Of a DNA stretch of 64,000 nucleotides, positions 1 through 64,000 are shown piece by piece. Source of the DNA: an uncultured Chlorobiota bacterium (lineage in GTDB: Bacteria; Bacteroidota; Ignavibacteria; UBA10030; UBA6906); contig CAADGV010000020.1 of assembly GCA_900696645.1 (NCBI GenBank), forward strand, positions 1 through 64,000, written 5' to 3'. Each line of letters begins with the position of its first letter. Position 1 is the stretch's first letter. The position numbers were made by a program, and so were the translations under genes. The notes below the pieces were generated by a model. It did not search any database and was not told the origin of the DNA. It worked only from the letters and a program-made list of their open reading frames with translations.

Positions 1-1804
1 GGGTGAGGGTGTTATTGACAGTCTCGTCAGTTAGAAGCGTCACGCCCGAAGCATTGTTGATTTCGAGATCGTAGAATGTTGAGCCCTGCATCGTTTGCGG
101 TGTTGTGCCGTTGAGTACGATTTTGCTTGTGTTAGGATTGAAGGAGCCGAGGTTCGTCCAGTTGCCTTTGAGATTGAATGTTGAGCCATCACCCGCGATG
201 AAAGCTCCGCCTGACGCAATCATCAAATTTCCATTGATCGTGTATGTAGCCCCAATTGGGAACGTTGTGCCGGCCAAGTTGCTGATAGTCAGATGATTCA
301 TGGTTGCAGGTAAGCCCGAACCTGGAATCTGCGAAACATTGCCCATGTATGTATAGTTCGCCGTTGTCGGGAACGAACGGGTTCCGGTAACGCGCACGTT
401 CGAAGCTGTACCCGTGACAGTAATTCCTGAGGGATGTCCAATACCCAATGTGGCTCCAGCCGAGACGGTAAATGTGCCATTGCTTCCAATGCCGAAGTCG
501 CTGTTTCCCATCATGAGAGAGGCACCGCCATTGACAGTGAAGTTTATTGTATTAGCGAACGTGCCACCGCCTGTGAATACTTGTGGTGTACTACCGTTGA
601 AAATGACCGCACCACTGGCTGATCCTGTTTCGGTGAACGTCCCACCCGTGAAGGAGAAATTGCCTGCCACGTTCATCGTCCCGATATGAGAGGCTGTTCC
701 ACTGCTCGACATATTAAACGTTGCCCCGGAGGAGAGTGAGAAGCCGCCACCAATGTTCAATGTTGTTGCGCCTGCACTTGTCATCAAGTATGTACCGGCG
801 GTAGAGAGAGTAAAGCTCCCGCCAATCGTAACAGTGGAGGTTCCGGTTGCATTTCCTCGTTGGTTGAACGTGCCGCCAGTCTTGGTGAAATTCCCCGAGA
901 CGCTCATTACCGCACTTCCGGTATTATTTGACTTGAGGGTGAACGTCCCTCCGCTCATTGCAAAGTCTCCACCAACATTGAGTTCAGCAGGCCCGGGGTT
1001 ATTCACTCCAATAAAGGTTCCGCCGCTCAGAGTGAAGTTACCAGTGACATCGAGAGTGCCACCACCATCATCATCTACGAGGATAAAAGTCCCCCCCGTT
1101 TGAATGTAGTTGCCACCCACAGTGAGGGTCCGATCTGTTGAGGTACTGGCAAGGCGTAACTCCCGTCCACCCGTATTACTAACGGTAAAATTACCGGCAA
1201 TGCCAACAATCGAGCCTTCCAGGTTGAGGTGATTTAATTGGTTTGCACAGTTCCAAGTGAAATTGCCAAACGTCTGCCCCAAGCCGCCAGGCAATCCATT
1301 AGTAGATCCTGTGACAATGCAGGTCGAGTTTGCATCCCATGTCGCAGTCGGAATTGCTTCTCCGGCGACGTTGTGAATGTATGTGCCTCCGTCATTGAAA
1401 ACGATTGTGCCGTTGTTGGTAATACCGGAGGTGCCGGATGTGCTATTGGTTTGAAGTGTACCGAACACTGACAGGTCGGTGCCAGTGCCGTTATTAATGG
1501 TGAGAGTATTTCCGTTATTGATGGTTACCTGCCCGCCAGCTTCAATCACTACTTCATCAACCGTTACGTTGGCTGTGACCGTGACTGTATGCGGGCTACG
1601 TATCGTAATGCCCGTATTGTTGGCGCTTGTCGGTGTGCTTCCTGCAGCACCCCAGGTAGAACCGTTGTCAGTTGATATCTGCCATGTGCTTGTGGAATTC
1701 CAGTCGCCATTAGCGTTGCTTCGATACAGAGTCTGTGCGAACGCGCTCGTCCCTGCAACCAGCAGGCACATTGCTATCGCGATAAAGCCGAAGATGTGTT
1801 TCAT
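1..1804 (-). CDS. Secreted beta-repeat surface protein, C-terminus cut by window edge
   Basis: Open frame of about 601 codons that runs off the left edge. It begins at ATG 1804 with a clear signal peptide (MKHIFGF, a hydrophobic core, then cleavage after AFA before QTLYRSN). The start of the mature part, NANGDWNSTSTWQ, is typical of Bacteroidota/Ignavibacteria surface proteins. The rest is Thr/Ser/Gly/Asn-rich with many imperfect repeats of the form GNFT-x-SGGTF, as expected for a parallel beta-helix or autotransporter-like solenoid. No catalytic motif is visible. By analogy with its neighbours it probably ends in a T9SS sorting domain beyond the window; that is inference. Exact function unknown: adhesin or cell-surface structural protein are the best guesses. 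Confidence 0.85.
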   Translation of the reverse strand, partial: MKHIFGFIAIAMCLLVAGTSAFAQTLYRSNANGDWNSTSTWQISTDNGSTWGAAGSTPTSANNTGITIRSPHTVTVTANVTVDEVVIEAGGQVTINNGNTLTINNGTGTDLSVFGTLQTNSTSGTSGITNNGTIVFNDGGTYIHNVAGEAIPTATWDANSTCIVTGSTNGLPGGLGQTFGNFTWNCANQLNHLNLEGSIVGIAGNFTVSNTGGRELRLASTSTDRTLTVGGNYIQTGGTFILVDDDGGGTLDVTGNFTLSGGTFIGVNNPGPAELNVGGDFAMSGGTFTLKSNNTGSAVMSVSGNFTKTGGTFNQRGNATGTSTVTIGGSFTLSTAGTYLMTSAGATTLNIGGGFSLSSGATFNMSSSGTASHIGTMNVAGNFSFTGGTFTETGSASGAVIFNGSTPQVFTGGGTFANTINFTVNGGASLMMGNSDFGIGSNGTFTVSAGATLGIGHPSGITVTGTASNVRVTGTRSFPTTANYTYMGNVSQIPGSGLPATMNHLTISNLAGTTFPIGATYTINGNLMIASGGAFIAGDGSTFNLKGNWTNLGSFNPNTSKIVLNGTTPQTMQGSTFYDLEINNASGVTLLTDETVNNTLT

Positions 1805-2283
1805 TGTAACCCCCGTGTATATGTTGAGAAGAAAACTGTGTCGTTGTACTTGTGTGTGCTTCTAAATCCGTCGGGTAGTTAAGTTATGGTTGTCATTGTC
1901 GGCCCCTCCTGTGTGTCGTGGCTGTCCGTGAAACGTGATGTGTGCTGTAGATCATACGGATACCGATGTTTCTGCCAAAATATACGATATGCAACGTAAA
2001 CTTGTATATGCGTTGGCGCACCAATCGAAAAAACATACGCCGAAAGCTGTATCCGCTGAAAAGTTGCGAACCAGCCGCTTTTGAGACTCAGAATGTCTGT
2101 TCGGGGGAAGAAACGTTGAGCGTTGTAACTTTGTCGTGAAGAGTAATCGGGGGACTTCGGGATTGGTTGTGTACTTGCACAATATAACCGGTTGCGGCCG
2201 GGCATTGTGATATGTGTGTCACATATTTCGGGATCGTACAAAAGAATTTTGTGGCGGCGGCACACCGTGTGTGTGGACATAGG

Positions 2284-2757
2284 GTAGAGCGAGTTGGTAA
2301 CTCGCTTATCTGGGGTAAGAAAAGAAAACCACGGAGAGCCCGGAGATCGCAGAGAAAAGACAACCGCGAAGGCGCGAAGACACGAAGTTTTTTTTGGTGC
2401 GTGATGCGATGGTTTTTTTCGCCTCCGAGACGCGGAGGGCGCAAGCTGTAGAGCGAGTCGGGGACTTGGTTGCCGGGCGGCAGGAGAGAAAACCGCGGAG
2501 AGCACCGAGATCACGGAGGAAGGAAAACCATGCCTGCGTGCCGGAACGCTACTGAGCTTTGATGCCACTGCGGACTCCGGCGTGCAGGCACGAAGTCTAT
2601 GAGATTGTAGGCCGAGTTTCTTGACTCGGCTACCGGTTGTAGCGCCAGCCTCCGGCTGGCATACACAGTTGCAGGACGGAGTCCCGCGCTACACTTCCAG
2701 AGCTGTAGAGCGAGTCTCCGACTCGCCCACTGGCGGGGGCGGAGTCCCGCGCTACAG
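2284..2757. repeat. Cluster of degenerate palindromic intergenic repeats
   Basis: The 1805-2949 gap holds no convincing gene. Several repeat types lie in it. Short palindromes follow the pattern gtagagcgagt...actcgc (2284-2306, 2447-2470, 2704-2726, with a variant at 2606-2633). Hairpin units of the type agcc-tccg-ggct or gtcccgcgctaca lie at 2637-2694 and 2729-2757. Two copies resemble accgcggagagcaccgagatcacgg (2326-2357 and 2491-2520), and a ccgcgaaggcgcgaagacacgaag unit lies at 2363-2387. These resemble REP-like elements dispersed in many environmental genomes. Their function is unknown. Confidence 0.7.
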
Positions 2758-2770
2758 TCACGAGACCTGC

Positions 2771-2937
2771 ACAAAGGAAAACTCAAAAAACCCTTCGTGA
2801 AGCTTTGTGAAACTCCGTGCCTTCATGTTGAAGGAAACCTTGCTTTCTTCAACACAAAGAATCAAAGGAACACGAAGATGAACCAAGGAAACTCAAAACA
2901 CCCTTCGTGCCTTCGTGTTGAAGAAACCCGCGCAACC
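2771..2937. repeat. cttcgtgccttcgtg-type repeats next to the end of the T9SS gene
   Basis: Two tandem, related blocks: 2771-2834 and 2862-2927. Each contains aaaggaaactcaaaa, then cccttcgtg, then a copy of ccttcatgttgaag or ccttcgtgttgaag. Between them, 2844-2880 contains caacacaaagaatcaaaggaacacgaag, which is roughly the inverted version of the same unit. The arrangement suggests a decayed, inverted repeat element downstream of the surface-protein gene at 2950. No coding potential is seen in it. Confidence 0.6.
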
Positions 2938-2949
2938 GTCACCTCATCC

Positions 2950-4869
2950 CTATTTGAGCAGCAACATTTTTTTCAAGTCGGTACGTGGGCCGCTTTCCAA
3001 TTTGTAGAGATACATTCCGCTTGCCAAACCCGAAGCACCGACACGAATCATGTGATACTGTCCCGCCTCTGCAGTTCCATCAAACAACGTAGCCACCTTC
3101 TGTCCCAACATGGTGTACAGTTCCAGCGTTGCGCGGCCCGTTACTTCAACCGAGAATTTGATCTCCGTGGAAGGGTTGAAGGGATTCGGATAGTTTTGAT
3201 AGAGGGCGAAGCCTTCCGGCCTGTCACCCGTGCCCGCTACAGAGGTTGCGCCGTTGTTTCCGATGATGAATTTATCAAACTGGGTCAGCCCGCTGGCAGT
3301 ACCGGTATACGGATTTGTGCCCGTGACGGCTGCGGGGATACTTGCCCAGAGCGAGCCGTTGTAACAGAACGTGAACACCGGTTCCACCGGATTGAAAGAT
3401 GCTCCGTGCTCGGAAACGTTCCACTGAAGATTCACCGTCACATCACTGCCGCCGGGAATTGCTTCGCTGATGTGCCATTCACTGTTGACGACGCGTTGCG
3501 GGTTCGATACGGGTACGCTCAGTACCGGCTTCACACCGACACTGAAGATATCAGGCACTCCGGTATTTATCATAGTCACCGGGTTGAATGCTGCATCTGT
3601 GCCGACGGGAAAGTATGTTGAAGTGCTTCCGACGGCTTCCCGTACGAGGCGCCCGTTCCCTGCCGTAATCACGTACGAGTAATCCACTCCGCCGGTGATT
3701 TCTCCTGCACCTCCCACAATCAGGTTGCCGTCACCGCTCAGCCGGATGTTTCCTGAAATCAACGCAAGTGTACCGTTGACACGGACATCGTTTGCCATCT
3801 CAACAACGGCCCCGGCAGTTTTCCAAACGGTTAGATCCTGTACCACCGTCCCGCCAACGAGCGACGAATTTCCGCTACCGCTAAACGTCACCATTCTGCC
3901 GTGGGGGTTAAACGTGCCGTTCAGAATAAGGTCTCCCTCCACATACAAATCACCGCTGGCATTTGAGGAAAGAACAAGTGATCCGGCCTGCCCGATAACC
4001 GCATCACCGCGCACAGTTGCGCTGCCATACGAGCCGCCAAACGAGATTGTTCCTGCGTCAATGCGCAAGTTGCCCGAAGTAATCCAGGTGTTCGTGTTCG
4101 TTGCCCGGGTAAGGGTACGGCCGGGCGAATTCATCGTCAGGTCGTGGACGTGAAGGTTGTTCGTGAGTATTGCGTCGGTCGTTCGGTTAAACACAAAGCT
4201 GTTCTGCGAAAAAGGCCAGGTGGAGTTGTACGATGCAGTTGAGCTGACCAGATAGTACCGCTCGTACCGCGCTTCCTGCCCGATCGTGCCGGAAGCGTTT
4301 TCAATCGGCACACCGGCGTACACCATTCCCGTACCGCCTGCCACATAGCCGAACCAGGCAAATGTTGCCGGAAAACCACCGAGAGCTGTCCAGGGGACGG
4401 AGAACTCGCGTGTTGTGCCCGATGCGGCATAGCTGCCGGCAGATGAGACAGCGGCATTCCACCCGCCTTGACCGTTAGCGCTGCTCACGGTTCGTTGTAG
4501 AGATGTGCAGAGCATAACACGGTCTGCGCGAAACGGAAGCGCGTCGAAATTAGTGTTGTTCAACATCATTCCGATGATTGAACCATCGGCGTTGGCGCCG
4601 CCATTAATGGGCGCGAGCGGATTGACATCGATATACATGATAGAAGCGTCATCAGCATGTACGCCCGTGATGCCGACGTACAACGAGTCGTCCGACCACG
4701 ACATGTACCATACTCCGGCGCCGCTGGCTTGCGCGTGTGCACCGTTGATGTGAAGGCCGTATTCATTGGGTGTGATGATGCCGTTGACTGTGGGCGGTGT
4801 CGCTTGTCCGAATGACCCGACGGAGAATGTTGCTATCATGAACAGCGTGAGCAGGAAACGCAAATGCAT
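2950..4869 (-). CDS. T9SS type A sorting domain protein with CBM9-like N-terminal domain
   Basis: Protein of 639 aa. Residues 1-22 form a signal peptide ending at SVGSFG before QATPP. Residues about 28-220 (NGIITPNEYG, YMSWSDDSLYVGITG, REFSVPWTALGG, FAWFGYVAGG) look like a CBM9/DOMON-type beta-sandwich as found in secreted carbohydrate-binding proteins. The middle (about 230-400) is a beta-solenoid-like stretch (GDLILNGTFNPHGRMVTFSG). The C-terminal 85 residues (YQNYPNPFNPST, LGQKVATLFDG, GMYLYKLESG, KKMLLLK) are a T9SS type A sorting domain, which directs export across the outer membrane and anchoring. The start is supported by an AAGGGA stretch 8-13 nt upstream. The exact ligand is unknown. 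Confidence 0.88.
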   Translation of the reverse strand: MHLRFLLTLFMIATFSVGSFGQATPPTVNGIITPNEYGLHINGAHAQASGAGVWYMSWSDDSLYVGITGVHADDASIMYIDVNPLAPINGGANADGSIIGMMLNNTNFDALPFRADRVMLCTSLQRTVSSANGQGGWNAAVSSAGSYAASGTTREFSVPWTALGGFPATFAWFGYVAGGTGMVYAGVPIENASGTIGQEARYERYYLVSSTASYNSTWPFSQNSFVFNRTTDAILTNNLHVHDLTMNSPGRTLTRATNTNTWITSGNLRIDAGTISFGGSYGSATVRGDAVIGQAGSLVLSSNASGDLYVEGDLILNGTFNPHGRMVTFSGSGNSSLVGGTVVQDLTVWKTAGAVVEMANDVRVNGTLALISGNIRLSGDGNLIVGGAGEITGGVDYSYVITAGNGRLVREAVGSTSTYFPVGTDAAFNPVTMINTGVPDIFSVGVKPVLSVPVSNPQRVVNSEWHISEAIPGGSDVTVNLQWNVSEHGASFNPVEPVFTFCYNGSLWASIPAAVTGTNPYTGTASGLTQFDKFIIGNNGATSVAGTGDRPEGFALYQNYPNPFNPSTEIKFSVEVTGRATLELYTMLGQKVATLFDGTAEAGQYHMIRVGASGLASGMYLYKLESGPRTDLKKMLLLK

Positions 4870-5144
4870 GGATTTTCCCTTTCTTACAAGAAGGAAAGTG
4901 GTTTATGTACAGGTGACATTGAATGGAATGGATTAAATATAATACGTCATATCACCTACCACAAATGCTGTTGACGATTTTCACCCATGCGTCTGCATCG
5001 GACGTGACGCGTCCGACACGATGCGCAATCCGCCTAACGAAGTCGAGAACAGATAGTGATGGGAGACGAGAGACTGTTCACTTGGCAAGTATGAAGAAAA
5101 AGCGTGAGGGTTCTTTGTGCGGTAATGCGGACAGGAAAAACCAA

Positions 5145-5172
5145 ACACCCCGCTTCAACTGAAACGGGGTGT
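5145..5172 (-). terminator. Intrinsic terminator of the large T9SS gene
   Basis: Near-perfect 13-bp inverted repeat (acaccccg-ttca arms, one mismatch) centred at 5158. On the minus strand it is followed by a T-rich tract (TTTGGTTTTTCC). It lies 37 bp beyond the stop codon of the 5209-10698 gene, as expected for its terminator. Confidence 0.8.
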
Positions 5173-5208
5173 GGTGAAGGGTGGTAGTTCGTGTGTACCC
5201 GGAAATTC

Positions 5209-8200
5209 CTATTTCAAGAGCAACATCTTCTTCAGGTCATTTCTCGTGCCGCTCTGCAGACGGTAGAGGTACATACCGCTCGCAAGGTCGGCTGCGTTCA
5301 GCCGGATTCTGTAGTACTGTCCCGCTTCGGCAATCCCGTCGAAGAGTGTTGCGACTTTTTGTCCCAGCAGGTTGTACACTTCAAGTGTTGCCCGATCCGA
5401 ACGCTCAACCGAGAACTTGATTTCCGTTGATGGGTTGAACGGATTCGGGTAATTCTGGAAGAGAGCGAACACCTTCGGAGCAACTTCAGGCACGGAGGTA
5501 AGGACGTAACTCACCGTGATCGGCTCGGTGCGGTGGAGTGTTCCATCCAAATCCACCTGCCGCAGGCGATAGTAGTACACGCCGGAAGCAGTGAGAGTAT
5601 TGTCAAGGAACGAGTAATCCTTCGGCTCGTTCGTTGTTCCGTTGCCGGGCACGAAGCTGTTGGGTACTTCGACAAACTGTTGCTCATTCTCACCCCGACG
5701 CTCGACGTAGAAGCCATAGTTGTTGATTTCGGAGATCGTTCTCCATTCCAGCAAGATGCCTGAACCGTTCGGGTTTGCGCGGCCTGTGAAAGAGGCAAGT
5801 TGCACGGGAAGAGGAGTAGATAACTCATCCGCGCCGATGTAGGGTGCTTGCGTGTCGCGTGTCTGGTCGTCGAAATCGACTGTGATGCCGCCTGCAGGGA
5901 TGCCCTTCAGATTCATGTCGCCGTTGTGAATGGAGTTGAGGTGAAGGTCACTAACGCTGTTAACGAATGTGACGGCATATGTTGACGAGTTTGCATCACC
6001 CGAAGAGTTTGTCTGCCACGTGGCGAAATCGGTGGGAACTCCGCCTGCAAGCCACACACCGATTGCCAGCGGATCGCCGTTCAAGATGTTGTAATTCGAC
6101 GCACCGGGATCCCAACCAGTTGCCGCTGCGTTGAGGTTGGAGATGACAACATGAGCGCCGGTTCCTCCGGTTCGCGTGTTCACAAAGATGTTGTCCTTGA
6201 TGTTGACCGTTGCAGTGCCGTCTCGGAAGAAGGCGAGCGTACTGACGGAGCCGCCACCTTGCGTACCGCTGAGCGAAACAGAGTTGAAGAACCAGTTGTT
6301 TGTGCCCGCTCCTGCATCGCGAATGCCGCCGACAAAGTGATCAACCGCTGACGGATTCAGCGCAATCATGTTGTTCGAATAGGTGACACTGCCCAATGCA
6401 GAGTAGATGCCGTACAAATTGTTCGCGGCCTCGCCATCAATACCGTAAATAAGATTCCTTTTGATCTCCGTGGAGGTCACCGCACCGGCGACGAACATTC
6501 CTATATTGAAACAACCGCCGGTTGCATTGAATTGATAGAGATTGTTGATTCTGTTCCCCTCAATGAGATTGCCGGATGTAGCAGTGCCGATATGGATACC
6601 GGTAAGGAAGAACGTTGTACTGCTGCTGGCATTTGACTTCAGGTCTCTGATGATGTTGTTCCGAATAGTGGTTGTGCCTGCGTTAACCCTGATGCCTTTC
6701 AATTCGTCGCCCGCGATACGGTAGTACGCCAGATTTCCGATGACATTGTTTTCGATATGAACAACGCCCGCACCTGTGTTGTAGATGGCGCGAGCGTCAT
6801 AACTGACCCGGATTGTATCCCATGCCGATGCGCCGCCACCGATGGTGTTGCCCGAGGTTGTTCCAATGTTCACGTTCCCGGCTGTGACGCTTATTCCAGC
6901 CCACGTCTGTGTCGAGCCTCCACTGATATTCAGGTTGGAAATCGTGTTGCCTTGAACACTTGTCGGTGTCGTCGTTCCAACAGTAAGGAGAATAGCAGTA
7001 AACGTGGTTGTTGTGGTCATGGGATCACCGCTGCGATTAGGCGCTGAACCACCGATGCTGTTACCGCTTATCGTATGCCCATTTCCGCCCAATATACGAA
7101 TCGGGACGAGCGCCGTTGTGCGTGCAGCCGTTTGATAGAAGCTGCTCGGATTGACCACCCAGCCGTCACCTGCACCGGTTGCCGCAACATGAACGCCGCC
7201 GATTGTCCAGTTGAAAATCTCGCAGCCGGAGATCGTATTATTTGCATTGGGCGCCAACGCCGTGCCGGAAGAGTAGACGGCATTCGCGGGGACGCCTGCG
7301 GCATCCGAGCGGTCACGGATCTTGCAATTCTCGATCGTGTTGTTACTGTTGCCCAATGTTCCTGTTGACGTGCTGAACAAGATCGTTCCGCTGGTTGAAC
7401 TGGTGTTGCCACTTTCGATCGTTGCGTTTTTGATCGCATTGTTCGTGGCATCGTTGATAAACGTGATCGCAGAACCGGTCGCGCTGGCGTTTCTGATTAG
7501 TAGCGATTCCCCGATATTCAATCGCATCGGCGACATTTGAGTAGCTGGAGTAATTTGCGGGTTTTCCGCCTCCGTCTCAGTCATTGCTTGCGGAAGGCTC
7601 TCAACCACCTCTTTCTCACCTGAAGCTTCAGCCGCAACCATCGGCCCAATGAGATTAACCCTTAGCGCGTCCTGCCCGGCGGTAGCTGGGACCAAGCCGT
7701 GTGATGGAGTTTCATCCACCGACCGAGCTTTGCTTGTCGCGGTGCCATTGTTCATCGGGGCGTCACCCGGCTCTGCAAGGGTGATTCCATCAAAAATCAC
7801 ATAGCTTGCGCCATTGAGAGTGAAGATATTGCCTGAGCCCGATATGACCACAGCAATTCCTGTTGCAGGTTTGATCGTAAGAGTGTTGACTGCACTGGCG
7901 CCAAGAATCGCGTTAATTGTGATTGGAAAAGTCTCTGCCGGTGTCGTGTACAACGCATCGGTGAGATTAAATATCACGGGTCCGACCAGCGCCTTCGTGG
8001 CGAGATCGGCAAACGCAGCGGTCAGGGTTGCGTATGTGCCGCCCGTGCCCACATCAATGGAACCACTAATTCCTGTGAGAATAATGTACGAACTTGGCGT
8101 GGTTGGCGGCGTTGAAACCGCAGGCGGGTTGGCTGAGAATCCTGCAGCACCGACGGCCGGCGAGCAACTGACATTGGGAGGCCCTGCGCTGTCTTGTGCG

Positions 8201-10698
8201 CAGATGTAGTAGGAAACGACATTCCCGGCTACAACCCCTCCGCCAAATGTGAATTGATATTGATCGCCGCCGAGTGATGTTGCCGTGGCAGGCGTGTAGG
8301 CTCCTGCATTGATCCTCCAGTATAGGACCGGGAGACCACCTCCTGCTGTCGGAACACCGGATGGGTCGGCAATTGTTGCCGTTATGGTTCGTGCAGCAAG
8401 AGAAAGGGTGTTGCCAAGAGGTGTGTAGGTTATTACCGGACCTGTAATGTCAAGGGGAATCCCTGCAAACTCATCGGCTCCTATATCGGGAGTTGTGCCG
8501 TTGCGTGCATTGCCGTCAATGTCCGTTGCAATACCTGCGACGGGGGTTCCGCCAGACTCCAATTGTGTTGCTATTGCGGGATTGATATGGAGATCACTCG
8601 TTGCAAGAAAATTCGGCGTCTCCGAAACGCTGTTTCCATCCTGACTTGTTGCCGTCTTCCAGTCGGCAAGGGTCGCTTGATCAACTGTTGTGAGTCCTGT
8701 AAATCCACCCGTTCCATCGGCTCGCAGATTATTGTAGTTGGAAAGGAATGTACCCGTTGCAGTGGAACGAGTGATTGCATAATGCTTTCCTGTTCCTGCA
8801 CCGTTGCTTCGGGCGTTGTAGAAGTTGTTGTTCATGACGCTATCGGTTGGACTCGCCGAACGGAAGTAACATGATGTGCTTCCGTTGTTGCCGGTCCCCG
8901 GTACACCGCCAATGCGAACGGAGTTGTAGAAAACCCCGACAACTCCCGAGCCTTCGACAGAAATACCGCGCAAACTTCCGGCAGTACCGGTATGTGATGT
9001 CACGCCGGCGGTGTCAAGATAGATGAAATTGTTGTAAATCCGTGAAGGTATAGCGGAAGAAAAGGACAGCAACCGGATTGCCTTCGTATTCGGGCTTGTT
9101 GCTGTAGCGCTCGGCGAGATACTATGTATCTTGTTGTTGAATGCACGAATACTCATACTTGTGCCGTTTGTGTATATCCCGTTGAGCGCTGTCGCACTTA
9201 CTCCCGGAAAGGGAATGGTGAAATACATTTCGTTTCCGGAAATCTCCAGGTTGGAATATCCGGCCTGACCGTTGATAGCCGCACCATTTGTGCTGGTGTT
9301 CTGCTGCCAGTCACGTATAACATTATTGATAACCCTGCAACCGTCGGAGAGTATGGTTGTGGAGCCGTTGAATGTTACTCCCCCCATTGGACGAGCGGTA
9401 ACTGTGGCCGGATCATTTGCTTCCAGAGTGCAGCTTTCAACGGTGTTGTTGTTGTTGGCAATGTTGATCGTGTTGATGGTGTTGGGAACACCAAAGAGGA
9501 CGGCGCCGTTTGTTGTGGTTCCCGTTGATCCTGATGCCTTGATCGTCATCCTCTTGAACGTGGAGTTTTGTGTACCGTCTTGGGCAATAATACCGCCGCC
9601 GGCAATGGTCCCGGTATACTCGAGCGTCAAGCTCTGACCACTTCCGATACCGTCAATCGTTACGTAGCGGGCTCCCCGTACACGGAACACGAAATTGTTG
9701 TTCGTAACTCCTGCACGCGTCAAGGTAATGGCTGCAGAAGCGGCAGGTCTGAGTGTTACCGTATTGGTTGAGCTCGTGCCCGGTATATGATCAATGCGGG
9801 CGGTATCAGTCGCCGCGAGCGTGAACCCGCTGAGAATGCTTACCGTAATCGGAGATGACACACCCTTATCCCGAAGATCTGCAAAAGCGGCTTGTAGCGT
9901 TGTGTAATCGCCAGCCCCGCCAACTGTCTTGTTCGTTGAGATGGGTACGGGCGGTGTGAAGGTATATGTCGTTCCGCTTGGCAGGAAGCCGGAAATCGCA
10001 GCATTGTTCACAGAGTTGTTTGCGACCAACCGCGATGCAGTAGCCGGCGCGGCGGGTGTTATGCTGATGAAATGGTTCTGGTTGAGATCAGCCGTCGTGC
10101 TGTTGGCAAGCATGTCTGCAAGGCCGATGCTGGCCGTGTAGGTTGCTGTACCGAGCGACATTGCACCGTACACAAATTCGATGACATTTGTGGTTTCATA
10201 CAGCTTGATCTGAAAATTCACATCCGGCGTGGTGTTTCCAGAGAAAGCCATCCCTTGAAATTCCACTGTGAGAATCCGGTTGGGGGCCGAGCCTGTTACT
10301 ACATAATGCACTTGTCCTGAAGGTCCCGTTGCAAGATCGTCCCACAGACCGCATACCATGATCCCATTTGAATGTATGGAGTTGGAAAACAAAAGCCCTG
10401 TTGCAGCAGTGTTGAAAGTGAGGAACCCATTGGCCGAGCCCCGAAACTCTGTGTACGTTATTCCGTCGTACACAAAGTTGAAACCTATGGCGGCGTTCGC
10501 AGCACCGTCGTCACTCGAAGGTCCTACCAATTGTGTCGAGCCGGTGATCGGAACATACGTTCCTGCCGATTCCCCAAATGTGTATCCCCCCACCCCGGCT
10601 ATTGTTGCCGAAGAAAGAAATACAGTCAGCAGGAGCAAACTCAGTATCGAAGTAACGAGCCTGAGCCCTCCTCCTTTTTCTTGGTATGCATGGTTCAT
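5209..10698 (-). CDS. Giant secreted beta-helix protein with T9SS sorting domain
   Basis: About 1829 aa. I chose ATG 10698 rather than the longer frame from 10782, because a strong GGAGGG site lies 6 nt upstream and the protein then begins with a normal signal peptide (MNHAYQEKGGG, then SILSLLLLTVFLSS). Order of parts: an N-terminal beta-sandwich (residues about 40-235, FNFVYDGITYTEF and GLWDDLATG); a first parallel beta-helix opened by GGAGDYTTLQAAFADL (about 255-720); a linker resembling surface Ig-like regions (about 730-880); a second beta-helix opened by GTGGTYATLTAAFADL (about 885-1640); a FN3-like segment (WRTISEINNYGFYVERRG); and a C-terminal T9SS sorting domain (QNYPNPFNPST to KKMLLLK). 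The beta-helix parts resemble right-handed helix adhesins or polysaccharide-active proteins, but no catalytic residues can be assigned. Residues about 980-1058 are an unusual charged insert. Confidence 0.88.
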   Translation of the reverse strand: MNHAYQEKGGGLRLVTSILSLLLLTVFLSSATIAGVGGYTFGESAGTYVPITGSTQLVGPSSDDGAANAAIGFNFVYDGITYTEFRGSANGFLTFNTAATGLLFSNSIHSNGIMVCGLWDDLATGPSGQVHYVVTGSAPNRILTVEFQGMAFSGNTTPDVNFQIKLYETTNVIEFVYGAMSLGTATYTASIGLADMLANSTTADLNQNHFISITPAAPATASRLVANNSVNNAAISGFLPSGTTYTFTPPVPISTNKTVGGAGDYTTLQAAFADLRDKGVSSPITVSILSGFTLAATDTARIDHIPGTSSTNTVTLRPAASAAITLTRAGVTNNNFVFRVRGARYVTIDGIGSGQSLTLEYTGTIAGGGIIAQDGTQNSTFKRMTIKASGSTGTTTNGAVLFGVPNTINTINIANNNNTVESCTLEANDPATVTARPMGGVTFNGSTTILSDGCRVINNVIRDWQQNTSTNGAAINGQAGYSNLEISGNEMYFTIPFPGVSATALNGIYTNGTSMSIRAFNNKIHSISPSATATSPNTKAIRLLSFSSAIPSRIYNNFIYLDTAGVTSHTGTAGSLRGISVEGSGVVGVFYNSVRIGGVPGTGNNGSTSCYFRSASPTDSVMNNNFYNARSNGAGTGKHYAITRSTATGTFLSNYNNLRADGTGGFTGLTTVDQATLADWKTATSQDGNSVSETPNFLATSDLHINPAIATQLESGGTPVAGIATDIDGNARNGTTPDIGADEFAGIPLDITGPVITYTPLGNTLSLAARTITATIADPSGVPTAGGGLPVLYWRINAGAYTPATATSLGGDQYQFTFGGGVVAGNVVSYYICAQDSAGPPNVSCSPAVGAAGFSANPPAVSTPPTTPSSYIILTGISGSIDVGTGGTYATLTAAFADLATKALVGPVIFNLTDALYTTPAETFPITINAILGASAVNTLTIKPATGIAVVISGSGNIFTLNGASYVIFDGITLAEPGDAPMNNGTATSKARSVDETPSHGLVPATAGQDALRVNLIGPMVAAEASGEKEVVESLPQAMTETEAENPQITPATQMSPMRLNIGESLLIRNASATGSAITFINDATNNAIKNATIESGNTSSTSGTILFSTSTGTLGNSNNTIENCKIRDRSDAAGVPANAVYSSGTALAPNANNTISGCEIFNWTIGGVHVAATGAGDGWVVNPSSFYQTAARTTALVPIRILGGNGHTISGNSIGGSAPNRSGDPMTTTTTFTAILLTVGTTTPTSVQGNTISNLNISGGSTQTWAGISVTAGNVNIGTTSGNTIGGGASAWDTIRVSYDARAIYNTGAGVVHIENNVIGNLAYYRIAGDELKGIRVNAGTTTIRNNIIRDLKSNASSSTTFFLTGIHIGTATSGNLIEGNRINNLYQFNATGGCFNIGMFVAGAVTSTEIKRNLIYGIDGEAANNLYGIYSALGSVTYSNNMIALNPSAVDHFVGGIRDAGAGTNNWFFNSVSLSGTQGGGSVSTLAFFRDGTATVNIKDNIFVNTRTGGTGAHVVISNLNAAATGWDPGASNYNILNGDPLAIGVWLAGGVPTDFATWQTNSSGDANSSTYAVTFVNSVSDLHLNSIHNGDMNLKGIPAGGITVDFDDQTRDTQAPYIGADELSTPLPVQLASFTGRANPNGSGILLEWRTISEINNYGFYVERRGENEQQFVEVPNSFVPGNGTTNEPKDYSFLDNTLTASGVYYYRLRQVDLDGTLHRTEPITVSYVLTSVPEVAPKVFALFQNYPNPFNPSTEIKFSVERSDRATLEVYNLLGQKVATLFDGIAEAGQYYRIRLNAADLASGMYLYRLQSGTRNDLKKMLLLK

Positions 10699-11220
10699 AG
10701 TGCCCTCCAAAGTTAAGATGGTTGTTGAGATTAGTTCGTTAGCTGTATTCGAAATGTTTTTATCAGATTTAGTCCGGCGCATATTACTTAAGGCCGGCAG
10801 CGCATGTTCGCAACACTCATGAGCGTGTCGCTACATCGCATCTCGACTTACGTGAAGCAATTGTTCGAAAGGTTCTGGGCCCCCCTCTCTGATGAGGTAA
10901 TGCTGCGAACTGAATTGTGGAGCTACTTTCTATTGATCAAAAAGGAACAGTTGTCTCAATATGCAAGCAAATGGTACGACGACAAGGCGGAGGATTGTGA
11001 GCCCTTGCGCGTGCCTCTGGTCTGATCAACTATACTATCCGGTTTCGGATAAGATTATTCTGAAGTGAAAACGGTGCCCGATTGCCCCTACTACAATTGG
11101 CTCTGTGAGTCAGCCAATTTCAGCAACACATGTGAATATAGCTCAAAGAAAGCTCAATTGTCAACAGGAAAGCAGCAACTTTGAAGAAATTATTGAGAGG
11201 GGGGCTTTGTACACGTAATG
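10699..11220. other. Intergenic region, no gene seen
   Basis: 522 bp between two minus-strand secreted-protein genes. The part near 10699-10800 should carry the promoter of the large beta-helix gene. A small perfect hairpin (tatccg, loop gttt, cggata) lies at 11036-11051. A 73-codon plus-strand frame at 10804-11025 has no ribosome site and no recognisable motif, and I do not call it. Confidence 0.5.
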
Positions 11221-12864
11221 TTACCGTATCAGCACCATGCGTTTTGTTTTCCAAGGGGATAATGCGCCGGTTGAATTTTTCAACACCAACCGATAAAAGT
11301 ATGTGCCACTGGGAAGGGGGATACCACTTCGTGAAACCGGGTTGAAATCAACTGTATAAACTACCCCTGCTTCTGCAATCTCATTGAACAACGAAGAAAC
11401 CTCACGTCCCAGAACATCAAACACAGCAATTGCAGCGTATGTTGTGTTGGCGGCAGAAAACTCGATGCGAGTAATCGGATTGAACGGATTCGGATAGTTC
11501 TGCGACAGCGTGTAAGATATCGGAGTCAAGGCGGGGACATGCAGTATGATGTTCAGCTGGATCGGTTCGAAGAAGTGTACCGTTCCGTCCAAATCAATCT
11601 GCTTCAATCGGTACGAGAGAGACCCCTGCAGTATAGGTAATGCATCTGCAAACCGGTAGTACTGGGGCTGCAGTGTTGTTCCTCGCCCCGGAATAAAACC
11701 ATCCGGAACAGTCATGAAACCTGAGTCGGGAAGAATCCGCCGCTGAACTTCAAAACCGTAGTTGTTTGTTTCTGACACTGTTCGCCATTCCAACACGACG
11801 CTGTCACCGGTTGCGTTAACGCTGCCTGTAAACGACGCGAGTTGTACAGGAACAACTATGCGAGGAAATGCAAACAATGCTGTGACCGGCAGATGGTCGG
11901 ATGCGTTATGCAACGCGTTTGCGATGCTATCTGGAACGGCGGCATTAGGGAGACGGTTAATAGAATCGTTGTAATGATTGCCGTCGTTGCCGTATGCTGC
12001 ATAACTGGAAGTAATGATCCGGTCTGCCATTGTGCTTGAGGTCAGGATGATATCGAATCGATCATCCATTCCGCCTGTTGCTCCTCCGCCAAAAGAACGC
12101 ACACGAGGCGATTGTGTATGGTGTTGGGCGAACGTCATACTGTTCCACGTTCCCGTCAGGTTTAGCGGATCAAAAGCCCTCCCGATGTTGATTGTTTCAC
12201 TGCCAATCAACTTTTGCCATGCAGGCTCGGAACTTCTGTAGATATTGTAGTCACCGACGATAACGAATTGTACTCCGGCCGGTAGTGAATTGAGATGATC
12301 CCGCAGTATTGTCGCCTCGGCAAGTCGTAACTGTTCGTTGGCGGAGCCGCTGCTTGCTTTGAGATGGAGGGAATAGATATACAACTCCTCGGCAGAGTTT
12401 TTCGGCCTGACGACATATTCAGCAATATCACGCAGCGCAGTAGGGATATATGAAGCCCGTATGAATTCCCATTTTTCTGTTCTGTAATACAAACCGTTAT
12501 CTGTATCGGGACCGTCGTTGAACGGAACGTGCGTGAATGTTCCCGGTACAACAAGATCTAGCACAGCGGTTTGAAATTCTGCCATTCCCGCCGCGCTTGT
12601 CATCTCCTGCACCACAAGAATATCAGGAGAAAGCCCGTGCATGATTTTGCGGAATTCCGGATTGCGTGTTGCCGAAGTCGACCCGGGGTAGTTCAGCAGG
12701 TTGTAGCTGGCGATGCGAAGTGTATCATACTGCTGGGCATGGGAGGTGACACCGCCAAGGAAAACGAGTCCGAGGAAAAGGAACCTTGTACGGGCGGCTA
12801 CATGCCGGCTCGTGAGGCGTGTGAAGAAATAGTCAAATATGGTTGTGATGATACCCCCGGCAAT
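11221..12864 (-). CDS. Secreted endonuclease/exonuclease/phosphatase-fold protein with T9SS sorting domain
   Basis: The first in-frame ATG (12642) lies inside the domain. The frame is open upstream to the stop at 12876-12874, and the upstream part encodes essential sequence: a hydrophobic signal segment (LFLGLVFLGG, then SHAQ, 12780-12733) and the family's opening strand LRIASYNLLNYPG (12720-12682). Catalytic EEP motifs are visible: Asn in SYNLLNY, Glu in VVQEM, VIVGDYN (Asp-x-Asn) and ASDHLPV (Asp-His). An FN3-like region (WRTVSETNNYGFEVQRR) and a T9SS sorting domain (SQNYPNPFNPIT to KRMVLIR) follow. No ATG, GTG or TTG exists between the upstream stop and 12642. I give the frame from ATT 12864, but the true start is unresolved (rare start codon or a base error). 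Likely a secreted nuclease or phosphodiesterase. Confidence 0.8.
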   Translation of the reverse strand: MAGGIITTIFDYFFTRLTSRHVAARTRFLFLGLVFLGGVTSHAQQYDTLRIASYNLLNYPGSTSATRNPEFRKIMHGLSPDILVVQEMTSAAGMAEFQTAVLDLVVPGTFTHVPFNDGPDTDNGLYYRTEKWEFIRASYIPTALRDIAEYVVRPKNSAEELYIYSLHLKASSGSANEQLRLAEATILRDHLNSLPAGVQFVIVGDYNIYRSSEPAWQKLIGSETINIGRAFDPLNLTGTWNSMTFAQHHTQSPRVRSFGGGATGGMDDRFDIILTSSTMADRIITSSYAAYGNDGNHYNDSINRLPNAAVPDSIANALHNASDHLPVTALFAFPRIVVPVQLASFTGSVNATGDSVVLEWRTVSETNNYGFEVQRRILPDSGFMTVPDGFIPGRGTTLQPQYYRFADALPILQGSLSYRLKQIDLDGTVHFFEPIQLNIILHVPALTPISYTLSQNYPNPFNPITRIEFSAANTTYAAIAVFDVLGREVSSLFNEIAEAGVVYTVDFNPVSRSGIPLPSGTYFYRLVLKNSTGALSPWKTKRMVLIR

Positions 12865-12945
12865 CTTGTTGCACTACTGTAACTACAACAAATATGCCTT
12901 CATGGGATGTTGTTGAGGTCACACCGGTATCATCGGGTGGCGGTG

Positions 12946-13203
12946 TTAGTTTCTCCTGTCGTTCAGCGACTCACGAGCGGAACCTTCTTGCATATTCTCG
13001 AGAAACATGCTGCGTAGTGTTCTGTACTCGCGATACAGGTTCAACGTATATGAACGGAGAAGTTCCAATTCGTCATGTTCCGATAAATCATCAATCGAAA
13101 CGTGCGCACGCCCGTCGCGTCGCTGAATTTCCTTCAGCTTGTTCACCACAAGGGCGTTAAGGTGAGGGTCAAGATTATTGAGGTTGCGGAAGTAGTCTCC
13201 CAT
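12946..13203 (-). CDS. Small conserved-looking protein of unknown function
   Basis: 85 aa, starting at ATG 13203 with an excellent AGAGGAG site 6 nt upstream; a TTG two codons earlier is less likely. The product is charged and apparently helical, cytoplasmic, without signal peptide or membrane segment (MGDYFRNLNNLDPHLNAL, then KLKEIQRRDG, DDLSEHDELELLRSY and an Arg/Glu-rich tail). It stands alone, facing the same way as the secreted nuclease gene. I do not recognise the family. The strong ribosome site and protein-like composition make it a likely real gene. Confidence 0.65.
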   Translation of the reverse strand: MGDYFRNLNNLDPHLNALVVNKLKEIQRRDGRAHVSIDDLSEHDELELLRSYTLNLYREYRTLRSMFLENMQEGSARESLNDRRN

Positions 13204-13437
13204 TACCAACTCCTCTGATTGAAAGATATTGTGTTAGATGTACGGTCCGGGGACGGAACACGAGGAAAGATCATGGGGGACATCTGCCTGCACGATACGC
13301 AGGCGTCATTCGTGCGCACAATATACTACGTCCTTCGACGTAGGAATGTAGCGGCGCGCAAACACTCCGCACTTTGTGTGAATGTTTCGAATTACGTCAA
13401 ACAGATGCCAAGAGAAGTGACGGCATGAAGATCAGGT

Positions 13438-13472
13438 CACAGTGGAGCCGTAGGGGAAACGGATCCACTGTG
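13438..13472. other. Long hairpin just downstream of the HTH gene
   Basis: Arms cacagtgga and tccactgtg (9 bp, perfect) enclose ccgt/acgg (4 bp) with one mismatch between them and a 7-nt loop. It lies 12 bp beyond the stop of the minus-strand HTH gene. It lacks a T-tract on the minus strand, so it may be a protective 3' hairpin or a relic of an element end rather than a classical terminator. Confidence 0.6.
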
Positions 13473-13483
13473 GTGCCGGTATG

Positions 13484-13942
13484 TTAGTGACGAAACGCGG
13501 ACTGCTGATTCAGCGTGTGAAGATCGTTCCCCAGTACACCGTGGGGAGCTGTCTCTGAATCTTCAAGGCGCTTCAGGATTTTCCAGATTGTGCGTTCGGA
13601 GATTTTGATGTTGTGTTTTTCCTGCAGTATTGCTTTGAGCCGGCGCTGACCAAATCCGGTCTGTTCCTTCAGGCGTTTGAGCAACTGCACGCTTGATTCG
13701 GGAGTTGCACTCGGAAAATGATGCGGCCTGCGCGATTGGTCAACCAGACTCTTGGTATCGCTTCCCGACTGACGGTATCGCTTCAACCACTTATAGAACG
13801 TTTTGCGACTGATCCCGAACCGCTTGCACACTTCCTGCGCGCTGCCCGTTTCATCGTAGCAAATCATCCACGCAAGCCGCGGATGTAACGATGAACTCTG
13901 CTCGGTTCCATGCGGAGCACGTTCGCTGTTGTCTTTTGTCAT
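13484..13942 (-). CDS. Solo helix-turn-helix protein related to IS481/IS3-type transposase N-termini
   Basis: 152 aa from ATG 13942, which has AGGTGGGG 4 nt upstream; a GTG three codons earlier is possible. Residues about 27-62 (WMICYDETGSAQEVCKR then FGISRKTFYKWLKRYRQ) are a typical transposase-type HTH. A second, winged HTH follows at about 85-130 (LKRLKEQTGFGQRRLKAIL, then ISERTIWKILKRL). In IS481-like transposases this pair precedes an rve/DDE catalytic domain. Here the frame stops after the second HTH and no DDE domain is found downstream. It is either a transposase remnant or a domesticated DNA-binding protein. It has a good ribosome site and no internal frameshift. Confidence 0.7.
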   Translation of the reverse strand: MTKDNSERAPHGTEQSSSLHPRLAWMICYDETGSAQEVCKRFGISRKTFYKWLKRYRQSGSDTKSLVDQSRRPHHFPSATPESSVQLLKRLKEQTGFGQRRLKAILQEKHNIKISERTIWKILKRLEDSETAPHGVLGNDLHTLNQQSAFRH

Positions 13943-14370
13943 AGACCCCACCTATGTTGTTGATGTTGAGTTTTGGATGCACTACACATCCTTCGTTGTT
14001 GAGGCCTCAGGCAGGGGGGGTAGGAATTTGGGGGGGAGATCCAAAACGCCGCACACAATAGCCTTACTTCTTGCCTCACACCTGAGACTATCTCACGCGA
14101 TATGCCAATGTTTAGGTTGTGAGTCTGAAGGATGCAATATGATGCAAAAGGGAGGAAAACAGATACGAAATCGGAAAAAGTATCGCCGGCGAGTCAGACA
14201 AAGTATGACGCGCCGGCCGGCGGAGCGCTCACCCTTGTTCATCCTACACGTTGCTTGTACATTTTACAATCATTTTTGAGGAGAGAGTTGCGGCGGAATA
14301 CCTTCGCAAGCACTCTTCGCCGGAGGTTTCACAACTGCAGATTGGCGGCGAGACTGTTGGATGGCTCACA
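13943..14370. other. Intergenic region, no gene seen
   Basis: About 430 bp between the HTH gene and the terminator of tRNA-Ser. It contains two short G-runs (around 14014-14020 and 14030-14036) and several short frames without ribosome sites. I see no supported gene. Confidence 0.5.
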
Positions 14371-14400
14371 AAAAGAAGTCCCGCAACATTTCGCGGGACT
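14371..14400 (-). terminator. Intrinsic terminator of tRNA-Ser
   Basis: Perfect 8-bp stem agtcccgc/gcgggact (14377-14384 and 14393-14400) with an 8-nt loop. It is followed on the minus strand by TCTTTTTG. It lies downstream of the minus-strand tRNA-Ser gene and past the duplicated tRNA fragment. Confidence 0.8.
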
Positions 14401-14467
14401 CTGTTTGCGGAGAGGGAGGGATTCTCCGCCGGAGGCGGATGCGCCTATGGCGCAGAACCCTCAATAG
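14400..14467 (-). repeat. Partial duplicate of the tRNA-Ser 3' end carrying a double-palindrome insert
   Basis: A 25-bp stretch (tctgtttgcggagagggagg plus gattc) occurs at 14400-14424 and again at 14468-14492, where it is the 3' end of the tRNA-Ser gene and its flank. In the first copy the T-loop is interrupted by about 30 bp made of two adjacent palindromes, tccgcc-gga-ggcgga (14424-14438) and gcgcc-tat-ggcgc (14440-14452). The sequence then resumes with aaccctc-atag as in the intact gene. This looks like a small palindromic element inside a duplicated tRNA tail. Confidence 0.75.
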
Positions 14468-14475
14468 TCTGTTTG

Positions 14476-14562
14476 CGGAGAGGGAGGGATTCGAACCCTC
14501 GATAGCCTTACGACTATACTAGTTTTCGAGACTAGCGCCTTCAACCACTCGGCCACCTCTCC
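14476..14562 (-). tRNA. tRNA-Ser (anticodon CGA)
   Basis: 87-nt gene on the minus strand with a full class II cloverleaf: acceptor GGAGAGG/CCTCTCC, D-arm GGCCGAGTGG, anticodon loop CTCGAAA (anticodon CGA, reads UCG), a long variable arm, and T-arm gaggg-TTCGAAT-ccctc. The discriminator is G. CCA is not encoded (next bases CAA), so a CCA-adding enzyme is required. Confidence 0.95.
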
Positions 14563-14636
14563 GGCCTTGCATATGGTCATGTGGCAGTTCGATGCACGCC
14601 CAATATATGAAACACACAGTCTGAAATCAATTTACG

Positions 14637-15131
14637 CTATCCGACGTGTTCCTCAATATGATTTTGGTGAACCGCAAATTCGACTATCATCGGATTGGCG
14701 AGCCGCTCGTAATCCTCAAATCGCATTCTTATTGATTCCGTGTGCGTGCACGCATTGAACACAATCTCCTTCTGGTTTGCCAGAGCGTTGTCAACAATGA
14801 CAGGCATTCCGTAGAGGTTGCCGAAGGGCGGCATTGCCCCTAACTCGCAATTCGGAAACAGGTGGTCGAGTTCTTCTTCAGGTACGAGGTGGATGTTGTG
14901 TGTTTCCAGCGCATCCCGCAGCTTACGCTGGTCAATGCGATAATCAGCGCGAAGAACAACCAGCCAGTTTTGCATTCCCGCCTTCACGACAAGCGTCTTC
15001 GCAGTTACGTTGTCGGGAACATGCGTTGCCAACGCAACATCGTGTGCCGAGAATGCCGGCAAATGACTGTGAACGCGGAATTCAATTCCATTCTTTTGCA
15101 GGTAACGGAAGAGTTCATTCGTAGCCGACAT
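14637..15131 (-). CDS. YbaK/EbsC-type aminoacyl-tRNA deacylase
   Basis: 164 aa, the normal length for this family. It matches the ProX/YbaK fold: N-terminal helix with NELFRYLQKNGIEFRVHSH, then DVALATHVPDNVTAKTLVVK with the family's conserved Lys, a central strand WLVVLRADYRID, and the GAMPPFGNLYGMPVIVD loop typical of the editing pocket. Members hydrolyse mischarged tRNAs (Cys- or Ala-tRNAPro, for example) in trans; the substrate cannot be told from sequence. It lies next to tRNA-Ser on the same strand, separated by 74 bp. The start at ATG 15131 is preceded by an AAAGGGG ribosome site. Confidence 0.88.
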   Translation of the reverse strand: MSATNELFRYLQKNGIEFRVHSHLPAFSAHDVALATHVPDNVTAKTLVVKAGMQNWLVVLRADYRIDQRKLRDALETHNIHLVPEEELDHLFPNCELGAMPPFGNLYGMPVIVDNALANQKEIVFNACTHTESIRMRFEDYERLANPMIVEFAVHQNHIEEHVG

Positions 15132-15182
15132 GAGAACCCCTTTCTATTGGTCTGATGAATTGTGTCGATTATGTTGTTGATG

Positions 15183-15425
15183 TCAGATGATTCCCAACAC
15201 CTTGAGTATGATGCCGAATACTCCAGCCGTAATCAGGCCGATAACAAGATAGAATTGCCAGGATGTTCCTTCCTGTTCCTGCGGTCTTGTCTGGGTGTGT
15301 GAGCCTGCGGCATTCTTTTCATTCTCTCGTTTGTGTTTCGATTCATTCTTTGCAGTTTCCGCAAGTCGGAACTGTGCGGTGTCATGCATTTGCGGCGATT
15401 CTGCTTTTGTTTTGATGTGTGCCAT
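15183..15425 (-). CDS. Small single-pass membrane protein
   Basis: 80 aa, starting at ATG 15425 with a strong AGGAGG site 7 nt upstream. The first 50 residues are hydrophilic and rich in Lys, Glu, Gln and Asn (ETAKNESKHKRENEKN). Residues about 57-80 are one membrane segment (FYLVIGLITAGVFGIILKVL), giving a tail-anchored topology with the charged part probably cytoplasmic. The family is not recognised. It lies 51 bp upstream of the YbaK gene in the same direction and may be cotranscribed with it. Confidence 0.65.
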   Translation of the reverse strand: MAHIKTKAESPQMHDTAQFRLAETAKNESKHKRENEKNAAGSHTQTRPQEQEGTSWQFYLVIGLITAGVFGIILKVLGII

Positions 15426-15574
15426 GTGAAATCCTCCTGTTCAAAAAGTACAAATACAAGAAGTATCATCCGCTCCGGTATGCAGATAGGCCGCAACACG
15501 TGCGGATGAATGCCTGTTTTGACTGTGAAAGAACTGTGACCGGCAATGGCGGCTTGCGAAACGGCTACCGCCTT

Positions 15575-15940
15575 TCAAGAACCCTGATGCAAAGGAGGGG
15601 CTCGATCACTCGGGGAGGAAAAAAACAATATGCGAAACGGAGCGGGACTCTCCGGCGTGCGCGATGTAACAAGATGCCGGATATGTCCTGTGTGGAATTC
15701 TTCGGAAATACAATCCAGCGAGAACGACAACTGCTTTATCAGCGGAACGTGGCGTCGCTGAACGAGGGAGGTACTGGGCGATGTACCCGGAATTTCACGA
15801 GGGCTGTCGGCTCGTACAGTAAATGTTGCGGGGCCGGGGGCCGAGTATGTCGGCACGATGAGATCACACGCAGCAACGTAAGAGACCTGCAAATAGAGAA
15901 ACGCCAGAAACCCGTACACTATGTTGCCCATCGTTTTCAT
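15575..15940 (-). CDS. Possible small secreted protein, unknown
   Basis: About 121 aa if started at ATG 15940. The N-terminus MKTMGNIVYGFLAFLYLQV with SYVAAC resembles a signal peptide. The remainder is Pro/Ser/Arg-rich without known motifs. The frame stays open upstream to 16048, and no good ribosome site precedes 15940. An equally long plus-strand frame overlaps it (15419-16018) and looks worse. Treat as tentative; this is the only coding candidate in the 15426-16180 gap. Confidence 0.35.
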   Translation of the reverse strand: MKTMGNIVYGFLAFLYLQVSYVAACDLIVPTYSAPGPATFTVRADSPREIPGTSPSTSLVQRRHVPLIKQLSFSLDCISEEFHTGHIRHLVTSRTPESPAPFRILFFSSPSDRAPPLHQGS

Positions 15941-16180
15941 TCTACATACACGAAAATGTCTTTCCCTGAGAAATGCAAGGAGTTTTGGTTTATGCAACGG
16001 AATTACCGAAAAGAATGAAAGTCGACGGTTGACATCAGATTCCATCAATTCATATATTCAAGAGTGTAACCACGACGCTGGTAGCCTGAACACCGCCTGT
16101 GAAAAGTAGCTACTCACTGTGTTCTCGAAAGAATTGTTGTTCTTACACTCATCGCAAATGACCTGCCTCTTTCCGAATCC

Positions 16181-16759
16181 ATGATCCTTGTAATCGACAA
16201 CTACGATTCATTCACGTTCAATCTTGTACAACTTCTGGCTGCAATTCTTCAGGATAGCTCCGGGCAACTGGTTGTGAAGAGAAATGATGAAACAACCTTG
16301 GGTGAAATCGAAACTCTCAGTCCGGAAGGAATCCTTCTATCTCCCGGTCCCGGAATGCCGGAGAAGGCGGGCATTTCGGTTGATGTTGTGAAGCAGTTCG
16401 GTTCACGGATTCCCATCCTCGGCGTGTGTCTCGGCCACCAGGCGATCGGTTCAGCATTTGGCGGAAGGATTGTTGAAGCACCAACACTGATGCATGGAAG
16501 AACGTCATATATCTCCCATTCAAACACCTCCATATTCCGGAATATCAAGAATCCGTTTGTTGCCACACGCTATCACTCCCTTGCAATTGCGCCTGAAAGT
16601 TTGCCGGATGCACTTGAAGTTACAGCTACAACGGATGAGGGCGTGATTATGGCTATTCAGCACAAAACATACCCTATAGCCGGCGTTCAGTTCCATCCCG
16701 AATCGATTTTGACAGAAGAGGGTGAACGGTTGTTACGCAATTGGCTGGAAGTGAATTAA
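16181..16759 (+). CDS. trpG: Glutamine amidotransferase of anthranilate/aminodeoxychorismate synthase (component II)
   Basis: 192 aa, the standard length of TrpG/PabA. It supplies ammonia from glutamine to a chorismate-using partner, making anthranilate (tryptophan) or 4-amino-4-deoxychorismate (folate). Class I amidotransferase features are present: start MILVIDNYDSFTFNL, oxyanion loop SPGPGMP (54-60), nucleophile Cys83 in GVCLGHQAIG, and His172/Glu174 in VQFHPES. No trpE or pabB lies nearby. The next gene makes the chorismate precursor DAHP, and folB/folK lie 5 kb downstream, so the choice between trpG and pabA is open; it could serve both. Confidence 0.9.
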   Translation: MILVIDNYDSFTFNLVQLLAAILQDSSGQLVVKRNDETTLGEIETLSPEGILLSPGPGMPEKAGISVDVVKQFGSRIPILGVCLGHQAIGSAFGGRIVEAPTLMHGRTSYISHSNTSIFRNIKNPFVATRYHSLAIAPESLPDALEVTATTDEGVIMAIQHKTYPIAGVQFHPESILTEEGERLLRNWLEVN

Positions 16760-16821
16760 GTCGGGAAAGCTGTATATTATAACAATGAAAAGATGACTCC
16801 AAGCACCAGGCAGGAGAGTGC

Positions 16822-17853
16822 ATGTTTGTTGTTATGAAGCGTGATGCAACACGCGATGATATTCAGCATGTAAAAGAAAAGATCGTCTCCCTTGGCTTCA
16901 TACCTCACGAGGTAGCAGGTGTGCAGCGAACGGCGATTGCCATTACGGGCAATAGAGGCAGAATCAATCCCGAATTGTTCACGGTCATGTCCGGGGTTGA
17001 GGATGCAATCCCCGTTTCGAAGCCGTATAAACTCGCAGGACGCGATACGAAGCCCGACAACACCGAGATTGATGTGAGCGGTGATGTGATTGGAGGAAGA
17101 GAACTGGCGGTTATCGCAGGCCCGTGTGCGGTGGAAAGCCGGGAACAACTGTTTGCAGCAGCCGAGATTGTTCGCGATGCAGGCGTGAGGTTTCTGCGTG
17201 GCGGAGCATTCAAGCCTCGAACATCGCCGTATGCTTTTCAGGGGATGAAAGAAGAAGGACTTGCTCTGCTTCGCGAGGTAAAGGATCGAACCGGACTGAA
17301 AATCGTTACCGAGGCAAAAGATGTTGCAACCCTTCCGGCGGTGGCGGACGTCGCGGACGTGATTCAGATCGGCGCCCGCAATATGCAGAACTACTCATTG
17401 CTTGAAGCCGCAGGTGACTTGCGCAAACCGGTGATGCTGAAGCGGGGAGTTTCCGCGACAATCGAAGAACTTCTCATGTCAGCCGAGTACATCCTTGCCC
17501 GCGGAAACCTGAACGTGATGCTGTGCGAACGCGGCATCAGGACGTTCGAGCCGTACACTCGCAACACGCTCGACCTTAATGCCATTCCTGTTATCAAGAA
17601 GATCTCGCATCTCCCTATTATCGTCGATCCCAGTCACGGTATAGGCATGTGGGACGGCGTTTCTGCGATGGCGCTTGCCGGGGTTGCAGCCGGTGCCGAC
17701 GGACTTCTGATTGAAGTACATCCAAACCCTGAATCAGCGCTTTCGGATGGCGCTCAAGCATTGAAACCGGAACGCTTCAGGGAGTTGATGGAACGTGCCC
17801 GCATGGTTGCTGCTGCTGTTGACCGGACGATCAGTGCCGAGGTAACAGAGTAG
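16822..17853 (+). CDS. aroF: 3-deoxy-7-phosphoheptulonate (DAHP) synthase, type I-beta
   Basis: 343 aa. It condenses phosphoenolpyruvate and erythrose 4-phosphate in the first step of the shikimate pathway. Residues 1-75 form the ferredoxin-like regulatory domain known from Thermotoga-type enzymes ([14 protein letters not shown] start). The catalytic TIM barrel follows, with the metal and substrate motifs AGPCAVES (99-106, Cys102), [15 protein letters not shown] (127-141) and [18 protein letters not shown] site lies 7 nt before ATG 16822. It sits 62 bp after trpG and is probably cotranscribed, linking chorismate supply to its use. Confidence 0.95.
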
Positions 17854-17868
17854 AAGGAAAATCGAATA

Positions 17869-17894
17869 ACCCGACTGCCTCTCAGCAGTCGGGT
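17869..17894. terminator. Hairpin between the convergent aroF and lipoprotein genes
   Basis: Perfect 10-bp stem acccgactgc/gcagtcgggt with a 6-nt loop, located between two genes that face each other. Neither side has a strong T-run (minus side TATTCGATTTTCC is the better one). Probably a bidirectional terminator. Confidence 0.65.
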
Positions 17895-17947
17895 CGAAGT
17901 AGCCGGCGTCGGGTTTCCACCTGCCTAAAACACCGTGTTACAGAATT

Positions 17948-18352
17948 CTACACAACAGTCCAGGTTACAGTCACGGTAAACGGCTTTCCTGTAGCTTTCA
18001 CCGTTCCGTGGAACACGATAATCCACTGCTGACCGCCCTCGATACCAACATACTCGTTGATTTCAAACGTCGTGTCTTTAGGAAACACCCTCGTCGGATT
18101 CGGATTGGTGACGGTATCCGTGAAGTTCTGAGCCGGGAAGCTCAGATCTATTTTCGTCAGCAACACGTCTTCGCTCGGTGTTGCGACAACGATCATTCCT
18201 TGCGAGCCCGAGTGAAGTCCCATCGCAAACGTTACATTGGCGGGGGTTTCGTTTCCGGGATTTGTTGTAATCGGGTTGCCCGAATTCTTCTTGCTGCATC
18301 CGGCGAGCGTAAGCGCAACGCCGAACAGAACCAACAGCATGGTGTGTTTCAT
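17948..18352 (-). CDS. Small lipoprotein, unknown function
   Basis: 134 aa with a typical lipoprotein signal: MKHTMLLVLFGVAL, then lipobox LAGC with the acylated Cys19 followed by SKKNSG. The mature part has a disordered Asn/Pro-rich linker, then about 95 residues predicted to be a beta-sandwich (VTFAMGLHSGSQGMIVV, IDLSFPAQNF, QWIIVFHG, VTVTWTVV). It is expected on a periplasmic or outer-membrane leaflet. An AGGAGT site lies 8 nt before ATG 18352. No specific family is recognised. Confidence 0.85.
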   Translation of the reverse strand: MKHTMLLVLFGVALTLAGCSKKNSGNPITTNPGNETPANVTFAMGLHSGSQGMIVVATPSEDVLLTKIDLSFPAQNFTDTVTNPNPTRVFPKDTTFEINEYVGIEGGQQWIIVFHGTVKATGKPFTVTVTWTVV

Positions 18353-18551
18353 TGAAGTACTCCTGATTGTTGTGAGATTGAGTTTGCTGATTTGCGGTGT
18401 TCTACGTGAGGGGAAGCGGGGAGTTGCTACGGACCGGCTACATGATGATGTGGGACGAGGGAGTCGGGGTTGCTCTTCAATGGAATCTCGTCACATTTTT
18501 TCTTATTCTGAAGCACGTCAAGAATTCAATTACAGTCCAATCACTTCAACT

Positions 18552-20000
18552 TTGTCACGCATTCGGGTTCGTTTCGCTCCAAGTCCAACAGGGTACCTGC
18601 ACGTCGGCGGCTTACGTACCGCCCTCTACAACTATCTTTTTGCGAGGAAACAAAACGGCACATTTATTCTGCGCATTGAAGATACCGACCGGTCACGCTA
18701 CGTTGAACATGCCGAGGAGAATCTGATTGAGGCGTTGAAGTGGGCGGGACTTGTGTGGGATGAAGGGCCGGATTGTGGCGGGCCCAAAGCTCCGTACCGT
18801 CAATCGGAACGCCTCGCGCTGTATCGTGAGCATGCGCTGAAACTTGTGGATCAAGGGAATGCCTACTATGCATTCGACACGGCAGATGAGCTTGAGGAAA
18901 TGCGCAAAGAGCAGGAGCAGATGCGCCTTCCCGTGAAGTACGACAGGCGGGCGCTGAAGCTGAGTGCTGCAGAAGTAGATGCGAAGCTCGCTGCCGGCGT
19001 TCCTCACGTCATCCGAATGAAAGTGCCGGACTTGACAACGGTTACATTTGATGATATCGTGAGGGGCAAGGTGGAGTTTGCGAGCGAACAAATCGACGAT
19101 CAGGTGTTGCTGAAATCGGACGGCTTTCCCACGTATCATCTCGCAAACGTTGTTGATGATCATTTGATGGAAGTGTCTCATGTTATTCGCGGTGAGGAAT
19201 GGCTTTCAAGCACACCGAAACATGTTCTTCTCTATCAATATTTTGGTTGGGAATTGCCGCAGTTTGCACATCTTCCCTTGCTCCTCAATCCCGACAAGTC
19301 CAAACTCAGCAAGCGGCAAGGCGATGTTGCCGTTGAGGACTATCGTGCCAAGGGATATCTGCCTGAAGCGCTTGTGAATTTTGTTGCGTTGCTGGGTTGG
19401 AATCCCGGCGATGAACGGGAGCTCTTTTCACTGCATGAGTTGGTGAACGAATTTTCGATTGAGCGGGTCGGGAAATCGGGGGCGGTGTTCAATCTGGAAA
19501 AACTCAACTGGATGAATGCCGAACATCTTCGCAAGAAGTCTGATGCGGAGATTCTTCGTCTGCTTAAGAACGAACTGAAGCAATCCGAATTCAAGGATGC
19601 AACATTCAGCGACGAATATCTTGTGAAGGTAATCGGGGCGATGCGTGAGCGGGTCTCGTTCGTGAAGGATTTTGTTGAGAAGAGTCCCTATTTCTTCCGC
19701 CGTCCGAAACAATTCGATCCGGATGTTGTGAAGAAGAGATGGAAACCTGAATCTTCCGGATATTTGAAATCTCTCACGCAGGAATTTTCATCTCTCACAA
19801 ATCCAAACAAAGAGGAGTATGAAGCGGCGTTGCATCGTACTGCGCAATCGTTGAATGTGGGGAACGGACAACTTATTCATCCGCTCCGGTTGGCGGTTTC
19901 GGGAACGGGATCGGGGCCGGGCTTGTACGACATTCTGTTCATTATCGGAAAAGAAGAGACAATCAAACGCATAGAGCTGGCCATCGAGAAAATCAAATGA
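18552..20000 (+). CDS. gltX: Glutamyl-tRNA synthetase
   Basis: Charges tRNA-Glu. The frame is open far upstream (to 18237), but the protein proper begins at TTG 18552, giving [20 protein letters not shown], the family's normal N-terminus; ATG 18480 would add an unrelated 24-residue extension. With this start the product is 482 aa, as usual. Visible motifs: the HIGH equivalent HVGG at 17-20, the RIEDTDRSR binding loop, the KMSKS equivalent KLSKRQG, and a C-terminal anticodon-binding helical domain. No Shine-Dalgarno is seen, which is common in Bacteroidota. The stop overlaps glnS by 4 bp. Confidence 0.93.
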
Positions 20001-21700
20001 CAACTGCGGAGAACATGAAAGCAGAATCTGAAAACAACAACACTGCTGTAAGAACGAATTTCATTCGGGAGATCATCGATGAAGATCTCAAGAACGGGAA
20101 GAATGCCGGACGCGTACATACGCGCTTCCCGCCGGAGCCGAACGGCTATCTCCACATCGGCCACGCAAAATCCATTTGCTTGAACTTCGGGATAGCCCGT
20201 GACTACAAGGGCTTCTGCAATCTCCGCTTCGATGATACAAACCCGACAAAGGAGGAAGTCGAGTATGTCGATTCGATTATGGAAGATGTTCGCTGGTTAG
20301 GATTTGACTGGGATGACCGGCTTTACTATGCATCCGACTATTTTGAGCAGCTATACGAGTTTGCTGTGAAGCTGATTAAGAAAGGGAAAGCATTCGTTTG
20401 CGATTTGACAGCCGATCAAATTCGTGAAACTCGCGGTACACTCACCGAGCCCGGCAAGGACAGCCCGTATCGTGACCGGTCTGTGCAAGAGAATCTTGAT
20501 CTCTTTGAACGGATGCGCAAAGGAGAGTTTCCGAATGGTGCACGAACCCTGCGTGCCAAAATTGATATGGCCTCGCCGAATTTCAATATGCGCGATCCGG
20601 TGATGTACAGGATTCTTCATGCCGAACATCACCGTACGGGCAACAAATGGTGTATTTACCCAACATACGATTGGGCACACGGGCAATCCGACTCCATTGA
20701 AGGCATCACGCATTCAATTTGTACGCTGGAATTTGAAATCCATCGCCCGCTGTATGATTGGTTTCTCGAGGAATTGGAAATCCATCATCCTCAACAAATC
20801 GAATTTGCACGGCTGAACCTGACGTACACCGTCATGAGCAAGCGCAAGCTTCTGCAACTGGTCGAAGAAGGACATGTGAGCGGTTGGGATGATCCCCGTA
20901 TGCCGACGATTTGCGGGCTTCGTCGGAGAGGGTACACGTCTACAGCGATTCGTAATTTTGCCGACCGTATCGGCGTTGCGAAGCGCGAGTACACACAAGA
21001 TGTGACCGTGCTTGAAGATTGTTTGAGGGATGATTTGAACAAGCATGCACGCCGTGTGATGGCTGTTCTCCGTCCGCTCAAGCTTGTTGTTGAGAATTAC
21101 CCCGAGGGAAAAACGGAAGAGCTTGACGCCGTCAACAACCCCGAGGATCCCTCGCTCGGTTCGCGCAAGATTCCGTTTTCGAACGTGTTGTATATCGAGC
21201 AGGATGATTTTCGCGAGAATCCGCCGAAGAAGTATTTCCGGCTGTCGCCCGGGGCTGAAGTCCGACTTCGCTACGCGTACATCGTCAAATGTACCGGTGT
21301 AGTGAAAGATAAGAAAACCGGCGAGATCATCGAAGTCCGTTGCACGTACGATCCTGAAACCAAAAGCGGCTCCTCACAAAGCGGCCGCAAAGTCAAGGGG
21401 ACGATTCACTGGGTCTCGGCTGCGCATGCAGTTCACGCCGATGTCTATCTGTATGATCGTCTGTTCAGCACGGAAGATCCGTCGGGAGATAATTGGAAAG
21501 ATCTTATCAATCCCAAGTCGCTCGAGATACTCAAACACTGCAAGCTGGAGCCGGGACTTGCGATGTCGAAGCCGGGTGATCGCTTTCAGTTCGAACGGCT
21601 CGGTTATTTCTGCGTTGATACCGACTCGAAAGCTGAAGCATTGAAGTTCAATCGTACCGTCACATTACGCGACACATGGGCGAAGGTCGACAAATCGTGA
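19997..21700 (+). CDS. glnS: Glutaminyl-tRNA synthetase
   Basis: 567 aa. Charges tRNA-Gln directly, so the Glu-tRNAGln amidation route is not needed for glutamine. Class I motifs: [15 protein letters not shown] (HIGH at 53-56), NLRFDDTNP, and the KMSKS equivalent VMSKRKL (279-285). The two C-terminal beta-barrel anticodon-binding domains are intact, ending [12 protein letters not shown]. Its ATG overlaps the gltX stop (ATGA), so the two related synthetases are translationally coupled. Confidence 0.96.
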
Positions 21701-21760
21701 GTCGTTTGCCGTGTGTCTGTTTGATTCTCGAACCATCAATCTCTATCTTGTAGAGGTTCA

Positions 21761-22129
21761 ATGAAAGAACTCAATGTCATCCGGATGAAGAACGCAGTGT
21801 TCTACGCCTACCACGGGGCGTTTGAGGACGAGCAGAATTTGGGCGGGAAATTCGAGTTTGACGTTGACATGTACTGCGACCTTTCTGCAGCAGCGGAACA
21901 TGATTCGCTGAAAGAGACGGTTGATTACGAGAAGGTGTATTCCTTCATTCACCGGACGGTTTTGCAGAAGAAGTACTTTTTGTTGGAAGCGCTGGCTAAT
22001 ACGATCGGGAAGGGCTTGTTGCACGAGTTTGTCGCCGTTCAGAAAGTCATGGTGAGGGTGCGTAAACCGCATCCGCCTGTAAAGGGCGTGATTGATTTTG
22101 TGGAAGTTGAGATCTCGCAGGAGAGATGA
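21761..22129 (+). CDS. folB: Dihydroneopterin aldolase
   Basis: 122 aa. Cleaves dihydroneopterin to 6-hydroxymethyl-dihydropterin and glycolaldehyde in folate synthesis. Shows the family pattern VFYAYHGAFEDEQNLGGKF (active-site Glu region), VDYEKVYSFI, LLEALANTI, and VRVRKPHPPVKG with the conserved Lys. It overlaps folK by 4 bp (ATGA), and FolB passes its product directly to FolK. Confidence 0.94.
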   Translation: MKELNVIRMKNAVFYAYHGAFEDEQNLGGKFEFDVDMYCDLSAAAEHDSLKETVDYEKVYSFIHRTVLQKKYFLLEALANTIGKGLLHEFVAVQKVMVRVRKPHPPVKGVIDFVEVEISQER

Positions 22130-22632
22130 AGATGTACAACGTATTTCTGGGCCTGGGTTCCAATGTTGGCGACAGGCATAAGTTCTTGAATGCAGCGGTT
22201 GCTGGAATCAAGTCGCTTCCCGCGACGAAAGTTGTCTGGGCGTCACCCGTCTATGAAGCAGAACCGTACGGCAAAACAGACCAGGCGAAGTTCTTGAATG
22301 CAGCGATTGAGATTGAAACCGAACTCCTGCCGCCGGATTTGTTGAGAGAACTCAAAAAGATCGAAACGAAGGCAGGCCGCACGACTACGGAACGCTGGGG
22401 TCCGCGGGAAATCGATATCGACATTCTCCTGTATGATGGCTTCGTGCATCAGGATGAAACGGTGATCGTTCCTCATCCTGAATTAGAGAAGAGGAAATTT
22501 GTGCTTGTGCCTTTGCGCGAAATAGCCGCCGATGTTGTACATCCTGTCAACGGGATGACGATAAGTGAGTTGACTGCTGCATGCAGGGATTCCGGTAAAG
22601 TCGTCCAAACATCGTTCAGGATATTGCTGTAA
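22126..22632 (+). CDS. folK: 2-amino-4-hydroxy-6-hydroxymethyldihydropteridine pyrophosphokinase
   Basis: 168 aa, normal length. Transfers pyrophosphate from ATP to 6-hydroxymethyl-dihydropterin. Motifs: FLGLGSNVGDR at the N-terminus, ASPVYEAEPYG, and RWGPREIDIDILLYDG with the Mg2+-binding Asp pair, followed by VPHPELEKRKFVLVPL. Translationally coupled to folB. A dihydropteroate synthase gene (folP) is not in the window. Confidence 0.95.
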   Translation: MKMYNVFLGLGSNVGDRHKFLNAAVAGIKSLPATKVVWASPVYEAEPYGKTDQAKFLNAAIEIETELLPPDLLRELKKIETKAGRTTTERWGPREIDIDILLYDGFVHQDETVIVPHPELEKRKFVLVPLREIAADVVHPVNGMTISELTAACRDSGKVVQTSFRILL

Positions 22633-22662
22633 GTGAAAACCTGAGAACCTATAGGAGTGCAT

Positions 22663-23373
22663 TTGGCTAAGCAGAACAAAGAATCGCTTGACGAACTGAT
22701 TCAGCAGTCTGAGTTGCGCTACATTGCCATCGAGGGTGTGATTGGCGCGGGAAAGACGACGTTAGCCACAATGTTAGGCGAAAGAATCGGCGCGAAAGTT
22801 GTGCTTGAACAATTTGAGGAAAATCCGTTTCTAAAAGACTTCTACAAAGATCCCGAGCGATACGCATTTCAGACGCAGATATTCTTTCTTTTGACACGCT
22901 ACAAGCAGCAGCGTGAGTTGGGGCAAGCCGATCTCTTTCACCGCTTTCTCGTAACAGACTACATCTTTGAGAAGGACAAGATTTTCGCGTACCTGAACCT
23001 TCAGGACGAGGAACTGAAGTTGTACGAGACACTCGTCAGCAGCATTCAGCATAACATTTCAACGCCTGACCTGGTTGTGTATCTTCAATCAAGTGTCCCG
23101 CGATTGATGCAAAACATCAGGCAAAGGGGCAGAGAGTTCGAAGCCTCCATGCAAGAGTCGTATATAAAAGACTTGAATGAGGCGTACAACTACTTCTTTT
23201 TCCGTTACAAAACGACCCCGCTTCTCATCGTGAACTCGGCCGAACTCGACTTCGTTTCGAACAAGGAACATTTCGAGGATCTTGTGCGGGCAATTTTCCG
23301 TCCGACGCATAGCGCTGTGGAGTATTACAATCCCATAGCTAAAGAGCCGGTCAAGCAGAGCGAGCAGAAGTGA
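22663..23373 (+). CDS. Deoxynucleoside kinase (deoxyadenosine/deoxyguanosine type)
   Basis: 236 aa from TTG 22663, chosen because AGGAG (22653-22657) lies 5 nt upstream; a GTG at 22657 overlaps that site. Salvage enzyme that phosphorylates deoxynucleosides. P-loop GVIGAGKTT (25-33), substrate-pocket features FEENPFLKDFY and YAFQTQIFFLLTRY, the catalytic region TDYIFEKDKIFA, and lid region RQRGREFE. The Asp/Glu at the nucleobase pocket points to the purine group, but substrate choice is an inference. It sits in the fol cluster, as in many Bacteroidota. Confidence 0.9.
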   Translation: MAKQNKESLDELIQQSELRYIAIEGVIGAGKTTLATMLGERIGAKVVLEQFEENPFLKDFYKDPERYAFQTQIFFLLTRYKQQRELGQADLFHRFLVTDYIFEKDKIFAYLNLQDEELKLYETLVSSIQHNISTPDLVVYLQSSVPRLMQNIRQRGREFEASMQESYIKDLNEAYNYFFFRYKTTPLLIVNSAELDFVSNKEHFEDLVRAIFRPTHSAVEYYNPIAKEPVKQSEQK

Positions 23374-23393
23374 AGAAGGAAAGAGGGCATCGT

Positions 23394-23612
23394 ATGATGA
23401 GATTTATTTTATTTGCAGTGATGGCGTATCTTCTTGCGCGCGTTTTTATGTATGTCGTTAAGATGCTGAGCAAGCATCCGCAGGAACAGAAGAGAAGGTC
23501 CGGCTACGGAGTCGGCGAAACAGACGCGCCGTCCCCGCCTCCAGTCCAGTTTAAGGATGTGAAGGACGCTGAGTTTCAGGACATCACCGACAAAGAAAAA
23601 GTCCCGAAGTAA
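23394..23612 (+). CDS. Small membrane protein of the fol/dNK cluster
   Basis: 72 aa from ATG 23394. AAGGAAAGAGGG precedes it; a GTG at 23370 overlapping the upstream stop is the alternative. One N-terminal membrane segment (MMRFILFAVMAYLLARVFMY) is followed by a hydrophilic, Pro/Lys/Asp-rich cytoplasmic tail (DAPSPPPVQFKDVKDAEFQ). Similar small proteins with an RFILF...YLLxRV helix and an acidic tail ending near DADFEEI are common in Bacteroidota (DUF4834-like; from memory). No function known. Confidence 0.8.
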   Translation: MMRFILFAVMAYLLARVFMYVVKMLSKHPQEQKRRSGYGVGETDAPSPPPVQFKDVKDAEFQDITDKEKVPK

Positions 23613-23627
23613 CCTTACAGTATCCCA

Positions 23628-24752
23628 TTGCTACGCTCGCTTGAACGCTCATTCAAACGTCTTGTTGCAGCCACTTTTCGTTTCGTTGTAGGTTCACGTC
23701 CCGTTCCTCGTATTTCTGATTACAACTTCAGCCGTATACTCGTCATCCGTCAGCACAACCAGTTGGGCGATATGCTGTGCGTTGTCCCCCTGTTGCGCGC
23801 CTTAAGACAAAAATACCCCCACGCGCATATTGCCCTTATGACGAGCCCCGTCAACCATGAGGTAATGGTCAACAATCGGCACATCAACTCAATCATCAAA
23901 TACGACAAACGCGAGTTTTTGGGAAGGGGGATTCGAGGATGGTTGAATCTTTTCACATTCCTTCAAAAACTACGGAGAGAAGAATTTGACATAGCCGTTG
24001 TACCTTCCACAGTATCGACCTCGTTCACCAGCGACTTCTTTGCCTATGTTTCGGGAGCACGCGCACGAATCGGTGTGGCATCGTTGAATGGCGTCAGAAA
24101 CCCCTCAGCATTCTTCTTCACGAATCCTGTCAATTTGGATTGGAGGACAGCGCCGGATCACCATCAGGTTTTAAGAAATCTTGATGTGGCTAAAGAACTT
24201 AGCCTTCCTGTTGTTGATCTTTCTCTTGAAATATCATTTGTTCAAGATGAAATAACCCGGGTTAATTTGTTGCAATTAAAGCAGTTAAATAGTCACAAAT
24301 TTCTCATTGTCTACCATCCGGGGGCCGGTAAAATCCCGAACAGGTGGGAGGCTTCACGCTTTGCGGAGGTGGCGAACGTCCTTTCAAAGGAGTTCCCGGC
24401 AGATGCCCTCATCACGTCAGGACCGATGGACGATGAGCCTGTAGCTCTCATGACGGAGGGGCTGACCATCCCGTTCAAAATTGTAAAGAACAAGCCGATT
24501 CGGGAGGTAGCCGCTTTTCTCGCAACAGCCGATCTTGTGATTACGAATGATACGGGGATAATGCACGTTGCAGCCGCCGTTGGAGCATCAGTGCTTTCAT
24601 TGTTTGGTCCCACTGAACCTGAGCAGTGGGCACCAATGGGCGATAAGCATCGTTTCATCAGGGGAAGAGGGGGCGATATCAATGCTATCCAAGTGGAAGA
24701 TGTTCTGCGGTCAGCGAGAGAAATTCTGTCTTCAGCAGAGCGGAAGCGATAG
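23628..24752 (+). CDS. Glycosyltransferase family 9 (heptosyltransferase-like)
   Basis: 374 aa from TTG 23628. GT9 enzymes add heptose or related sugars to the lipopolysaccharide core on the cytoplasmic side of the inner membrane. Two Rossmann domains: the N-terminal acceptor domain with ILVIRQHNQLGDMLCVVPLL, and the C-terminal nucleotide-sugar domain with YHPGAGKIPNRW and the hallmark VITNDTGIMHVAAAVGA followed by LFGPTEPEQWAP. The acceptor sugar cannot be deduced. It stands 15 bp after the small membrane protein and so may be in the same operon. Confidence 0.9.
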   Translation: MLRSLERSFKRLVAATFRFVVGSRPVPRISDYNFSRILVIRQHNQLGDMLCVVPLLRALRQKYPHAHIALMTSPVNHEVMVNNRHINSIIKYDKREFLGRGIRGWLNLFTFLQKLRREEFDIAVVPSTVSTSFTSDFFAYVSGARARIGVASLNGVRNPSAFFFTNPVNLDWRTAPDHHQVLRNLDVAKELSLPVVDLSLEISFVQDEITRVNLLQLKQLNSHKFLIVYHPGAGKIPNRWEASRFAEVANVLSKEFPADALITSGPMDDEPVALMTEGLTIPFKIVKNKPIREVAAFLATADLVITNDTGIMHVAAAVGASVLSLFGPTEPEQWAPMGDKHRFIRGRGGDINAIQVEDVLRSAREILSSAERKR

Positions 24753-24807
24753 GGATTTGAGTGTTGCAGTCTAATGAATTAGATTTGTTTTAAGAAAGGA
24801 TATTCAG

Positions 24808-25746
24808 ATGTTCAGTGTAGCACAGGATGTTGACTACAGGGAAGAAGTTCTCCGATTGAAGAAAGAACTGAACGCGGTGCTTCTTGCCCATTATTACCAG
24901 GAGGGCGAGATTCAGGATGTGGCGGATGTAATCGGCGATAGCCTTGAGTTGGCTCGTCGTGCGGCTGACACCAAGGCCGACGTCATTGTATTTGCAGGTG
25001 TACATTTTATGGCTGAGACTGCGAAAATCCTCAATCCCAACAAACAAGTCCTTCTTCCAGATCTGAATGCCGGGTGCTCGCTTGCCGACGGTGCTCCCGG
25101 ACCCGCGTTCAAGGCATTTCGGACTGCTCATCCGAATCATGTATCTATTACATACATCAACTGTTCTGCTGAGGTCAAGGCCGCAAGCGACATCATTTGC
25201 ACATCGAGTAATGCTGAAAAGATCATCCGGCAGATACCTCAAGACAAGCCGATCTTCTTCGCTCCAGACAAAAATCTCGGACGCTATCTCATAAAGAAGA
25301 CGGGCCGCGATATGTTATTGTGGGAAGGCTCATGCATTGTGCATGAAGTGTTTAGCCTCCGGAAGATCATCCAACTTCAAACCGAACATCCCGACGCTGA
25401 GTTAATCGCGCATCCCGAGTGTGAAGAGGCGATTCTCCAACGTGCTGCATTTGTCGGATCGACGAGCATGTTGTTGAAACGCGTGCAGTCAAGTCCGAGC
25501 AGGAAGTTCATTGTGGCAACGGAAGCAGGAATCCTTTACCAAATGCGCAAGCTTGCTCCCGACAAGGAATTGATTGCCGCTCCGCCTGACACCAACTGTG
25601 CGTGCAACGAGTGTCCCCACATGAAGCTCAACACGATGGAGAAACTCTACCTTTGCATGAAGAACCGGACCCCGGAGATTACACTCGATCCCGTGTTGAT
25701 GGAGAAGGCGTTGCAGCCGATTCAGAGGATGCTGGCGATGAGTTGA
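24808..25746 (+). CDS. nadA: Quinolinate synthase
   Basis: 312 aa. Condenses iminoaspartate with dihydroxyacetone phosphate to quinolinate in de novo NAD synthesis, using an oxygen-sensitive 4Fe-4S cluster. The expected ligands are visible: Cys90 (LNAGCSLAD), Cys176 (WEGSCIVHE) and Cys269 ([10 protein letters not shown]). It also has the start of the first domain [16 protein letters not shown] and CTSSNAEKI. Its partner nadB lies 36 kb away at 61789, not in the same operon. An AAAGGA site precedes ATG 24808. Confidence 0.96.
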
Positions 25747-25776
25747 GTCTTGACGGAAAATCGAAGTCTCATCATC

Positions 25777-25806
25777 AAGCCTCGGTGGAAATCCCGCTCG
25801 AGGCTT
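25777..25806 (+). terminator. Possible terminator after nadA
   Basis: Perfect 8-bp stem aagcctcg/cgaggctt with a 14-nt loop, 31 bp beyond the nadA stop. It is followed by an A/T-rich but not T-run tract (ctgtatatataatt). Confidence 0.45.
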
Positions 25807-25869
25807 CTGTATATATAATTGAACCTCGTTCTCTACTTTCCTATATTGGAGAGGGTTAAGCAGAGATTT

Positions 25870-25894
25870 TTCAACACGAAGATCCACAAAGTGA
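25870..25894 (+). repeat. Degenerate caacacgaag-type repeat upstream of asnS
   Basis: The stretch ttcaacacgaagatccacaaagtg resembles the caacacaaag/aacacgaag units at 2850-2880. It lies within 15 bp of the asnS start, so if it is a repeat it forms part of the asnS leader. The match is short and degenerate. Confidence 0.4.
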
Positions 25895-25907
25895 AAAGCG
25901 GGCAAAA

Positions 25908-27206
25908 ATGGCGACGAAGTACTACATCGAGGATTTGTCGAAATATGTTGGTGAAGAAGTCACATTGCAGGGCTGGCTCTACAACAAGCGGTCGAGCGGC
26001 AAGATACAATTTCCGATTTTGCGTGACGGGACAGGAATCGTTCAAGGGGTTGTGGTGAAGTCGGCGGTGAGTGAGGAAGTATTCGACAACGTCGATAAAC
26101 TGACGCAGGAATCCTCGTTTGTTATGAAGGGGAAAGTCAGAAAGGAAGAGCGGGCGCCCGGTGGCTACGAGCTTGATGTGACGGATATCCGGATTATTTC
26201 GATTGCGCACGACTATCCGATAACGCCGAAAGAACACGGCGTCGAATTTTTGATGGATCGGCGGCATCTCTGGCTTCGGTCAAACAGGCAGCATGCTATC
26301 TTGCGCGTTCGACATCAAATCATAAAGGCAATTCGTGAGTTCTTCGACAACCGCGGATTCACTCTTGTTGATTCTCCTATTTTCACTCCCGCAGCCTGCG
26401 AAGGAACCTCGACGTTGTTCGAGACGGATTATTTCGATTTGGGGAAAGCATATCTCACACAATCCGGCCAGCTGTACGCGGAAGCATCGGCGATGGCATT
26501 GGGAAAGGTGTACACGTTCGGCCCGACATTTCGTGCGGAAAAATCGAAAACCCGCCGTCATCTTACAGAATTCTGGATGGTTGAGCCGGAAGTGGCGTTC
26601 AACGATTTGAATGACAATATGGATTTGGCCGAAGAGTTTCTTATCTACATCGTTCAATCTGTTTTGAAGAATCGTGCAACGGAGTTGAAAACGCTTGAAC
26701 GGAATACGTCGTTTCTGGAAAAAGTCCAGAAGCCGTTGCCAAGAATCTCGTATGACGAAGCTGTCGACATCCTCCACAAAAAAGGGCTGCCGTTTGAATG
26801 GGGAGGTGATTTAGGTGGAACGGACGAAACCGTCATCTCCGAACAATTCGATCGCCCTGTGATGGTACATCGCTATCCTGCAGAAATCAAGGCATTCTAC
26901 ATGAAGCGTGATCCGCAAAATCCCAAAGTGGCGCTTGCGGTTGATGTGCTTGCACCCGAAGGCTACGGCGAGATTATCGGCGGAAGCCAACGTGAAGATG
27001 ATCTCGATGCGTTGTTGCAGCGAATCAAAGAACATAACCTGCCGCAATCAGCGTTTGAATGGTACCTCGATTTGCGGCGTTACGGCAGTGTGCCGCATGC
27101 CGGGTTCGGGTTGGGCGTGGAGCGGACGGTGTCGTGGATCTGCGGACTTGACCACGTGCGTGAAACGATTCCGTTTGCACGCATGATCTATCGTTTGACT
27201 CCCTGA
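25908..27206 (+). CDS. asnS: Asparaginyl-tRNA synthetase
   Basis: 432 aa, normal length for bacterial AsnRS. Charges tRNA-Asn. N-terminal OB-fold anticodon-binding domain ([19 protein letters not shown]) at 18-110. The class II catalytic core follows: motif 1 region [15 protein letters not shown], motif 2 [20 protein letters not shown], and motif 3 [16 protein letters not shown] near the C-terminus. The core residues fit AsnRS rather than AspRS (shorter, no GAD insert). The start at ATG 25908 has only a weak GGGC stretch upstream. Confidence 0.95.
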
Positions 27207-27216
27207 AAGTGGGGCC

Positions 27217-28122
27217 ATGCTTCGGGTAGCCAATCTCCGAAAAGACTTTTCCTCGATCCGGGCGGTTGACGGAGTTTCGTTCGACGTAGAGCGTGGACAA
27301 ATCTTCGGCCTCATCGGGCGGAACGGGGCAGGCAAAACCACCACAATCCGGATGGTGCTGAACATCCTACAGCCTGATGCCGGTGAGATTACGTTCGATG
27401 CAAAGCCCTTCTCCGACCAGACCCGCAATATCATCGGATACCTTCCCGAGGAACGCGGACTATACAAGAAAAGCAAACTCCTCGATACCATTCTTTACTT
27501 TTCCGGATTACGAGCAATGCATCATCACGCAGCGAAAGCCGAAGCCAAGAAATGGCTCGACCGCTTCAGCCTCATGCCGTATGCCGACAAGAAAGTTGAA
27601 GAACTTTCCAAAGGCAACCAGCAGAAAGTTCAGTTCATCACATCCATCATTCACGATCCACAACTGATAGTTCTCGACGAACCCTTCTCGGGTCTCGACC
27701 CCGTCAATCAAATTCTGTTCAAAGACATCTTTCTCGATTTGAAACAGAAAAGCAAGGCGATCATCTTCTCAACACATCAAATGGACCAGGCCGAAAAGTT
27801 GAGCGATGAGATTTGCCTGATTCACCACGGGCGTGTTGTACTGAACGGCTCGATCCGTGATGTGAAGAAACGCTACGGCAGCAACTCCGTGCATCTGGAA
27901 TTTGAGGGAGATGGCGCGTTTCTTCGCAGCCTTCCGGGACTCAAAGACGTAATCATGTATGAGAATTCAGCAGAGCTTCAATTCGCAGATGGTTTTAACC
28001 CGCAACAGATTTTGCCGGAGATTGCAGCAAAACTCGAGTTACGCAAGTATGAATTGCGGGAACCCTCACTCGAATCCATCTTCATACAGACTGTCGGAGA
28101 AAAGGAAGAGGCGAAGGCATGA
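27217..28122 (+). CDS. ABC transporter ATP-binding protein (NatA-like)
   Basis: 301 aa. ATPase of an ABC-2 type exporter. Walker A GRNGAGKT (34-41), Q-loop region GYLPEERGLYKKS, signature LSKGNQQK, Walker B LIVLDEPFSGLDP, switch His in FSTHQM. The last 90 residues are the C-terminal extra domain seen in NatA-type ATPases. It starts 10 bp after asnS and overlaps the permease gene by 4 bp, so it pairs with it. Substrate unknown; NatAB homologues export Na+ or act in lipid or toxic-compound efflux. Confidence 0.93.
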   Translation: MLRVANLRKDFSSIRAVDGVSFDVERGQIFGLIGRNGAGKTTTIRMVLNILQPDAGEITFDAKPFSDQTRNIIGYLPEERGLYKKSKLLDTILYFSGLRAMHHHAAKAEAKKWLDRFSLMPYADKKVEELSKGNQQKVQFITSIIHDPQLIVLDEPFSGLDPVNQILFKDIFLDLKQKSKAIIFSTHQMDQAEKLSDEICLIHHGRVVLNGSIRDVKKRYGSNSVHLEFEGDGAFLRSLPGLKDVIMYENSAELQFADGFNPQQILPEIAAKLELRKYELREPSLESIFIQTVGEKEEAKA

Positions 28123-29366
28123 ACAAGGCGATTGTTGTTGCCAAGTGGGAATATTTTGAGAAAGTAAAAAGCAAAGCCTTTTTGCTCGGCTTGTTTATCA
28201 CTCCGCTGATTATGGTGGGCATGGGGGTGTTGCCGGGACTTCTTGCAGGCAAAGAAGATGAGTCAACAAAAATTGTTGGGGTTATTGATGCAACGGGCGA
28301 GTTGTTCGAGCCGCTGCGACAAAGGATGGAAAGATACACGCTATCAAAAGGCCAACCAAACTACATTCTGCAGCACATCGCGGTCGGGAATACGGTGGAT
28401 ATTGCGGAAGCCGTTGCTCAAGCCGATGCGAAGGTTGAAGGCGATGATCTTGAGGGATACCTTGTTCTTGGCTCAAATGCGCTGAATGATAGCGTGATGG
28501 AATACAGGTCGAAGACAGCAGGCGATTTTCGTCTTATTAACAGACTTCAAGATAACCTGAAGAACATTCTTTCCGAGCGGAAATTTCGCGAACGAGGCAT
28601 TGACCCCGCGGTGATGAATGAACTGCGCGTTGCTCTCGACATCAAAACTGTGAAAGTGACGAAAGAAGGGGGGGAGGAAACAAGCTTCATGAAGACGTTT
28701 TTCTCCGCTTACGTGTTTCTGATGGCGCTCTTCTTCTTGATACTCACATCCGGTCAATTGCTTGTGCGGAGTGTATTGGAAGAGAAATCGAACCGAATCA
28801 TTGAAGTTCTTGTCTCGTCCTGCACACCTTCCGAGCTGATGATGGGGAAGGTGCTCGGCTTGAGCGCGCTTGGGTTTACGCAAATCGGTTTTTGGGCGTT
28901 GATTGCCCTGGCTTCTACAGCGAAGTTCGGCACGTCGGCACTTCCGCCGGCAAATCAAATGCTGCTGATGCTTGTGTATTTTGTGCTCGGCTACTTGTTC
29001 TACTCGGCCATCTTTATCGCGTTGGGCACCCCTGTAACAACGGAACAGGAAGCGCAACAAATCAACGGCTATCTGGTTATGTTTCTGATTCTGCCGGTTG
29101 CCCTCGTCGTGCCGGTAATGCAGCAACCGAATGCCCTGTGGGTGAAAATCGTGACATACATTCCCCTTATGACACCGACCTTTATGGCGCTACGGATTCC
29201 GATTCAAATGCCGTCGCTATGGGAGATTGTCGCGACAATCGTCATCATGATTATCTCAATCTATTTCATGATGATTGTAGCTGGGAGAATTTTCCGGGTT
29301 GCGATACTTGCAACGGGGAAGAGGGCAAGCCTCGGTGAATTGGTGAGATGGGTGAGGGAAGGGTGA
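28119..29366 (+). CDS. ABC-2 type permease (NatB-like)
   Basis: 415 aa. N-terminal membrane segment (AFLLGLFITPLIMVGMGVL) after a cytoplasmic start MNKAIVVAKWEYFEKVKSK. A large extracytoplasmic domain follows (about 45-185), then five or six membrane segments in the C-terminal half (FFLILTSGQLLVRSVLEEKSNRIIEVL onwards). The EEKSNRIIEVLVSS motif is the hallmark of this permease family. It is coupled to the ATPase by an ATGA overlap; probably one dimeric exporter. Confidence 0.92.
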   Translation: MNKAIVVAKWEYFEKVKSKAFLLGLFITPLIMVGMGVLPGLLAGKEDESTKIVGVIDATGELFEPLRQRMERYTLSKGQPNYILQHIAVGNTVDIAEAVAQADAKVEGDDLEGYLVLGSNALNDSVMEYRSKTAGDFRLINRLQDNLKNILSERKFRERGIDPAVMNELRVALDIKTVKVTKEGGEETSFMKTFFSAYVFLMALFFLILTSGQLLVRSVLEEKSNRIIEVLVSSCTPSELMMGKVLGLSALGFTQIGFWALIALASTAKFGTSALPPANQMLLMLVYFVLGYLFYSAIFIALGTPVTTEQEAQQINGYLVMFLILPVALVVPVMQQPNALWVKIVTYIPLMTPTFMALRIPIQMPSLWEIVATIVIMIISIYFMMIVAGRIFRVAILATGKRASLGELVRWVREG

Positions 29367-29373
29367 GTATTGA

Positions 29374-29526
29374 CATGATGTGAGGAGCGAGAACGTGAGA
29401 GTTGAGGAGAAGATGGAATCGTACGAATACGGAAAGTTCGGGTGGATTCTTGATCCCGAAGGCAATAGAATTGAACTATGGGAGCCGATTGACGGCCCCT
29501 TGGAAAACGTAGAACCAACGAAATGA
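29374..29526 (+). pseudogene. C-terminal remnant of a VOC/glyoxalase-superfamily protein
   Basis: A 43-codon frame from GTG 29395 (open back to the stop at 29371) encodes VRVEEKMESYEYGKFGW, then ILDPEGNRIELWEP, and ends at TGA 29524-29526. The stretch YGKFGWxxDPEGNRIELWEP is the well-known C-terminal beta-alpha unit of VOC proteins such as PhnB-like glyoxalases, including the Glu metal ligand. The N-terminal two thirds are absent; the permease gene ends just upstream. I read it as a gene relic left by a deletion, not an intact gene. Confidence 0.7.
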
Positions 29527-29539
29527 AAGAGATGACGCG

Positions 29540-30052
29540 ATGAAAAATCTTGTGCTGAACATGAAACGCATTGCCTTGATTGTTGTTGTGCTTGCCGCGT
29601 ACGGCTCGTCCGGCGCACAAGTTATCCTGCCATCAAAGCAGAGTACGAGTCTGCGCGAGAACGTGTTCGGGCTTGGTTTCTTTGGCGGAGCCTCCGGCGG
29701 AATCGGGTTGAGCTTCCGTCATCACTTGCCCTCGCCTCTCAGCTATCAAATCACCGGCGGCATTATCAAAATTGACGGCAAGTTACGGTCGGATATCGGC
29801 GCAGAGATACATTACGACCTGGCCCGGGGAAGCGGCACACGCTTTTTCGTTGCCGGAGGATTTGGGTATTACTATTCGGGAACGGACGGCAAGAACGAAA
29901 TGAAATCAGCAACCCGCGGCGGTTTCGGACTTGGCGGCGAATGGGTGATGAGCGGCGGGTTGCATTTTCTGGCGGAAGGAATGTTCACATTCTTCAGCGA
30001 CGGGAATATTCTGCCGTTACCGCAGATTGGATTTTACTACTACTTCTACTGA
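29540..30052 (+). CDS. Small outer-membrane beta-barrel-like protein
   Basis: 170 aa. Signal peptide MKNLVLNMKRIALIVVVL to SSGAQ (a second in-frame Met at 29561 would also give one). The mature part alternates short Gly/aromatic-rich beta-strands (FGLGFFGGASGGIGLSF, RFFVAGGFGYYYSG, GGFGLGGEWVM). It ends QIGFYYYFY, the aromatic C-terminal strand typical of barrels inserted by BamA. About eight strands, OmpW/OmpA size class. No closer family is identified. Confidence 0.75.
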   Translation: MKNLVLNMKRIALIVVVLAAYGSSGAQVILPSKQSTSLRENVFGLGFFGGASGGIGLSFRHHLPSPLSYQITGGIIKIDGKLRSDIGAEIHYDLARGSGTRFFVAGGFGYYYSGTDGKNEMKSATRGGFGLGGEWVMSGGLHFLAEGMFTFFSDGNILPLPQIGFYYYFY

Positions 30053-30170
30053 CGATGTTCTTCGAGTAGATAACAAACGGGGAAAGGAGATTTTTCTTTG
30101 ATTCTCTTCCGAATTTCTCATACCTTAAGTTAGTTCGTCTGAACCGTTTCCACCATTCTTTGACACATCC

Positions 30171-30680
30171 GTGACTGTTGAATTAGTTCTGTTTTACCTT
30201 TTCGGCTCGGTTGCCGTGGGGACCGGGCTGGGTATGATTTTGCAACGCAATGCACTTCTCAGCGCGCTACTGCTCGTCGGAAACTTCTTCTGTATCGCCG
30301 CCTTGTACTTGTTACTTCAGCAACAATTCCTCGCAGTTATTCAAATCGTTGTATACACGGGCGCCATTATGGTGCTTGTTGTTTTTGTGATTATGTTGCT
30401 GAATCTCGCGGAGGATCATCCCCGGCCAAAGAAGAACTCAATGCAGTATTCCATTGCCGTTGCCCTCGTGATCGGTTTTTTGGTTGAGTTGGTGTACATT
30501 CTGATGTTCACAGACCGGGCCCCGGCCGGATTTCATCCCGAAGCCGGAAAATTAGGAACGGTCGAATCAATCGGCGATGCGCTTTTCAACAAATTTATGC
30601 TGCCGTTTGAGGTGGCTTCTGTGTTGCTTCTCGTGGCCGTTGTTGGTGCCGTACTTCTTGCCAAGAAACGTCTCCCTTAA
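30171..30680 (+). CDS. nuoJ: NADH-quinone oxidoreductase subunit J
   Basis: 169 aa from GTG 30171. Membrane-arm subunit of complex I with five membrane segments; TM3 contains the family's pi-bulge region ([20 protein letters not shown]). Normal length for NuoJ. First gene of the co-oriented series J-K-L-M; the peripheral-arm genes nuoA-I are not in the window. The gap of 118 bp before it should hold the promoter. Confidence 0.95.
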
Positions 30681-30688
30681 TACCTTCG

Positions 30689-31000
30689 ATGACCATCTCC
30701 CTTGACCTTCATATGTATCTTGGATTGAGTGCAATGCTGTTTTGTATTGGCGTTGCAGGCGTTCTGACGAGACGCAATGTTATCGTCGTGTTTATGTGTA
30801 TCGAATTGATGTTGAATTCCGTGAACCTTTCACTTGCAGCATTTTCGTCGCAACTTGGCGACCCAACCGGACAAGTGCTCGTATTTCTCGTCATGGCTGT
30901 GGCGGCTGCAGAGGCTGCCGTGGGGCTCGCAATAGTTATTGCGCTGTTCCGCAACAAGCAGACGGTGAACATCAACGACATCAATATCCTGAAATGGTAA
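30689..31000 (+). CDS. nuoK: NADH-quinone oxidoreductase subunit K
   Basis: 103 aa, three membrane segments. It carries the conserved buried acidic residues in membrane helices 2 and 3 ([15 protein letters not shown] with Glu36, and [15 protein letters not shown] with Glu72), which form the central proton pathway between NuoH/A/J and the antiporter-like subunits. 8 bp after nuoJ. Confidence 0.96.
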
Positions 31001-31038
31001 CATACACAGCCGGATTTTGAAACTGAGAACTTGACACT

Positions 31039-32973
31039 ATGCCCTTTCAATTAATCAGTATTGCAGTATTCCTTCCGCTTGTCGGATTTCTCATCAACGG
31101 ATTGCTGGGTTCGAGAATCAAATCCGAAAAAGCAATCGGCGTTATCGGCAGCGCTACCGTCGGCATCAGCTTCGTCATTGCCTGCGCAATGTTCTTCGAC
31201 ATGCTCGGCTCGCCACCTGAAGAACGTTCCCACATTATTGAGATATTCAAGTGGATTGCTGCAGGGTCACTCAATGTGAGTTTCGCATATCAGATCGACC
31301 AGCTTTCGATCCTGATGATGTTAATTGTGACCGGCGTCGGCTTCCTGATTCATGTTTACTCCATCGGGTATATGCACGGCGACCCGGGCTTCTGGCGGTT
31401 CTTCGCGTATCTCAACCTCTTCATCTTTGCCATGCTCAATTTGATTATGGCAGATAATTTCTTGCTTCTGTTTTTGGGGTGGGAGGGAGTTGGACTCTGT
31501 TCGTATCTGTTGATCGGTTTCTGGTACGACAGAAAATTCGACAAGGGAACAACCGGCGATGCGGCAAAGAAGGCGTTCATCGTGAACCGCATCGGCGATT
31601 TCGGGTTCCTGATCGGTATGTTCTTGATATTTGAGATGTTCGGAACTCTGACGTTCAAAGATGTATTCACGCAAGCCTCCACCTTGAGCGTTGGCAACAC
31701 GACAATTATGTGGATGACTCTGGCGCTGTTTCTTGGAGCCACAGGCAAATCTGCACAGATTCCTCTCTTCGTCTGGTTGCCCGATGCAATGGCAGGCCCG
31801 ACGCCCGTCTCGGCCCTTATCCACGCCGCAACCATGGTTACCGCCGGAATTTACATGGTAGCCCGATGCGCAGTTCTGTTTGCGCTTGCACCAACAACAT
31901 TGATGGTTGTTGCGATTGTCGGTGCAACCACGGCATTGTTTGCAGCGAGCATCGGACTTGTACAAAACGATATCAAGAAAGTCCTCGCATACTCGACCAT
32001 CAGCCAGCTCGGCTATATGTTTCTTGCGCTCGGCGTCGGGGCATTTGCCGCCGGTCTTTTCCACGTAATGACGCATGCGTTTTTCAAAGCGTTGTTGTTT
32101 CTCGGATCCGGCGCCGTTATTCATGCAATGCATGACGAGCAAGATATCCAGAAAATGGGCGGACTGAAGAGTCATCTTCCTATCACCTACAAGACGTTTC
32201 TCGTCGGAACACTTGCCATCGCGGGAATTCCGCCGCTTGCCGGCTTCTTCAGCAAGGATGAGATTTTGTGGAAAGCATTCTCCGGCGGATACTGGCCCTT
32301 GTGGGTGATGGGGTTGATCGGAGCGGGACTCACAGCATTCTACATGTTCCGTCTTCTCTCGCTTACGTTTGAAGGGAAACCGCGATGGGATCAACATCAC
32401 CTTCATCCGCATGAAGCTCCAAAAACAATGGCTGTTCCCCTCATTGTGTTGGCAGGACTTTCGGTTGTTGGTGGATTTGTCGGCATCCCCCACAGTCTCG
32501 GCGGCGGCAATGCTATTGAGCAGTGGCTTGATCCCGTATTCGAAGTCGCAAACCGAAAGATGTTTCTTACTCCACACGCGGTTGTTCCGCTTGAGTATGT
32601 GTTGATGATTGCATCGGTTCTGGTTGCATTGGCAGGAATCTGGCTGGCGCGAACCTGGTATCTGAAGAAAACAGAAGTTCCCGAACAACTGGCGAGCCGC
32701 AACCGTGGAGTGTACAATCTGTTCCTCAACAAGTACAAAGTCGATGAACTGTACGATGCAATAATCGTGAACCCGATTCTGAAGACGTCGGAGATGTTCT
32801 TGTGGAAGGTTTTCGATGTGAAGATTATTGACGGTATCGTGAACGGCATCCCGAGATTGATCGGCATGTTCAGCGGTGTTGCCCGCAAAATCCAGACGGG
32901 TGTTACACAAAACTATGCGCTCGCATTTGTTCTGGGTGTGGTTCTCATTCTTGGTTTTCTGATCACAAAATAG
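31039..32973 (+). CDS. nuoL: NADH-quinone oxidoreductase subunit L
   Basis: 644 aa. Distal antiporter-like proton-pumping subunit of complex I. Key residues are present: Glu149 in FLGWEGVGLCSYLL (TM5) and Lys237 in GATGKSAQIPLF (TM7), followed by PDAMAGPTPVSALIHAATMV. The C-terminal lateral helix (about 560-620, rich in NLFLNKYKVDELYDAI) reaches back along the membrane arm and ends in an extra membrane segment. 38 bp after nuoK. Confidence 0.97.
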   Translation: MPFQLISIAVFLPLVGFLINGLLGSRIKSEKAIGVIGSATVGISFVIACAMFFDMLGSPPEERSHIIEIFKWIAAGSLNVSFAYQIDQLSILMMLIVTGVGFLIHVYSIGYMHGDPGFWRFFAYLNLFIFAMLNLIMADNFLLLFLGWEGVGLCSYLLIGFWYDRKFDKGTTGDAAKKAFIVNRIGDFGFLIGMFLIFEMFGTLTFKDVFTQASTLSVGNTTIMWMTLALFLGATGKSAQIPLFVWLPDAMAGPTPVSALIHAATMVTAGIYMVARCAVLFALAPTTLMVVAIVGATTALFAASIGLVQNDIKKVLAYSTISQLGYMFLALGVGAFAAGLFHVMTHAFFKALLFLGSGAVIHAMHDEQDIQKMGGLKSHLPITYKTFLVGTLAIAGIPPLAGFFSKDEILWKAFSGGYWPLWVMGLIGAGLTAFYMFRLLSLTFEGKPRWDQHHLHPHEAPKTMAVPLIVLAGLSVVGGFVGIPHSLGGGNAIEQWLDPVFEVANRKMFLTPHAVVPLEYVLMIASVLVALAGIWLARTWYLKKTEVPEQLASRNRGVYNLFLNKYKVDELYDAIIVNPILKTSEMFLWKVFDVKIIDGIVNGIPRLIGMFSGVARKIQTGVTQNYALAFVLGVVLILGFLITK

Positions 32974-33031
32974 AAAGCAACGGCACGAAGAGGCTGGTGC
33001 AGCTTCTTCGTTGACAAAGTTAGACTGATCT

Positions 33032-34603
33032 ATGAACGAACATCTCCTTCTTTCGACAGTACTTCTCATTCCGTTGGCCGGGGCAATAGCCATTGCCTTT
33101 ATCGGAAGCGAGTCGAAGAATCTTATAAAAATGCTGGGCATGGGATTTTCACTCGCTGCATTTGTTGTTTCGGTATACATCTTCGTCGTGTTCGACGGCT
33201 CGAACCCGAATATGCAGTTTGTCGAATTCAAAGAGTGGATTCCGAGTCTTCACGTCTCATACCATCTCGGCATCGACGGCATGTCGCTGTTGCTTGTTGT
33301 TCTCACCACGTTCCTCACCCCGATTTCGTTGCTGGCCTCGTGGGAATCCGTTCAGAACAAGCTGAAGGGATTCATCATCTCGATGCTTGTGCTTGAAGTC
33401 GGAACGCTCGGCGTGTTCATGGCGCTTGACATGTTCCTCTTCTACGTATTCTGGGAGGCAATGCTGATCCCGATGTACTTTATCATCGGAATTTGGGGCG
33501 GGCAGGATCGTATTTATGCTGCCGTGAAGTTCTTCCTCTACACGATGTTCGGCAGCTTGCTGATGCTGGTTGCAATCCTGTGGCTCAGTTATTATGCCAG
33601 CGAACAGCCCGGCGGCTACTTCACAACGAATCTGATGGAGTTGTACAAGGTTGCCCCTTCAATTCCGATGGATATCCAAACATGGATGTTCCTCGCATTC
33701 GCGCTCAGCTTCTGCATTAAAGTCCCGCTGTTCCCGTTGCATACCTGGCTACCCGATGCACACGTGCAGGCGCCAACTGCAGGCTCGGTGATACTTGCAG
33801 GCGTGCTTCTGAAGATGGGAACATACGGCCTCGTCCGGTTCTGCCTGCCGCTGTTTCCGTATGCGACTTTTGAGTTTATGCCGTATCTCGCGGGCTTGGC
33901 AGTTGTCGGGATTATTTACGGCGCGCTTGTTTCCATCGTTCAGCCCGATATGAAGAAGCTCGTTGCCTACTCGTCCGTATCACATCTCGGTTTTGTCGTA
34001 CTCGGCATTTTTGCCCTGAATCAGGAGGGAATGCAGGGAGGAATCATTCAGATGATCAATCATGGTTTGTCGACAGGCGCACTCTTCTTGTTGGTGGGAA
34101 TGATTTACGACCGGAGGCACACTCGCATGATAAAGGATTTTGGCGGACTTGCGAAGTCGATGCCGGTATATGCAGCCTTCTTTATGATCGTGATGCTGTC
34201 ATCGGTCGGGTTGCCGGGATTGAACGGATTCGTTGGCGAGTTCTTGATTCTCCTTGGCGCATTTAAATCGCAGCTTCTCGCAAACCGTTGGTTTGCTATC
34301 CTCGGCGCCAGCGGCGTCGTGCTCGCTGCAGTGTACTTGTTGTGGAGCTATCAGCGCATGTTCTTCGGGAAGCTTGAGAATCCTGAAAACAGGAATCTGA
34401 AGGACATGAACCTGCGTGAATGGGTTGTGTTGGTTCCTGTTATTCTGTTCATCGTGTGGATCGGCATTTATCCATCAACGTTTCTGAGCAAGTCAGAGGC
34501 ATCGACAAAGCAGCTCATTCAACAAATCCACGATGCCCGTCGCGGCGCCCAGGTTGGAACCGCGGAGCGTATCGCCGTTCCGGAGTCGCGCACGATAGAA
34601 TGA
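33032..34603 (+). CDS. nuoM: NADH-quinone oxidoreductase subunit M
   Basis: 523 aa, 14 membrane segments. Antiporter-like pumping subunit of complex I. Glu142 (FYVFWEAMLIPMYF, TM5) and Lys230 (FCIKVPLFPLHTWLPDAH, TM7) are present, as are the later HLGF and LPGLNGFVGEF motifs. Its last codons overlap the start of the NhaD gene by 4 bp, so the Na+/H+ antiporter is translationally coupled to complex I. Confidence 0.97.
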   Translation: MNEHLLLSTVLLIPLAGAIAIAFIGSESKNLIKMLGMGFSLAAFVVSVYIFVVFDGSNPNMQFVEFKEWIPSLHVSYHLGIDGMSLLLVVLTTFLTPISLLASWESVQNKLKGFIISMLVLEVGTLGVFMALDMFLFYVFWEAMLIPMYFIIGIWGGQDRIYAAVKFFLYTMFGSLLMLVAILWLSYYASEQPGGYFTTNLMELYKVAPSIPMDIQTWMFLAFALSFCIKVPLFPLHTWLPDAHVQAPTAGSVILAGVLLKMGTYGLVRFCLPLFPYATFEFMPYLAGLAVVGIIYGALVSIVQPDMKKLVAYSSVSHLGFVVLGIFALNQEGMQGGIIQMINHGLSTGALFLLVGMIYDRRHTRMIKDFGGLAKSMPVYAAFFMIVMLSSVGLPGLNGFVGEFLILLGAFKSQLLANRWFAILGASGVVLAAVYLLWSYQRMFFGKLENPENRNLKDMNLREWVVLVPVILFIVWIGIYPSTFLSKSEASTKQLIQQIHDARRGAQVGTAERIAVPESRTIE

Positions 34604-36099
34604 ACCGCCTCCTTCGCAACGTTGCTTCAATCGTTTTATTAATACCCCTCCTTGCATCATCAGCATTTGCAGACGAAGCTGAACATCTCGTTTCGGTAAA
34701 TCCGCTGATGATTCTTCCTTTTCTGATTCTGCTTCTTGCTATTGCCGTGATGCCGTTTATCAACAGGCATTGGTGGGAGCACAACTACCCGTATGTCTCG
34801 GCCGCGCTTGCCGTCGTGACCATTTTGTATTATGTGTTTGGCATCGGGAATCCCTCCAGGCTGGTACATACAGGGATCGAGTACTTTAGCTTTATTGTGC
34901 TGATCGGATCGTTGTTTGTGGTTGCAGGCGGCATTCACATCAAGATTAAAGGGAGATCGAAACCTTTATCCAACGTGTTCCTGTTGTCAATCGGAGCCGT
35001 GCTCGCCAACGTCGTCGGAACGACAGGGGCTTCCATGATCCTGATCCGGCCGTTCATTCGTGTCAACAAATACCGGATCAAGCCGTACCACGTTGTCTTC
35101 TTCATCTTCATTGTAAGCAACATGGGGGGTGCGTTAACCCCGATTGGCGATCCGCCGTTGTTTCTCGGCTATCTGAAGGGGATTCCGTTTTTCTGGATTG
35201 CGGAAACAATTTGGTACAAATGGGCCATTGCGATGATGGTGATTGTTGCCGTGTTCTATGTCGTCGACTATGCTTCGTACCGCAAACTTCCGGCGTCAGT
35301 CCGGCATGGGTTGGAGGGCGAACATGAAGAGGGCGAAGTGAGTGGAGCGCAGAATGTGTTCTTTCTTGCGATTATTCTCATCTCAGTGTTCATCACCAAT
35401 CCGCCGTTTCTGCGTGAAGGGTTGATGATCCTTGCCGCGGTAGGTTCCTATCTAACAACAAAACACGATATTCATAAAAAGAACGACTTCAATTTTAATC
35501 CCATCAAAGAAGTGGCAGTGTTGTTCTTCGGCATTTTCGCAACAATGATCCCGGCGCTGGATTGGTTGTCGATGAACGCCTCTTCGCTCGGGATACGCAC
35601 CGCCGGACAGTTCTACTGGATGACGGGATTTCTTTCGACATGTCTTGACAATGCGCCGACGTATCTTAACTTTCTAAGTGCAGCCATCGGTTTGTATGTA
35701 TCTCCCGAGGATGTTCGCCAGCTTATAGCTCTCGTCAAAACGCACGGGGCGGACATTTCACAGGTTACCGGTCCGCACGCAGCGGAAATCAAGGCTGCAT
35801 TTGCCATGCTCGTGAAGTACCACTACGATTTTGTCGAAGCAGGCGCAATCAGGCCGGACTATGCAAGCGCGGCATATCTGATCGCGAACTACAGCAAGCA
35901 CGTGCAAGCGATTTCGCTCGGAGCGGTGTTCTTCGGTGCGTTCACGTATATCGGCAACGGCCCGAATTTCATGGTCAAGTCCATTGCCGAGCATTCCGGA
36001 ATTCAGTGCCCGACCTTTGTCGGCTTTGTGTTGAAATACTCGATTCCTGTTTTATTGCCTGTCTTTGTGCTCGTGTGGCTCTTGTTCTTCCTCATGTAG
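34600..36099 (+). CDS. nhaD: NhaD-type Na+/H+ antiporter
   Basis: 499 aa from ATG 34600 (overlaps the nuoM stop). The frame upstream of this codon is only the shadow of nuoM. The first 25 residues look like a signal or first membrane helix (LLRNVASIVLLIPLLASSAFA). Arsenite/ion-transporter fold motifs are present: VGTTGASMILIRPFIRVNKY, MGGALTPIGDPPLFLGYL, CLDNAPTYLNFL and YIGNGPNFMVKSIAE. NhaD proteins exchange external H+ for internal Na+ or Li+. Its place inside the nuo run and next to the Mrp-type genes suggests a Na+-economy role, perhaps coupled to respiration. Confidence 0.93.
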   Translation: MNRLLRNVASIVLLIPLLASSAFADEAEHLVSVNPLMILPFLILLLAIAVMPFINRHWWEHNYPYVSAALAVVTILYYVFGIGNPSRLVHTGIEYFSFIVLIGSLFVVAGGIHIKIKGRSKPLSNVFLLSIGAVLANVVGTTGASMILIRPFIRVNKYRIKPYHVVFFIFIVSNMGGALTPIGDPPLFLGYLKGIPFFWIAETIWYKWAIAMMVIVAVFYVVDYASYRKLPASVRHGLEGEHEEGEVSGAQNVFFLAIILISVFITNPPFLREGLMILAAVGSYLTTKHDIHKKNDFNFNPIKEVAVLFFGIFATMIPALDWLSMNASSLGIRTAGQFYWMTGFLSTCLDNAPTYLNFLSAAIGLYVSPEDVRQLIALVKTHGADISQVTGPHAAEIKAAFAMLVKYHYDFVEAGAIRPDYASAAYLIANYSKHVQAISLGAVFFGAFTYIGNGPNFMVKSIAEHSGIQCPTFVGFVLKYSIPVLLPVFVLVWLLFFLM

Positions 36100-36139
36100 T
36101 GGGCCCAATTACCCAGTTTCAAGCATTAGTGCAGTTGAC

Positions 36140-36736
36140 ATGACTGATTCTCCCGGTACAACCATCAAGAAGTTCGAACAACGAGAACATCCGTGGCGCG
36201 GCGTTGCGATGCAGGGCTTTGCCCTCATGTGCTTGTGGCTGGTACTCAGCGGCCACTTCGATTTCTTTCATATCACAACCGGAGCCATCTGTGTCGGGAT
36301 TGTGTTGTTGTTGAATGCGAGAATCTCATCCGTCCAGTTCTTTCAGGGGGATGTCTCCGAGTGGGAACATCTCCGCTTTGAGCATCTGCTTCGTTTCCTT
36401 CCATGGCTTGCTTGGGAAATAGTTGAGGGAAGCATCCAGGTTGCCTCGGCCGTTCTCCACCCGAAAATGCCGATCGAGCCTGCAGTAATTCGCTTCCGTG
36501 TGAAGTTACCAATCGTCGGGGCAAGGGTGTTGTTCGGCAACGTCATTACCCTCACACCGGGTACGGTCACGCTCTCCATCACAGAAGATGAATTTTTGAT
36601 TCACGCCCTGCGCCGGAAATCAGCGTCAACGATTATCGACGGCACGATGCCGAGATGGATTGCACAACTCTTCTATGACGAAGACGAACAGCTTGTTACT
36701 TCGGTGGAAATAATCGAATCGAGCAAGGAAATGTGA
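36140..36736 (+). CDS. mrpE: Na+/H+ antiporter subunit E (Mrp/Mnh)
   Basis: 198 aa from ATG 36140; the longer frame from 36065 lies in the nhaD tail. MnhE domain: two close membrane segments near residues 20-55 (GFALMCLWLVLSGHFDFFH, then GAICVGIVLLLNA), a cytoplasmic loop, and the family's C-terminal part with NVITLTPGTVTLSI and LIHAL. First gene of the Mrp-type module; followed by mrpF with a 1-bp overlap. Confidence 0.93.
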   Translation: MTDSPGTTIKKFEQREHPWRGVAMQGFALMCLWLVLSGHFDFFHITTGAICVGIVLLLNARISSVQFFQGDVSEWEHLRFEHLLRFLPWLAWEIVEGSIQVASAVLHPKMPIEPAVIRFRVKLPIVGARVLFGNVITLTPGTVTLSITEDEFLIHALRRKSASTIIDGTMPRWIAQLFYDEDEQLVTSVEIIESSKEM

Positions 36737-37005
36737 TGCAGGATGTTCTCATCTACATAACCAATCTGCTTGCTGTCATTATTATCATTCCGTTTTACAG
36801 AGTGTTGAAAGGGCCGACGGTATTCGACCGCGTTCTTGGCGTCGGCGCAATCGGGACCAAGACACTTGTTTTGATTTGTTTGGTGGGATTCATCTACGGC
36901 AGGCTCGAAATGTTCATTGATATTGCGCTTGCATATGCTGTGCTAAACTTCATCAGCGTTCTGGCGATTGCAAAGTATTTCAAGAGTTATCGCAAAGGTG
37001 CCTGA
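36736..37005 (+). CDS. mrpF: Na+/H+ antiporter subunit F
   Basis: 89 aa from ATG 36736 (TGATG coupling with mrpE; a GTG one codon earlier is possible). Three membrane segments (LIYITNLLAVIIIIPFYRV, TLVLICLVGFIYG, IALAYAVLNFISVLAIAKYF). Contains the conserved RVLKGPTVFDRVLGV loop of MrpF. Confidence 0.94.
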   Translation: MQDVLIYITNLLAVIIIIPFYRVLKGPTVFDRVLGVGAIGTKTLVLICLVGFIYGRLEMFIDIALAYAVLNFISVLAIAKYFKSYRKGA

Positions 37006-37361
37006 TGGGAATGTCGGATATGATAGCCGTTCTGATGATTCTCGGCGGGGCGTTCTTTCTCCTTGTTGCCAGCATCGGGATTGTCCGCTTTCCGGATTTC
37101 TATACAAGACTTCACGCGATGGGGAAGGGGGATACACTTGGCATCATCCTCATTCTGCTCGGACTGTGTGTGTATGAAGGCTTCACACTGAACAGCGCGA
37201 AACTGCTAATCGCATTGGTGTTTGTCGGCTTGACAAATCCTGTAGCAACACACGCCCTTGCAAGGGCGGCGTTGCGCTACGGGCTGAAGCCTTTATTGAA
37301 GTTGGATCAGGAAGAAAAGAAACCATCAACCACATCAAAAAGCGATGCACTGGAAACTTGA
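37005..37361 (+). CDS. mrpG: Na+/H+ antiporter subunit G
   Basis: 118 aa. Three membrane segments. It carries the family signature GIVRFPDFYTRLHAMGKGDTLG and, near the end of the last helix, LTNPVATHALARAA. Start codon overlaps the mrpF stop by 1 bp; the 3' end overlaps the next gene by 17 bp. The C-terminal cytoplasmic tail is Lys/Glu-rich. Confidence 0.95.
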   Translation: MGMSDMIAVLMILGGAFFLLVASIGIVRFPDFYTRLHAMGKGDTLGIILILLGLCVYEGFTLNSAKLLIALVFVGLTNPVATHALARAALRYGLKPLLKLDQEEKKPSTTSKSDALET

Positions 37362-37590
37362 ACTCATCCTGCTTGTCATGTTGTTACTGACAGCTTTCAT
37401 TTCGCTGAAGGTTCGTGATCTGTTGGCGGCTGTGGTCATGCTCGGCGTATTCAGTTTTGTTGTCGCGTTGCTTTTTGTTGTGATGGGAGCCGTTGATGTC
37501 GGTTTCACGGAGGCCGTTGTCGGCGCGGGGGTAACAACAGTCTTGTATATTGTCGCGTTGTTTCATTCAACACGGGAGACAACAGATTGA
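37345..37590 (+). CDS. DUF4040-domain membrane subunit (MbhD-like; split MrpA C-terminal part)
   Basis: 81 aa with two to three membrane segments. The motif DVGFTEAVVGAGVTTVLYIVAL is the hallmark of DUF4040, which is part of the C-terminal MrpA region in classical Mrp antiporters but a separate gene (mbhD) in energy-converting hydrogenases and related complexes. Here it stands alone, followed directly by the mbhE-like gene. It overlaps mrpG by 17 bp. The module is therefore Mbh/Mbs-like in organisation. Confidence 0.88.
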   Translation: MHWKLELILLVMLLLTAFISLKVRDLLAAVVMLGVFSFVVALLFVVMGAVDVGFTEAVVGAGVTTVLYIVALFHSTRETTD

Positions 37591-37883
37591 GACATGTCGG
37601 CCTCATAGCGCTCGTTGCTTTCGCGGCACTGTTGATGTATGCCTCTGCAGGGTTGCCGAAGCGTGGCGATATCGATTCGCCGGCGCATCGTGATACATCG
37701 CTGGCAGGTACTTCGGTTGCAGCGAACTACTACATCCGCAACACAATGAGAGATACCCGAACGCCGAATATCGTCACTACCGTTCTTGGCGACTATCGCA
37801 GCTTCGATACGCTGGGTGAGGTGGTTGTTGTTCTTACGGCGGGACTTTGTTGTACGCTCATTTTGAGGAGACGAAAGGAATGA
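37587..37883 (+). CDS. MbhE-like membrane subunit (split MrpA C-terminal part)
   Basis: 98 aa from TTG 37587 overlapping the previous stop. One N-terminal and one C-terminal membrane segment enclose an extracytoplasmic loop with the motif PNIVTTVLGDYRSFDTLGEV, typical of MbhE and of the end of MrpA. Together with the DUF4040 gene it replaces the C-terminal third of a classical MrpA. 4-bp overlap with mrpB (ATGA). Confidence 0.85.
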   Translation: MRHVGLIALVAFAALLMYASAGLPKRGDIDSPAHRDTSLAGTSVAANYYIRNTMRDTRTPNIVTTVLGDYRSFDTLGEVVVVLTAGLCCTLILRRRKE

Positions 37884-38320
37884 CCCACTTTTCCGAAAGT
37901 CCGATTATTGTTGTTGTGGGAAGACTTATCGCTCCGTTTATTCAGTTGTTCGGATTGTATGTCATTTTTCACGGACACTACGGTCCGGGTGGCGGATTTC
38001 AGGGAGGCGCAATGCTTGCAGCGAGTTTCTTACTTATTCGATTATGTGTGGGAGAGGAAGCATCGCAGATGCATTTCAAACGTTCGCTTGGCGCGCCTGT
38101 TGGCATTCTCGGTGCAGCGGTGTTTTTCGGAATTGGCTTGGTCACAATGGGGGCAGGCGGGTATTTTCTTGACTACAGCCTTCTTCCGTTCGAGGACGTT
38201 TCGGCTTCGAAGCTTCGTTTCTTCGGAATTCTTGTTGTAGAAATTGGAATTGGCATCGCCGTGGCGGCGACGCTTGTTGCAATTTTTGATGAGTTGATGG
38301 GGGGGGCGGACAATGGCTGA
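37880..38320 (+). CDS. mrpB: Na+/H+ antiporter subunit B (MnhB domain)
   Basis: 146 aa from ATG 37880, which overlaps the stop of the previous gene (the frame also runs upstream to 37847). MnhB domain: RLIAPFIQLFGLYVIFHGH then YGPGGGFQGGAMLAASFLL, the family's most conserved stretch. Four membrane segments. 8-bp overlap with mrpC. Confidence 0.94.
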   Translation: MTHFSESPIIVVVGRLIAPFIQLFGLYVIFHGHYGPGGGFQGGAMLAASFLLIRLCVGEEASQMHFKRSLGAPVGILGAAVFFGIGLVTMGAGGYFLDYSLLPFEDVSASKLRFFGILVVEIGIGIAVAATLVAIFDELMGGADNG

Positions 38321-38678
38321 GTATTTCCTTTCCTACTATACTTATTGGTTCATCTTCGCGTTGACAGTTCTGGGTCTGTACGGCATGCTTGTGAAGAAGA
38401 ATCTTGTCAAGAAGCTCATCGGCATGACGATCTTTCAGACATCTGTCATCATCTTCTTTGTTGCCAGCGCGAGCAAGTGGAATGCAACAATTCCCGTCAT
38501 TGATCCCGCAATCGGCACCGATCCGTCGGGCTATATCAATCCCATTCCGCATACGCTCATGCTGACGGCAATTGTTGTCGGCGTCGCTACTATCGGCCTT
38601 GCCTTGGCTCTTCTCATGAGCATCTACCACAGGTATCATACCCTTGATGAGCCACATTTGCTGCAACGGATGAAATGA
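38313..38678 (+). CDS. mrpC: Na+/H+ antiporter subunit C (NuoK-like)
   Basis: 121 aa, three membrane segments, homologous to NuoK. The segment LVKKLIGMTIFQTSVIIFFV is the TM2 equivalent, in which the acidic residue of NuoK is replaced as usual in MrpC. It is followed by PHTLMLTAIVVGVATIGLALAL. Overlaps mrpB by 8 bp and the next gene by 4 bp. Confidence 0.93.
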   Translation: MAEYFLSYYTYWFIFALTVLGLYGMLVKKNLVKKLIGMTIFQTSVIIFFVASASKWNATIPVIDPAIGTDPSGYINPIPHTLMLTAIVVGVATIGLALALLMSIYHRYHTLDEPHLLQRMK

Positions 38679-40165
38679 TTGAACACAACCTCCCGGTTCT
38701 TGTTCCGCTGATATTGCTGTTCGGCGCTCTCTCGACATCTTTGCTCGGATCATGGAAGCGTGCCCTGGCATATCCGCTGGCTCTTGCTTCGGTTGCCGCC
38801 GCGCTTGTTATCGCGGTACTCGGGTTGCGCCAGACAATCAGCGCGGGAGCAATCCGATACTATCTTGGCGGATGGGCTGCGCCGATCGGAATTGAGTATG
38901 TGCTGGATCCGTTATCCGCGTTCATGTTGACTGTTGTTCTGGCAGTGGCCGTTCTTGTGTTTGTACATGCGCGTACGGTTGTAGCGGCGGAGCTGCAGGG
39001 CAGAACTGTTCCGTTTTACGCGGTTGCATTATTGTTGCTAACGGGTTTCAGCGGCATTGTGATGGCAGGTGATTTGTTCAACCTGTACGTGTTTCTTGAG
39101 ATCAGCTCGCTTGCAGGGTATGCGTTGATTGCCGTGGGAGAAAAGCCCTCGCCCGTTGCAGCATTCCGGTATTTACTGGTCGGTACCATCGGCGCATCGT
39201 TCTATCTGCTCGGCGTCGGGTTCATCTACATCATGACGGGATCGTTGAACATTGCCGACGTTGCGAAGATATTGCCTGCACTTGTGCGTGAGCCTCCCGT
39301 TCTTGTCGGTTTGATTTTCATCGTTGTCGGACTCGCAATCAAGATGGCACTCTTTCCGCTCCACGGATGGTTGCCCGATGCATATACCTATGCTCCGTCT
39401 TCAAGTTCCGCGCTGATTGCGCCAATCGGAACAAAAATCGGAGCCTACGTACTGCTGCGAATTCTTTTCTTTACATTCGAGCCGGCTGCCGTTCGTGACA
39501 CGCTTCCGGTTGCCGACATTATTCTCGGGCTTTCGTTAGGCGGAATTCTCTTCGGCTCCATCATGGCCATCGCTCAAAAAGAATTAAAGCGCATGCTGGC
39601 TTACAGCAGCGTTGCGCAGATCGGGTACATCGGATTGGGAATCGGACTTGCCAATCCGCTGGGATTCGTCGGGGCTGTGTTGCACGTATTGAATCACGCG
39701 TTTATGAAAGGCGGGCTTTTTCTGGTCGCGGGTAACCTTCGCCTGCAGATTGGACATTCAACGATTTCCGGGTTTGATGATTCGCTTCGCAAAGCAATGC
39801 CGTGGACGATGGCGGCGTTTGCTCTCTTCTCATTGTCAATGATTGGTATTCCGCCTACGGCCGGATTCTTCAGCAAGTGGTATCTTGTTTTGGCAGGATT
39901 TGAGAATTCGAATTGGATTGCTATTGTCGTTATTCTTGCCAGCAGCCTGCTGAACGCCGTTTACTTCTTCAGAATTTTGGAGAAGGTGTACCTGAAAAGT
40001 AGTAAGAAAGGAGAGGGAACCGATAGCAACCTTCCTCGCAAGGAAGTGAACACATCCATGCTTGCACCGACGATTGTACTTGCAGTCGGACTTCTGGTGT
40101 TAGGCGTATTGAATGCCGTGATTGTCACGGAGATTATTGTGTTGATGATTCCATCCGGTTTGTAG
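38675..40165 (+). CDS. mrpD: Na+/H+ antiporter subunit D, first copy
   Basis: 496 aa, 14 membrane segments, NuoN/MrpD family. The proton-path residues are present: Glu142 (LYVFLEISSLAGYAL, TM5) and Lys223 (GLAIKMALFPLHGWLPDAYTYAPSS, TM7). Later motifs include KRMLAYSSVAQIGYIG, LNHAFMKGGLFLVAG and GIPPTAGFFSKWYLV. Of the two MrpD-like genes this one follows mrpC, the classical position. Confidence 0.93.
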   Translation: MIEHNLPVLVPLILLFGALSTSLLGSWKRALAYPLALASVAAALVIAVLGLRQTISAGAIRYYLGGWAAPIGIEYVLDPLSAFMLTVVLAVAVLVFVHARTVVAAELQGRTVPFYAVALLLLTGFSGIVMAGDLFNLYVFLEISSLAGYALIAVGEKPSPVAAFRYLLVGTIGASFYLLGVGFIYIMTGSLNIADVAKILPALVREPPVLVGLIFIVVGLAIKMALFPLHGWLPDAYTYAPSSSSALIAPIGTKIGAYVLLRILFFTFEPAAVRDTLPVADIILGLSLGGILFGSIMAIAQKELKRMLAYSSVAQIGYIGLGIGLANPLGFVGAVLHVLNHAFMKGGLFLVAGNLRLQIGHSTISGFDDSLRKAMPWTMAAFALFSLSMIGIPPTAGFFSKWYLVLAGFENSNWIAIVVILASSLLNAVYFFRILEKVYLKSSKKGEGTDSNLPRKEVNTSMLAPTIVLAVGLLVLGVLNAVIVTEIIVLMIPSGL

Positions 40166-40169
40166 CGAT

Positions 40170-41666
40170 ATGGTCGAGCAGTACACATCAAACATACCAT
40201 TCCTTGCTGTGGCAGTCTCGCTGGGCATTGTGCCGCTCATTCTTCTCAGCTCACGTTGGCCGAATATTCGTGAAGGCTGGACGATTGCGGCATCAGTTGT
40301 GAAGTTCGGCCTCGTTCTCTCGCTGCTTCCTGATGCTTTGGCCAACAAAGCTGCAAGTATCGAAATTCTTGAGATTTCACCGGGTATCACTCTCGCATTG
40401 AAGGCCGATCCGTTGGGCGTGTTTTTCGCCTTGATCGCATCGGGGCTTTGGGTATTCACATCTTTCTATTCAATCGGATATGTTCGGGGGCTGGATGAAC
40501 ACAAGCAAACGCGCTACTTCGCGAGCTTTGCTGTTTGTCTTTCTGCAACGATAGGGATTGCATTCTCCGCCAATCTCCTGACATTTCTCATCTTTTATGA
40601 AATCCTCACCGTAGCAACATATCCTCTTGTCATCCACAAAGAAACGCCGGTTGCCATCAGCGCAGGACGGAAATACCTCGTCTACACCCTCACGGCCGGA
40701 GTTGTGTTGATTGCTGCGTTAGGGTGGACGTATCAGTTGAAGGGAAGCTTAGATTTTGTTCCGGGCGGATTGTTGGACGGCGTGGATGTGCCTCAGGGGA
40801 CGATGACGATGTTGTTTTTGCTTTTCCTATGTGGAGTTGGAGTGAAAGCGGGAATTATGCCACTGCACAGTTGGCTTCCGGCGGCAATGGCCGCACCAAC
40901 GCCCGTGAGCGCTTTGCTGCACGCTGTTGCAGTTGTGAAATCAGGAGTGTTCGGCGTAATGCGTGTCGTCGGATTTGTGTTTGGCCCCGGCGTGATGTTG
41001 AAATTCGGATTGAATGATATCCTTCTCGCATTTGCCGGAGGGACAATCCTGCTTGCGTCAATTCTCGCTTTGCGCGAGGATAATCTCAAACGTCGTCTCG
41101 CGTATTCAACCGTCGGGCATCTGTCGTATATCGTTCTCGGTGCCGCGTTGCTTTCGCCGGGAAGTTTCACCGGTGGACTTCTGCATATTGCCACGCACGC
41201 GACAATGAAGATCACGTTGTTCTTCTGTGCAGGCGCAATTTATGTGAATGTACACAAAGAGAATATCAGCGAGTTGGATGGAATCGGAAAGGCCATGCCA
41301 TGGACGATGGCAGCGTTTACGATTGGCGCACTCGGGCTTGCAGGCATACCGCCAGTGAATGGTTTTTCAAGTAAGTGGCTGCTTGCCGGCGGAGCGCTCG
41401 AGGTGGGAAATACGGTAGCGCTGACAATTCTGCTCGTCAGCGGATTGCTGAATGCGGGATATTTTTTTCCGATTATCTACCGGGCGTTCTTCAAACCATC
41501 GGCACAGTTCGAGAAGTATCGTGAAGCGTCTCCGCTGATGGTCATGCCTATTCTTGTGACAGGATTGCTTTCAGTTCTCTTCGGGATATGGCCGAATCTC
41601 TTTCTTCGTTTCTATGATCTTTCTTCGATGATTGCCATGAGTGTGTTCGGAGGATTCCACAGATGA
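40170..41666 (+). CDS. Second MrpD-like proton/cation antiporter subunit
   Basis: 498 aa, 14 membrane segments. Same superfamily as mrpD, but the HxxxxMPLHSWLPAAMAAPTPVSALLHAVAVVKSGV region is closer to the NuoL/MrpA/HyfB side. Glu144 (FYEILTVATYPLV) and Lys226 (GVGVKAGIMPLHSW) are intact, so it should be able to move protons. Four bp separate it from mrpD; it overlaps the next small gene by 4 bp (ATGA). Having two such subunits in one module is unlike classical Mrp. Confidence 0.9.
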   Translation: MVEQYTSNIPFLAVAVSLGIVPLILLSSRWPNIREGWTIAASVVKFGLVLSLLPDALANKAASIEILEISPGITLALKADPLGVFFALIASGLWVFTSFYSIGYVRGLDEHKQTRYFASFAVCLSATIGIAFSANLLTFLIFYEILTVATYPLVIHKETPVAISAGRKYLVYTLTAGVVLIAALGWTYQLKGSLDFVPGGLLDGVDVPQGTMTMLFLLFLCGVGVKAGIMPLHSWLPAAMAAPTPVSALLHAVAVVKSGVFGVMRVVGFVFGPGVMLKFGLNDILLAFAGGTILLASILALREDNLKRRLAYSTVGHLSYIVLGAALLSPGSFTGGLLHIATHATMKITLFFCAGAIYVNVHKENISELDGIGKAMPWTMAAFTIGALGLAGIPPVNGFSSKWLLAGGALEVGNTVALTILLVSGLLNAGYFFPIIYRAFFKPSAQFEKYREASPLMVMPILVTGLLSVLFGIWPNLFLRFYDLSSMIAMSVFGGFHR

Positions 41667-41875
41667 AACGATGGCAATGGATAGCGATCTCCCTGTTGAC
41701 AGTAGCATCGCTGGTTGTTGAATTCAACATCGAGCACGGAGATCATTGGTGGAGTTCAATTCCGGCATTCTACATTCTTTTCGGGTTTGCAGGTTGCACA
41801 GCGATCATATTCTTCTCAAAGACTCTCGGGAAGTTGTTTCTGCAAAGAGAGGAGGATTACTACGATGTGGAGTGA
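41663..41875 (+). CDS. Small two-helix membrane protein of the antiporter module
   Basis: 70 aa: two membrane segments (WIAISLLTVASLVVEF and AFYILFGFAGCTAIIFFSKTL) joined by an acidic/aromatic turn (IEHGDHWWSSIP), then a cytoplasmic tail LFLQREEDYYDVE. Proteins of this shape occur beside antiporter-like subunits in other energy-converting complexes (recollection, not searched). It overlaps both neighbours (4 bp and 11 bp), so it is almost certainly made together with them; a small accessory or assembly subunit is a reasonable guess. Confidence 0.85.
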   Translation: MKRWQWIAISLLTVASLVVEFNIEHGDHWWSSIPAFYILFGFAGCTAIIFFSKTLGKLFLQREEDYYDVE

Positions 41876-43607
41876 TCTCTTCACCATACCGGCGCTCCCG
41901 ATGATTGTCGGCGCGATAATTCTTCCGCTGTTGCCAAAGAGTCTCCGATCAACGACGTTTCTTCTCTTTCCCCTCATTTCCTTGGCCATCGTGTGGACGT
42001 TGCCTGACGGGACGCTGGTTGCGGTTGAATTCATGCGGTACACACTTATTGTTTGCAAAGTCGATCAACTCAGTCGGGTATTCGGAATCATCTTTGCATT
42101 CATCGCTTTTGCAGGCGGTATCTATTCTTTTCATATCAGAGAAACAGGCCAGCAGGTTGCGGCGTTGGTATATGCCGGCTGTGCAATCGGGATTACATTC
42201 GCCGGTGATCTTCTCACGCTTGTGATGTTTTGGGAATTGATGGCGATAGCTTCAGCGTATCTCGTGTGGGCAAGAAGAACTGCCGATTCCGAGCGTGCAG
42301 GAATGCGCTATCTTCTCGTCCACCTTTTCGGCGGAAGCATGCTGCTCGGCGGAATTCTCCTGCATGTTGCAGAGACAGGATCGCTTGAAATCATTCGCTT
42401 ATCAGAAAGTGGAACACTTGCTTCGTGGCTGATTCTAGGCGGTGTTGCGTTGAATGCCGCCGTTCCTCCACTTCATGCCTGGCTGGCGGATGCCTATCCT
42501 CGCGCCACGATAACAGGCGCGGTGTTTCTCAGCGCCTTCACAACGAAGTCCGCTGTGTACGTACTCGCCCGCATGTTTCCCGGAATGGAGATTCTCCTCA
42601 TCTTCGGTGTGATCATGACACTATACGGTGTTGTGTTTGCAGTTCTTGCCAACGACATTCGTGAAGTGCTTGCGTATCACATTATCAGCCAGGTGGGGTA
42701 CATGGTGGCGGGCATCGGCATCGGAACCGAGATGGCGTTGAACGGAGCCGTTGCACACGCGTACAGCCATATTCTGTACAAAGCGTTGTTGTTCATGGGG
42801 GCGGGAGTTGTTCTGCACACAACCGGGACAAGCAAATTCTCCGGTCTCGGAGGCTTGGCAAAATCCCAACCTGTGACATTGTGGTTGTTCATGGTTGGGG
42901 CGTTCTCTATTTCCGGGTTTCCGCTGTTCAACGGGTTCATCAGCAAATCCATGATTGTCAGCGCAGCAGGCGAAGCACATGTAGATACGGCGATGCTGCT
43001 TCTTATGCTTGCATCGGTTGGAACGTTTCTTTCAATAGGGTTGAAGATTCCCGCATTGACTTGGTTTGGCGCGGATCGGGATATTGCTGTTACCAAACCG
43101 CCTGTGAATATGCACGTGGCAATGGTAGTCGTCGCAGTTTTGTGTTTCGTATATGGCGTCGTTCCGTCACTGCTGTACAACATGCTGCCGTATTCCGTTA
43201 CCTACGAACCGTATACGGCGTATCATCTAATGGAAACGGTTCAGATTCTCGTGTTCACTTTTGTTGCATTCTGGATGCTGCGGTCTAAGTTCGTCAGCCA
43301 TCCAACAATAACACTTGATACAGACTGGTTCTACCGAAAACCCGCGGGTTTCCTTCGAAGACTGGTTGTTGATAGTCTCGGGCAGGTTTTTGATTGGGTT
43401 GAAGAGAAAATCATGATTGGTGTGAAGAAGATTGCCATACGTGCCCGCAACCCGCTGACCTTCGCCCGCAATCTTCAAGCTGTAAACCCCGCGAGTAGCG
43501 AACGTGCAGACTTTGATCCTGACGTGTATCGTCCTCCTGCAGAATTGTTGATTGCGCTTATCTTGCTGGGCGTAGTTGCGCTGTTCGGGATGATTGTCCT
43601 TCTGTAG
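41865..43607 (+). CDS. Large antiporter-like subunit (MrpA N-part/MbhH-type) lacking the TM7 lysine
   Basis: 580 aa from ATG 41865; the 41715 frame is a shadow of the previous gene. AGGAGG lies 11 nt upstream. Proton-conducting transporter fold: Glu124 (MFWELMAIASAYLV) is present. The TM7 segment reads GGVALNAAVPPLHAWLADAYP, with Asn197 where the pump lysine stands in NuoL/M/N and MrpD; Lys in SAFTTKSAVYVL (TM8) remains. The C-terminus has an amphipathic lateral segment (RLVVDSLGQVFDWVEEKIM) and a final membrane helix, like NuoL. It probably plays the MrpA N-terminal role in this module. Confidence 0.88.
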   Translation: MWSDLFTIPALPMIVGAIILPLLPKSLRSTTFLLFPLISLAIVWTLPDGTLVAVEFMRYTLIVCKVDQLSRVFGIIFAFIAFAGGIYSFHIRETGQQVAALVYAGCAIGITFAGDLLTLVMFWELMAIASAYLVWARRTADSERAGMRYLLVHLFGGSMLLGGILLHVAETGSLEIIRLSESGTLASWLILGGVALNAAVPPLHAWLADAYPRATITGAVFLSAFTTKSAVYVLARMFPGMEILLIFGVIMTLYGVVFAVLANDIREVLAYHIISQVGYMVAGIGIGTEMALNGAVAHAYSHILYKALLFMGAGVVLHTTGTSKFSGLGGLAKSQPVTLWLFMVGAFSISGFPLFNGFISKSMIVSAAGEAHVDTAMLLLMLASVGTFLSIGLKIPALTWFGADRDIAVTKPPVNMHVAMVVVAVLCFVYGVVPSLLYNMLPYSVTYEPYTAYHLMETVQILVFTFVAFWMLRSKFVSHPTITLDTDWFYRKPAGFLRRLVVDSLGQVFDWVEEKIMIGVKKIAIRARNPLTFARNLQAVNPASSERADFDPDVYRPPAELLIALILLGVVALFGMIVLL

Positions 43608-43760
43608 TTCCTGAATGATGACAATCCGGGTGTTGATAGTTGCTTTGTATCTTTGTCCGACTTTTCATAATTTTAGTGCGTCACTTCGACAAGAATACAA
43701 CGTATCGCATACCGGTCGGCTGACAATTCCTTGATTGACAACGATTTCTGAAAGTTGATA

Positions 43761-45200
43761 ATGGATCTCTCCCTGTTACTTCACGACACACTTGCCATCG
43801 GGCCGATTTCTCTCATCACTCTCGTCGGACTTGTTGTTCTGACAATAGAAGCGCTTCACAACAAAACAGAGAATATCAACTGCTGGATTTCGCTTGTTGG
43901 TTTGGCGGCGGCGCTGGTTCTGTCGCTGGTCCAGCTTCCGACAACCGGGACTGCATTTTCGGATATGATTGCCACAGGAGGGTATGCTTCATTCTTTTCC
44001 GCCGTGTTCGCAGCAGCCGGATTGCTTACCGTAATGCTTTCGAAGTCGTACATCAAGAAACAAAGCATTGAGCACGGAGAATACTATGCTATTCTTTTGT
44101 TTGCGATAGTCGGGATGATGCTCATGGCGGCGGCAACAGACTTGGTGACGCTGTTTCTCGGACTCGAACTCATGTCCCTCTCTTTTTACATCTTAGCCGG
44201 ATTCGTCCGTCGTCGAAACGAAAGCAATGAAGCGGCCCTGAAATACTTCTTGCTCGGAGCTTTTGCTACGGGATTTCTCCTGTACGGAATTGCGTTGTTG
44301 TACGGCTCGGCAGGGACTACACATATTCCCTCCATCGTCGGCAAGGCGGGAATGCTCGCAAGTTCTACCATGTTCCTCATCGGCTGTGGATTGTTGCTGA
44401 TCGGCTTTGCGTTCAAGATTGCGGCTGTGCCGTTTCACATGTGGGTTCCCGATGTGTATGAAGGTTCGCCGACAACCGTCAGCGGATTTATGTCAACGGG
44501 CGGCAAGGCCGCGGCGTTTGCGGCCGTTCTTGTTGTGTTCGCGCCTGCACTCGTTCGTGGCGTTGAACCTGTTCGAGATGTCTTGGCCGTGATTGCGGCG
44601 CTATCGATGATTGTTGGAAATGTTATTGCCATTGCGCAAACGAGTATCAAGCGAATGCTTGCATATTCGAGTATTGCCCACGCAGGATACATTCTTGTTG
44701 GCGTTATTGCAGCAAACAGCTATGGGGCACAGGGAGTCTTGTTTTATCTTGTTGCCTACACAATGATGAATGTCGGCGCTTTTGGCATTCTTTCCTATCT
44801 CGAATCGGAAGATGGGAAGAACGTCTCGTTCGACGACTATCGCGGGTTATCGGCATCGCGCCCGACTCTTGCGCTGCTTATGGGTATATTCATGTTTTCG
44901 CTGACAGGCATTCCGCCATTCGCCGGATTCTTCGGCAAGTACTATGTCTTTGCGGGAGCCGTTCAAGCCGGATACACATGGCTTGCGATTCTCGGAGTTC
45001 TCATGAGCGTGATCTCGGCATACTACTATCTCCGACTTGTTGTGCTGATGTATTTCTCAGAGCGGGAACAAGACGCTCCGGTCATCGCAGTGCCTACATC
45101 AGGTCTGGGTATGGCCGCATTGGTCCTTTCGGCGATTGCTTTGCTCGGCTTCGGCATCTATCCTTCCGTCGTTCTGAATTTCATCTCGCACTTCTTCTAA
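43761..45200 (+). CDS. nuoN: NADH-quinone oxidoreductase subunit N
   Basis: 479 aa from ATG 43761 (a TTG two codons earlier is possible). Antiporter-like subunit of complex I next to NuoK. Glu136 (LFLGLELMSLSFYILAG, TM5) and Lys219 (GFAFKIAAVPFHMWVPDVYEG, TM7) are present; KRMLAYSSIAHAGYI and GIPPFAGFFGKYYVF follow. It should be beside nuoM, but 9.1 kb of nhaD and Mrp genes separate them. The 153-bp gap before it contains TATCTTTG (43648-43655), which fits the Bacteroidota -7 consensus TAnnTTTG, so a private promoter is possible. Confidence 0.96.
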   Translation: MDLSLLLHDTLAIGPISLITLVGLVVLTIEALHNKTENINCWISLVGLAAALVLSLVQLPTTGTAFSDMIATGGYASFFSAVFAAAGLLTVMLSKSYIKKQSIEHGEYYAILLFAIVGMMLMAAATDLVTLFLGLELMSLSFYILAGFVRRRNESNEAALKYFLLGAFATGFLLYGIALLYGSAGTTHIPSIVGKAGMLASSTMFLIGCGLLLIGFAFKIAAVPFHMWVPDVYEGSPTTVSGFMSTGGKAAAFAAVLVVFAPALVRGVEPVRDVLAVIAALSMIVGNVIAIAQTSIKRMLAYSSIAHAGYILVGVIAANSYGAQGVLFYLVAYTMMNVGAFGILSYLESEDGKNVSFDDYRGLSASRPTLALLMGIFMFSLTGIPPFAGFFGKYYVFAGAVQAGYTWLAILGVLMSVISAYYYLRLVVLMYFSEREQDAPVIAVPTSGLGMAALVLSAIALLGFGIYPSVVLNFISHFF

Positions 45201-45209
45201 GGTACGCTA

Positions 45210-46775
45210 ATGCAGCTCCTTGCGACGGCTGAACAAATGCAGCAATGCGACAGTTCAGCCATCAAGAAGTATTCTCTTCCGGGCATCGTCTTGATGGAGA
45301 ATGCGGGGCGCGCATTCGTTGACGTGTTGCTTCAGCAAATTCCCTCGTCTGCCGACTCTCCATCGTTTATTGTTATATGCGGCAAAGGTAATAATGGGGG
45401 TGACGGCTTTGTCATTGCCCGGCATCTGGCCAATCGGGGGTACAAGGTTCATGTTGCCTTACTGGCAAAGAGAAGGGAAGTAAAGGGAGATGCAAAGGCG
45501 AACCTTGACATTCTGTTGAAGATAATCGCATCGAAACAAATGCCCCTTACCTTTGAAGAAGTGTTGAAGGCAAAACAGCTTTCCGGATTGAAAGCCTCTC
45601 ATGTGATTGTTGATGCGATATTCGGGACTGGTTTTTCGGGAGAAGTGAAAGGAGTTTATCGTGATGCAATTAAATGGATAAACAGTCAACGGGCATTCAT
45701 TGCATCAGTGGATATCCCTTCCGGAGTAAATGCTACGACGGGGATTGTTGAGAATATTGCAGTGAAGGCCCGGCTTACTGTAACAATGGGACTTGCAAAA
45801 ATCGGGCATTACGTTGGAGCAGGACGCGATCATTCCGGCAAAGTGCGGATTGTTGAGATCGGCATTCCGGGATTCATCTTTCAACAAGCCAAAATCTCGA
45901 CGCTTCGGGTTGAGTTGAGCGATGTTCGCAACAGCCTGCCGCAACGCCCGCTCACAGCACACAAATACTCAGTCGGAAAAGTTCTTGTTATTGCCGGCTC
46001 GCGCAACTTGACCGGGGCTCCGTTGATGACTGCGTCAGCGGCGATGAGGGCCGGAGCAGGCGCTGTAATTCTCGCCGTTCCCAAATCAATCCACCTAACT
46101 CTCGCTAGAAAAGCCACGGAAGTTATGTTCATTCCGCTGGCCGAGACGGAAGAAGGGACGATTTCAATGCAGGCCGTTGAGGAACTCAACAAGAAAATCC
46201 AATGGGCTGATGTTGTTGCTCTTGGGCCGGGATTGTCGCAGAATGTCGAGACGCGAAAGCTCGTTCATCATTTGGTTGAGAATATTGACAAGCCTCTTAT
46301 CCTCGACGCTGACGGACTCGGGATGATGGCATACAACATCTCTCTTCTCAGAAAAAGAAAGTACGAGACCATTATCACTCCGCATGTCGGCGAGCTACGA
46401 CTTCTGACAAAGCTAAACAGTGAAGATATCGAACAACAACGGGTTGATATTGCCCGAACGCAGGCAACGGCTCTCAACAGCATCGTGGTTCTGAAAGGCG
46501 CCCCGACTGCAACGGCAACTCCCGACGGTAACGTGTTTCTGAATTCAACCGGGAATCCGGGCATGGCAACCGCCGGATCGGGTGATGTTCTCACCGGGAT
46601 TATCGCATCACTTCGTGCTCAAGGAGCCAAAGCTGATGTTGCCGCGTACGCCGGAGTATATCTTCACGGATTGGCGGGTGATGTAGCAGCAAAGAAGTTC
46701 GGCTCTCGAAGCATCATGGCCATGGATATTCTGGATTGCATTCCGGATGCGTTGCGGTTGATTGAGACGGCATGA
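45210..46775 (+). CDS. nnr: Bifunctional NAD(P)H-hydrate epimerase/dehydratase
   Basis: 521 aa. Repairs hydrated NADH and NADPH. N-terminal epimerase domain (1 to about 220): AEQMQQCDSSAIKKY, LMENAGRAF, ICGKGNNGGDGFVIARHL. C-terminal ADP-dependent dehydratase domain of the ribokinase type (about 235-521): HKYSVGKVLVIAGSRNLTGA, ALGPGLSQ, GNPGMATAGSGDVLTGIIA with the catalytic Asp. It starts 9 bp after nuoN, so it is probably in the same transcript, fitting a role in NADH maintenance. Confidence 0.95.
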   Translation: MQLLATAEQMQQCDSSAIKKYSLPGIVLMENAGRAFVDVLLQQIPSSADSPSFIVICGKGNNGGDGFVIARHLANRGYKVHVALLAKRREVKGDAKANLDILLKIIASKQMPLTFEEVLKAKQLSGLKASHVIVDAIFGTGFSGEVKGVYRDAIKWINSQRAFIASVDIPSGVNATTGIVENIAVKARLTVTMGLAKIGHYVGAGRDHSGKVRIVEIGIPGFIFQQAKISTLRVELSDVRNSLPQRPLTAHKYSVGKVLVIAGSRNLTGAPLMTASAAMRAGAGAVILAVPKSIHLTLARKATEVMFIPLAETEEGTISMQAVEELNKKIQWADVVALGPGLSQNVETRKLVHHLVENIDKPLILDADGLGMMAYNISLLRKRKYETIITPHVGELRLLTKLNSEDIEQQRVDIARTQATALNSIVVLKGAPTATATPDGNVFLNSTGNPGMATAGSGDVLTGIIASLRAQGAKADVAAYAGVYLHGLAGDVAAKKFGSRSIMAMDILDCIPDALRLIETA

Positions 46776-47170
46776 TTGAGCGGCTGAAGCAGAATCGTTT
46801 CTTGTGGTATCAGGGGCCGATGATTGCGTGGGCCGTGGCGCTGTTCGTCCAGTCGTCCATACCGGGCGAGTTCATCCCGAAAGAAGGGATCTTCACGCAT
46901 GACAAGCTGATTCACTTCGTCATCTACGTTCTCTTTGCTATTTCGGTTCACAGAGCAATTCGCTACCAGAATAAGTTCCCTTTTCTTGCACGACACCATT
47001 ACGTGTTCACGATTCTCATCGTTTCGCTATACGGGATTTCTGATGAGTTTCATCAGTCATTCGTTCCCAACAGAAGCGGCCGCGTGAATGACTGGCTCGC
47101 CGATACACTCGGTGGCATTGTTTACGTCGGGTTTCATTGGCTCCGGGCAAGGTGGAAGGGCATCCGTTGA
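46772..47170 (+). CDS. VanZ-family membrane protein
   Basis: 132 aa, four membrane segments. VanZ-like motifs: FVQSSIPGEFIPKEG, HDKLIHFVIYVLFA, ISDEFHQSFVPNRSGRVNDWLADTLGG. VanZ-like proteins are widespread; their function outside teicoplanin resistance is unclear. Coupled to nnr by a 4-bp overlap (ATGA). Confidence 0.9.
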   Translation: MIERLKQNRFLWYQGPMIAWAVALFVQSSIPGEFIPKEGIFTHDKLIHFVIYVLFAISVHRAIRYQNKFPFLARHHYVFTILIVSLYGISDEFHQSFVPNRSGRVNDWLADTLGGIVYVGFHWLRARWKGIR

Positions 47171-47216
47171 GCTTCGTTGCTTTTCCCTGCATGTTTGAGT
47201 AACTTAAGACAGTTTA

Positions 47217-48344
47217 TTGCAATTCACGCTGCTACATACTGACGGCGCAGCCCGTGCAGGCATCGTAAAGACCGAAAGGGGTGATATTCCAACCCCTATT
47301 TTCATGCCGGTAGGGACGCAAGGTACGGTGAAAGCTCTAGAACAGCGTGAGCTTGATGAACTGGGCGCGCAGATTATTCTGGGCAATACGTACCATCTGT
47401 ATTTGCGTCCGGGCGTTGAGTTGATTCAGAAAGCCGGCGGACTGCATAAGTTCATGAATTGGAACAAACCGATTCTGACGGACAGCGGCGGATATCAAGT
47501 ATTCAGTCTGTCGGAATTGAGGGGGCTGGACGAAGATGGCGTAACATTTAAATCGCATCATGACGGATCGTTACACAAGTTCACTCCCGAGAGTGTTGTA
47601 GAGATTCAGCGGGGACTTGGCTCGGACTTAATGATGGTGTTGGATGAGTGCACGCCGTACCCCTGCGACGAGGAATATGCCCGCGCCTCCAACGAGATGA
47701 CGGTACGATGGGCCGAACGGTGCAAGAACAGGTTTGCTCACACAGAAGCTCTGTACGGTTTCAACCAGACATTGTTTGCCATTATTCAGGGCTCGACGTA
47801 TCCGGCAATTCGTGAAGCCTCTGCGCATTCGTTGGTGGAGATGGATTTTGAAGGATACGCAATCGGCGGACTATCAGTCGGCGAACCTGTGGAAGATATG
47901 TACAGGATTACCGAATTGTGTACATCGATTCTTCCGAACGAAAAGCCCCGATACCTCATGGGAGTCGGAACTCCCGAGAATATTCTGGAGAGTATCGGTC
48001 GGGGTATTGATATGTTCGATTGCGTGATGCCGACGCGCAACGGCAGAAACGGATTGTTCTTCACGCGGAATGGCAGAGTCAATATCAAAAATGCCCGATA
48101 TACCGATGATTTCCGCCCCATTGATGAACGCTGCGAATGTTACGGCTGCAGGAATTTCTCGCGTGCGTACATTCACCATCTTGTGAGATCAAGAGAAATA
48201 CTGGCGCTGCAATTGGCGTCGATTCATAATCTGACGTATTATCTGTGGCTTGTCCGATCTGCTCGTGAAGCTATTCTCAGCAATCGTTTCGCAGACTGGA
48301 AAGCCGAACAACTCAAGCAACTCTCCGCAGAACCAGCGGAGTGA
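47217..48344 (+). CDS. tgt: Queuine tRNA-ribosyltransferase
   Basis: 375 aa from TTG 47217. Exchanges guanine 34 for preQ1 in tRNAs with GUN anticodons. Substrate-pocket motif LTDSGGYQVFSLSEL, base recognition region GFNQTLFAIIQGS and AIGGLSVGEP, nucleophile region FDCVMPTRNGRNG, and the zinc site CECYGCRNFSRAYIHHLV. Full length and intact. Confidence 0.96.
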   Translation: MQFTLLHTDGAARAGIVKTERGDIPTPIFMPVGTQGTVKALEQRELDELGAQIILGNTYHLYLRPGVELIQKAGGLHKFMNWNKPILTDSGGYQVFSLSELRGLDEDGVTFKSHHDGSLHKFTPESVVEIQRGLGSDLMMVLDECTPYPCDEEYARASNEMTVRWAERCKNRFAHTEALYGFNQTLFAIIQGSTYPAIREASAHSLVEMDFEGYAIGGLSVGEPVEDMYRITELCTSILPNEKPRYLMGVGTPENILESIGRGIDMFDCVMPTRNGRNGLFFTRNGRVNIKNARYTDDFRPIDERCECYGCRNFSRAYIHHLVRSREILALQLASIHNLTYYLWLVRSAREAILSNRFADWKAEQLKQLSAEPAE

Positions 48345-48381
48345 AATCTCTAACACATTGTAACAGAATCAGGAGGAAATA

Positions 48382-48720
48382 TTGAGCTTTTTGACGTTTA
48401 TATTGATGGCACCACCGCCGGGAGAAGGCGGAGGGGGAAGCGGTTTGTTCAGCACGCTGATCATGTTCGGGTCGATCATTGCGATCTTCTGGTTCATGAT
48501 TTTGCGTCCCCAGCAAAAGAAACAGAAGCTACATCAGCAAATGATTGAAGCCCTGAAAAAGGGTGACAAGGTTATCATGACGGGCGGCATTCACGGAACA
48601 GTTGCGGGCATTGACGACAAGTCATTGCTGGTTCAGGTTGCAGACAATGTGAAGATGAAGTTCGAGAAGGGCGCTATCGCATCTGTTGTGCGAGAGGGCG
48701 AAGCTGTCGAGAAGAAGTAA
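48382..48720 (+). CDS. yajC: Preprotein translocase subunit YajC
   Basis: 112 aa from TTG 48382, chosen because a strong AGGAGG lies 6 nt upstream. Short Gly/Pro-rich periplasmic start ([12 protein letters not shown]), one membrane helix ([21 protein letters not shown]), then the cytoplasmic domain with [20 protein letters not shown]. It joins SecDF at the translocon. 19 bp before ribBA. Confidence 0.94.
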
Positions 48721-48739
48721 GCAGCCACAAGAGGGTAGT

Positions 48740-49984
48740 ATGCCATCGCATCAGGGACGCAAACACGGTATCAACACAATCGAAGAGGCGATATACGACA
48801 TTGCTCACGGCAAGATCATTATTGTTGTGGATGATGATGATCGTGAGAATGAGGGAGATTTTGTCTGCGCTGCCGAGTTTGCCGACGCAAGCGTCATCAA
48901 TTTCATGGCGACAAACGGCCGGGGGATTATCTGTACACCCCTGCTGCCCGACCGCACGAAGGAACTTGGTCTCGATATGATGGTTGAGACGAATACCTCG
49001 CTGCACGAAACTTCTTTCACTGTTTCAATCGATTACATTCACGGAACAACAACCGGCGTATCAGCCCCGGATCGTGCGGCGACCGTGAGGGCACTCATCA
49101 ATCCCAAAACAAAACCAAGCGATCTTGCCCGGCCCGGACACATCTTCCCATTACGGGCGATGGAAGGCGGAGTTCTTCGTCGAGCCGGTCATACCGAAGC
49201 GGTTGTTGATCTGTGCAAGCTCGCCGGGCTCTATCCGGCAGGCGTGCTTTGCGAGATTCTGAAAGAAGACGGTACAATGGCCCGTCTTCCCGAACTGATG
49301 AAGCTTGCGGAACGGTTCCACCTCAAGATCATCACTGTCCGTGACTTGATCGAGTACCGGATGACGAAAGAAAAGTTGGTGGAGAAGCTTGCCGAAACGC
49401 ATCTTCCGACAAAGTACGGCTCGTTCACGATTCATATGTACCGAAGCGAGACGGACAGCAAGGAACACCTTGCGCTTACCAAGGGGGAGATTATCCCGGA
49501 CAAGCCCGTACTCGTGCGAGTACACTCCGAATGTTTGACAGGGGACTTGTTCGGCTCGATGCGGTGCGACTGTAATGAGCAACTCATCTCTGCCCTTCGG
49601 ATGGTTGAGAAGGCAGGTAGCGGCGTGGTCTTGTACATGAGACAAGAGGGAAGAGGCATTGGTTTGCTCAACAAACTGAAGGCATACAAACTGCAAGATG
49701 ACGGTCTTGATACAGTCGAGGCGAACGAGAAGTTGGGTTTCCGTGCCGACCTTCGGGACTATGGCATTGGCGCCCAAATACTGCGCGACCTTGGAGTCAC
49801 CAAAATCCGTCTCCTCACAAATAACCCCAAGAAAGTCGTTGGGCTGCACGGTTACGGCCTTGATATCGTGGAGCGGGTTCCGCTCGAAATGGACCCGAAC
49901 GATCATAACGAGAAATACCTTAAGACCAAGCGGGACAAGTTGGGCCACTTGATTCTTGTTGACCCGAAAATGAAGGCAAAATAA
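48740..49984 (+). CDS. ribBA: Bifunctional 3,4-dihydroxy-2-butanone 4-phosphate synthase / GTP cyclohydrolase II
   Basis: 414 aa from ATG 48740 (the frame from 48686 belongs to the yajC tail). Makes both riboflavin precursors. RibB part (1 to about 205): [46 protein letters not shown]. RibA part (about 210-414): [20 protein letters not shown] with three Cys that bind zinc, [29 protein letters not shown] lies 7 nt before the start. No FMN riboswitch fits in the 19-bp gap. Confidence 0.96.
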
Positions 49985-50130
49985 TCCGGTAACCGGCAGA
50001 GGCGATTTTTCCCTTGCTTTTTTCGGTTGGAATTGTTACCTAATATCCAGCCGATAAGGTGGTTAGCCACCATCCGCAGAAGCGGATGATGGCTATTTAT
50101 TTTGTCCAGAAATCAATGTTGGAGATGTAC

Positions 50131-50604
50131 ATGTCCGATTCGATCTATTTGACTCGTGAGCGTTTGGTTGAGCTCGAGCAAGAATTGCGTGAGTTGAAAA
50201 CAAACGGCAGAAAGCGAATGGCGAGCGTCATTGCCGAAGCTCGCGGGCATGGTGACCTTTCTGAAAATGCCGAATATGAGGCGGCAAAAGAGGAACAACA
50301 GCATCTCGAACTCAAAATCCAGAAGCTGGAGGTAACTCTCTCCAAAGCCAAGATGATCGATGCGAAAGATCTCCCGAACGACAAAATCTACATCCTGAGT
50401 CGAGTAAAGCTGAAAGATTTGAAGACGGACGATATATTCGAATACCTTCTTGTTGCACCGGAAGAGGCAAATTTTGAGGCCAACAAAATCTCTGTAACAT
50501 CTCCGATTGGAAAGGCCTTGTTGGGGAGGAAAAAGGGGGAAGCTGTAGACATAAGTGTTCCGGCAGGTATGCTCAAGTATCAAATCGTGGATATCAACCG
50601 ATAG
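50131..50604 (+). CDS. greA: Transcription elongation factor GreA
   Basis: 157 aa from ATG 50131, with GGAG 6 nt upstream; ATGs at 50116 and 50125 are also in frame. Rescues back-tracked RNA polymerase. N-terminal coiled coil with the acidic tip HGDLSENAEYEAAKEEQ, and a C-terminal FKBP-like domain (ISVTSPIGKALLGRKKGEAVDI). Followed by a terminator. Confidence 0.95.
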   Translation: MSDSIYLTRERLVELEQELRELKTNGRKRMASVIAEARGHGDLSENAEYEAAKEEQQHLELKIQKLEVTLSKAKMIDAKDLPNDKIYILSRVKLKDLKTDDIFEYLLVAPEEANFEANKISVTSPIGKALLGRKKGEAVDISVPAGMLKYQIVDINR

Positions 50605-50628
50605 TGACAGGCATTTTTGGTATTTCTG

Positions 50629-50659
50629 AACCCTGTCCACAACTGTGGCAGGGTTTTTT
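50629..50659 (+). terminator. Terminator of greA
   Basis: Stem aaccctg-ccac/gtgg-cagggtt with a single bulged base and a 4-nt loop, followed by TTTTTTA, 24 bp beyond the greA stop codon. Confidence 0.85.
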
Positions 50660-50813
50660 ATTGCCGGCGATCATGTGTTCATGCCCTTGACTTTGAAGAG
50701 TATCAAACGTATATTTTTTGCGAATCGCATTGGCACCAGTCAAGCGCTGAGGTTGTTCTTTGACATCAGGTAGTTGCACGCAAAGAGGCAGTTGCTTATA
50801 TTGATGCACCAAT

Positions 50814-50886
<73 letters not shown>

Positions 50887-50966
50887 CTGTCCCAATTCGT
50901 TGGGACAACTTGGACATTCAGTAATCGCGCTGATTGTCTGAAAAATACACTTCCTCTTTAAAGTGG

Positions 50967-51007
50967 CCCCGCCGCCCCAAATCCCACCAGGTGGCGGGGT
51001 TTTGTTT
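50967..51007 (+). terminator. Terminator between tRNA-Gly and tRNA-Cys
   Basis: Stem ccccgcc/ggcgggg (50967-50973 and 50993-50999) followed by TTTTGTTTG. The loop contains a smaller ccacc/ggtgg helix. It would separate tRNA-Gly from the following three tRNA genes. Confidence 0.75.
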
Positions 51008-51060
51008 GTGTAGGGAAGTGTTGCTATTTGAACGACCTCAAGTGTGATTGAATTGTCCTC

Positions 51061-51132
51061 GGCGCCGTACCCAAGTGGTAAGGGAGAGGTCTGCAAAACC
51101 TTTATGCCGCGGTTCGAATCCGCGCGGCGCCT
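51061..51132 (+). tRNA. tRNA-Cys (anticodon GCA)
   Basis: 72-nt cloverleaf: acceptor GGCGCCG/CGGCGCC, D-arm with AAGTGGTAAGG, anticodon loop CTGCAAA (GCA), T-arm cgcgg-TTCGAAT-ccgcg, discriminator T. No encoded CCA. Confidence 0.95.
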
Positions 51133-51169
51133 CAAGAGTTCGTTTCCGCCTGACACCGTCAGGTTTCAT

Positions 51170-51255
51170 GCCGGGGTGGCGGAATTGGTAGACGCACAGG
51201 ACTTAAAATCCTGAGGGTCGCAAGGCCCGTGCCGGTTCAAGTCCGGCCCTCGGTA
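51170..51255 (+). tRNA. tRNA-Leu (anticodon TAA)
   Basis: 86-nt class II tRNA: acceptor GCCGGGG paired with CCTCGGT through G-U pairs, D-arm GGCGGAATTGGTAGACGC, anticodon loop CTTAAAA (TAA, reads UUA), long variable arm gagggtcgcaaggcccg, T-arm gccgg-TTCAAGT-ccggc. No encoded CCA. Confidence 0.95.
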
Positions 51256-51305
51256 CGTAATTCTAAATTCGGACAACCTTAAGTTGGTTTCAATGTAACG
51301 GTAGC

Positions 51306-51379
<74 letters not shown>

Positions 51380-51386
51380 CATGATG

Positions 51387-51419
51387 ATCGTCCCGCCGAT
51401 AAGGCCCGGGACGATTTTC
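51387..51419 (+). terminator. Terminator of the tRNA Cys-Leu-Val group
   Basis: Perfect 8-bp stem atcgtccc/gggacgat (51387-51394, 51408-51415) followed by TTTTCGTTTG. It ends the tRNA transcript 8 bp after tRNA-Val and separates it from thrS. Confidence 0.85.
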
Positions 51420-51475
51420 GTTTGTAAGAAAGGGAGATGAAGAACGCCTGCCTTCAGGCGTAAGAAGAATCACAT

Positions 51476-53419
51476 GTGACAAACCAAATCCAAATAACAT
51501 TTCCGGATGGCGCTGTTCGGACATACGACAAAGGCGTTACCGGACAGCAAATTGCCGAGAGCATCAGTACCGGACTTGCCAAGGCCGTTCTTGCCATTTC
51601 TGTCAATGGCGAGGTTGTGGACTTATTTCGTCCTATCGAAACTGATGCCGCCATCAAATTGCATAAGTGGGAAGACGAAGAAGCGAAACGAACCTACTGG
51701 CACAGTTCGGCCCATCTGATGGCTGAGGCGGTTGAGGCTCTCTTTCCGGGCACAAAGTTCGGTATCGGCCCGCCAATTGAGAGCGGTTTCTACTACGACA
51801 TCGATATGGGCGACCATTCTCTCACAGCAGCCGACCTTGTCGAAATCGAGAAGAAGATGGCCGAGTTTTCCAAGCGTGACGTTCCCTATAAGCGGGAGGT
51901 GATTTCGTGGGATGATGCGGTTGCGTATTTCAAGAAGAAGAATGATCCATACAAACTTGAGCTTCTTGACGGACTCAAAGGCGAGCAGATTACCTTCTAT
52001 CACCAAGGCAATTTTACCGACCTTTGCTTCGGGCCGCATATTCCATCGACCGGGAAAATTAAGGCGATCAAGCTTCTGAGTGTTGCGGGGGCCTACTGGA
52101 GGGGAAGCGAAAAGAACAAGATGCTGCAGCGCATTTATGGCATCACCTTCCCGAATCAGAAGGAGCTTGATGAGCATCTATTCCGGCTTGAAGAAGCTAA
52201 ACGACGCGACCATCGAAAGCTCGGTCAAGAATTGGAGTTGTTTCTCCTTACACCTAAAGTGGGTGGTGGTTTACCGATTTGGTTGCCCAAAGGAACAATC
52301 GTTAGGGAAACATTGGAGAATTTCCTTCGGGACGAGCAGCGGAAGAGAGGCTATTTGCCTGTAGTGACCCCGCATATCGGAAATCTCAATCTCTACAAAA
52401 CCAGCGGGCACTATCCGTACTACAAAGACAGCCAGTTTGCTCCGATTGTGGTTGAGGATGAGGAGTACCTGTTGAAGCCGATGAACTGTCCTCATCATCA
52501 CCAAATTTACATGGCGAAGCCGCGCAGTTATCGCGATTTGCCACTGCGAATTGCTGAATTTGGGACTGTCTATCGGTACGAACAATCCGGCGAGTTGAAT
52601 GGCCTTACCCGGGTCCGCTCCTTTACCGTGGATGACTCGCATATGTACGTCAGGCCCGATCAACTCAAAGACGAATTGTGTGATGTGATCGAATTGATTC
52701 AACTTGTTTTCGATACCCTCGGGTTCAAGGATTTCAAGACGAGGCTCTCATTCAGAGACCCAAAAAATATGGAGAAATACGGCGGGGAGGACTCCATGTG
52801 GGAGCGTTCGGAGAAGGAAATCAAGGAAGCGGCTGACTTAAAGAAGCTAAATTACTATATTGGGATTGGCGAAGCAGCGTTCTACGGGCCAAAAATCGAC
52901 TTCATGGTTCAGGATTCGTTGCGGCGAACCTGGCAACTCGGCACTGTTCAGGTCGACTATGTTATGCCGGAGCGGTTCGGTCTTGAGTATGTAGGAAGCG
53001 ACGGTCAGAAGCACCGACCCGTCATCATACACAGGGCGCCATTCGGCTCGCTCGAGCGCTTCATCGGCGTGCTGATTGAACACTACGCCGGCGATTTCCC
53101 GCTGTGGCTTGCGCCCGTACAAGCAGTAATTCTCCCGATCACTGATGCCCATGTTGAGTATGCCCGTAGTATCGAGAAGGAGTATTCTGCAAACGGCATT
53201 CGTGTGGAATTGGACGATCGCAATGAGAAGATCGGGTACAAGATTCGGGAGTGGGAGACAAAGAAGGTCCCCTACATGCTCGTCGTCGGAGAGAAAGAGA
53301 AACTTGCTGACTCTGTTGCGGTTCGTCAGCACAAGAAAGGGGATATTGGTTCCATGAAGCGGGAGGAGTTTCTTCGCAAAGCGAAACAAGAAATCGAAAT
53401 CAAAACAATCAACTTGTAG
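51476..53419 (+). CDS. thrS: Threonyl-tRNA synthetase
   Basis: 647 aa from GTG 51476. N-terminal TGS domain (1-65, ITFPDGAVRTYDKGVTG), editing domain with the HSSAHLMAEAVEALFPG start, class II catalytic core with the zinc Cys in KPMNCPHHHQIY and YRYEQSGELNGLTRVRSF, motif 3 HRAPFGSLERFIGVLIEHY, and an anticodon-binding domain. No T-box fits in the 57 bp between the tRNA terminator and the start. First gene of thrS-infC-rpmI-rplT, a classical order. Confidence 0.97.
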   Translation: MTNQIQITFPDGAVRTYDKGVTGQQIAESISTGLAKAVLAISVNGEVVDLFRPIETDAAIKLHKWEDEEAKRTYWHSSAHLMAEAVEALFPGTKFGIGPPIESGFYYDIDMGDHSLTAADLVEIEKKMAEFSKRDVPYKREVISWDDAVAYFKKKNDPYKLELLDGLKGEQITFYHQGNFTDLCFGPHIPSTGKIKAIKLLSVAGAYWRGSEKNKMLQRIYGITFPNQKELDEHLFRLEEAKRRDHRKLGQELELFLLTPKVGGGLPIWLPKGTIVRETLENFLRDEQRKRGYLPVVTPHIGNLNLYKTSGHYPYYKDSQFAPIVVEDEEYLLKPMNCPHHHQIYMAKPRSYRDLPLRIAEFGTVYRYEQSGELNGLTRVRSFTVDDSHMYVRPDQLKDELCDVIELIQLVFDTLGFKDFKTRLSFRDPKNMEKYGGEDSMWERSEKEIKEAADLKKLNYYIGIGEAAFYGPKIDFMVQDSLRRTWQLGTVQVDYVMPERFGLEYVGSDGQKHRPVIIHRAPFGSLERFIGVLIEHYAGDFPLWLAPVQAVILPITDAHVEYARSIEKEYSANGIRVELDDRNEKIGYKIREWETKKVPYMLVVGEKEKLADSVAVRQHKKGDIGSMKREEFLRKAKQEIEIKTINL

Positions 53420-53443
53420 GACTAACAAAGGAAGAGGCCTCCC

Positions 53444-54043
53444 ATCGCCAAAGAAAAAATTCGCGTGAACGAGGATATTCGCGCTACGCAAATCAGGGTG
53501 ATTGATGATCGCGGTGCACAACTTGGTGTCATGTCGCCCCGCGATGCAATCCAGATTGCGCGTGAGCGCGATGCAGATTTGGTGGAAATCGTTCCCAATG
53601 CAAACCCGCCCGTCTGTAAAGTAATCAATTTCGGCAAGTTCAAGTACGAACTTGCAAAAAAGGACAAGATTCAAAAGAAGCATCAGCATGTATCGCTGCT
53701 CAAGGAAATCCGCTTCCACCCGAATACCGATACTCATGATTTTGACTTCAAGGTACGGCACGCGATCAATTTTCTCAAAGAAGGCCATAAGGTGAAGGCA
53801 ACCGTGGTGTTCAAAGGCAGGGAGATTACCTACAAAGAGAAGGGTGAAGATCTCCTCACGCGATTTTCGGAACGTGTGAGCGAATTCTCGAAAGTAGACC
53901 AGGCCCCGCACATGGAAGGGCGCAGCATGATAGCCATCTACGCTCCGGAACGAAAGAAGACGCCGAAAAGCGATGACGCCTTGCGAGCCACGACTGCAGC
54001 CGAAAAAAAGAAACCGGATTCGAAACCAGAACAAGCATCATAA
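53444..54043 (+). CDS. infC: Translation initiation factor IF-3, started at AUC
   Basis: 199 aa if started at ATC 53444, giving (M)[18 protein letters not shown], the family's normal N-terminus. A GGAAGAGG site lies 6 nt upstream. The first conventional start in frame is GTG 53465, which would remove seven conserved residues and has no ribosome site. IF-3 genes in many bacteria use rare AUU/AUC/AUA starts so that IF-3 represses its own synthesis. IF-3 domains are complete ([14 protein letters not shown] linker, [13 protein letters not shown]), with an extra Lys/Ala-rich C-terminal tail of about 25 residues. Confidence 0.93.
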
Positions 54044-54057
54044 GAGGAAGTTTCTTC

Positions 54058-54252
54058 ATGCCAAAAATGAAAACCAAGAGTGCTGCAAAAAAGCGGTTCA
54101 AAGTTACGGGAACAGGAAAAGTGAAGCGTGCAACTGCCTACCGCAGTCATATTCTCACTTCGAAATCAAGAAAGCGCAAGCGCAAACTTCGCCTTGGCAG
54201 GCTCGTCGCAAAACAGGACGAGAAGCAGGTGAAGGCAATGCTTGCCATGTAG
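54058..54252 (+). CDS. rpmI: 50S ribosomal protein L35
   Basis: 64 aa. Basic protein with the family start [20 protein letters not shown] and the segment [15 protein letters not shown]. 14 bp after infC with AGAGGAAG upstream. Confidence 0.97.
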
Positions 54253-54323
54253 CATCAAGAATGTAATTCACGTCCCGCAGAAGGCGGGAGTATCCATTAA
54301 CCACACAAAGGACAAGAGCAACT

Positions 54324-54671
54324 ATGCCACGTTCGCAAAACAAAGTTGCCTCCCATCGCCGTCGCAAGCGCATTCTCGCGCAGGCGAAAGGTTCATGGGG
54401 TGCGAGAAGCAAGGTCCTGACCGTCGTCAAGCATCACGTCGACAAAGGCTATCAGTATGCCTACCGTGATCGCAAGGCGAAGAAACGGACCTTCCGTCAA
54501 TTGTGGATCACGCGCATCAACGCGGCGGCACGATTGAACGGCACAACATATTCACGATTAGTTGACGGACTTAACAAGAAGAAAGTCGATATCAATCGTA
54601 AAGTGTTGGCGGAACTTGCAGTGAGCAACCCGGAAGCATTTGCCGAGGTTGTGAAGTTCGCCAACGCGTAA
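54324..54671 (+). CDS. rplT: 50S ribosomal protein L20
   Basis: 115 aa. Family start [19 protein letters not shown] followed by [10 protein letters not shown], then the [20 protein letters not shown] and [14 protein letters not shown] segments. In E. coli L20 represses the rpmI-rplT operon by binding its mRNA; whether the 71-bp rpmI-rplT spacer here, which has a small cccgc/gcggg hairpin, does so is unknown. Confidence 0.97.
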
Positions 54672-54682
54672 GTTCTTTCAGC

Positions 54683-54738
54683 ATCTTCCTGTAACTGCAG
54701 GGACGTTCGAAAGAACGTCCCTGCGCAGGAAGATTTTT
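54683..54738 (+). terminator. Double-stem terminator between rplT and pheS
   Basis: A perfect 12-bp stem gcagggacgttc/gaacgtccctgc with a GAAA tetraloop (54697-54724) is nested inside a perfect 9-bp outer stem atcttcctg/caggaagat (54683-54691, 54726-54734). TTTTT follows. It separates the ribosomal protein genes from pheS; in enterobacteria this is where pheST attenuation happens, but no Phe-rich leader peptide is visible here. Confidence 0.9.
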
Positions 54739-54757
54739 CATATTCCTCCTTCCCATC

Positions 54758-55765
54758 ATGCAAACCAAGATTGCACAGCTTCGTCAACAGGTCGAAGCAG
54801 AGATCGGCTCCGTTACAACGGAAGACCAGCTTGAAGCATTCCGCATCAAATTCCTTGCACGAAAAGGCCTCGTCGCCTCGCTCTTCGATGACTTGAAAAA
54901 CGTTCCTGCACCGGAAAAACCGATGGCCGGCAAATACCTCAACGAGCTTCGACAGCGTACGCAAATGTTGTTCGACGAAAAGGCGGCATCGCTGAAATCC
55001 ACACCACACGTGTCGGCACAGCTCGATCCCACACTGCCGGGGCGACGGAAGTTCCTCGGTACGAAACATCCGCTGATGCAAACGCTCGACGAGATCAAGT
55101 CGATATTTGTGGGGATGGGCTTCGGCATTGCTGACGGCCCGGAAATAGAAGATGACTGGCATAACTTCAGCGCTTTGAATTTTCCGCCCGACCATCCGGC
55201 GCGCGACATGCAGGATACGTTCTTCGTTGACAGGAACATCCTTTTGCGTACGCATACATCTCCTGTCCAGATTCGGGTAATGGAGAACAACACACCTCCC
55301 ATTCGAACCATTATGCCCGGAAGAGTGTATCGCAATGAAGCGGTGAGTGCCCGGAGTTTGTGCAACTTCTACCAGGTTGAGGGGCTTGCCGTTGATGTTG
55401 GGATTACCTTCAGCGAACTGAAGGGAACGCTGCTTTCGTTTGCACGCCGGTTTTACGGAAAGGATATCAAGTACCGGTTTCGCCCGAGTTTCTTCCCCTT
55501 TACCGAGCCGAGCGCAGAGATGGATATTACCTGCTTCATTTGCAGGGGGAAAGGGTGTCGCATGTGTAAACAATCCGGCTGGCTTGAGATTCTTGGTTGC
55601 GGAATGGTTGATCCGAACGTGTTCACATCTGTCGGCTACGATCCGGAAAAGTACACTGGGTATGCTTTCGGAATGGGCATTGAACGAACGGCGGCGCTGC
55701 TGTACGGCGTAGATGATATCCGTTTGTTCTATGAGAATGATGTGAGGTTTTTGAGACAGTTCTAA
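54758..55765 (+). CDS. pheS: Phenylalanyl-tRNA synthetase alpha subunit
   Basis: 335 aa. N-terminal coiled-coil tRNA arm (1-85), then the class II catalytic domain: GFGIADGPEIEDDWHNF, HPARDMQDTFFV, YRNEAVSARS, RPSFFPFTEPSAEMDI and GCGMVDPNVF, ending with motif 3 FGMGIERTAALLYG. The CRGKGCRMCKQ segment is a Cys-rich hairpin. It should be adjacent to pheT, but 137 bp with a repeat separate them. Confidence 0.96.
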   Translation: MQTKIAQLRQQVEAEIGSVTTEDQLEAFRIKFLARKGLVASLFDDLKNVPAPEKPMAGKYLNELRQRTQMLFDEKAASLKSTPHVSAQLDPTLPGRRKFLGTKHPLMQTLDEIKSIFVGMGFGIADGPEIEDDWHNFSALNFPPDHPARDMQDTFFVDRNILLRTHTSPVQIRVMENNTPPIRTIMPGRVYRNEAVSARSLCNFYQVEGLAVDVGITFSELKGTLLSFARRFYGKDIKYRFRPSFFPFTEPSAEMDITCFICRGKGCRMCKQSGWLEILGCGMVDPNVFTSVGYDPEKYTGYAFGMGIERTAALLYGVDDIRLFYENDVRFLRQF

Positions 55766-55779
55766 AAGAAGCAAAACAG

Positions 55780-55885
55780 CGACGTCACCAAGACAGGAAC
55801 ACGTTTTTCAGCGTTCGCTCATGACGGAAGCGATTCGTGTCAGACTTGGAATGCTTGGTGTCTTCGTGACTTGGTGGTTCATCTT
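55780..55885 (+). repeat. Inverted cttggtgtcttcgtg repeat between pheS and pheT
   Basis: 55780-55802 contains gtcaccaagacaggaacacg, and 55852-55885 contains gcttggtgtcttcgtgactt followed by ggtggttcat. The second is close to the widespread cttggtgtcttcgtgccttggtggtt intergenic repeat; the first is its inverted, decayed partner. Together they can form a long hairpin in the pheS-pheT spacer. Confidence 0.65.
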
Positions 55886-55902
55886 TCTGTTAAGATATAG
55901 CA

Positions 55903-58314
55903 ATGAAGCTTTCCCACAACTGGTTACAACACTACATCAAATTCAAGCTCGCTCCGGAACAACTGAGCGAGCAACTCACCATGCTCGGACTCGAAGTCGA
56001 GAGCTACGAGCATTTGGGCGAAAAATACAAAGGCTTCGTCGTCGGGCAAGTGCTGGAGGTACAGAAGCATCCGAATGCCGAGAAGCTCAGCGTTTGCAGG
56101 GTAAACATAGGAAAGGAAGTCCTGCAAATTGTCTGCGGCGCGCCGAATGTTGCCGCAGGGCAGAAAGTGGCTGTCGGTCTGTCGGGTGCGACTGTTCCGA
56201 AAAATCAGCACGATCCGAACGGAAAACCGTTCACTCTTTCACATGTGAAGTTGCGCGGCGTTGATTCGTTCGGGATGATCTGTTCGGAATATGAACTCGA
56301 CCTCGGTCCGGACAAGGACGGCATTCTCGTACTCGACCGGAAAGCTAAAATCGGCAGATCGTTGTCGTCATACCTCGGATTGGATGATGTCGCGTACGAA
56401 ATCGGAATAACGCCCAATCGCCCTGATTTGTTGAGCCACTTCGGTGTTGCCCGAGAGATCGGCATTCTTACCGGCAAACAGCCGTCGCTTCCGAAAGTAA
56501 AGCTGAGAGAATCGACAGTTTCCGTCGCGAAACACTTCTCTGTCAAGGTTGAAGACAAAGTCAACTGCCCCCGGTTTGCGGTGAGGGTTATTCGAAATGT
56601 GAAGATAGGTCCTTCACCCGAATGGCTGCAGCATGCCTTGCGCGCGGCAGGGTTGCGTCCGCGTAACAACGTTGTTGATGTTACGAACTATGTGATGCTT
56701 GAATGCGGCCAGCCTATGCATGCGTTTGATTATGCACAGCTGCGGGGAAGCAAAATCATTGTCCGTCAGGCAAAGGCAGGCACATCGTTCAGGACGCTTG
56801 ACGGAAAGGAGCATACTCTTCCTGAGGGGGCGGTAATGGTATGTGATGGCGTGCGTGAGGTCTCGATTGCGGGTGTGATGGGCGGAGAGAACTCAGAAAT
56901 CTCCGATACAACAACAGATGTGGTTCTTGAAAGCGCGTACTGGAATCCTTCAAGCATCCGTCGAACAGCGAAGGCGTTGGGTATCACGTCTGATGCCGCA
57001 TACAGATTCGAGCGTGGCGCCGATCCTCATGCCACACCGTACGCTCTTGACAGGGCGGCGGAGTTGATTCTGCAAACCGCGGGCGGTGAATTGCTGAAGG
57101 GAAGAATTGACATCTACCCGAAGAAGATCAATGAACGGATTGTACCTTTGAGAACTTCACGGTGCAACCGGATACTTGGTACTTCACTTTCCTCAAGCGA
57201 GATTGTGCTGTGTCTGAAAAAGCTCGGCATCGCCAAAGGAAAGGGTTCTGCAGACAAGAACTTCTTCCGCGTACCGACCTTTCGTGTAGATATCGAACGC
57301 GAAATCGATTTGATTGAAGAAGTAGCCCGCGTGTTCGGTTACAATAACATCGAAAGCAAAACCGTTGCCGCCATTGACTTGAACCATCCTTTCGAAAAGC
57401 AAATTCTTGCCGACCGTATTTGTGATACTCTTGTCGGGTTCGGGTATCAAGAGGCGTTGACAATCTCAATTCAATCTGAAGAGACATCCCGGCTTACGGG
57501 AGCATCGCCGGTAGTGTTGATGAATCCTCTGGGCAAGGAGATGTCCACCATGCGTACGAGTCTCATCCCCGGCTTGCTGGAAGCGGCGGCACGAAATCAG
57601 AGTTTCGGCAATACCGACCTCAGATTGTTCGAAATAGGGCATGTTTTTAGAGTGGATTCAGAGCCTCAAATGGTGGGGAATATTCGCGAGGATGAGCGTG
57701 TTTGTCTGTTTCTTTCGGGCAAGAACCTTCCACGACATTGGAAGTCGGACTCGCAAGAACTCACCCTCTACGACCTCAAAGGGGAGGTTGCCGACCTGCT
57801 GGATGCGTGCGGGCTTGACAGTTGGCGCTATATTTATTATTCTACGAGTGAAACTTTAGCTGAGAATCCTATCTTCGTTGAAATCAACGGTACGACGGCA
57901 GGATTTCTTGGGAAGGTTAAAGGGGAGGTTTGCAAAAGATTTGGTTTTGAGCAGGAAGCATTTGTTGCTGAACTGACGCTTTCAGCTCTCAAATCTGACA
58001 AGAAAAAGAAATACACGGCGTTGCCGAAATTTCCGAAAGTACGTCGGGATGTTGCTTTTGTTGTAGATTCGAATGTCACATCCGAAATAATGGAACGATG
58101 TATGAAGGAATCCGGCAGCGGCCTGTTGCAGGAAGTTGAGTTGTTTGACATGTACGAAGGCGAGAATCTTCCGAAGGGAAAAAAGAGTCTCGCATTCACG
58201 TTGGTCCTCCAGTCGCAGGAGAAGACGCTTGTTGACCATGAAATTGATACAGAGGTCCGACGCATTGTTACAAGGGTGGAAAGAGAACTCGGCGCAGAAC
58301 TGAGAAGTTCATAA
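55903..58314 (+). CDS. pheT: Phenylalanyl-tRNA synthetase beta subunit
   Basis: 803 aa, complete. Order of domains: N-terminal coiled part, EMAP-type tRNA-binding domain (about 40-155, VVGQVLEVQKHPNAEKLSVC), B3/4 editing domain (RNNVVDVTNYVMLECGQPMHAFD), B5, the inactive class II core (LMNPLGKEMSTMRTSLIPGLL) and the C-terminal ferredoxin-fold anticodon-binding domain (FPKVRRDVAFVVD). Together with PheS it forms the heterotetramer that charges tRNA-Phe. Confidence 0.96.
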   Translation: MKLSHNWLQHYIKFKLAPEQLSEQLTMLGLEVESYEHLGEKYKGFVVGQVLEVQKHPNAEKLSVCRVNIGKEVLQIVCGAPNVAAGQKVAVGLSGATVPKNQHDPNGKPFTLSHVKLRGVDSFGMICSEYELDLGPDKDGILVLDRKAKIGRSLSSYLGLDDVAYEIGITPNRPDLLSHFGVAREIGILTGKQPSLPKVKLRESTVSVAKHFSVKVEDKVNCPRFAVRVIRNVKIGPSPEWLQHALRAAGLRPRNNVVDVTNYVMLECGQPMHAFDYAQLRGSKIIVRQAKAGTSFRTLDGKEHTLPEGAVMVCDGVREVSIAGVMGGENSEISDTTTDVVLESAYWNPSSIRRTAKALGITSDAAYRFERGADPHATPYALDRAAELILQTAGGELLKGRIDIYPKKINERIVPLRTSRCNRILGTSLSSSEIVLCLKKLGIAKGKGSADKNFFRVPTFRVDIEREIDLIEEVARVFGYNNIESKTVAAIDLNHPFEKQILADRICDTLVGFGYQEALTISIQSEETSRLTGASPVVLMNPLGKEMSTMRTSLIPGLLEAAARNQSFGNTDLRLFEIGHVFRVDSEPQMVGNIREDERVCLFLSGKNLPRHWKSDSQELTLYDLKGEVADLLDACGLDSWRYIYYSTSETLAENPIFVEINGTTAGFLGKVKGEVCKRFGFEQEAFVAELTLSALKSDKKKKYTALPKFPKVRRDVAFVVDSNVTSEIMERCMKESGSGLLQEVELFDMYEGENLPKGKKSLAFTLVLQSQEKTLVDHEIDTEVRRIVTRVERELGAELRSS

Positions 58315-58347
58315 CAACAATTTCACGAACAACAACAAGGCTCTTGA

Positions 58348-58647
58348 GTGGAGCAGCTTGCGCAAATCGAGGATTCAGTCAAAGCGTTGTGGGAGAAAGC
58401 AAAACGCGCCGGCGACACAATCGTCCGGTTGCGTGAAGAGAAGCAGGCCTTGACATCCGAAGTTCACGTGTTGCGTCAGGAGGTAGGGAAGCTGAAGGGT
58501 GAACTCGCGGCCCGAGAGCAACAAATTCAACGACTTGTTGCTGCTGCCGGCGAAGCAAAATCGTCGATCGGCATGTCGAATGGTGAACGCGAGCAACTCA
58601 CCGCGAAGGTGAAAGAACTTCTCGCGAGAATCGACGCCTACTTGTAG
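58348..58647 (+). CDS. Coiled-coil protein, ZapB-like
   Basis: 99 aa from GTG 58348. Nearly all one coiled coil with heptad repeats (VRLREEKQALTSEVHVL, VGKLKGELAAREQQIQRL, LTAKVKELLARIDAYL). Lies just before zapA, and a ZapB- or FtsL-like role at the division site fits the context. Sequence alone does not separate it from other coiled-coil proteins. Confidence 0.75.
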   Translation: MEQLAQIEDSVKALWEKAKRAGDTIVRLREEKQALTSEVHVLRQEVGKLKGELAAREQQIQRLVAAAGEAKSSIGMSNGEREQLTAKVKELLARIDAYL

Positions 58648-58740
58648 GCTCGTTCCTTCGTTACGTCGGGACGAACGATTTACCGTACGCGCAAGCATAC
58701 GTGAGACAGTCAACGGTTCGGTTACAAAAAGGCAAACACT

Positions 58741-59034
58741 ATGTCGGCAGACAGAAAAAGCATTCGAGTAAAGATTTTCGGGTCAGAGTATCCTCTACGG
58801 GGAGAGAGTGAGGATTTCACTCGGCGGGTGGCAACATACGTTGATGAAATGATCACCACCATCCATAACAAGATTCCCGAGCAGCCTACGCTGACCGTTG
58901 CTGTTTTGTCTGCGTTGAATATCACGGAAGACCTCTTCAAAGAACGGGAACGATCGAAGGCAATGGCATCGGCTGTGGAAAGTGAGATTATCAAGCTTAA
59001 CAATTACCTCGATACCTGTTTACAGGAGAACTAA
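58741..59034 (+). CDS. zapA: Cell division protein ZapA
   Basis: 97 aa. Small FtsZ-bundling protein. Beta-hairpin start IRVKIFGSEYPLRGESED, then helix with FTRRVATYVDEMI and TVAVLSALNITEDLF, ending in a coiled-coil tail. Normal length. The synteny zapA followed by a 6S-like RNA is the same as in E. coli (zapA-ssrS). Confidence 0.92.
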   Translation: MSADRKSIRVKIFGSEYPLRGESEDFTRRVATYVDEMITTIHNKIPEQPTLTVAVLSALNITEDLFKERERSKAMASAVESEIIKLNNYLDTCLQEN

Positions 59035-59157
59035 CCCCGTGTTCATTCAACAAAAAGGAGTTTTCTGTTCTTTTATGGCACAAGGAACGCCGAGTACGGA
59101 TGTTGTACAATCCGCACCGTCAACCGTCTCAAACATATTATAAAGAACCAACATTTT

Positions 59158-59296
59158 TTATAAGGGAGCCCGACTCGTGGGCGTTGATTACACGCCGCAT
59201 TTCGCTTAGGCGGAATTCTTGCGACGACATCATGCCGCTGGCGTGACGAGCGAGAGCGTGGAAGTAAAAGGCGCCCAGGCGAGCACCCATTATGTT
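59158..59296 (+). ncRNA. ssrS: 6S RNA candidate
   Basis: Located between zapA and rny in a 388-bp gap without a gene. The sequence folds into a long rod, as 6S RNA does: 5' ATAAGGG (59160-59166) pairs with CCC-a-TTAT (59286-59293), CTCG-t-GGGCG (59174-59183) with CGCCC-agg-CGAG (59272-59283), and CACGC (59191-59195) with GCGTG (59256-59260). Between the last two helices lie unpaired TTGATTA and GAAGTAAAAGG, matching the central bubble that mimics an open promoter. TTGCGACGACA (59219-59229) resembles TGCGACGACA of E. coli 6S RNA. Ends are estimated; the RNA is somewhat short (about 140 nt). Confidence 0.7.
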
Positions 59297-59299
59297 TGG

Positions 59300-59329
59300 A
59301 AAAGAGGTTCTTTACTAATTGACTCTTTT
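59300..59329 (+). terminator. Possible terminator after the 6S-like RNA
   Basis: 7-bp stem aaaagag/ctctttt with a 16-nt loop. The right arm itself provides a T-run. It fits the end of an RNA that starts near 59158. Confidence 0.45.
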
Positions 59330-59422
59330 GGTTCGGTTGTGCCGTGCGGATTTTTTTTGTCCGTCGGTATTGATGATGTAGTGATGTACTGTAGCTGTTC
59401 ATTCTGAGAATACGGAGGTTGT

Positions 59423-60985
59423 ATGGACATTTATATTTTGGTTCCGCTGGTGCTGCTTGCTTGCGGAATCAGTTTCTTTATCGGATGGTTTCTTAATCAA
59501 AAGAGCGGCGAAAACAAGGTTGCTACTGCGACCGATCAGGCGAAGAAGATCATTCTTGATGCCGAAAAGGAAGCAGAAACACTCAAACGCGAGAAACTGC
59601 TTGAAGTCAAAGATGAGTGGTACTCAAAGAAAAAGGAGTTTGATGCCGACGTTCAAAGCAAGCGCAGCAAACTTCAGGCACAGGAAAAAGCCCTGGACTC
59701 GCGCGAAGAGAATATCGACCGCAAAGTCGAACTCATCAACAAAAAAGAGCGGGAGCAGGCGCAGATAAAGCGGCAAATTGAGGAGCGGGGAAGAGCCCTC
59801 GACAAACGGCAGACCGAACTTGATCAGATGATTGCGGAAGAGAATGTCCGCCTTGAACGGGCTTCGGGTTTGTCTCGTGAAGAGGCGAAGCGGATTCTCA
59901 TGGAAAACCTTGCTAACGACGCCCGCTCGGAAGCCGCTCACATGTTGAAAGAGTTGCGCGACAAGGCGAAAGACGAAGCGAAGAAGGAGGCGCAGAAGCT
60001 TATCGTCCATGCTATTCAACGGACCGCGGCCGATCACTCGGTTGAAACGACTGTCAGTGTTCTGAACATCCAAAGCGATGAAATGAAAGGAAGGATTATC
60101 GGGCGGGAAGGCCGTAACATCCGCGCATTCGAGGCTGCAACGGGAGTTGATGTGATTGTTGATGATACCCCCGAGGCTGTTATACTTTCCGGGTTTGACC
60201 CGTTTCGTCGCGAAGTCGCACGATTGTCGCTCGAGCGGTTGATTGCTGACGGAAGAATTCACCCGGCGAGAATTGAAGAGATAGTCGAAAAAGTGAAGCA
60301 GGAGTTGGAAGAAGATATCGTCAAGACAGGCGAAAACACTCTGCTTGAGCTTGGCTTGCACGGCGGACACAAGGAAATTCTAAAACTCATCGGGCGGATG
60401 AAGTATCGTTCGAGCTACGGCCAGAACATGTTACAGCATAGTATTGAAGTGGCGTTTCTGACAGGCATGATGGCCGCCGAACTCGGGCTTGATACGAGTC
60501 TCGCGAAGCGGGCGGGCTTGCTGCATGACGTCGGCAAATGTGCTGATAAGGGTGTTGAAGGACCGCACGCATTGCTGGGTTATGAAATCGGCAAGAAGTA
60601 TGGCGAGCATCCGGTTGTTGTGAATGCCATCGGCTCACACCACGACGACATCCCGATGGAGTCGCCGATTGCTGCACTTGTGCAAGCAGCTGATGCGATC
60701 AGCGGCGCACGGCCGGGAGCGCGACGCGAATCGGTTGAGGGATATGCCAAGCGTCTTGAAAAACTCGAAACATTTGCAAATTCATTTCAGGGCGTCGAGA
60801 AGACCTATGCCATTCAGGCGGGACGGGAGATTCGCGTAGTGGTTGAACCGGGCAAGGTCGACGACGCAATGGCAGATCAACTCGCTCACGATATTGCAAC
60901 CAAGATTCAACAAGAAATGGAATACCCGGGCCAAATCAAGGTAATGGTCATCCGTGAATTCAGATCCGTTGCCATTGCGAAGTAA
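59423..60985 (+). CDS. rny: Ribonuclease Y
   Basis: 520 aa, normal length. Membrane-anchored endoribonuclease that starts mRNA decay. N-terminal membrane helix (1-26), long coiled coil (about 30-200, very Lys/Glu-rich), KH domain ([19 protein letters not shown]), HD domain with [14 protein letters not shown] and [12 protein letters not shown], ending [11 protein letters not shown] as usual. CGGAGG lies 6 nt before ATG 59423. Confidence 0.97.
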
Positions 60986-61045
60986 TCGTTCAAATCCGAA
61001 ACTTCGTGATGAAGAAAAGTAGTAGGATGGAGGGTTCCGGCCGTT

Positions 61046-61072
61046 CCCCGCGTTCCTCACAGAACCGCGGGG
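61046..61072 (+). terminator. Hairpin between rny and coaE
   Basis: Stem ccccgcg-ttc/gaa-c-cgcgggg with one bulged C and a short loop, followed by atactggtttgattt. It probably ends rny mRNA, although the longest coaE reading frame would run through it. Confidence 0.5.
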
Positions 61073-61080
61073 ATACTGGT

Positions 61081-61707
61081 TTGATTTCTCAGGTGAGGCC
61101 TCTTCGTGTAGGCGTCACAGGCGGCATCGGAAGCGGCAAATCCACCGTCTGCAAGTTGTTTGCATCAATGGGCCGACCGGTGCTGTCGGCCGATGATATT
61201 GCAAGAGAGCTTACCGACACCAACAGTGAAATACAATCTGCAATAAGGAAACTGTTCGGCATATCCGTGTTCCTTCCCAACGGGCGGGTTGATCGCAAAG
61301 CTCTTGCCACGGTTGTGTTCAACGATCATTCTCGCCGAAAGGAACTCAACGCCATCATCCACCCGCATGTTTTCTCAGCCATCGATCAGGCAATCGAGAA
61401 ACTTGATGCAGCCGTTCATTACGTTGTGATAGAAGCCGCACTTATATATGAGGCGGGAATGGATGAACAACTCGACTACGTGGTGGTGGTGAATGCCGAT
61501 GAACCCACGCGCATCACACGAGTTATGTCGCGGGATAACGTCCGCCGGGAAGCTGTTCGGGCACGTATGAATGCCCAAATGGATGTAGAGAAGAAAATCA
61601 AGCTTGCAGACTTTGTAATTGAAAATGATGGAACAGAGGATGATCTTGCTTCGCGCGTGAGGTTTCTTGACACGCTGCTCTCAATGATGAATCTCCCCAA
61701 GAAATGA
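61081..61707 (+). CDS. coaE: Dephospho-CoA kinase
   Basis: 208 aa if started at TTG 61081; GTG 61093 or the longer GTG/ATG 61006/61009 are alternatives. I prefer 61081 because the upstream part reads through a terminator-like hairpin, and the family starts only a few residues before its P-loop. Last step of CoA synthesis. P-loop VGVTGGIGSGKST, then VLSADDIAREL, HPHVFSAIDQ, VVIEAALIYEAGMDEQLDYVVVV. Lid and CoA-binding segment RMNAQMDVEKKIKLADFVIEN. Confidence 0.9.
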   Translation: MISQVRPLRVGVTGGIGSGKSTVCKLFASMGRPVLSADDIARELTDTNSEIQSAIRKLFGISVFLPNGRVDRKALATVVFNDHSRRKELNAIIHPHVFSAIDQAIEKLDAAVHYVVIEAALIYEAGMDEQLDYVVVVNADEPTRITRVMSRDNVRREAVRARMNAQMDVEKKIKLADFVIENDGTEDDLASRVRFLDTLLSMMNLPKK

Positions 61708-61788
61708 CACCGGCTACCCGGCCCCACGTCGTTTATTTCATGCATTTCTTGTATTTTCCTTTGTCGTTCACTAACATCCGCGGCCTTC

Positions 61789-63390
61789 ATGACACATCGT
61801 TTTGATTTTCTTGTTCTCGGCAGCGGCATTGCTGGGCTTTCGTACGCCCTCAAAGTTGCCGAATGCGGAACGGTGGGCATCATTACGAAAAAGGAAAGGG
61901 CCGAGTCCAACACGAACTATGCACAGGGCGGCGTTGCCGCGGTGATGTCGCAGCTTGACTCGTTTGACCTGCATGTTCGTGATACGCTCTCTGCAGGCGT
62001 AGGATTGTGTCATAGGGATGCTGTTGAGATTCTTGTGCGTGAAGGGCCGGAGCGCTTGCGTGAATTGGCTCAGATCGGAGTTGAGTTTACCCGTAACCAG
62101 GCGGGCGAACTCGACCTGGCACGTGAAGGGGGGCATTCCATCAACCGCATTGTCCATTCGCATGATCTCACCGGTCGAGAAATCGAGCGTGCCCTGGTTG
62201 CAAGAGTCACTTCCCACCCCAACATTCAGGTTTTTGAGAATCACATTGCCATTGACCTCCTAACCGAACATCACGCGGCGACGAAACACGTTATCGACAG
62301 AACGAATATTCATTGCTGGGGAGCCTACGCACTGAATGTTCATGAAAATGCTGTGCATGCGTTTTTGGCCAACGCAGTATTGCTTGCGACAGGCGGACTC
62401 GGGCACGTCTACCTTCACACCACAAATCCCCAAATTGCTACAGGTGATGGCATTGCAATGGCATACCGTGCAGGTGCCACAATCGCCAATATGGAATTTG
62501 TCCAGTTCCATCCTACAAGTCTGTATGACTCGGGAAGTCCGTCGTTTCTTATTTCCGAGGCTGTTCGCGGTTACGGCGGAATCTTGAAGACACAGGATGG
62601 AGAAGAATTCATGCAGAAGTATGACGAACGCAAGTCGCTGGCGCCACGCGATATCGTCGCGTATGCCATTGATACGGAGTTGAAACGGCGTGGAGAGGAT
62701 TTTGTTCTGCTCGATTTGCGACATCTCCCGGCTGACGGTATCATCGAACATTTCCCTCATATCTATGAAACGTGTCTCAACAAATTCAAGCTTGATATCA
62801 CCCGTGAGCCTATTCCTGTTGTGCCGGCCGCCCACTATGCTTGCGGAGGCGTTTTAACGGATACGAACGGAAGAACGTCGATTCACGGGTTGTATGCTTC
62901 CGGAGAAGTGAGCATGACCGGCGTTCACGGGGCGAACAGACTCGCGAGCAACTCGTTGTTGGAGGGGCTGGTATTTTCCGACAGAGCTGCCCGTGATGCC
63001 CGCCGGTTTTTTCGTGAGCACCCGGTCGCCATTCCGGAGATAAAAGATTGGGACGACAGCGGCACGCTCAACAGCGAGGAATGGGTCTTGATTTCCCACA
63101 ACCGGCGCGAGATTCAACAGATTATGTGGGATTATGTGGGGATTGTGCGATCGAATCTGCGTCTTGAACGCGCCCTGCGCCGGATGGATTTGATTCGCAA
63201 CGAAGTGGAAACATTCTACAAAAAAACAAAAGTCACCGAAGGACTGATCGAATTACGCAACCTCGCCCTGTGTGCGATGCTGATTATCAAATGCGCGATG
63301 AAGCGGCGTGAAAGCAGAGGATTACATGTTACAACCGATTATCGGGAGAGGAATGACAAAGAGTTTCTTGCGGACACAATCGTTGATTAG
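61789..63390 (+). CDS. nadB: L-aspartate oxidase
   Basis: 533 aa. Flavoenzyme that oxidises aspartate to iminoaspartate for NadA. N-terminal FAD-binding motif [19 protein letters not shown] (6-24), then [14 protein letters not shown], succinate-dehydrogenase-type substrate loop [21 protein letters not shown] (positions 112-132), [23 protein letters not shown], and [31 protein letters not shown]-terminal helical domain present. Far from nadA. Confidence 0.96.
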
Positions 63391-63434
63391 CCCGACAAGT
63401 TCAAGTATATTGATGTGCATCCGACAACAACACC

Positions 63435-64000
63435 ATGAACGCAGATAACAGAGACAAACCCCGCTGCCACTGTGCAGTGTTTGGTGTGTTCGGTCATCCG
63501 GCGGCGGCACAGTTCACGTATTACGGCTTGCTTGCCCAGCAACACAGAGGACAGGAAGGTTCCGGTATCGTTACGTCGCAGTTCGATCCGAAAATCAACC
63601 GCCACCGTTTTCACGTGCACAAGGATTTCGGGCTTGTAACAGAAATCTATCGTGACGAGAAACTGCTCACGGAAACTCTTCGCGGAAGCATGGCCGTGGG
63701 ACATAACCGGTATTCAACGGCGGGTGCTGCCGACAACAGGCTGAACATCCAACCGCTGACGGTTATCTACAAGAACGGTAATCTTGCGGTTGCGCATAAC
63801 GGCAATCTCACCAACTTCAAACAGATCCGGAAGGAGTTGCAGGAAGAGGGAACAATCTTTCAGACAACCTCCGATACTGAAGTGATTCTCCATCTGATTG
63901 CCCGCAGCAAAAAGAAGGATCAGATCGATCAGATACGCGATGCGCTTTCCCGGATTCAAGGAGCGTTCTCGCTTGTGATCATGACGGACGATAAGCTGAT
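63435..64000 (+). CDS. purF: Amidophosphoribosyltransferase, N-terminal part (runs off right edge)
   Basis: 188 codons seen, from ATG 63435. First step of purine synthesis: PRPP plus glutamine to phosphoribosylamine. Class II amidotransferase features: a 12-residue leader MNADNRDKPRCH ahead of Cys13, which starts the conserved CAVFGVFGH and should become the N-terminal nucleophile after processing. Then LLAQQHRGQEGSGIVTS, VGHNRYSTAG, VAHNGNLTNF and TTSDTEVILHLIARS. The phosphoribosyltransferase domain lies outside the window. Confidence 0.93.
   Translation, partial: MNADNRDKPRCHCAVFGVFGHPAAAQFTYYGLLAQQHRGQEGSGIVTSQFDPKINRHRFHVHKDFGLVTEIYRDEKLLTETLRGSMAVGHNRYSTAGAADNRLNIQPLTVIYKNGNLAVAHNGNLTNFKQIRKELQEEGTIFQTTSDTEVILHLIARSKKKDQIDQIRDALSRIQGAFSLVIMTDDKL

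Follow-up and report, generated by a model that had tools for sequence, protein, structure and literature searches.

A hairpin-filled tRNA-Ser copy as a probable ORF-less member of a tRNA-nested GIY-YIG element family in Ignavibacteria

In the 64,000-nucleotide stretch of DNA analysed here (the window), an intact tRNA-Ser(CGA) gene is followed by a broken partial copy of itself, the T-loop of which is filled by two short hairpins (Table 1). The explanation that we favor, and consider probable, is that this feature is an ORF-less member of a mobile family nested in tRNA genes, in which a GIY-YIG nuclease would cut the genes in their loops and a spare copy would be left behind, sealed with hairpins. 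A full member of the family would consist of a small free-standing GIY-YIG gene on the strand of the tRNA, flanked at one end by the intact target tRNA and at the other by the half of the original tRNA gene that was displaced, its loop filled by hairpins.

Table 1. Coordinates of features at the tRNA-Ser(CGA) locus and at an empty site of the window
Feature	Position	Strand	Basis
Intact tRNA-Ser(CGA), host gene of the insertion	14475..14562	-	ARAGORN, Rfam
25-bp direct repeat, copy 1: 3' part of the tRNA, from T-loop GAA to tRNA end, plus 7 bp of 3' flank	14468..14492	-	sequence
CTATTGAGGGTTC: variable-arm end, T-stem 5' strand and T-loop TTC; second partial copy, 12/13 identical to the tRNA	14455..14467	-	sequence, two-sided insertion search
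Palindrome 1, in tRNA sense TGCGCC-ATA-GGCGCA	14440..14454	.	
Palindrome 2, in tRNA sense TCCGCC-TCC-GGCGGA	14425..14439	.	
25-bp direct repeat, copy 2: GAATCCCTCCCTCTCCGCAAACAGA, then ancestral 3' flank	14400..14424	-	sequence, flank mapping
68 bp missing in the sister-species ortholog; the direct repeat makes the placement ambiguous by 25 bp	14400..14467	-	G001 alignment
Intrinsic terminator AGTCCCGCGAAATGTTGCGGGACTTCTTTTT; in the sister species directly after the tRNA	14370..14400	-	sequence, fold, G001 alignment
Empty site upstream of tRNA-Cys (51061), between tRNA-Gly and tRNA-Cys	50888..51060	+	G001 alignment, flank mapping

The original prediction described a 25-bp tRNA-Ser tail repeated at a distance of 68 bp, with two adjacent perfect palindromes breaking the repeated sequence. 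Both elements were confirmed. The sequence tctgtttgcggagagggagggattc occurs at 14400-14424 and 14468-14492 (25/25 identical, offset 68), and the tRNA is Ser(CGA). Between the repeats, the plus strand reads TCCGCC-GGA-GGCGGA (14425-14439), TGCGCC-TAT-GGCGCA (14440-14454), and then GAACCCTCAATAG (14455-14467), which is a 12/13 copy of the tRNA's CTATCGAGGGTTC as read on the minus strand. In the sense of the tRNA, the gene ends with ...CTATCGAGGGTTC GAATCCCTCCCTCTCCG CAAACAGA, followed by CTATTGAGGGTTC, TGCGCC-ATA-GGCGCA, TCCGCC-TCC-GGCGGA, GAATCCCTCCCTCTCCGCAAACAGA, and the terminator. The palindromes could be defined more sharply than predicted: each is 15 bp long with 6-bp stems, and the twin hairpin (14425-14454) is placed exactly between the TTC and the GAA of the copied T-loop. 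As read directly from the sequence, the T-stem with TTC/GAA can close a junction from which the two hairpins rise. The 25-bp direct repeat is tRNA derived, and the only terminal inverted repeats are the hairpins themselves. The 68-bp insert has no ORF, and there is no nuclease gene at the window locus. A group I intron was rejected, since Rfam identified only tRNAs in the window and no ribozyme core.

The arrangement of the palindromes is not due to chance. With up to 2 mismatches allowed, the expectation for each palindrome in the window is ~0.12, and RNA of the minus strand of the locus folds far better than shuffled sequences (z = -4.98). Elsewhere in the genome to which the window belongs (G000), there are two near-exact copies of the 30-bp unit, against none in a reversed control, together with several looser ones; relatives contain more copies. 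The locus is thus not the one-off rearrangement that an absence of further copies would have indicated. In addition, the ortholog in a sister species (G001) is collinear and lacks exactly these 68 bp, with the tRNA and the terminator kept. The empty ortholog and the further copies agree with the integration-site behavior that had been proposed from the duplicated tRNA end.

Since the broken copy lies between the tRNA and a conserved terminator, which is also found in the sister species, it is plausible that the copy is transcribed together with the tRNA from the minus strand, as had been suggested. The same position on the same strand, the strong fold, and the conservation of structure while sequence varies would also fit a broken copy that acts as RNA, i.e., as a co-transcribed T-arm/acceptor decoy affecting maturation, stability or nuclease expression. 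We consider such a role improbable: copies turn over between sister species, other copies have their anticodon arms replaced by unrelated hairpins, and there are also copies upstream of the tRNA.

Comparison of the same two genomes indicated that the tRNA-Ser(CGA) insert is one of many polymorphic copies, with the caveat that G000 and G001 are one pair of draft genomes. At tRNA-Cys, the situation is reversed; the window genome is empty and the sister species is occupied by a GIY-YIG gene, preceded by a 5' copy of tRNA-Cys with a hairpin in the D-loop. Interrupted partial self-copies accompany ~13-15 of 44 tRNAs in G000 and 7-8 of 43 in G001, and only about five loci are common to both. We used empty orthologs to map the flanks. 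The ancestral 3' flank picks up again past the broken copy at Asp, Gly(UCC), Ser(CGA), Ala(GGC), and others, and the ancestral 5' flank stops before the broken copy at Arg(CCG), Cys, and Pro(UGG). This is the pattern predicted by insertion inside the tRNA with the gene re-made. The mapping of the 3' flank of Ser(UGA) conflicts with insertion inside the tRNA. At two loci, part of the 3' flank is also duplicated (the first 43 nt at Asp and the first 7 nt at Ser(CGA)), suggesting that repair involved a tandem duplication. The sister species also has a copy of tRNA-Ser(GCU) (L229:1732-2000) with large hairpin pairs in the anticodon, variable, and T-loops at once; the tRNA pieces flanking these hairpins are 100% identical to the intact tRNA-Ser(GCU) gene.

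A duplicated tRNA 3' end is also the classic sign of an ordinary integrative element, and the insert could in principle be the scar of one that was lost, i.e., a tyrosine recombinase att site. We judge this to be very improbable. The insert is only 68 bp long, occupied sites contain GIY-YIG genes and not an integrase, copies of the 5' part of tRNAs recur regularly, and an att scar would leave the loop hairpins unexplained. No integrase-bearing element was seen at the same junction in relatives.

The gene that is linked to the family encodes a GIY-YIG nuclease. Spacers of ~250-450 nt usually contain a small GIY-YIG gene, and in the larger members this gene, on the strand of the tRNA, separates the intact tRNA from its broken copy. 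With an HMM derived from seven proteins, we surveyed GIY-YIG genes in G000 independently of the palindromes. Of the seven small GIY-YIG genes, six were within ~100 nt of a tRNA and on the same strand, for which the chance probability is ~1e-15. The seventh gene is divergent and has a twin hairpin on either side. Across all loci, every GIY-YIG ORF with a nearby tRNA is on the strand of that tRNA, and in nearly all cases a broken copy of the same tRNA lies beyond the gene; L254 has a GIY-YIG neighbor without a clearly interrupted copy. Divergent UPF0213-like proteins encoded in the same genomes have no tRNA nearby. Nuclease genes of the tRNA-linked type are present in 77 of 98 genomes. Genomes with T-loop twin hairpins have 5.1 such nucleases each, against 2.0 in the others (p 2e-7, with relatedness ignored). 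In one relative (G021), a hairpin array is present and the assembly has no nuclease of the tRNA-linked clade.

The proteins match PF01541, and their closest solved relatives by sequence are UPF0213 and SLX1 (1zg2, 1ywl, and SLX1). Their open frames are mostly ~80-130 aa. In 58 tRNA-linked members, the catalytic residues Y, Y, G, R, H, and E are conserved, and a dN/dS of 0.09-0.15 indicates purifying selection; judged from these sequences, the tRNA-linked nucleases look active. In a tree of 61 GIY-YIG proteins, limited by few alignment columns, the amino acid of the associated tRNA changes 19 times, compared to 36.1 times after shuffling (0 of 200 shuffles were as low), and the side of insertion changes 16 times. 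The conserved tRNA amino acid and the variable side suggest that the target is kept and the position is re-made. Nuclease clades follow tRNA identity, an indirect hint of putative sequence-specific cleavage of the element-free allele with gene conversion.

We next consider the distribution of the twin hairpins. At least five copies in G000 are in T-loops of partial genes, namely, Ser(CGA), Ser(GGA), Ser(UGA), Gly(CCC), and Arg(UCG). Of the 98 genomes of the order (Ignavibacteria), 35 had a twin hairpin inside GGTTC/GA, and the reversed control gave zero. In the genome collection, the same pattern occurs in 92 stretches, from Ignavibacteria/Bacteroidota, many Patescibacteria, and some others. 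For most copies, an intact tRNA lies within ~500 nt on the same strand. There are two recurrent classes: copies located downstream preserve the T-arm together with the precise 3' end, and those located upstream preserve the 5' part as far as TTC. Several individual loci were unusual. Tandem arrays of T-arm plus twin-hairpin units occur in G021 (L212, on C9; seven units with a 140-bp period) and in G041 (L213, on C596; five units with an ~92-bp period, directly behind an intact tRNA-Ser(UGA)). On a contig labelled Nanoarchaeota, a T-arm copy with a twin hairpin lies 78 nt after tRNA-Val (L105:3127-3163), reflecting either cross-domain spread or a mis-binned contig. A match in Streptomyces (L124) is one long hairpin that looks like chance, and we discarded it.

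The original prediction likened the palindromes to REP/MITE-like elements and suggested a search for a linked RAYT transposase. The REP/RAYT part did not hold up. It is true that the units are palindromic, short, and multicopy and that Y1 genes are present in six of the seven genomes tested. However, the Y1/RAYT-type genes of G000 are on contigs C31 and C33, apart from the palindromes; G022 has twin hairpins but no Y1 gene; the units are low copy (a handful in G000); single units are practically absent from T-loops; and the units lack the GTAG or CGTC tag that REPs carry (PMC3733652). Moreover, the gene that proved to be linked to the family is the GIY-YIG nuclease and not a Y1 transposase, and the palindromes of the window are one of several unrelated hairpin pairs in the loops of spare tRNA copies. 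Movement by a Y1 transposase is therefore largely refuted, and we hold it to be highly doubtful. REP/BIME sequences resemble the family in being short palindromic repeats that are often paired; the family differs in having no tag and no linked RAYT, in its low copy number, and in its location mainly in the loops of tRNA copies.

Twin 15-bp hairpins were also found away from tRNAs, with TTC or TTT before them and GA or AA after them enriched. At one such place in G000 (L016/L007, C11:50836-51374), a divergent GIY-YIG gene with no adjoining tRNA has a twin or near-twin hairpin on each side; the insertion point of both is AAGTC/GAAGGATG, within a CATCCTGAGCG-type repeat. In G021, a twin hairpin lies within a CRISPR-like repeat (L023:944-973), at GTCTC/AATTCCACTATGGTCCGATTCAAAC. 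We considered whether insertion occurs at any hairpin tip and dropped the idea: the non-tRNA flanks were more complementary than shuffled sequences at two positions only, the first base and base 5, and the presumed non-tRNA set proved to consist mostly of further tRNA copies. The occurrence of twin hairpins away from tRNAs means that they may have mobility of their own. It also fits the main rival explanation, in which two independent players are at work. Palindromic repeats with a TTC/RA preference would insert anywhere, including the CRISPR repeat of L023, and would survive in T-loops only where there is a spare copy, and GIY-YIG elements would merely supply the copies. We think this unlikely. 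There are few copies per genome, the presence of twin hairpins tracks nuclease number, unrelated hairpins fill the anticodon and D-loops of surplus copies, and the order of the two units relative to the tRNA is fixed (GC/CC 46, CC/GC 3) although TTCGAA is symmetric.

The loops themselves follow a regular pattern. Two-sided insertions are mainly in loops, with 37 of 88 at the T-loop position 18 nt from the 3' end. Breaks occur in the T-loop, the anticodon loop, the D-loop, and at times the variable loop, and the filling hairpins differ in sequence by locus. Different genera tend to have the same loop of a particular tRNA interrupted, for example, the T-loop in Ser(GGA), Arg, and Asp, and the anticodon arm in Ser(GCU) and Pro. 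Inserts in D-loops are mostly single hairpins. In T-loops, a single 15-bp unit was found as 1 imperfect case in 98 genomes, compared to many doubles, spread over 35 genomes. Within a T-loop insert, the two units are identical in only 2 of 123 distinct inserts, where 18 were expected (0 of 20,000 permutations); part of the locus set was picked by the twin-hairpin pattern, and an unbiased subset of 23 inserts had the same trend with weaker numbers. Identical units would fuse to one long hairpin, and two separate hairpins thus seem to be needed in T-loop inserts. Other pairs (TCCCGAAGGGA-TGGCTTCGCCA and longer ones) retain the form but not the sequence.

We propose the following mechanism for the GIY-YIG family. 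A nuclease specific for one type of tRNA would cut the gene in a loop, at GTTC/GA in the T-loop class. Repair of the break, templated by the element or by a tandem duplicate, would leave one working tRNA, made anew, and a fragment in surplus. At the cut point, twin hairpins would then protect this fragment against renewed cutting or prevent it from acting as a tRNA. For the surplus copy in the window, the seal of the T-loop would be TGCGCCATAGGCGCA-TCCGCCTCCGGCGGA. The nuclease gene is missing there, and the 68 bp may be a remnant or a mini-element made in trans; the origin of this copy through nuclease action is suggested by analogy with loci that have the gene. Because the presumed target persists in the intact tRNA, self-cutting would have to be restrained in some way.

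The closest known system is SegB of phage T6, a free-standing GIY-YIG homing endonuclease with its gene next to tRNA genes. SegB is reported to cleave inside tRNA genes, with RAWTSGAAC as its motif, and to cause recombination that amplifies the tRNA and segB in tandem (PMC13096335). The reverse complement of this motif, GTTCSAWTY, appears to fit the T-loop sequence GTTCRANTC, in which the twin hairpins sit. We checked the gene order around segB in T4, in which the segB coding sequence is 666 bp. Like SegB and the free-standing GIY-YIG endonucleases of T-even phages, the family combines a nuclease gene beside tRNA genes with tandem duplication of tRNA and nuclease (PMC13096335, PMC2988022). As with SegB-like elements, the GIY-YIG gene occupies its presumed target, and otherwise collinear sites either have it or lack it. 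Unlike SegB (221 aa), the family is chromosomal, is found in Ignavibacteria and Patescibacteria, encodes proteins of mostly ~80-130 aa, and is inserted inside re-made tRNA genes, with isotype-specific clades and hairpin-filled surplus copies. We rejected a phage origin: the T-loop twin-hairpin pattern had no exact match in 2.9 million viral contigs, and the nuclease gave only weak phage matches. With UPF0213 and SLX1, the likeness is one of sequence to the nearest solved relatives, and UPF0213-like genes of the same genomes are not beside tRNAs. Mobile group I introns in tRNA genes share with the family a homing nuclease, a tRNA gene as the target, and preservation of tRNA function; here, however, there is no intron or ribozyme, and function would be preserved by re-making the gene and not by splicing. 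The part of the literature that we covered does not describe GIY-YIG elements nested in the tRNA genes of bacterial chromosomes. The family is apparently an undescribed variant of free-standing GIY-YIG homing elements, with the twin hairpin as an unexplained feature.

A bolder reading, which we offer tentatively as a possibility, is that these elements are a new class of bacterial mobile element with a tRNA-gene loop as its target and the twin hairpin as its end. The GIY-YIG protein would recognize the T-stem with two hairpins as a three-way junction, as kinship with SLX1/UPF0213 would allow, and would move or duplicate full or ORF-less units across phyla, building integron-like arrays behind a tRNA that is always re-made.

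tRNA genes are essential and universally conserved, and an element that inserts into them must avoid killing its host. The family described here appears to spare the host without splicing, by having the gene re-made and the leftover half disarmed, and it offers many independent insertions with empty sites and with nuclease clades matched to tRNA types. If the favored explanation is true, it would extend the tRNA-cutting homing nucleases of the SegB type from phages to bacterial chromosomes, and it would explain the many tRNA fragments and small tRNA-side GIY-YIG genes in Ignavibacteria and Patescibacteria.
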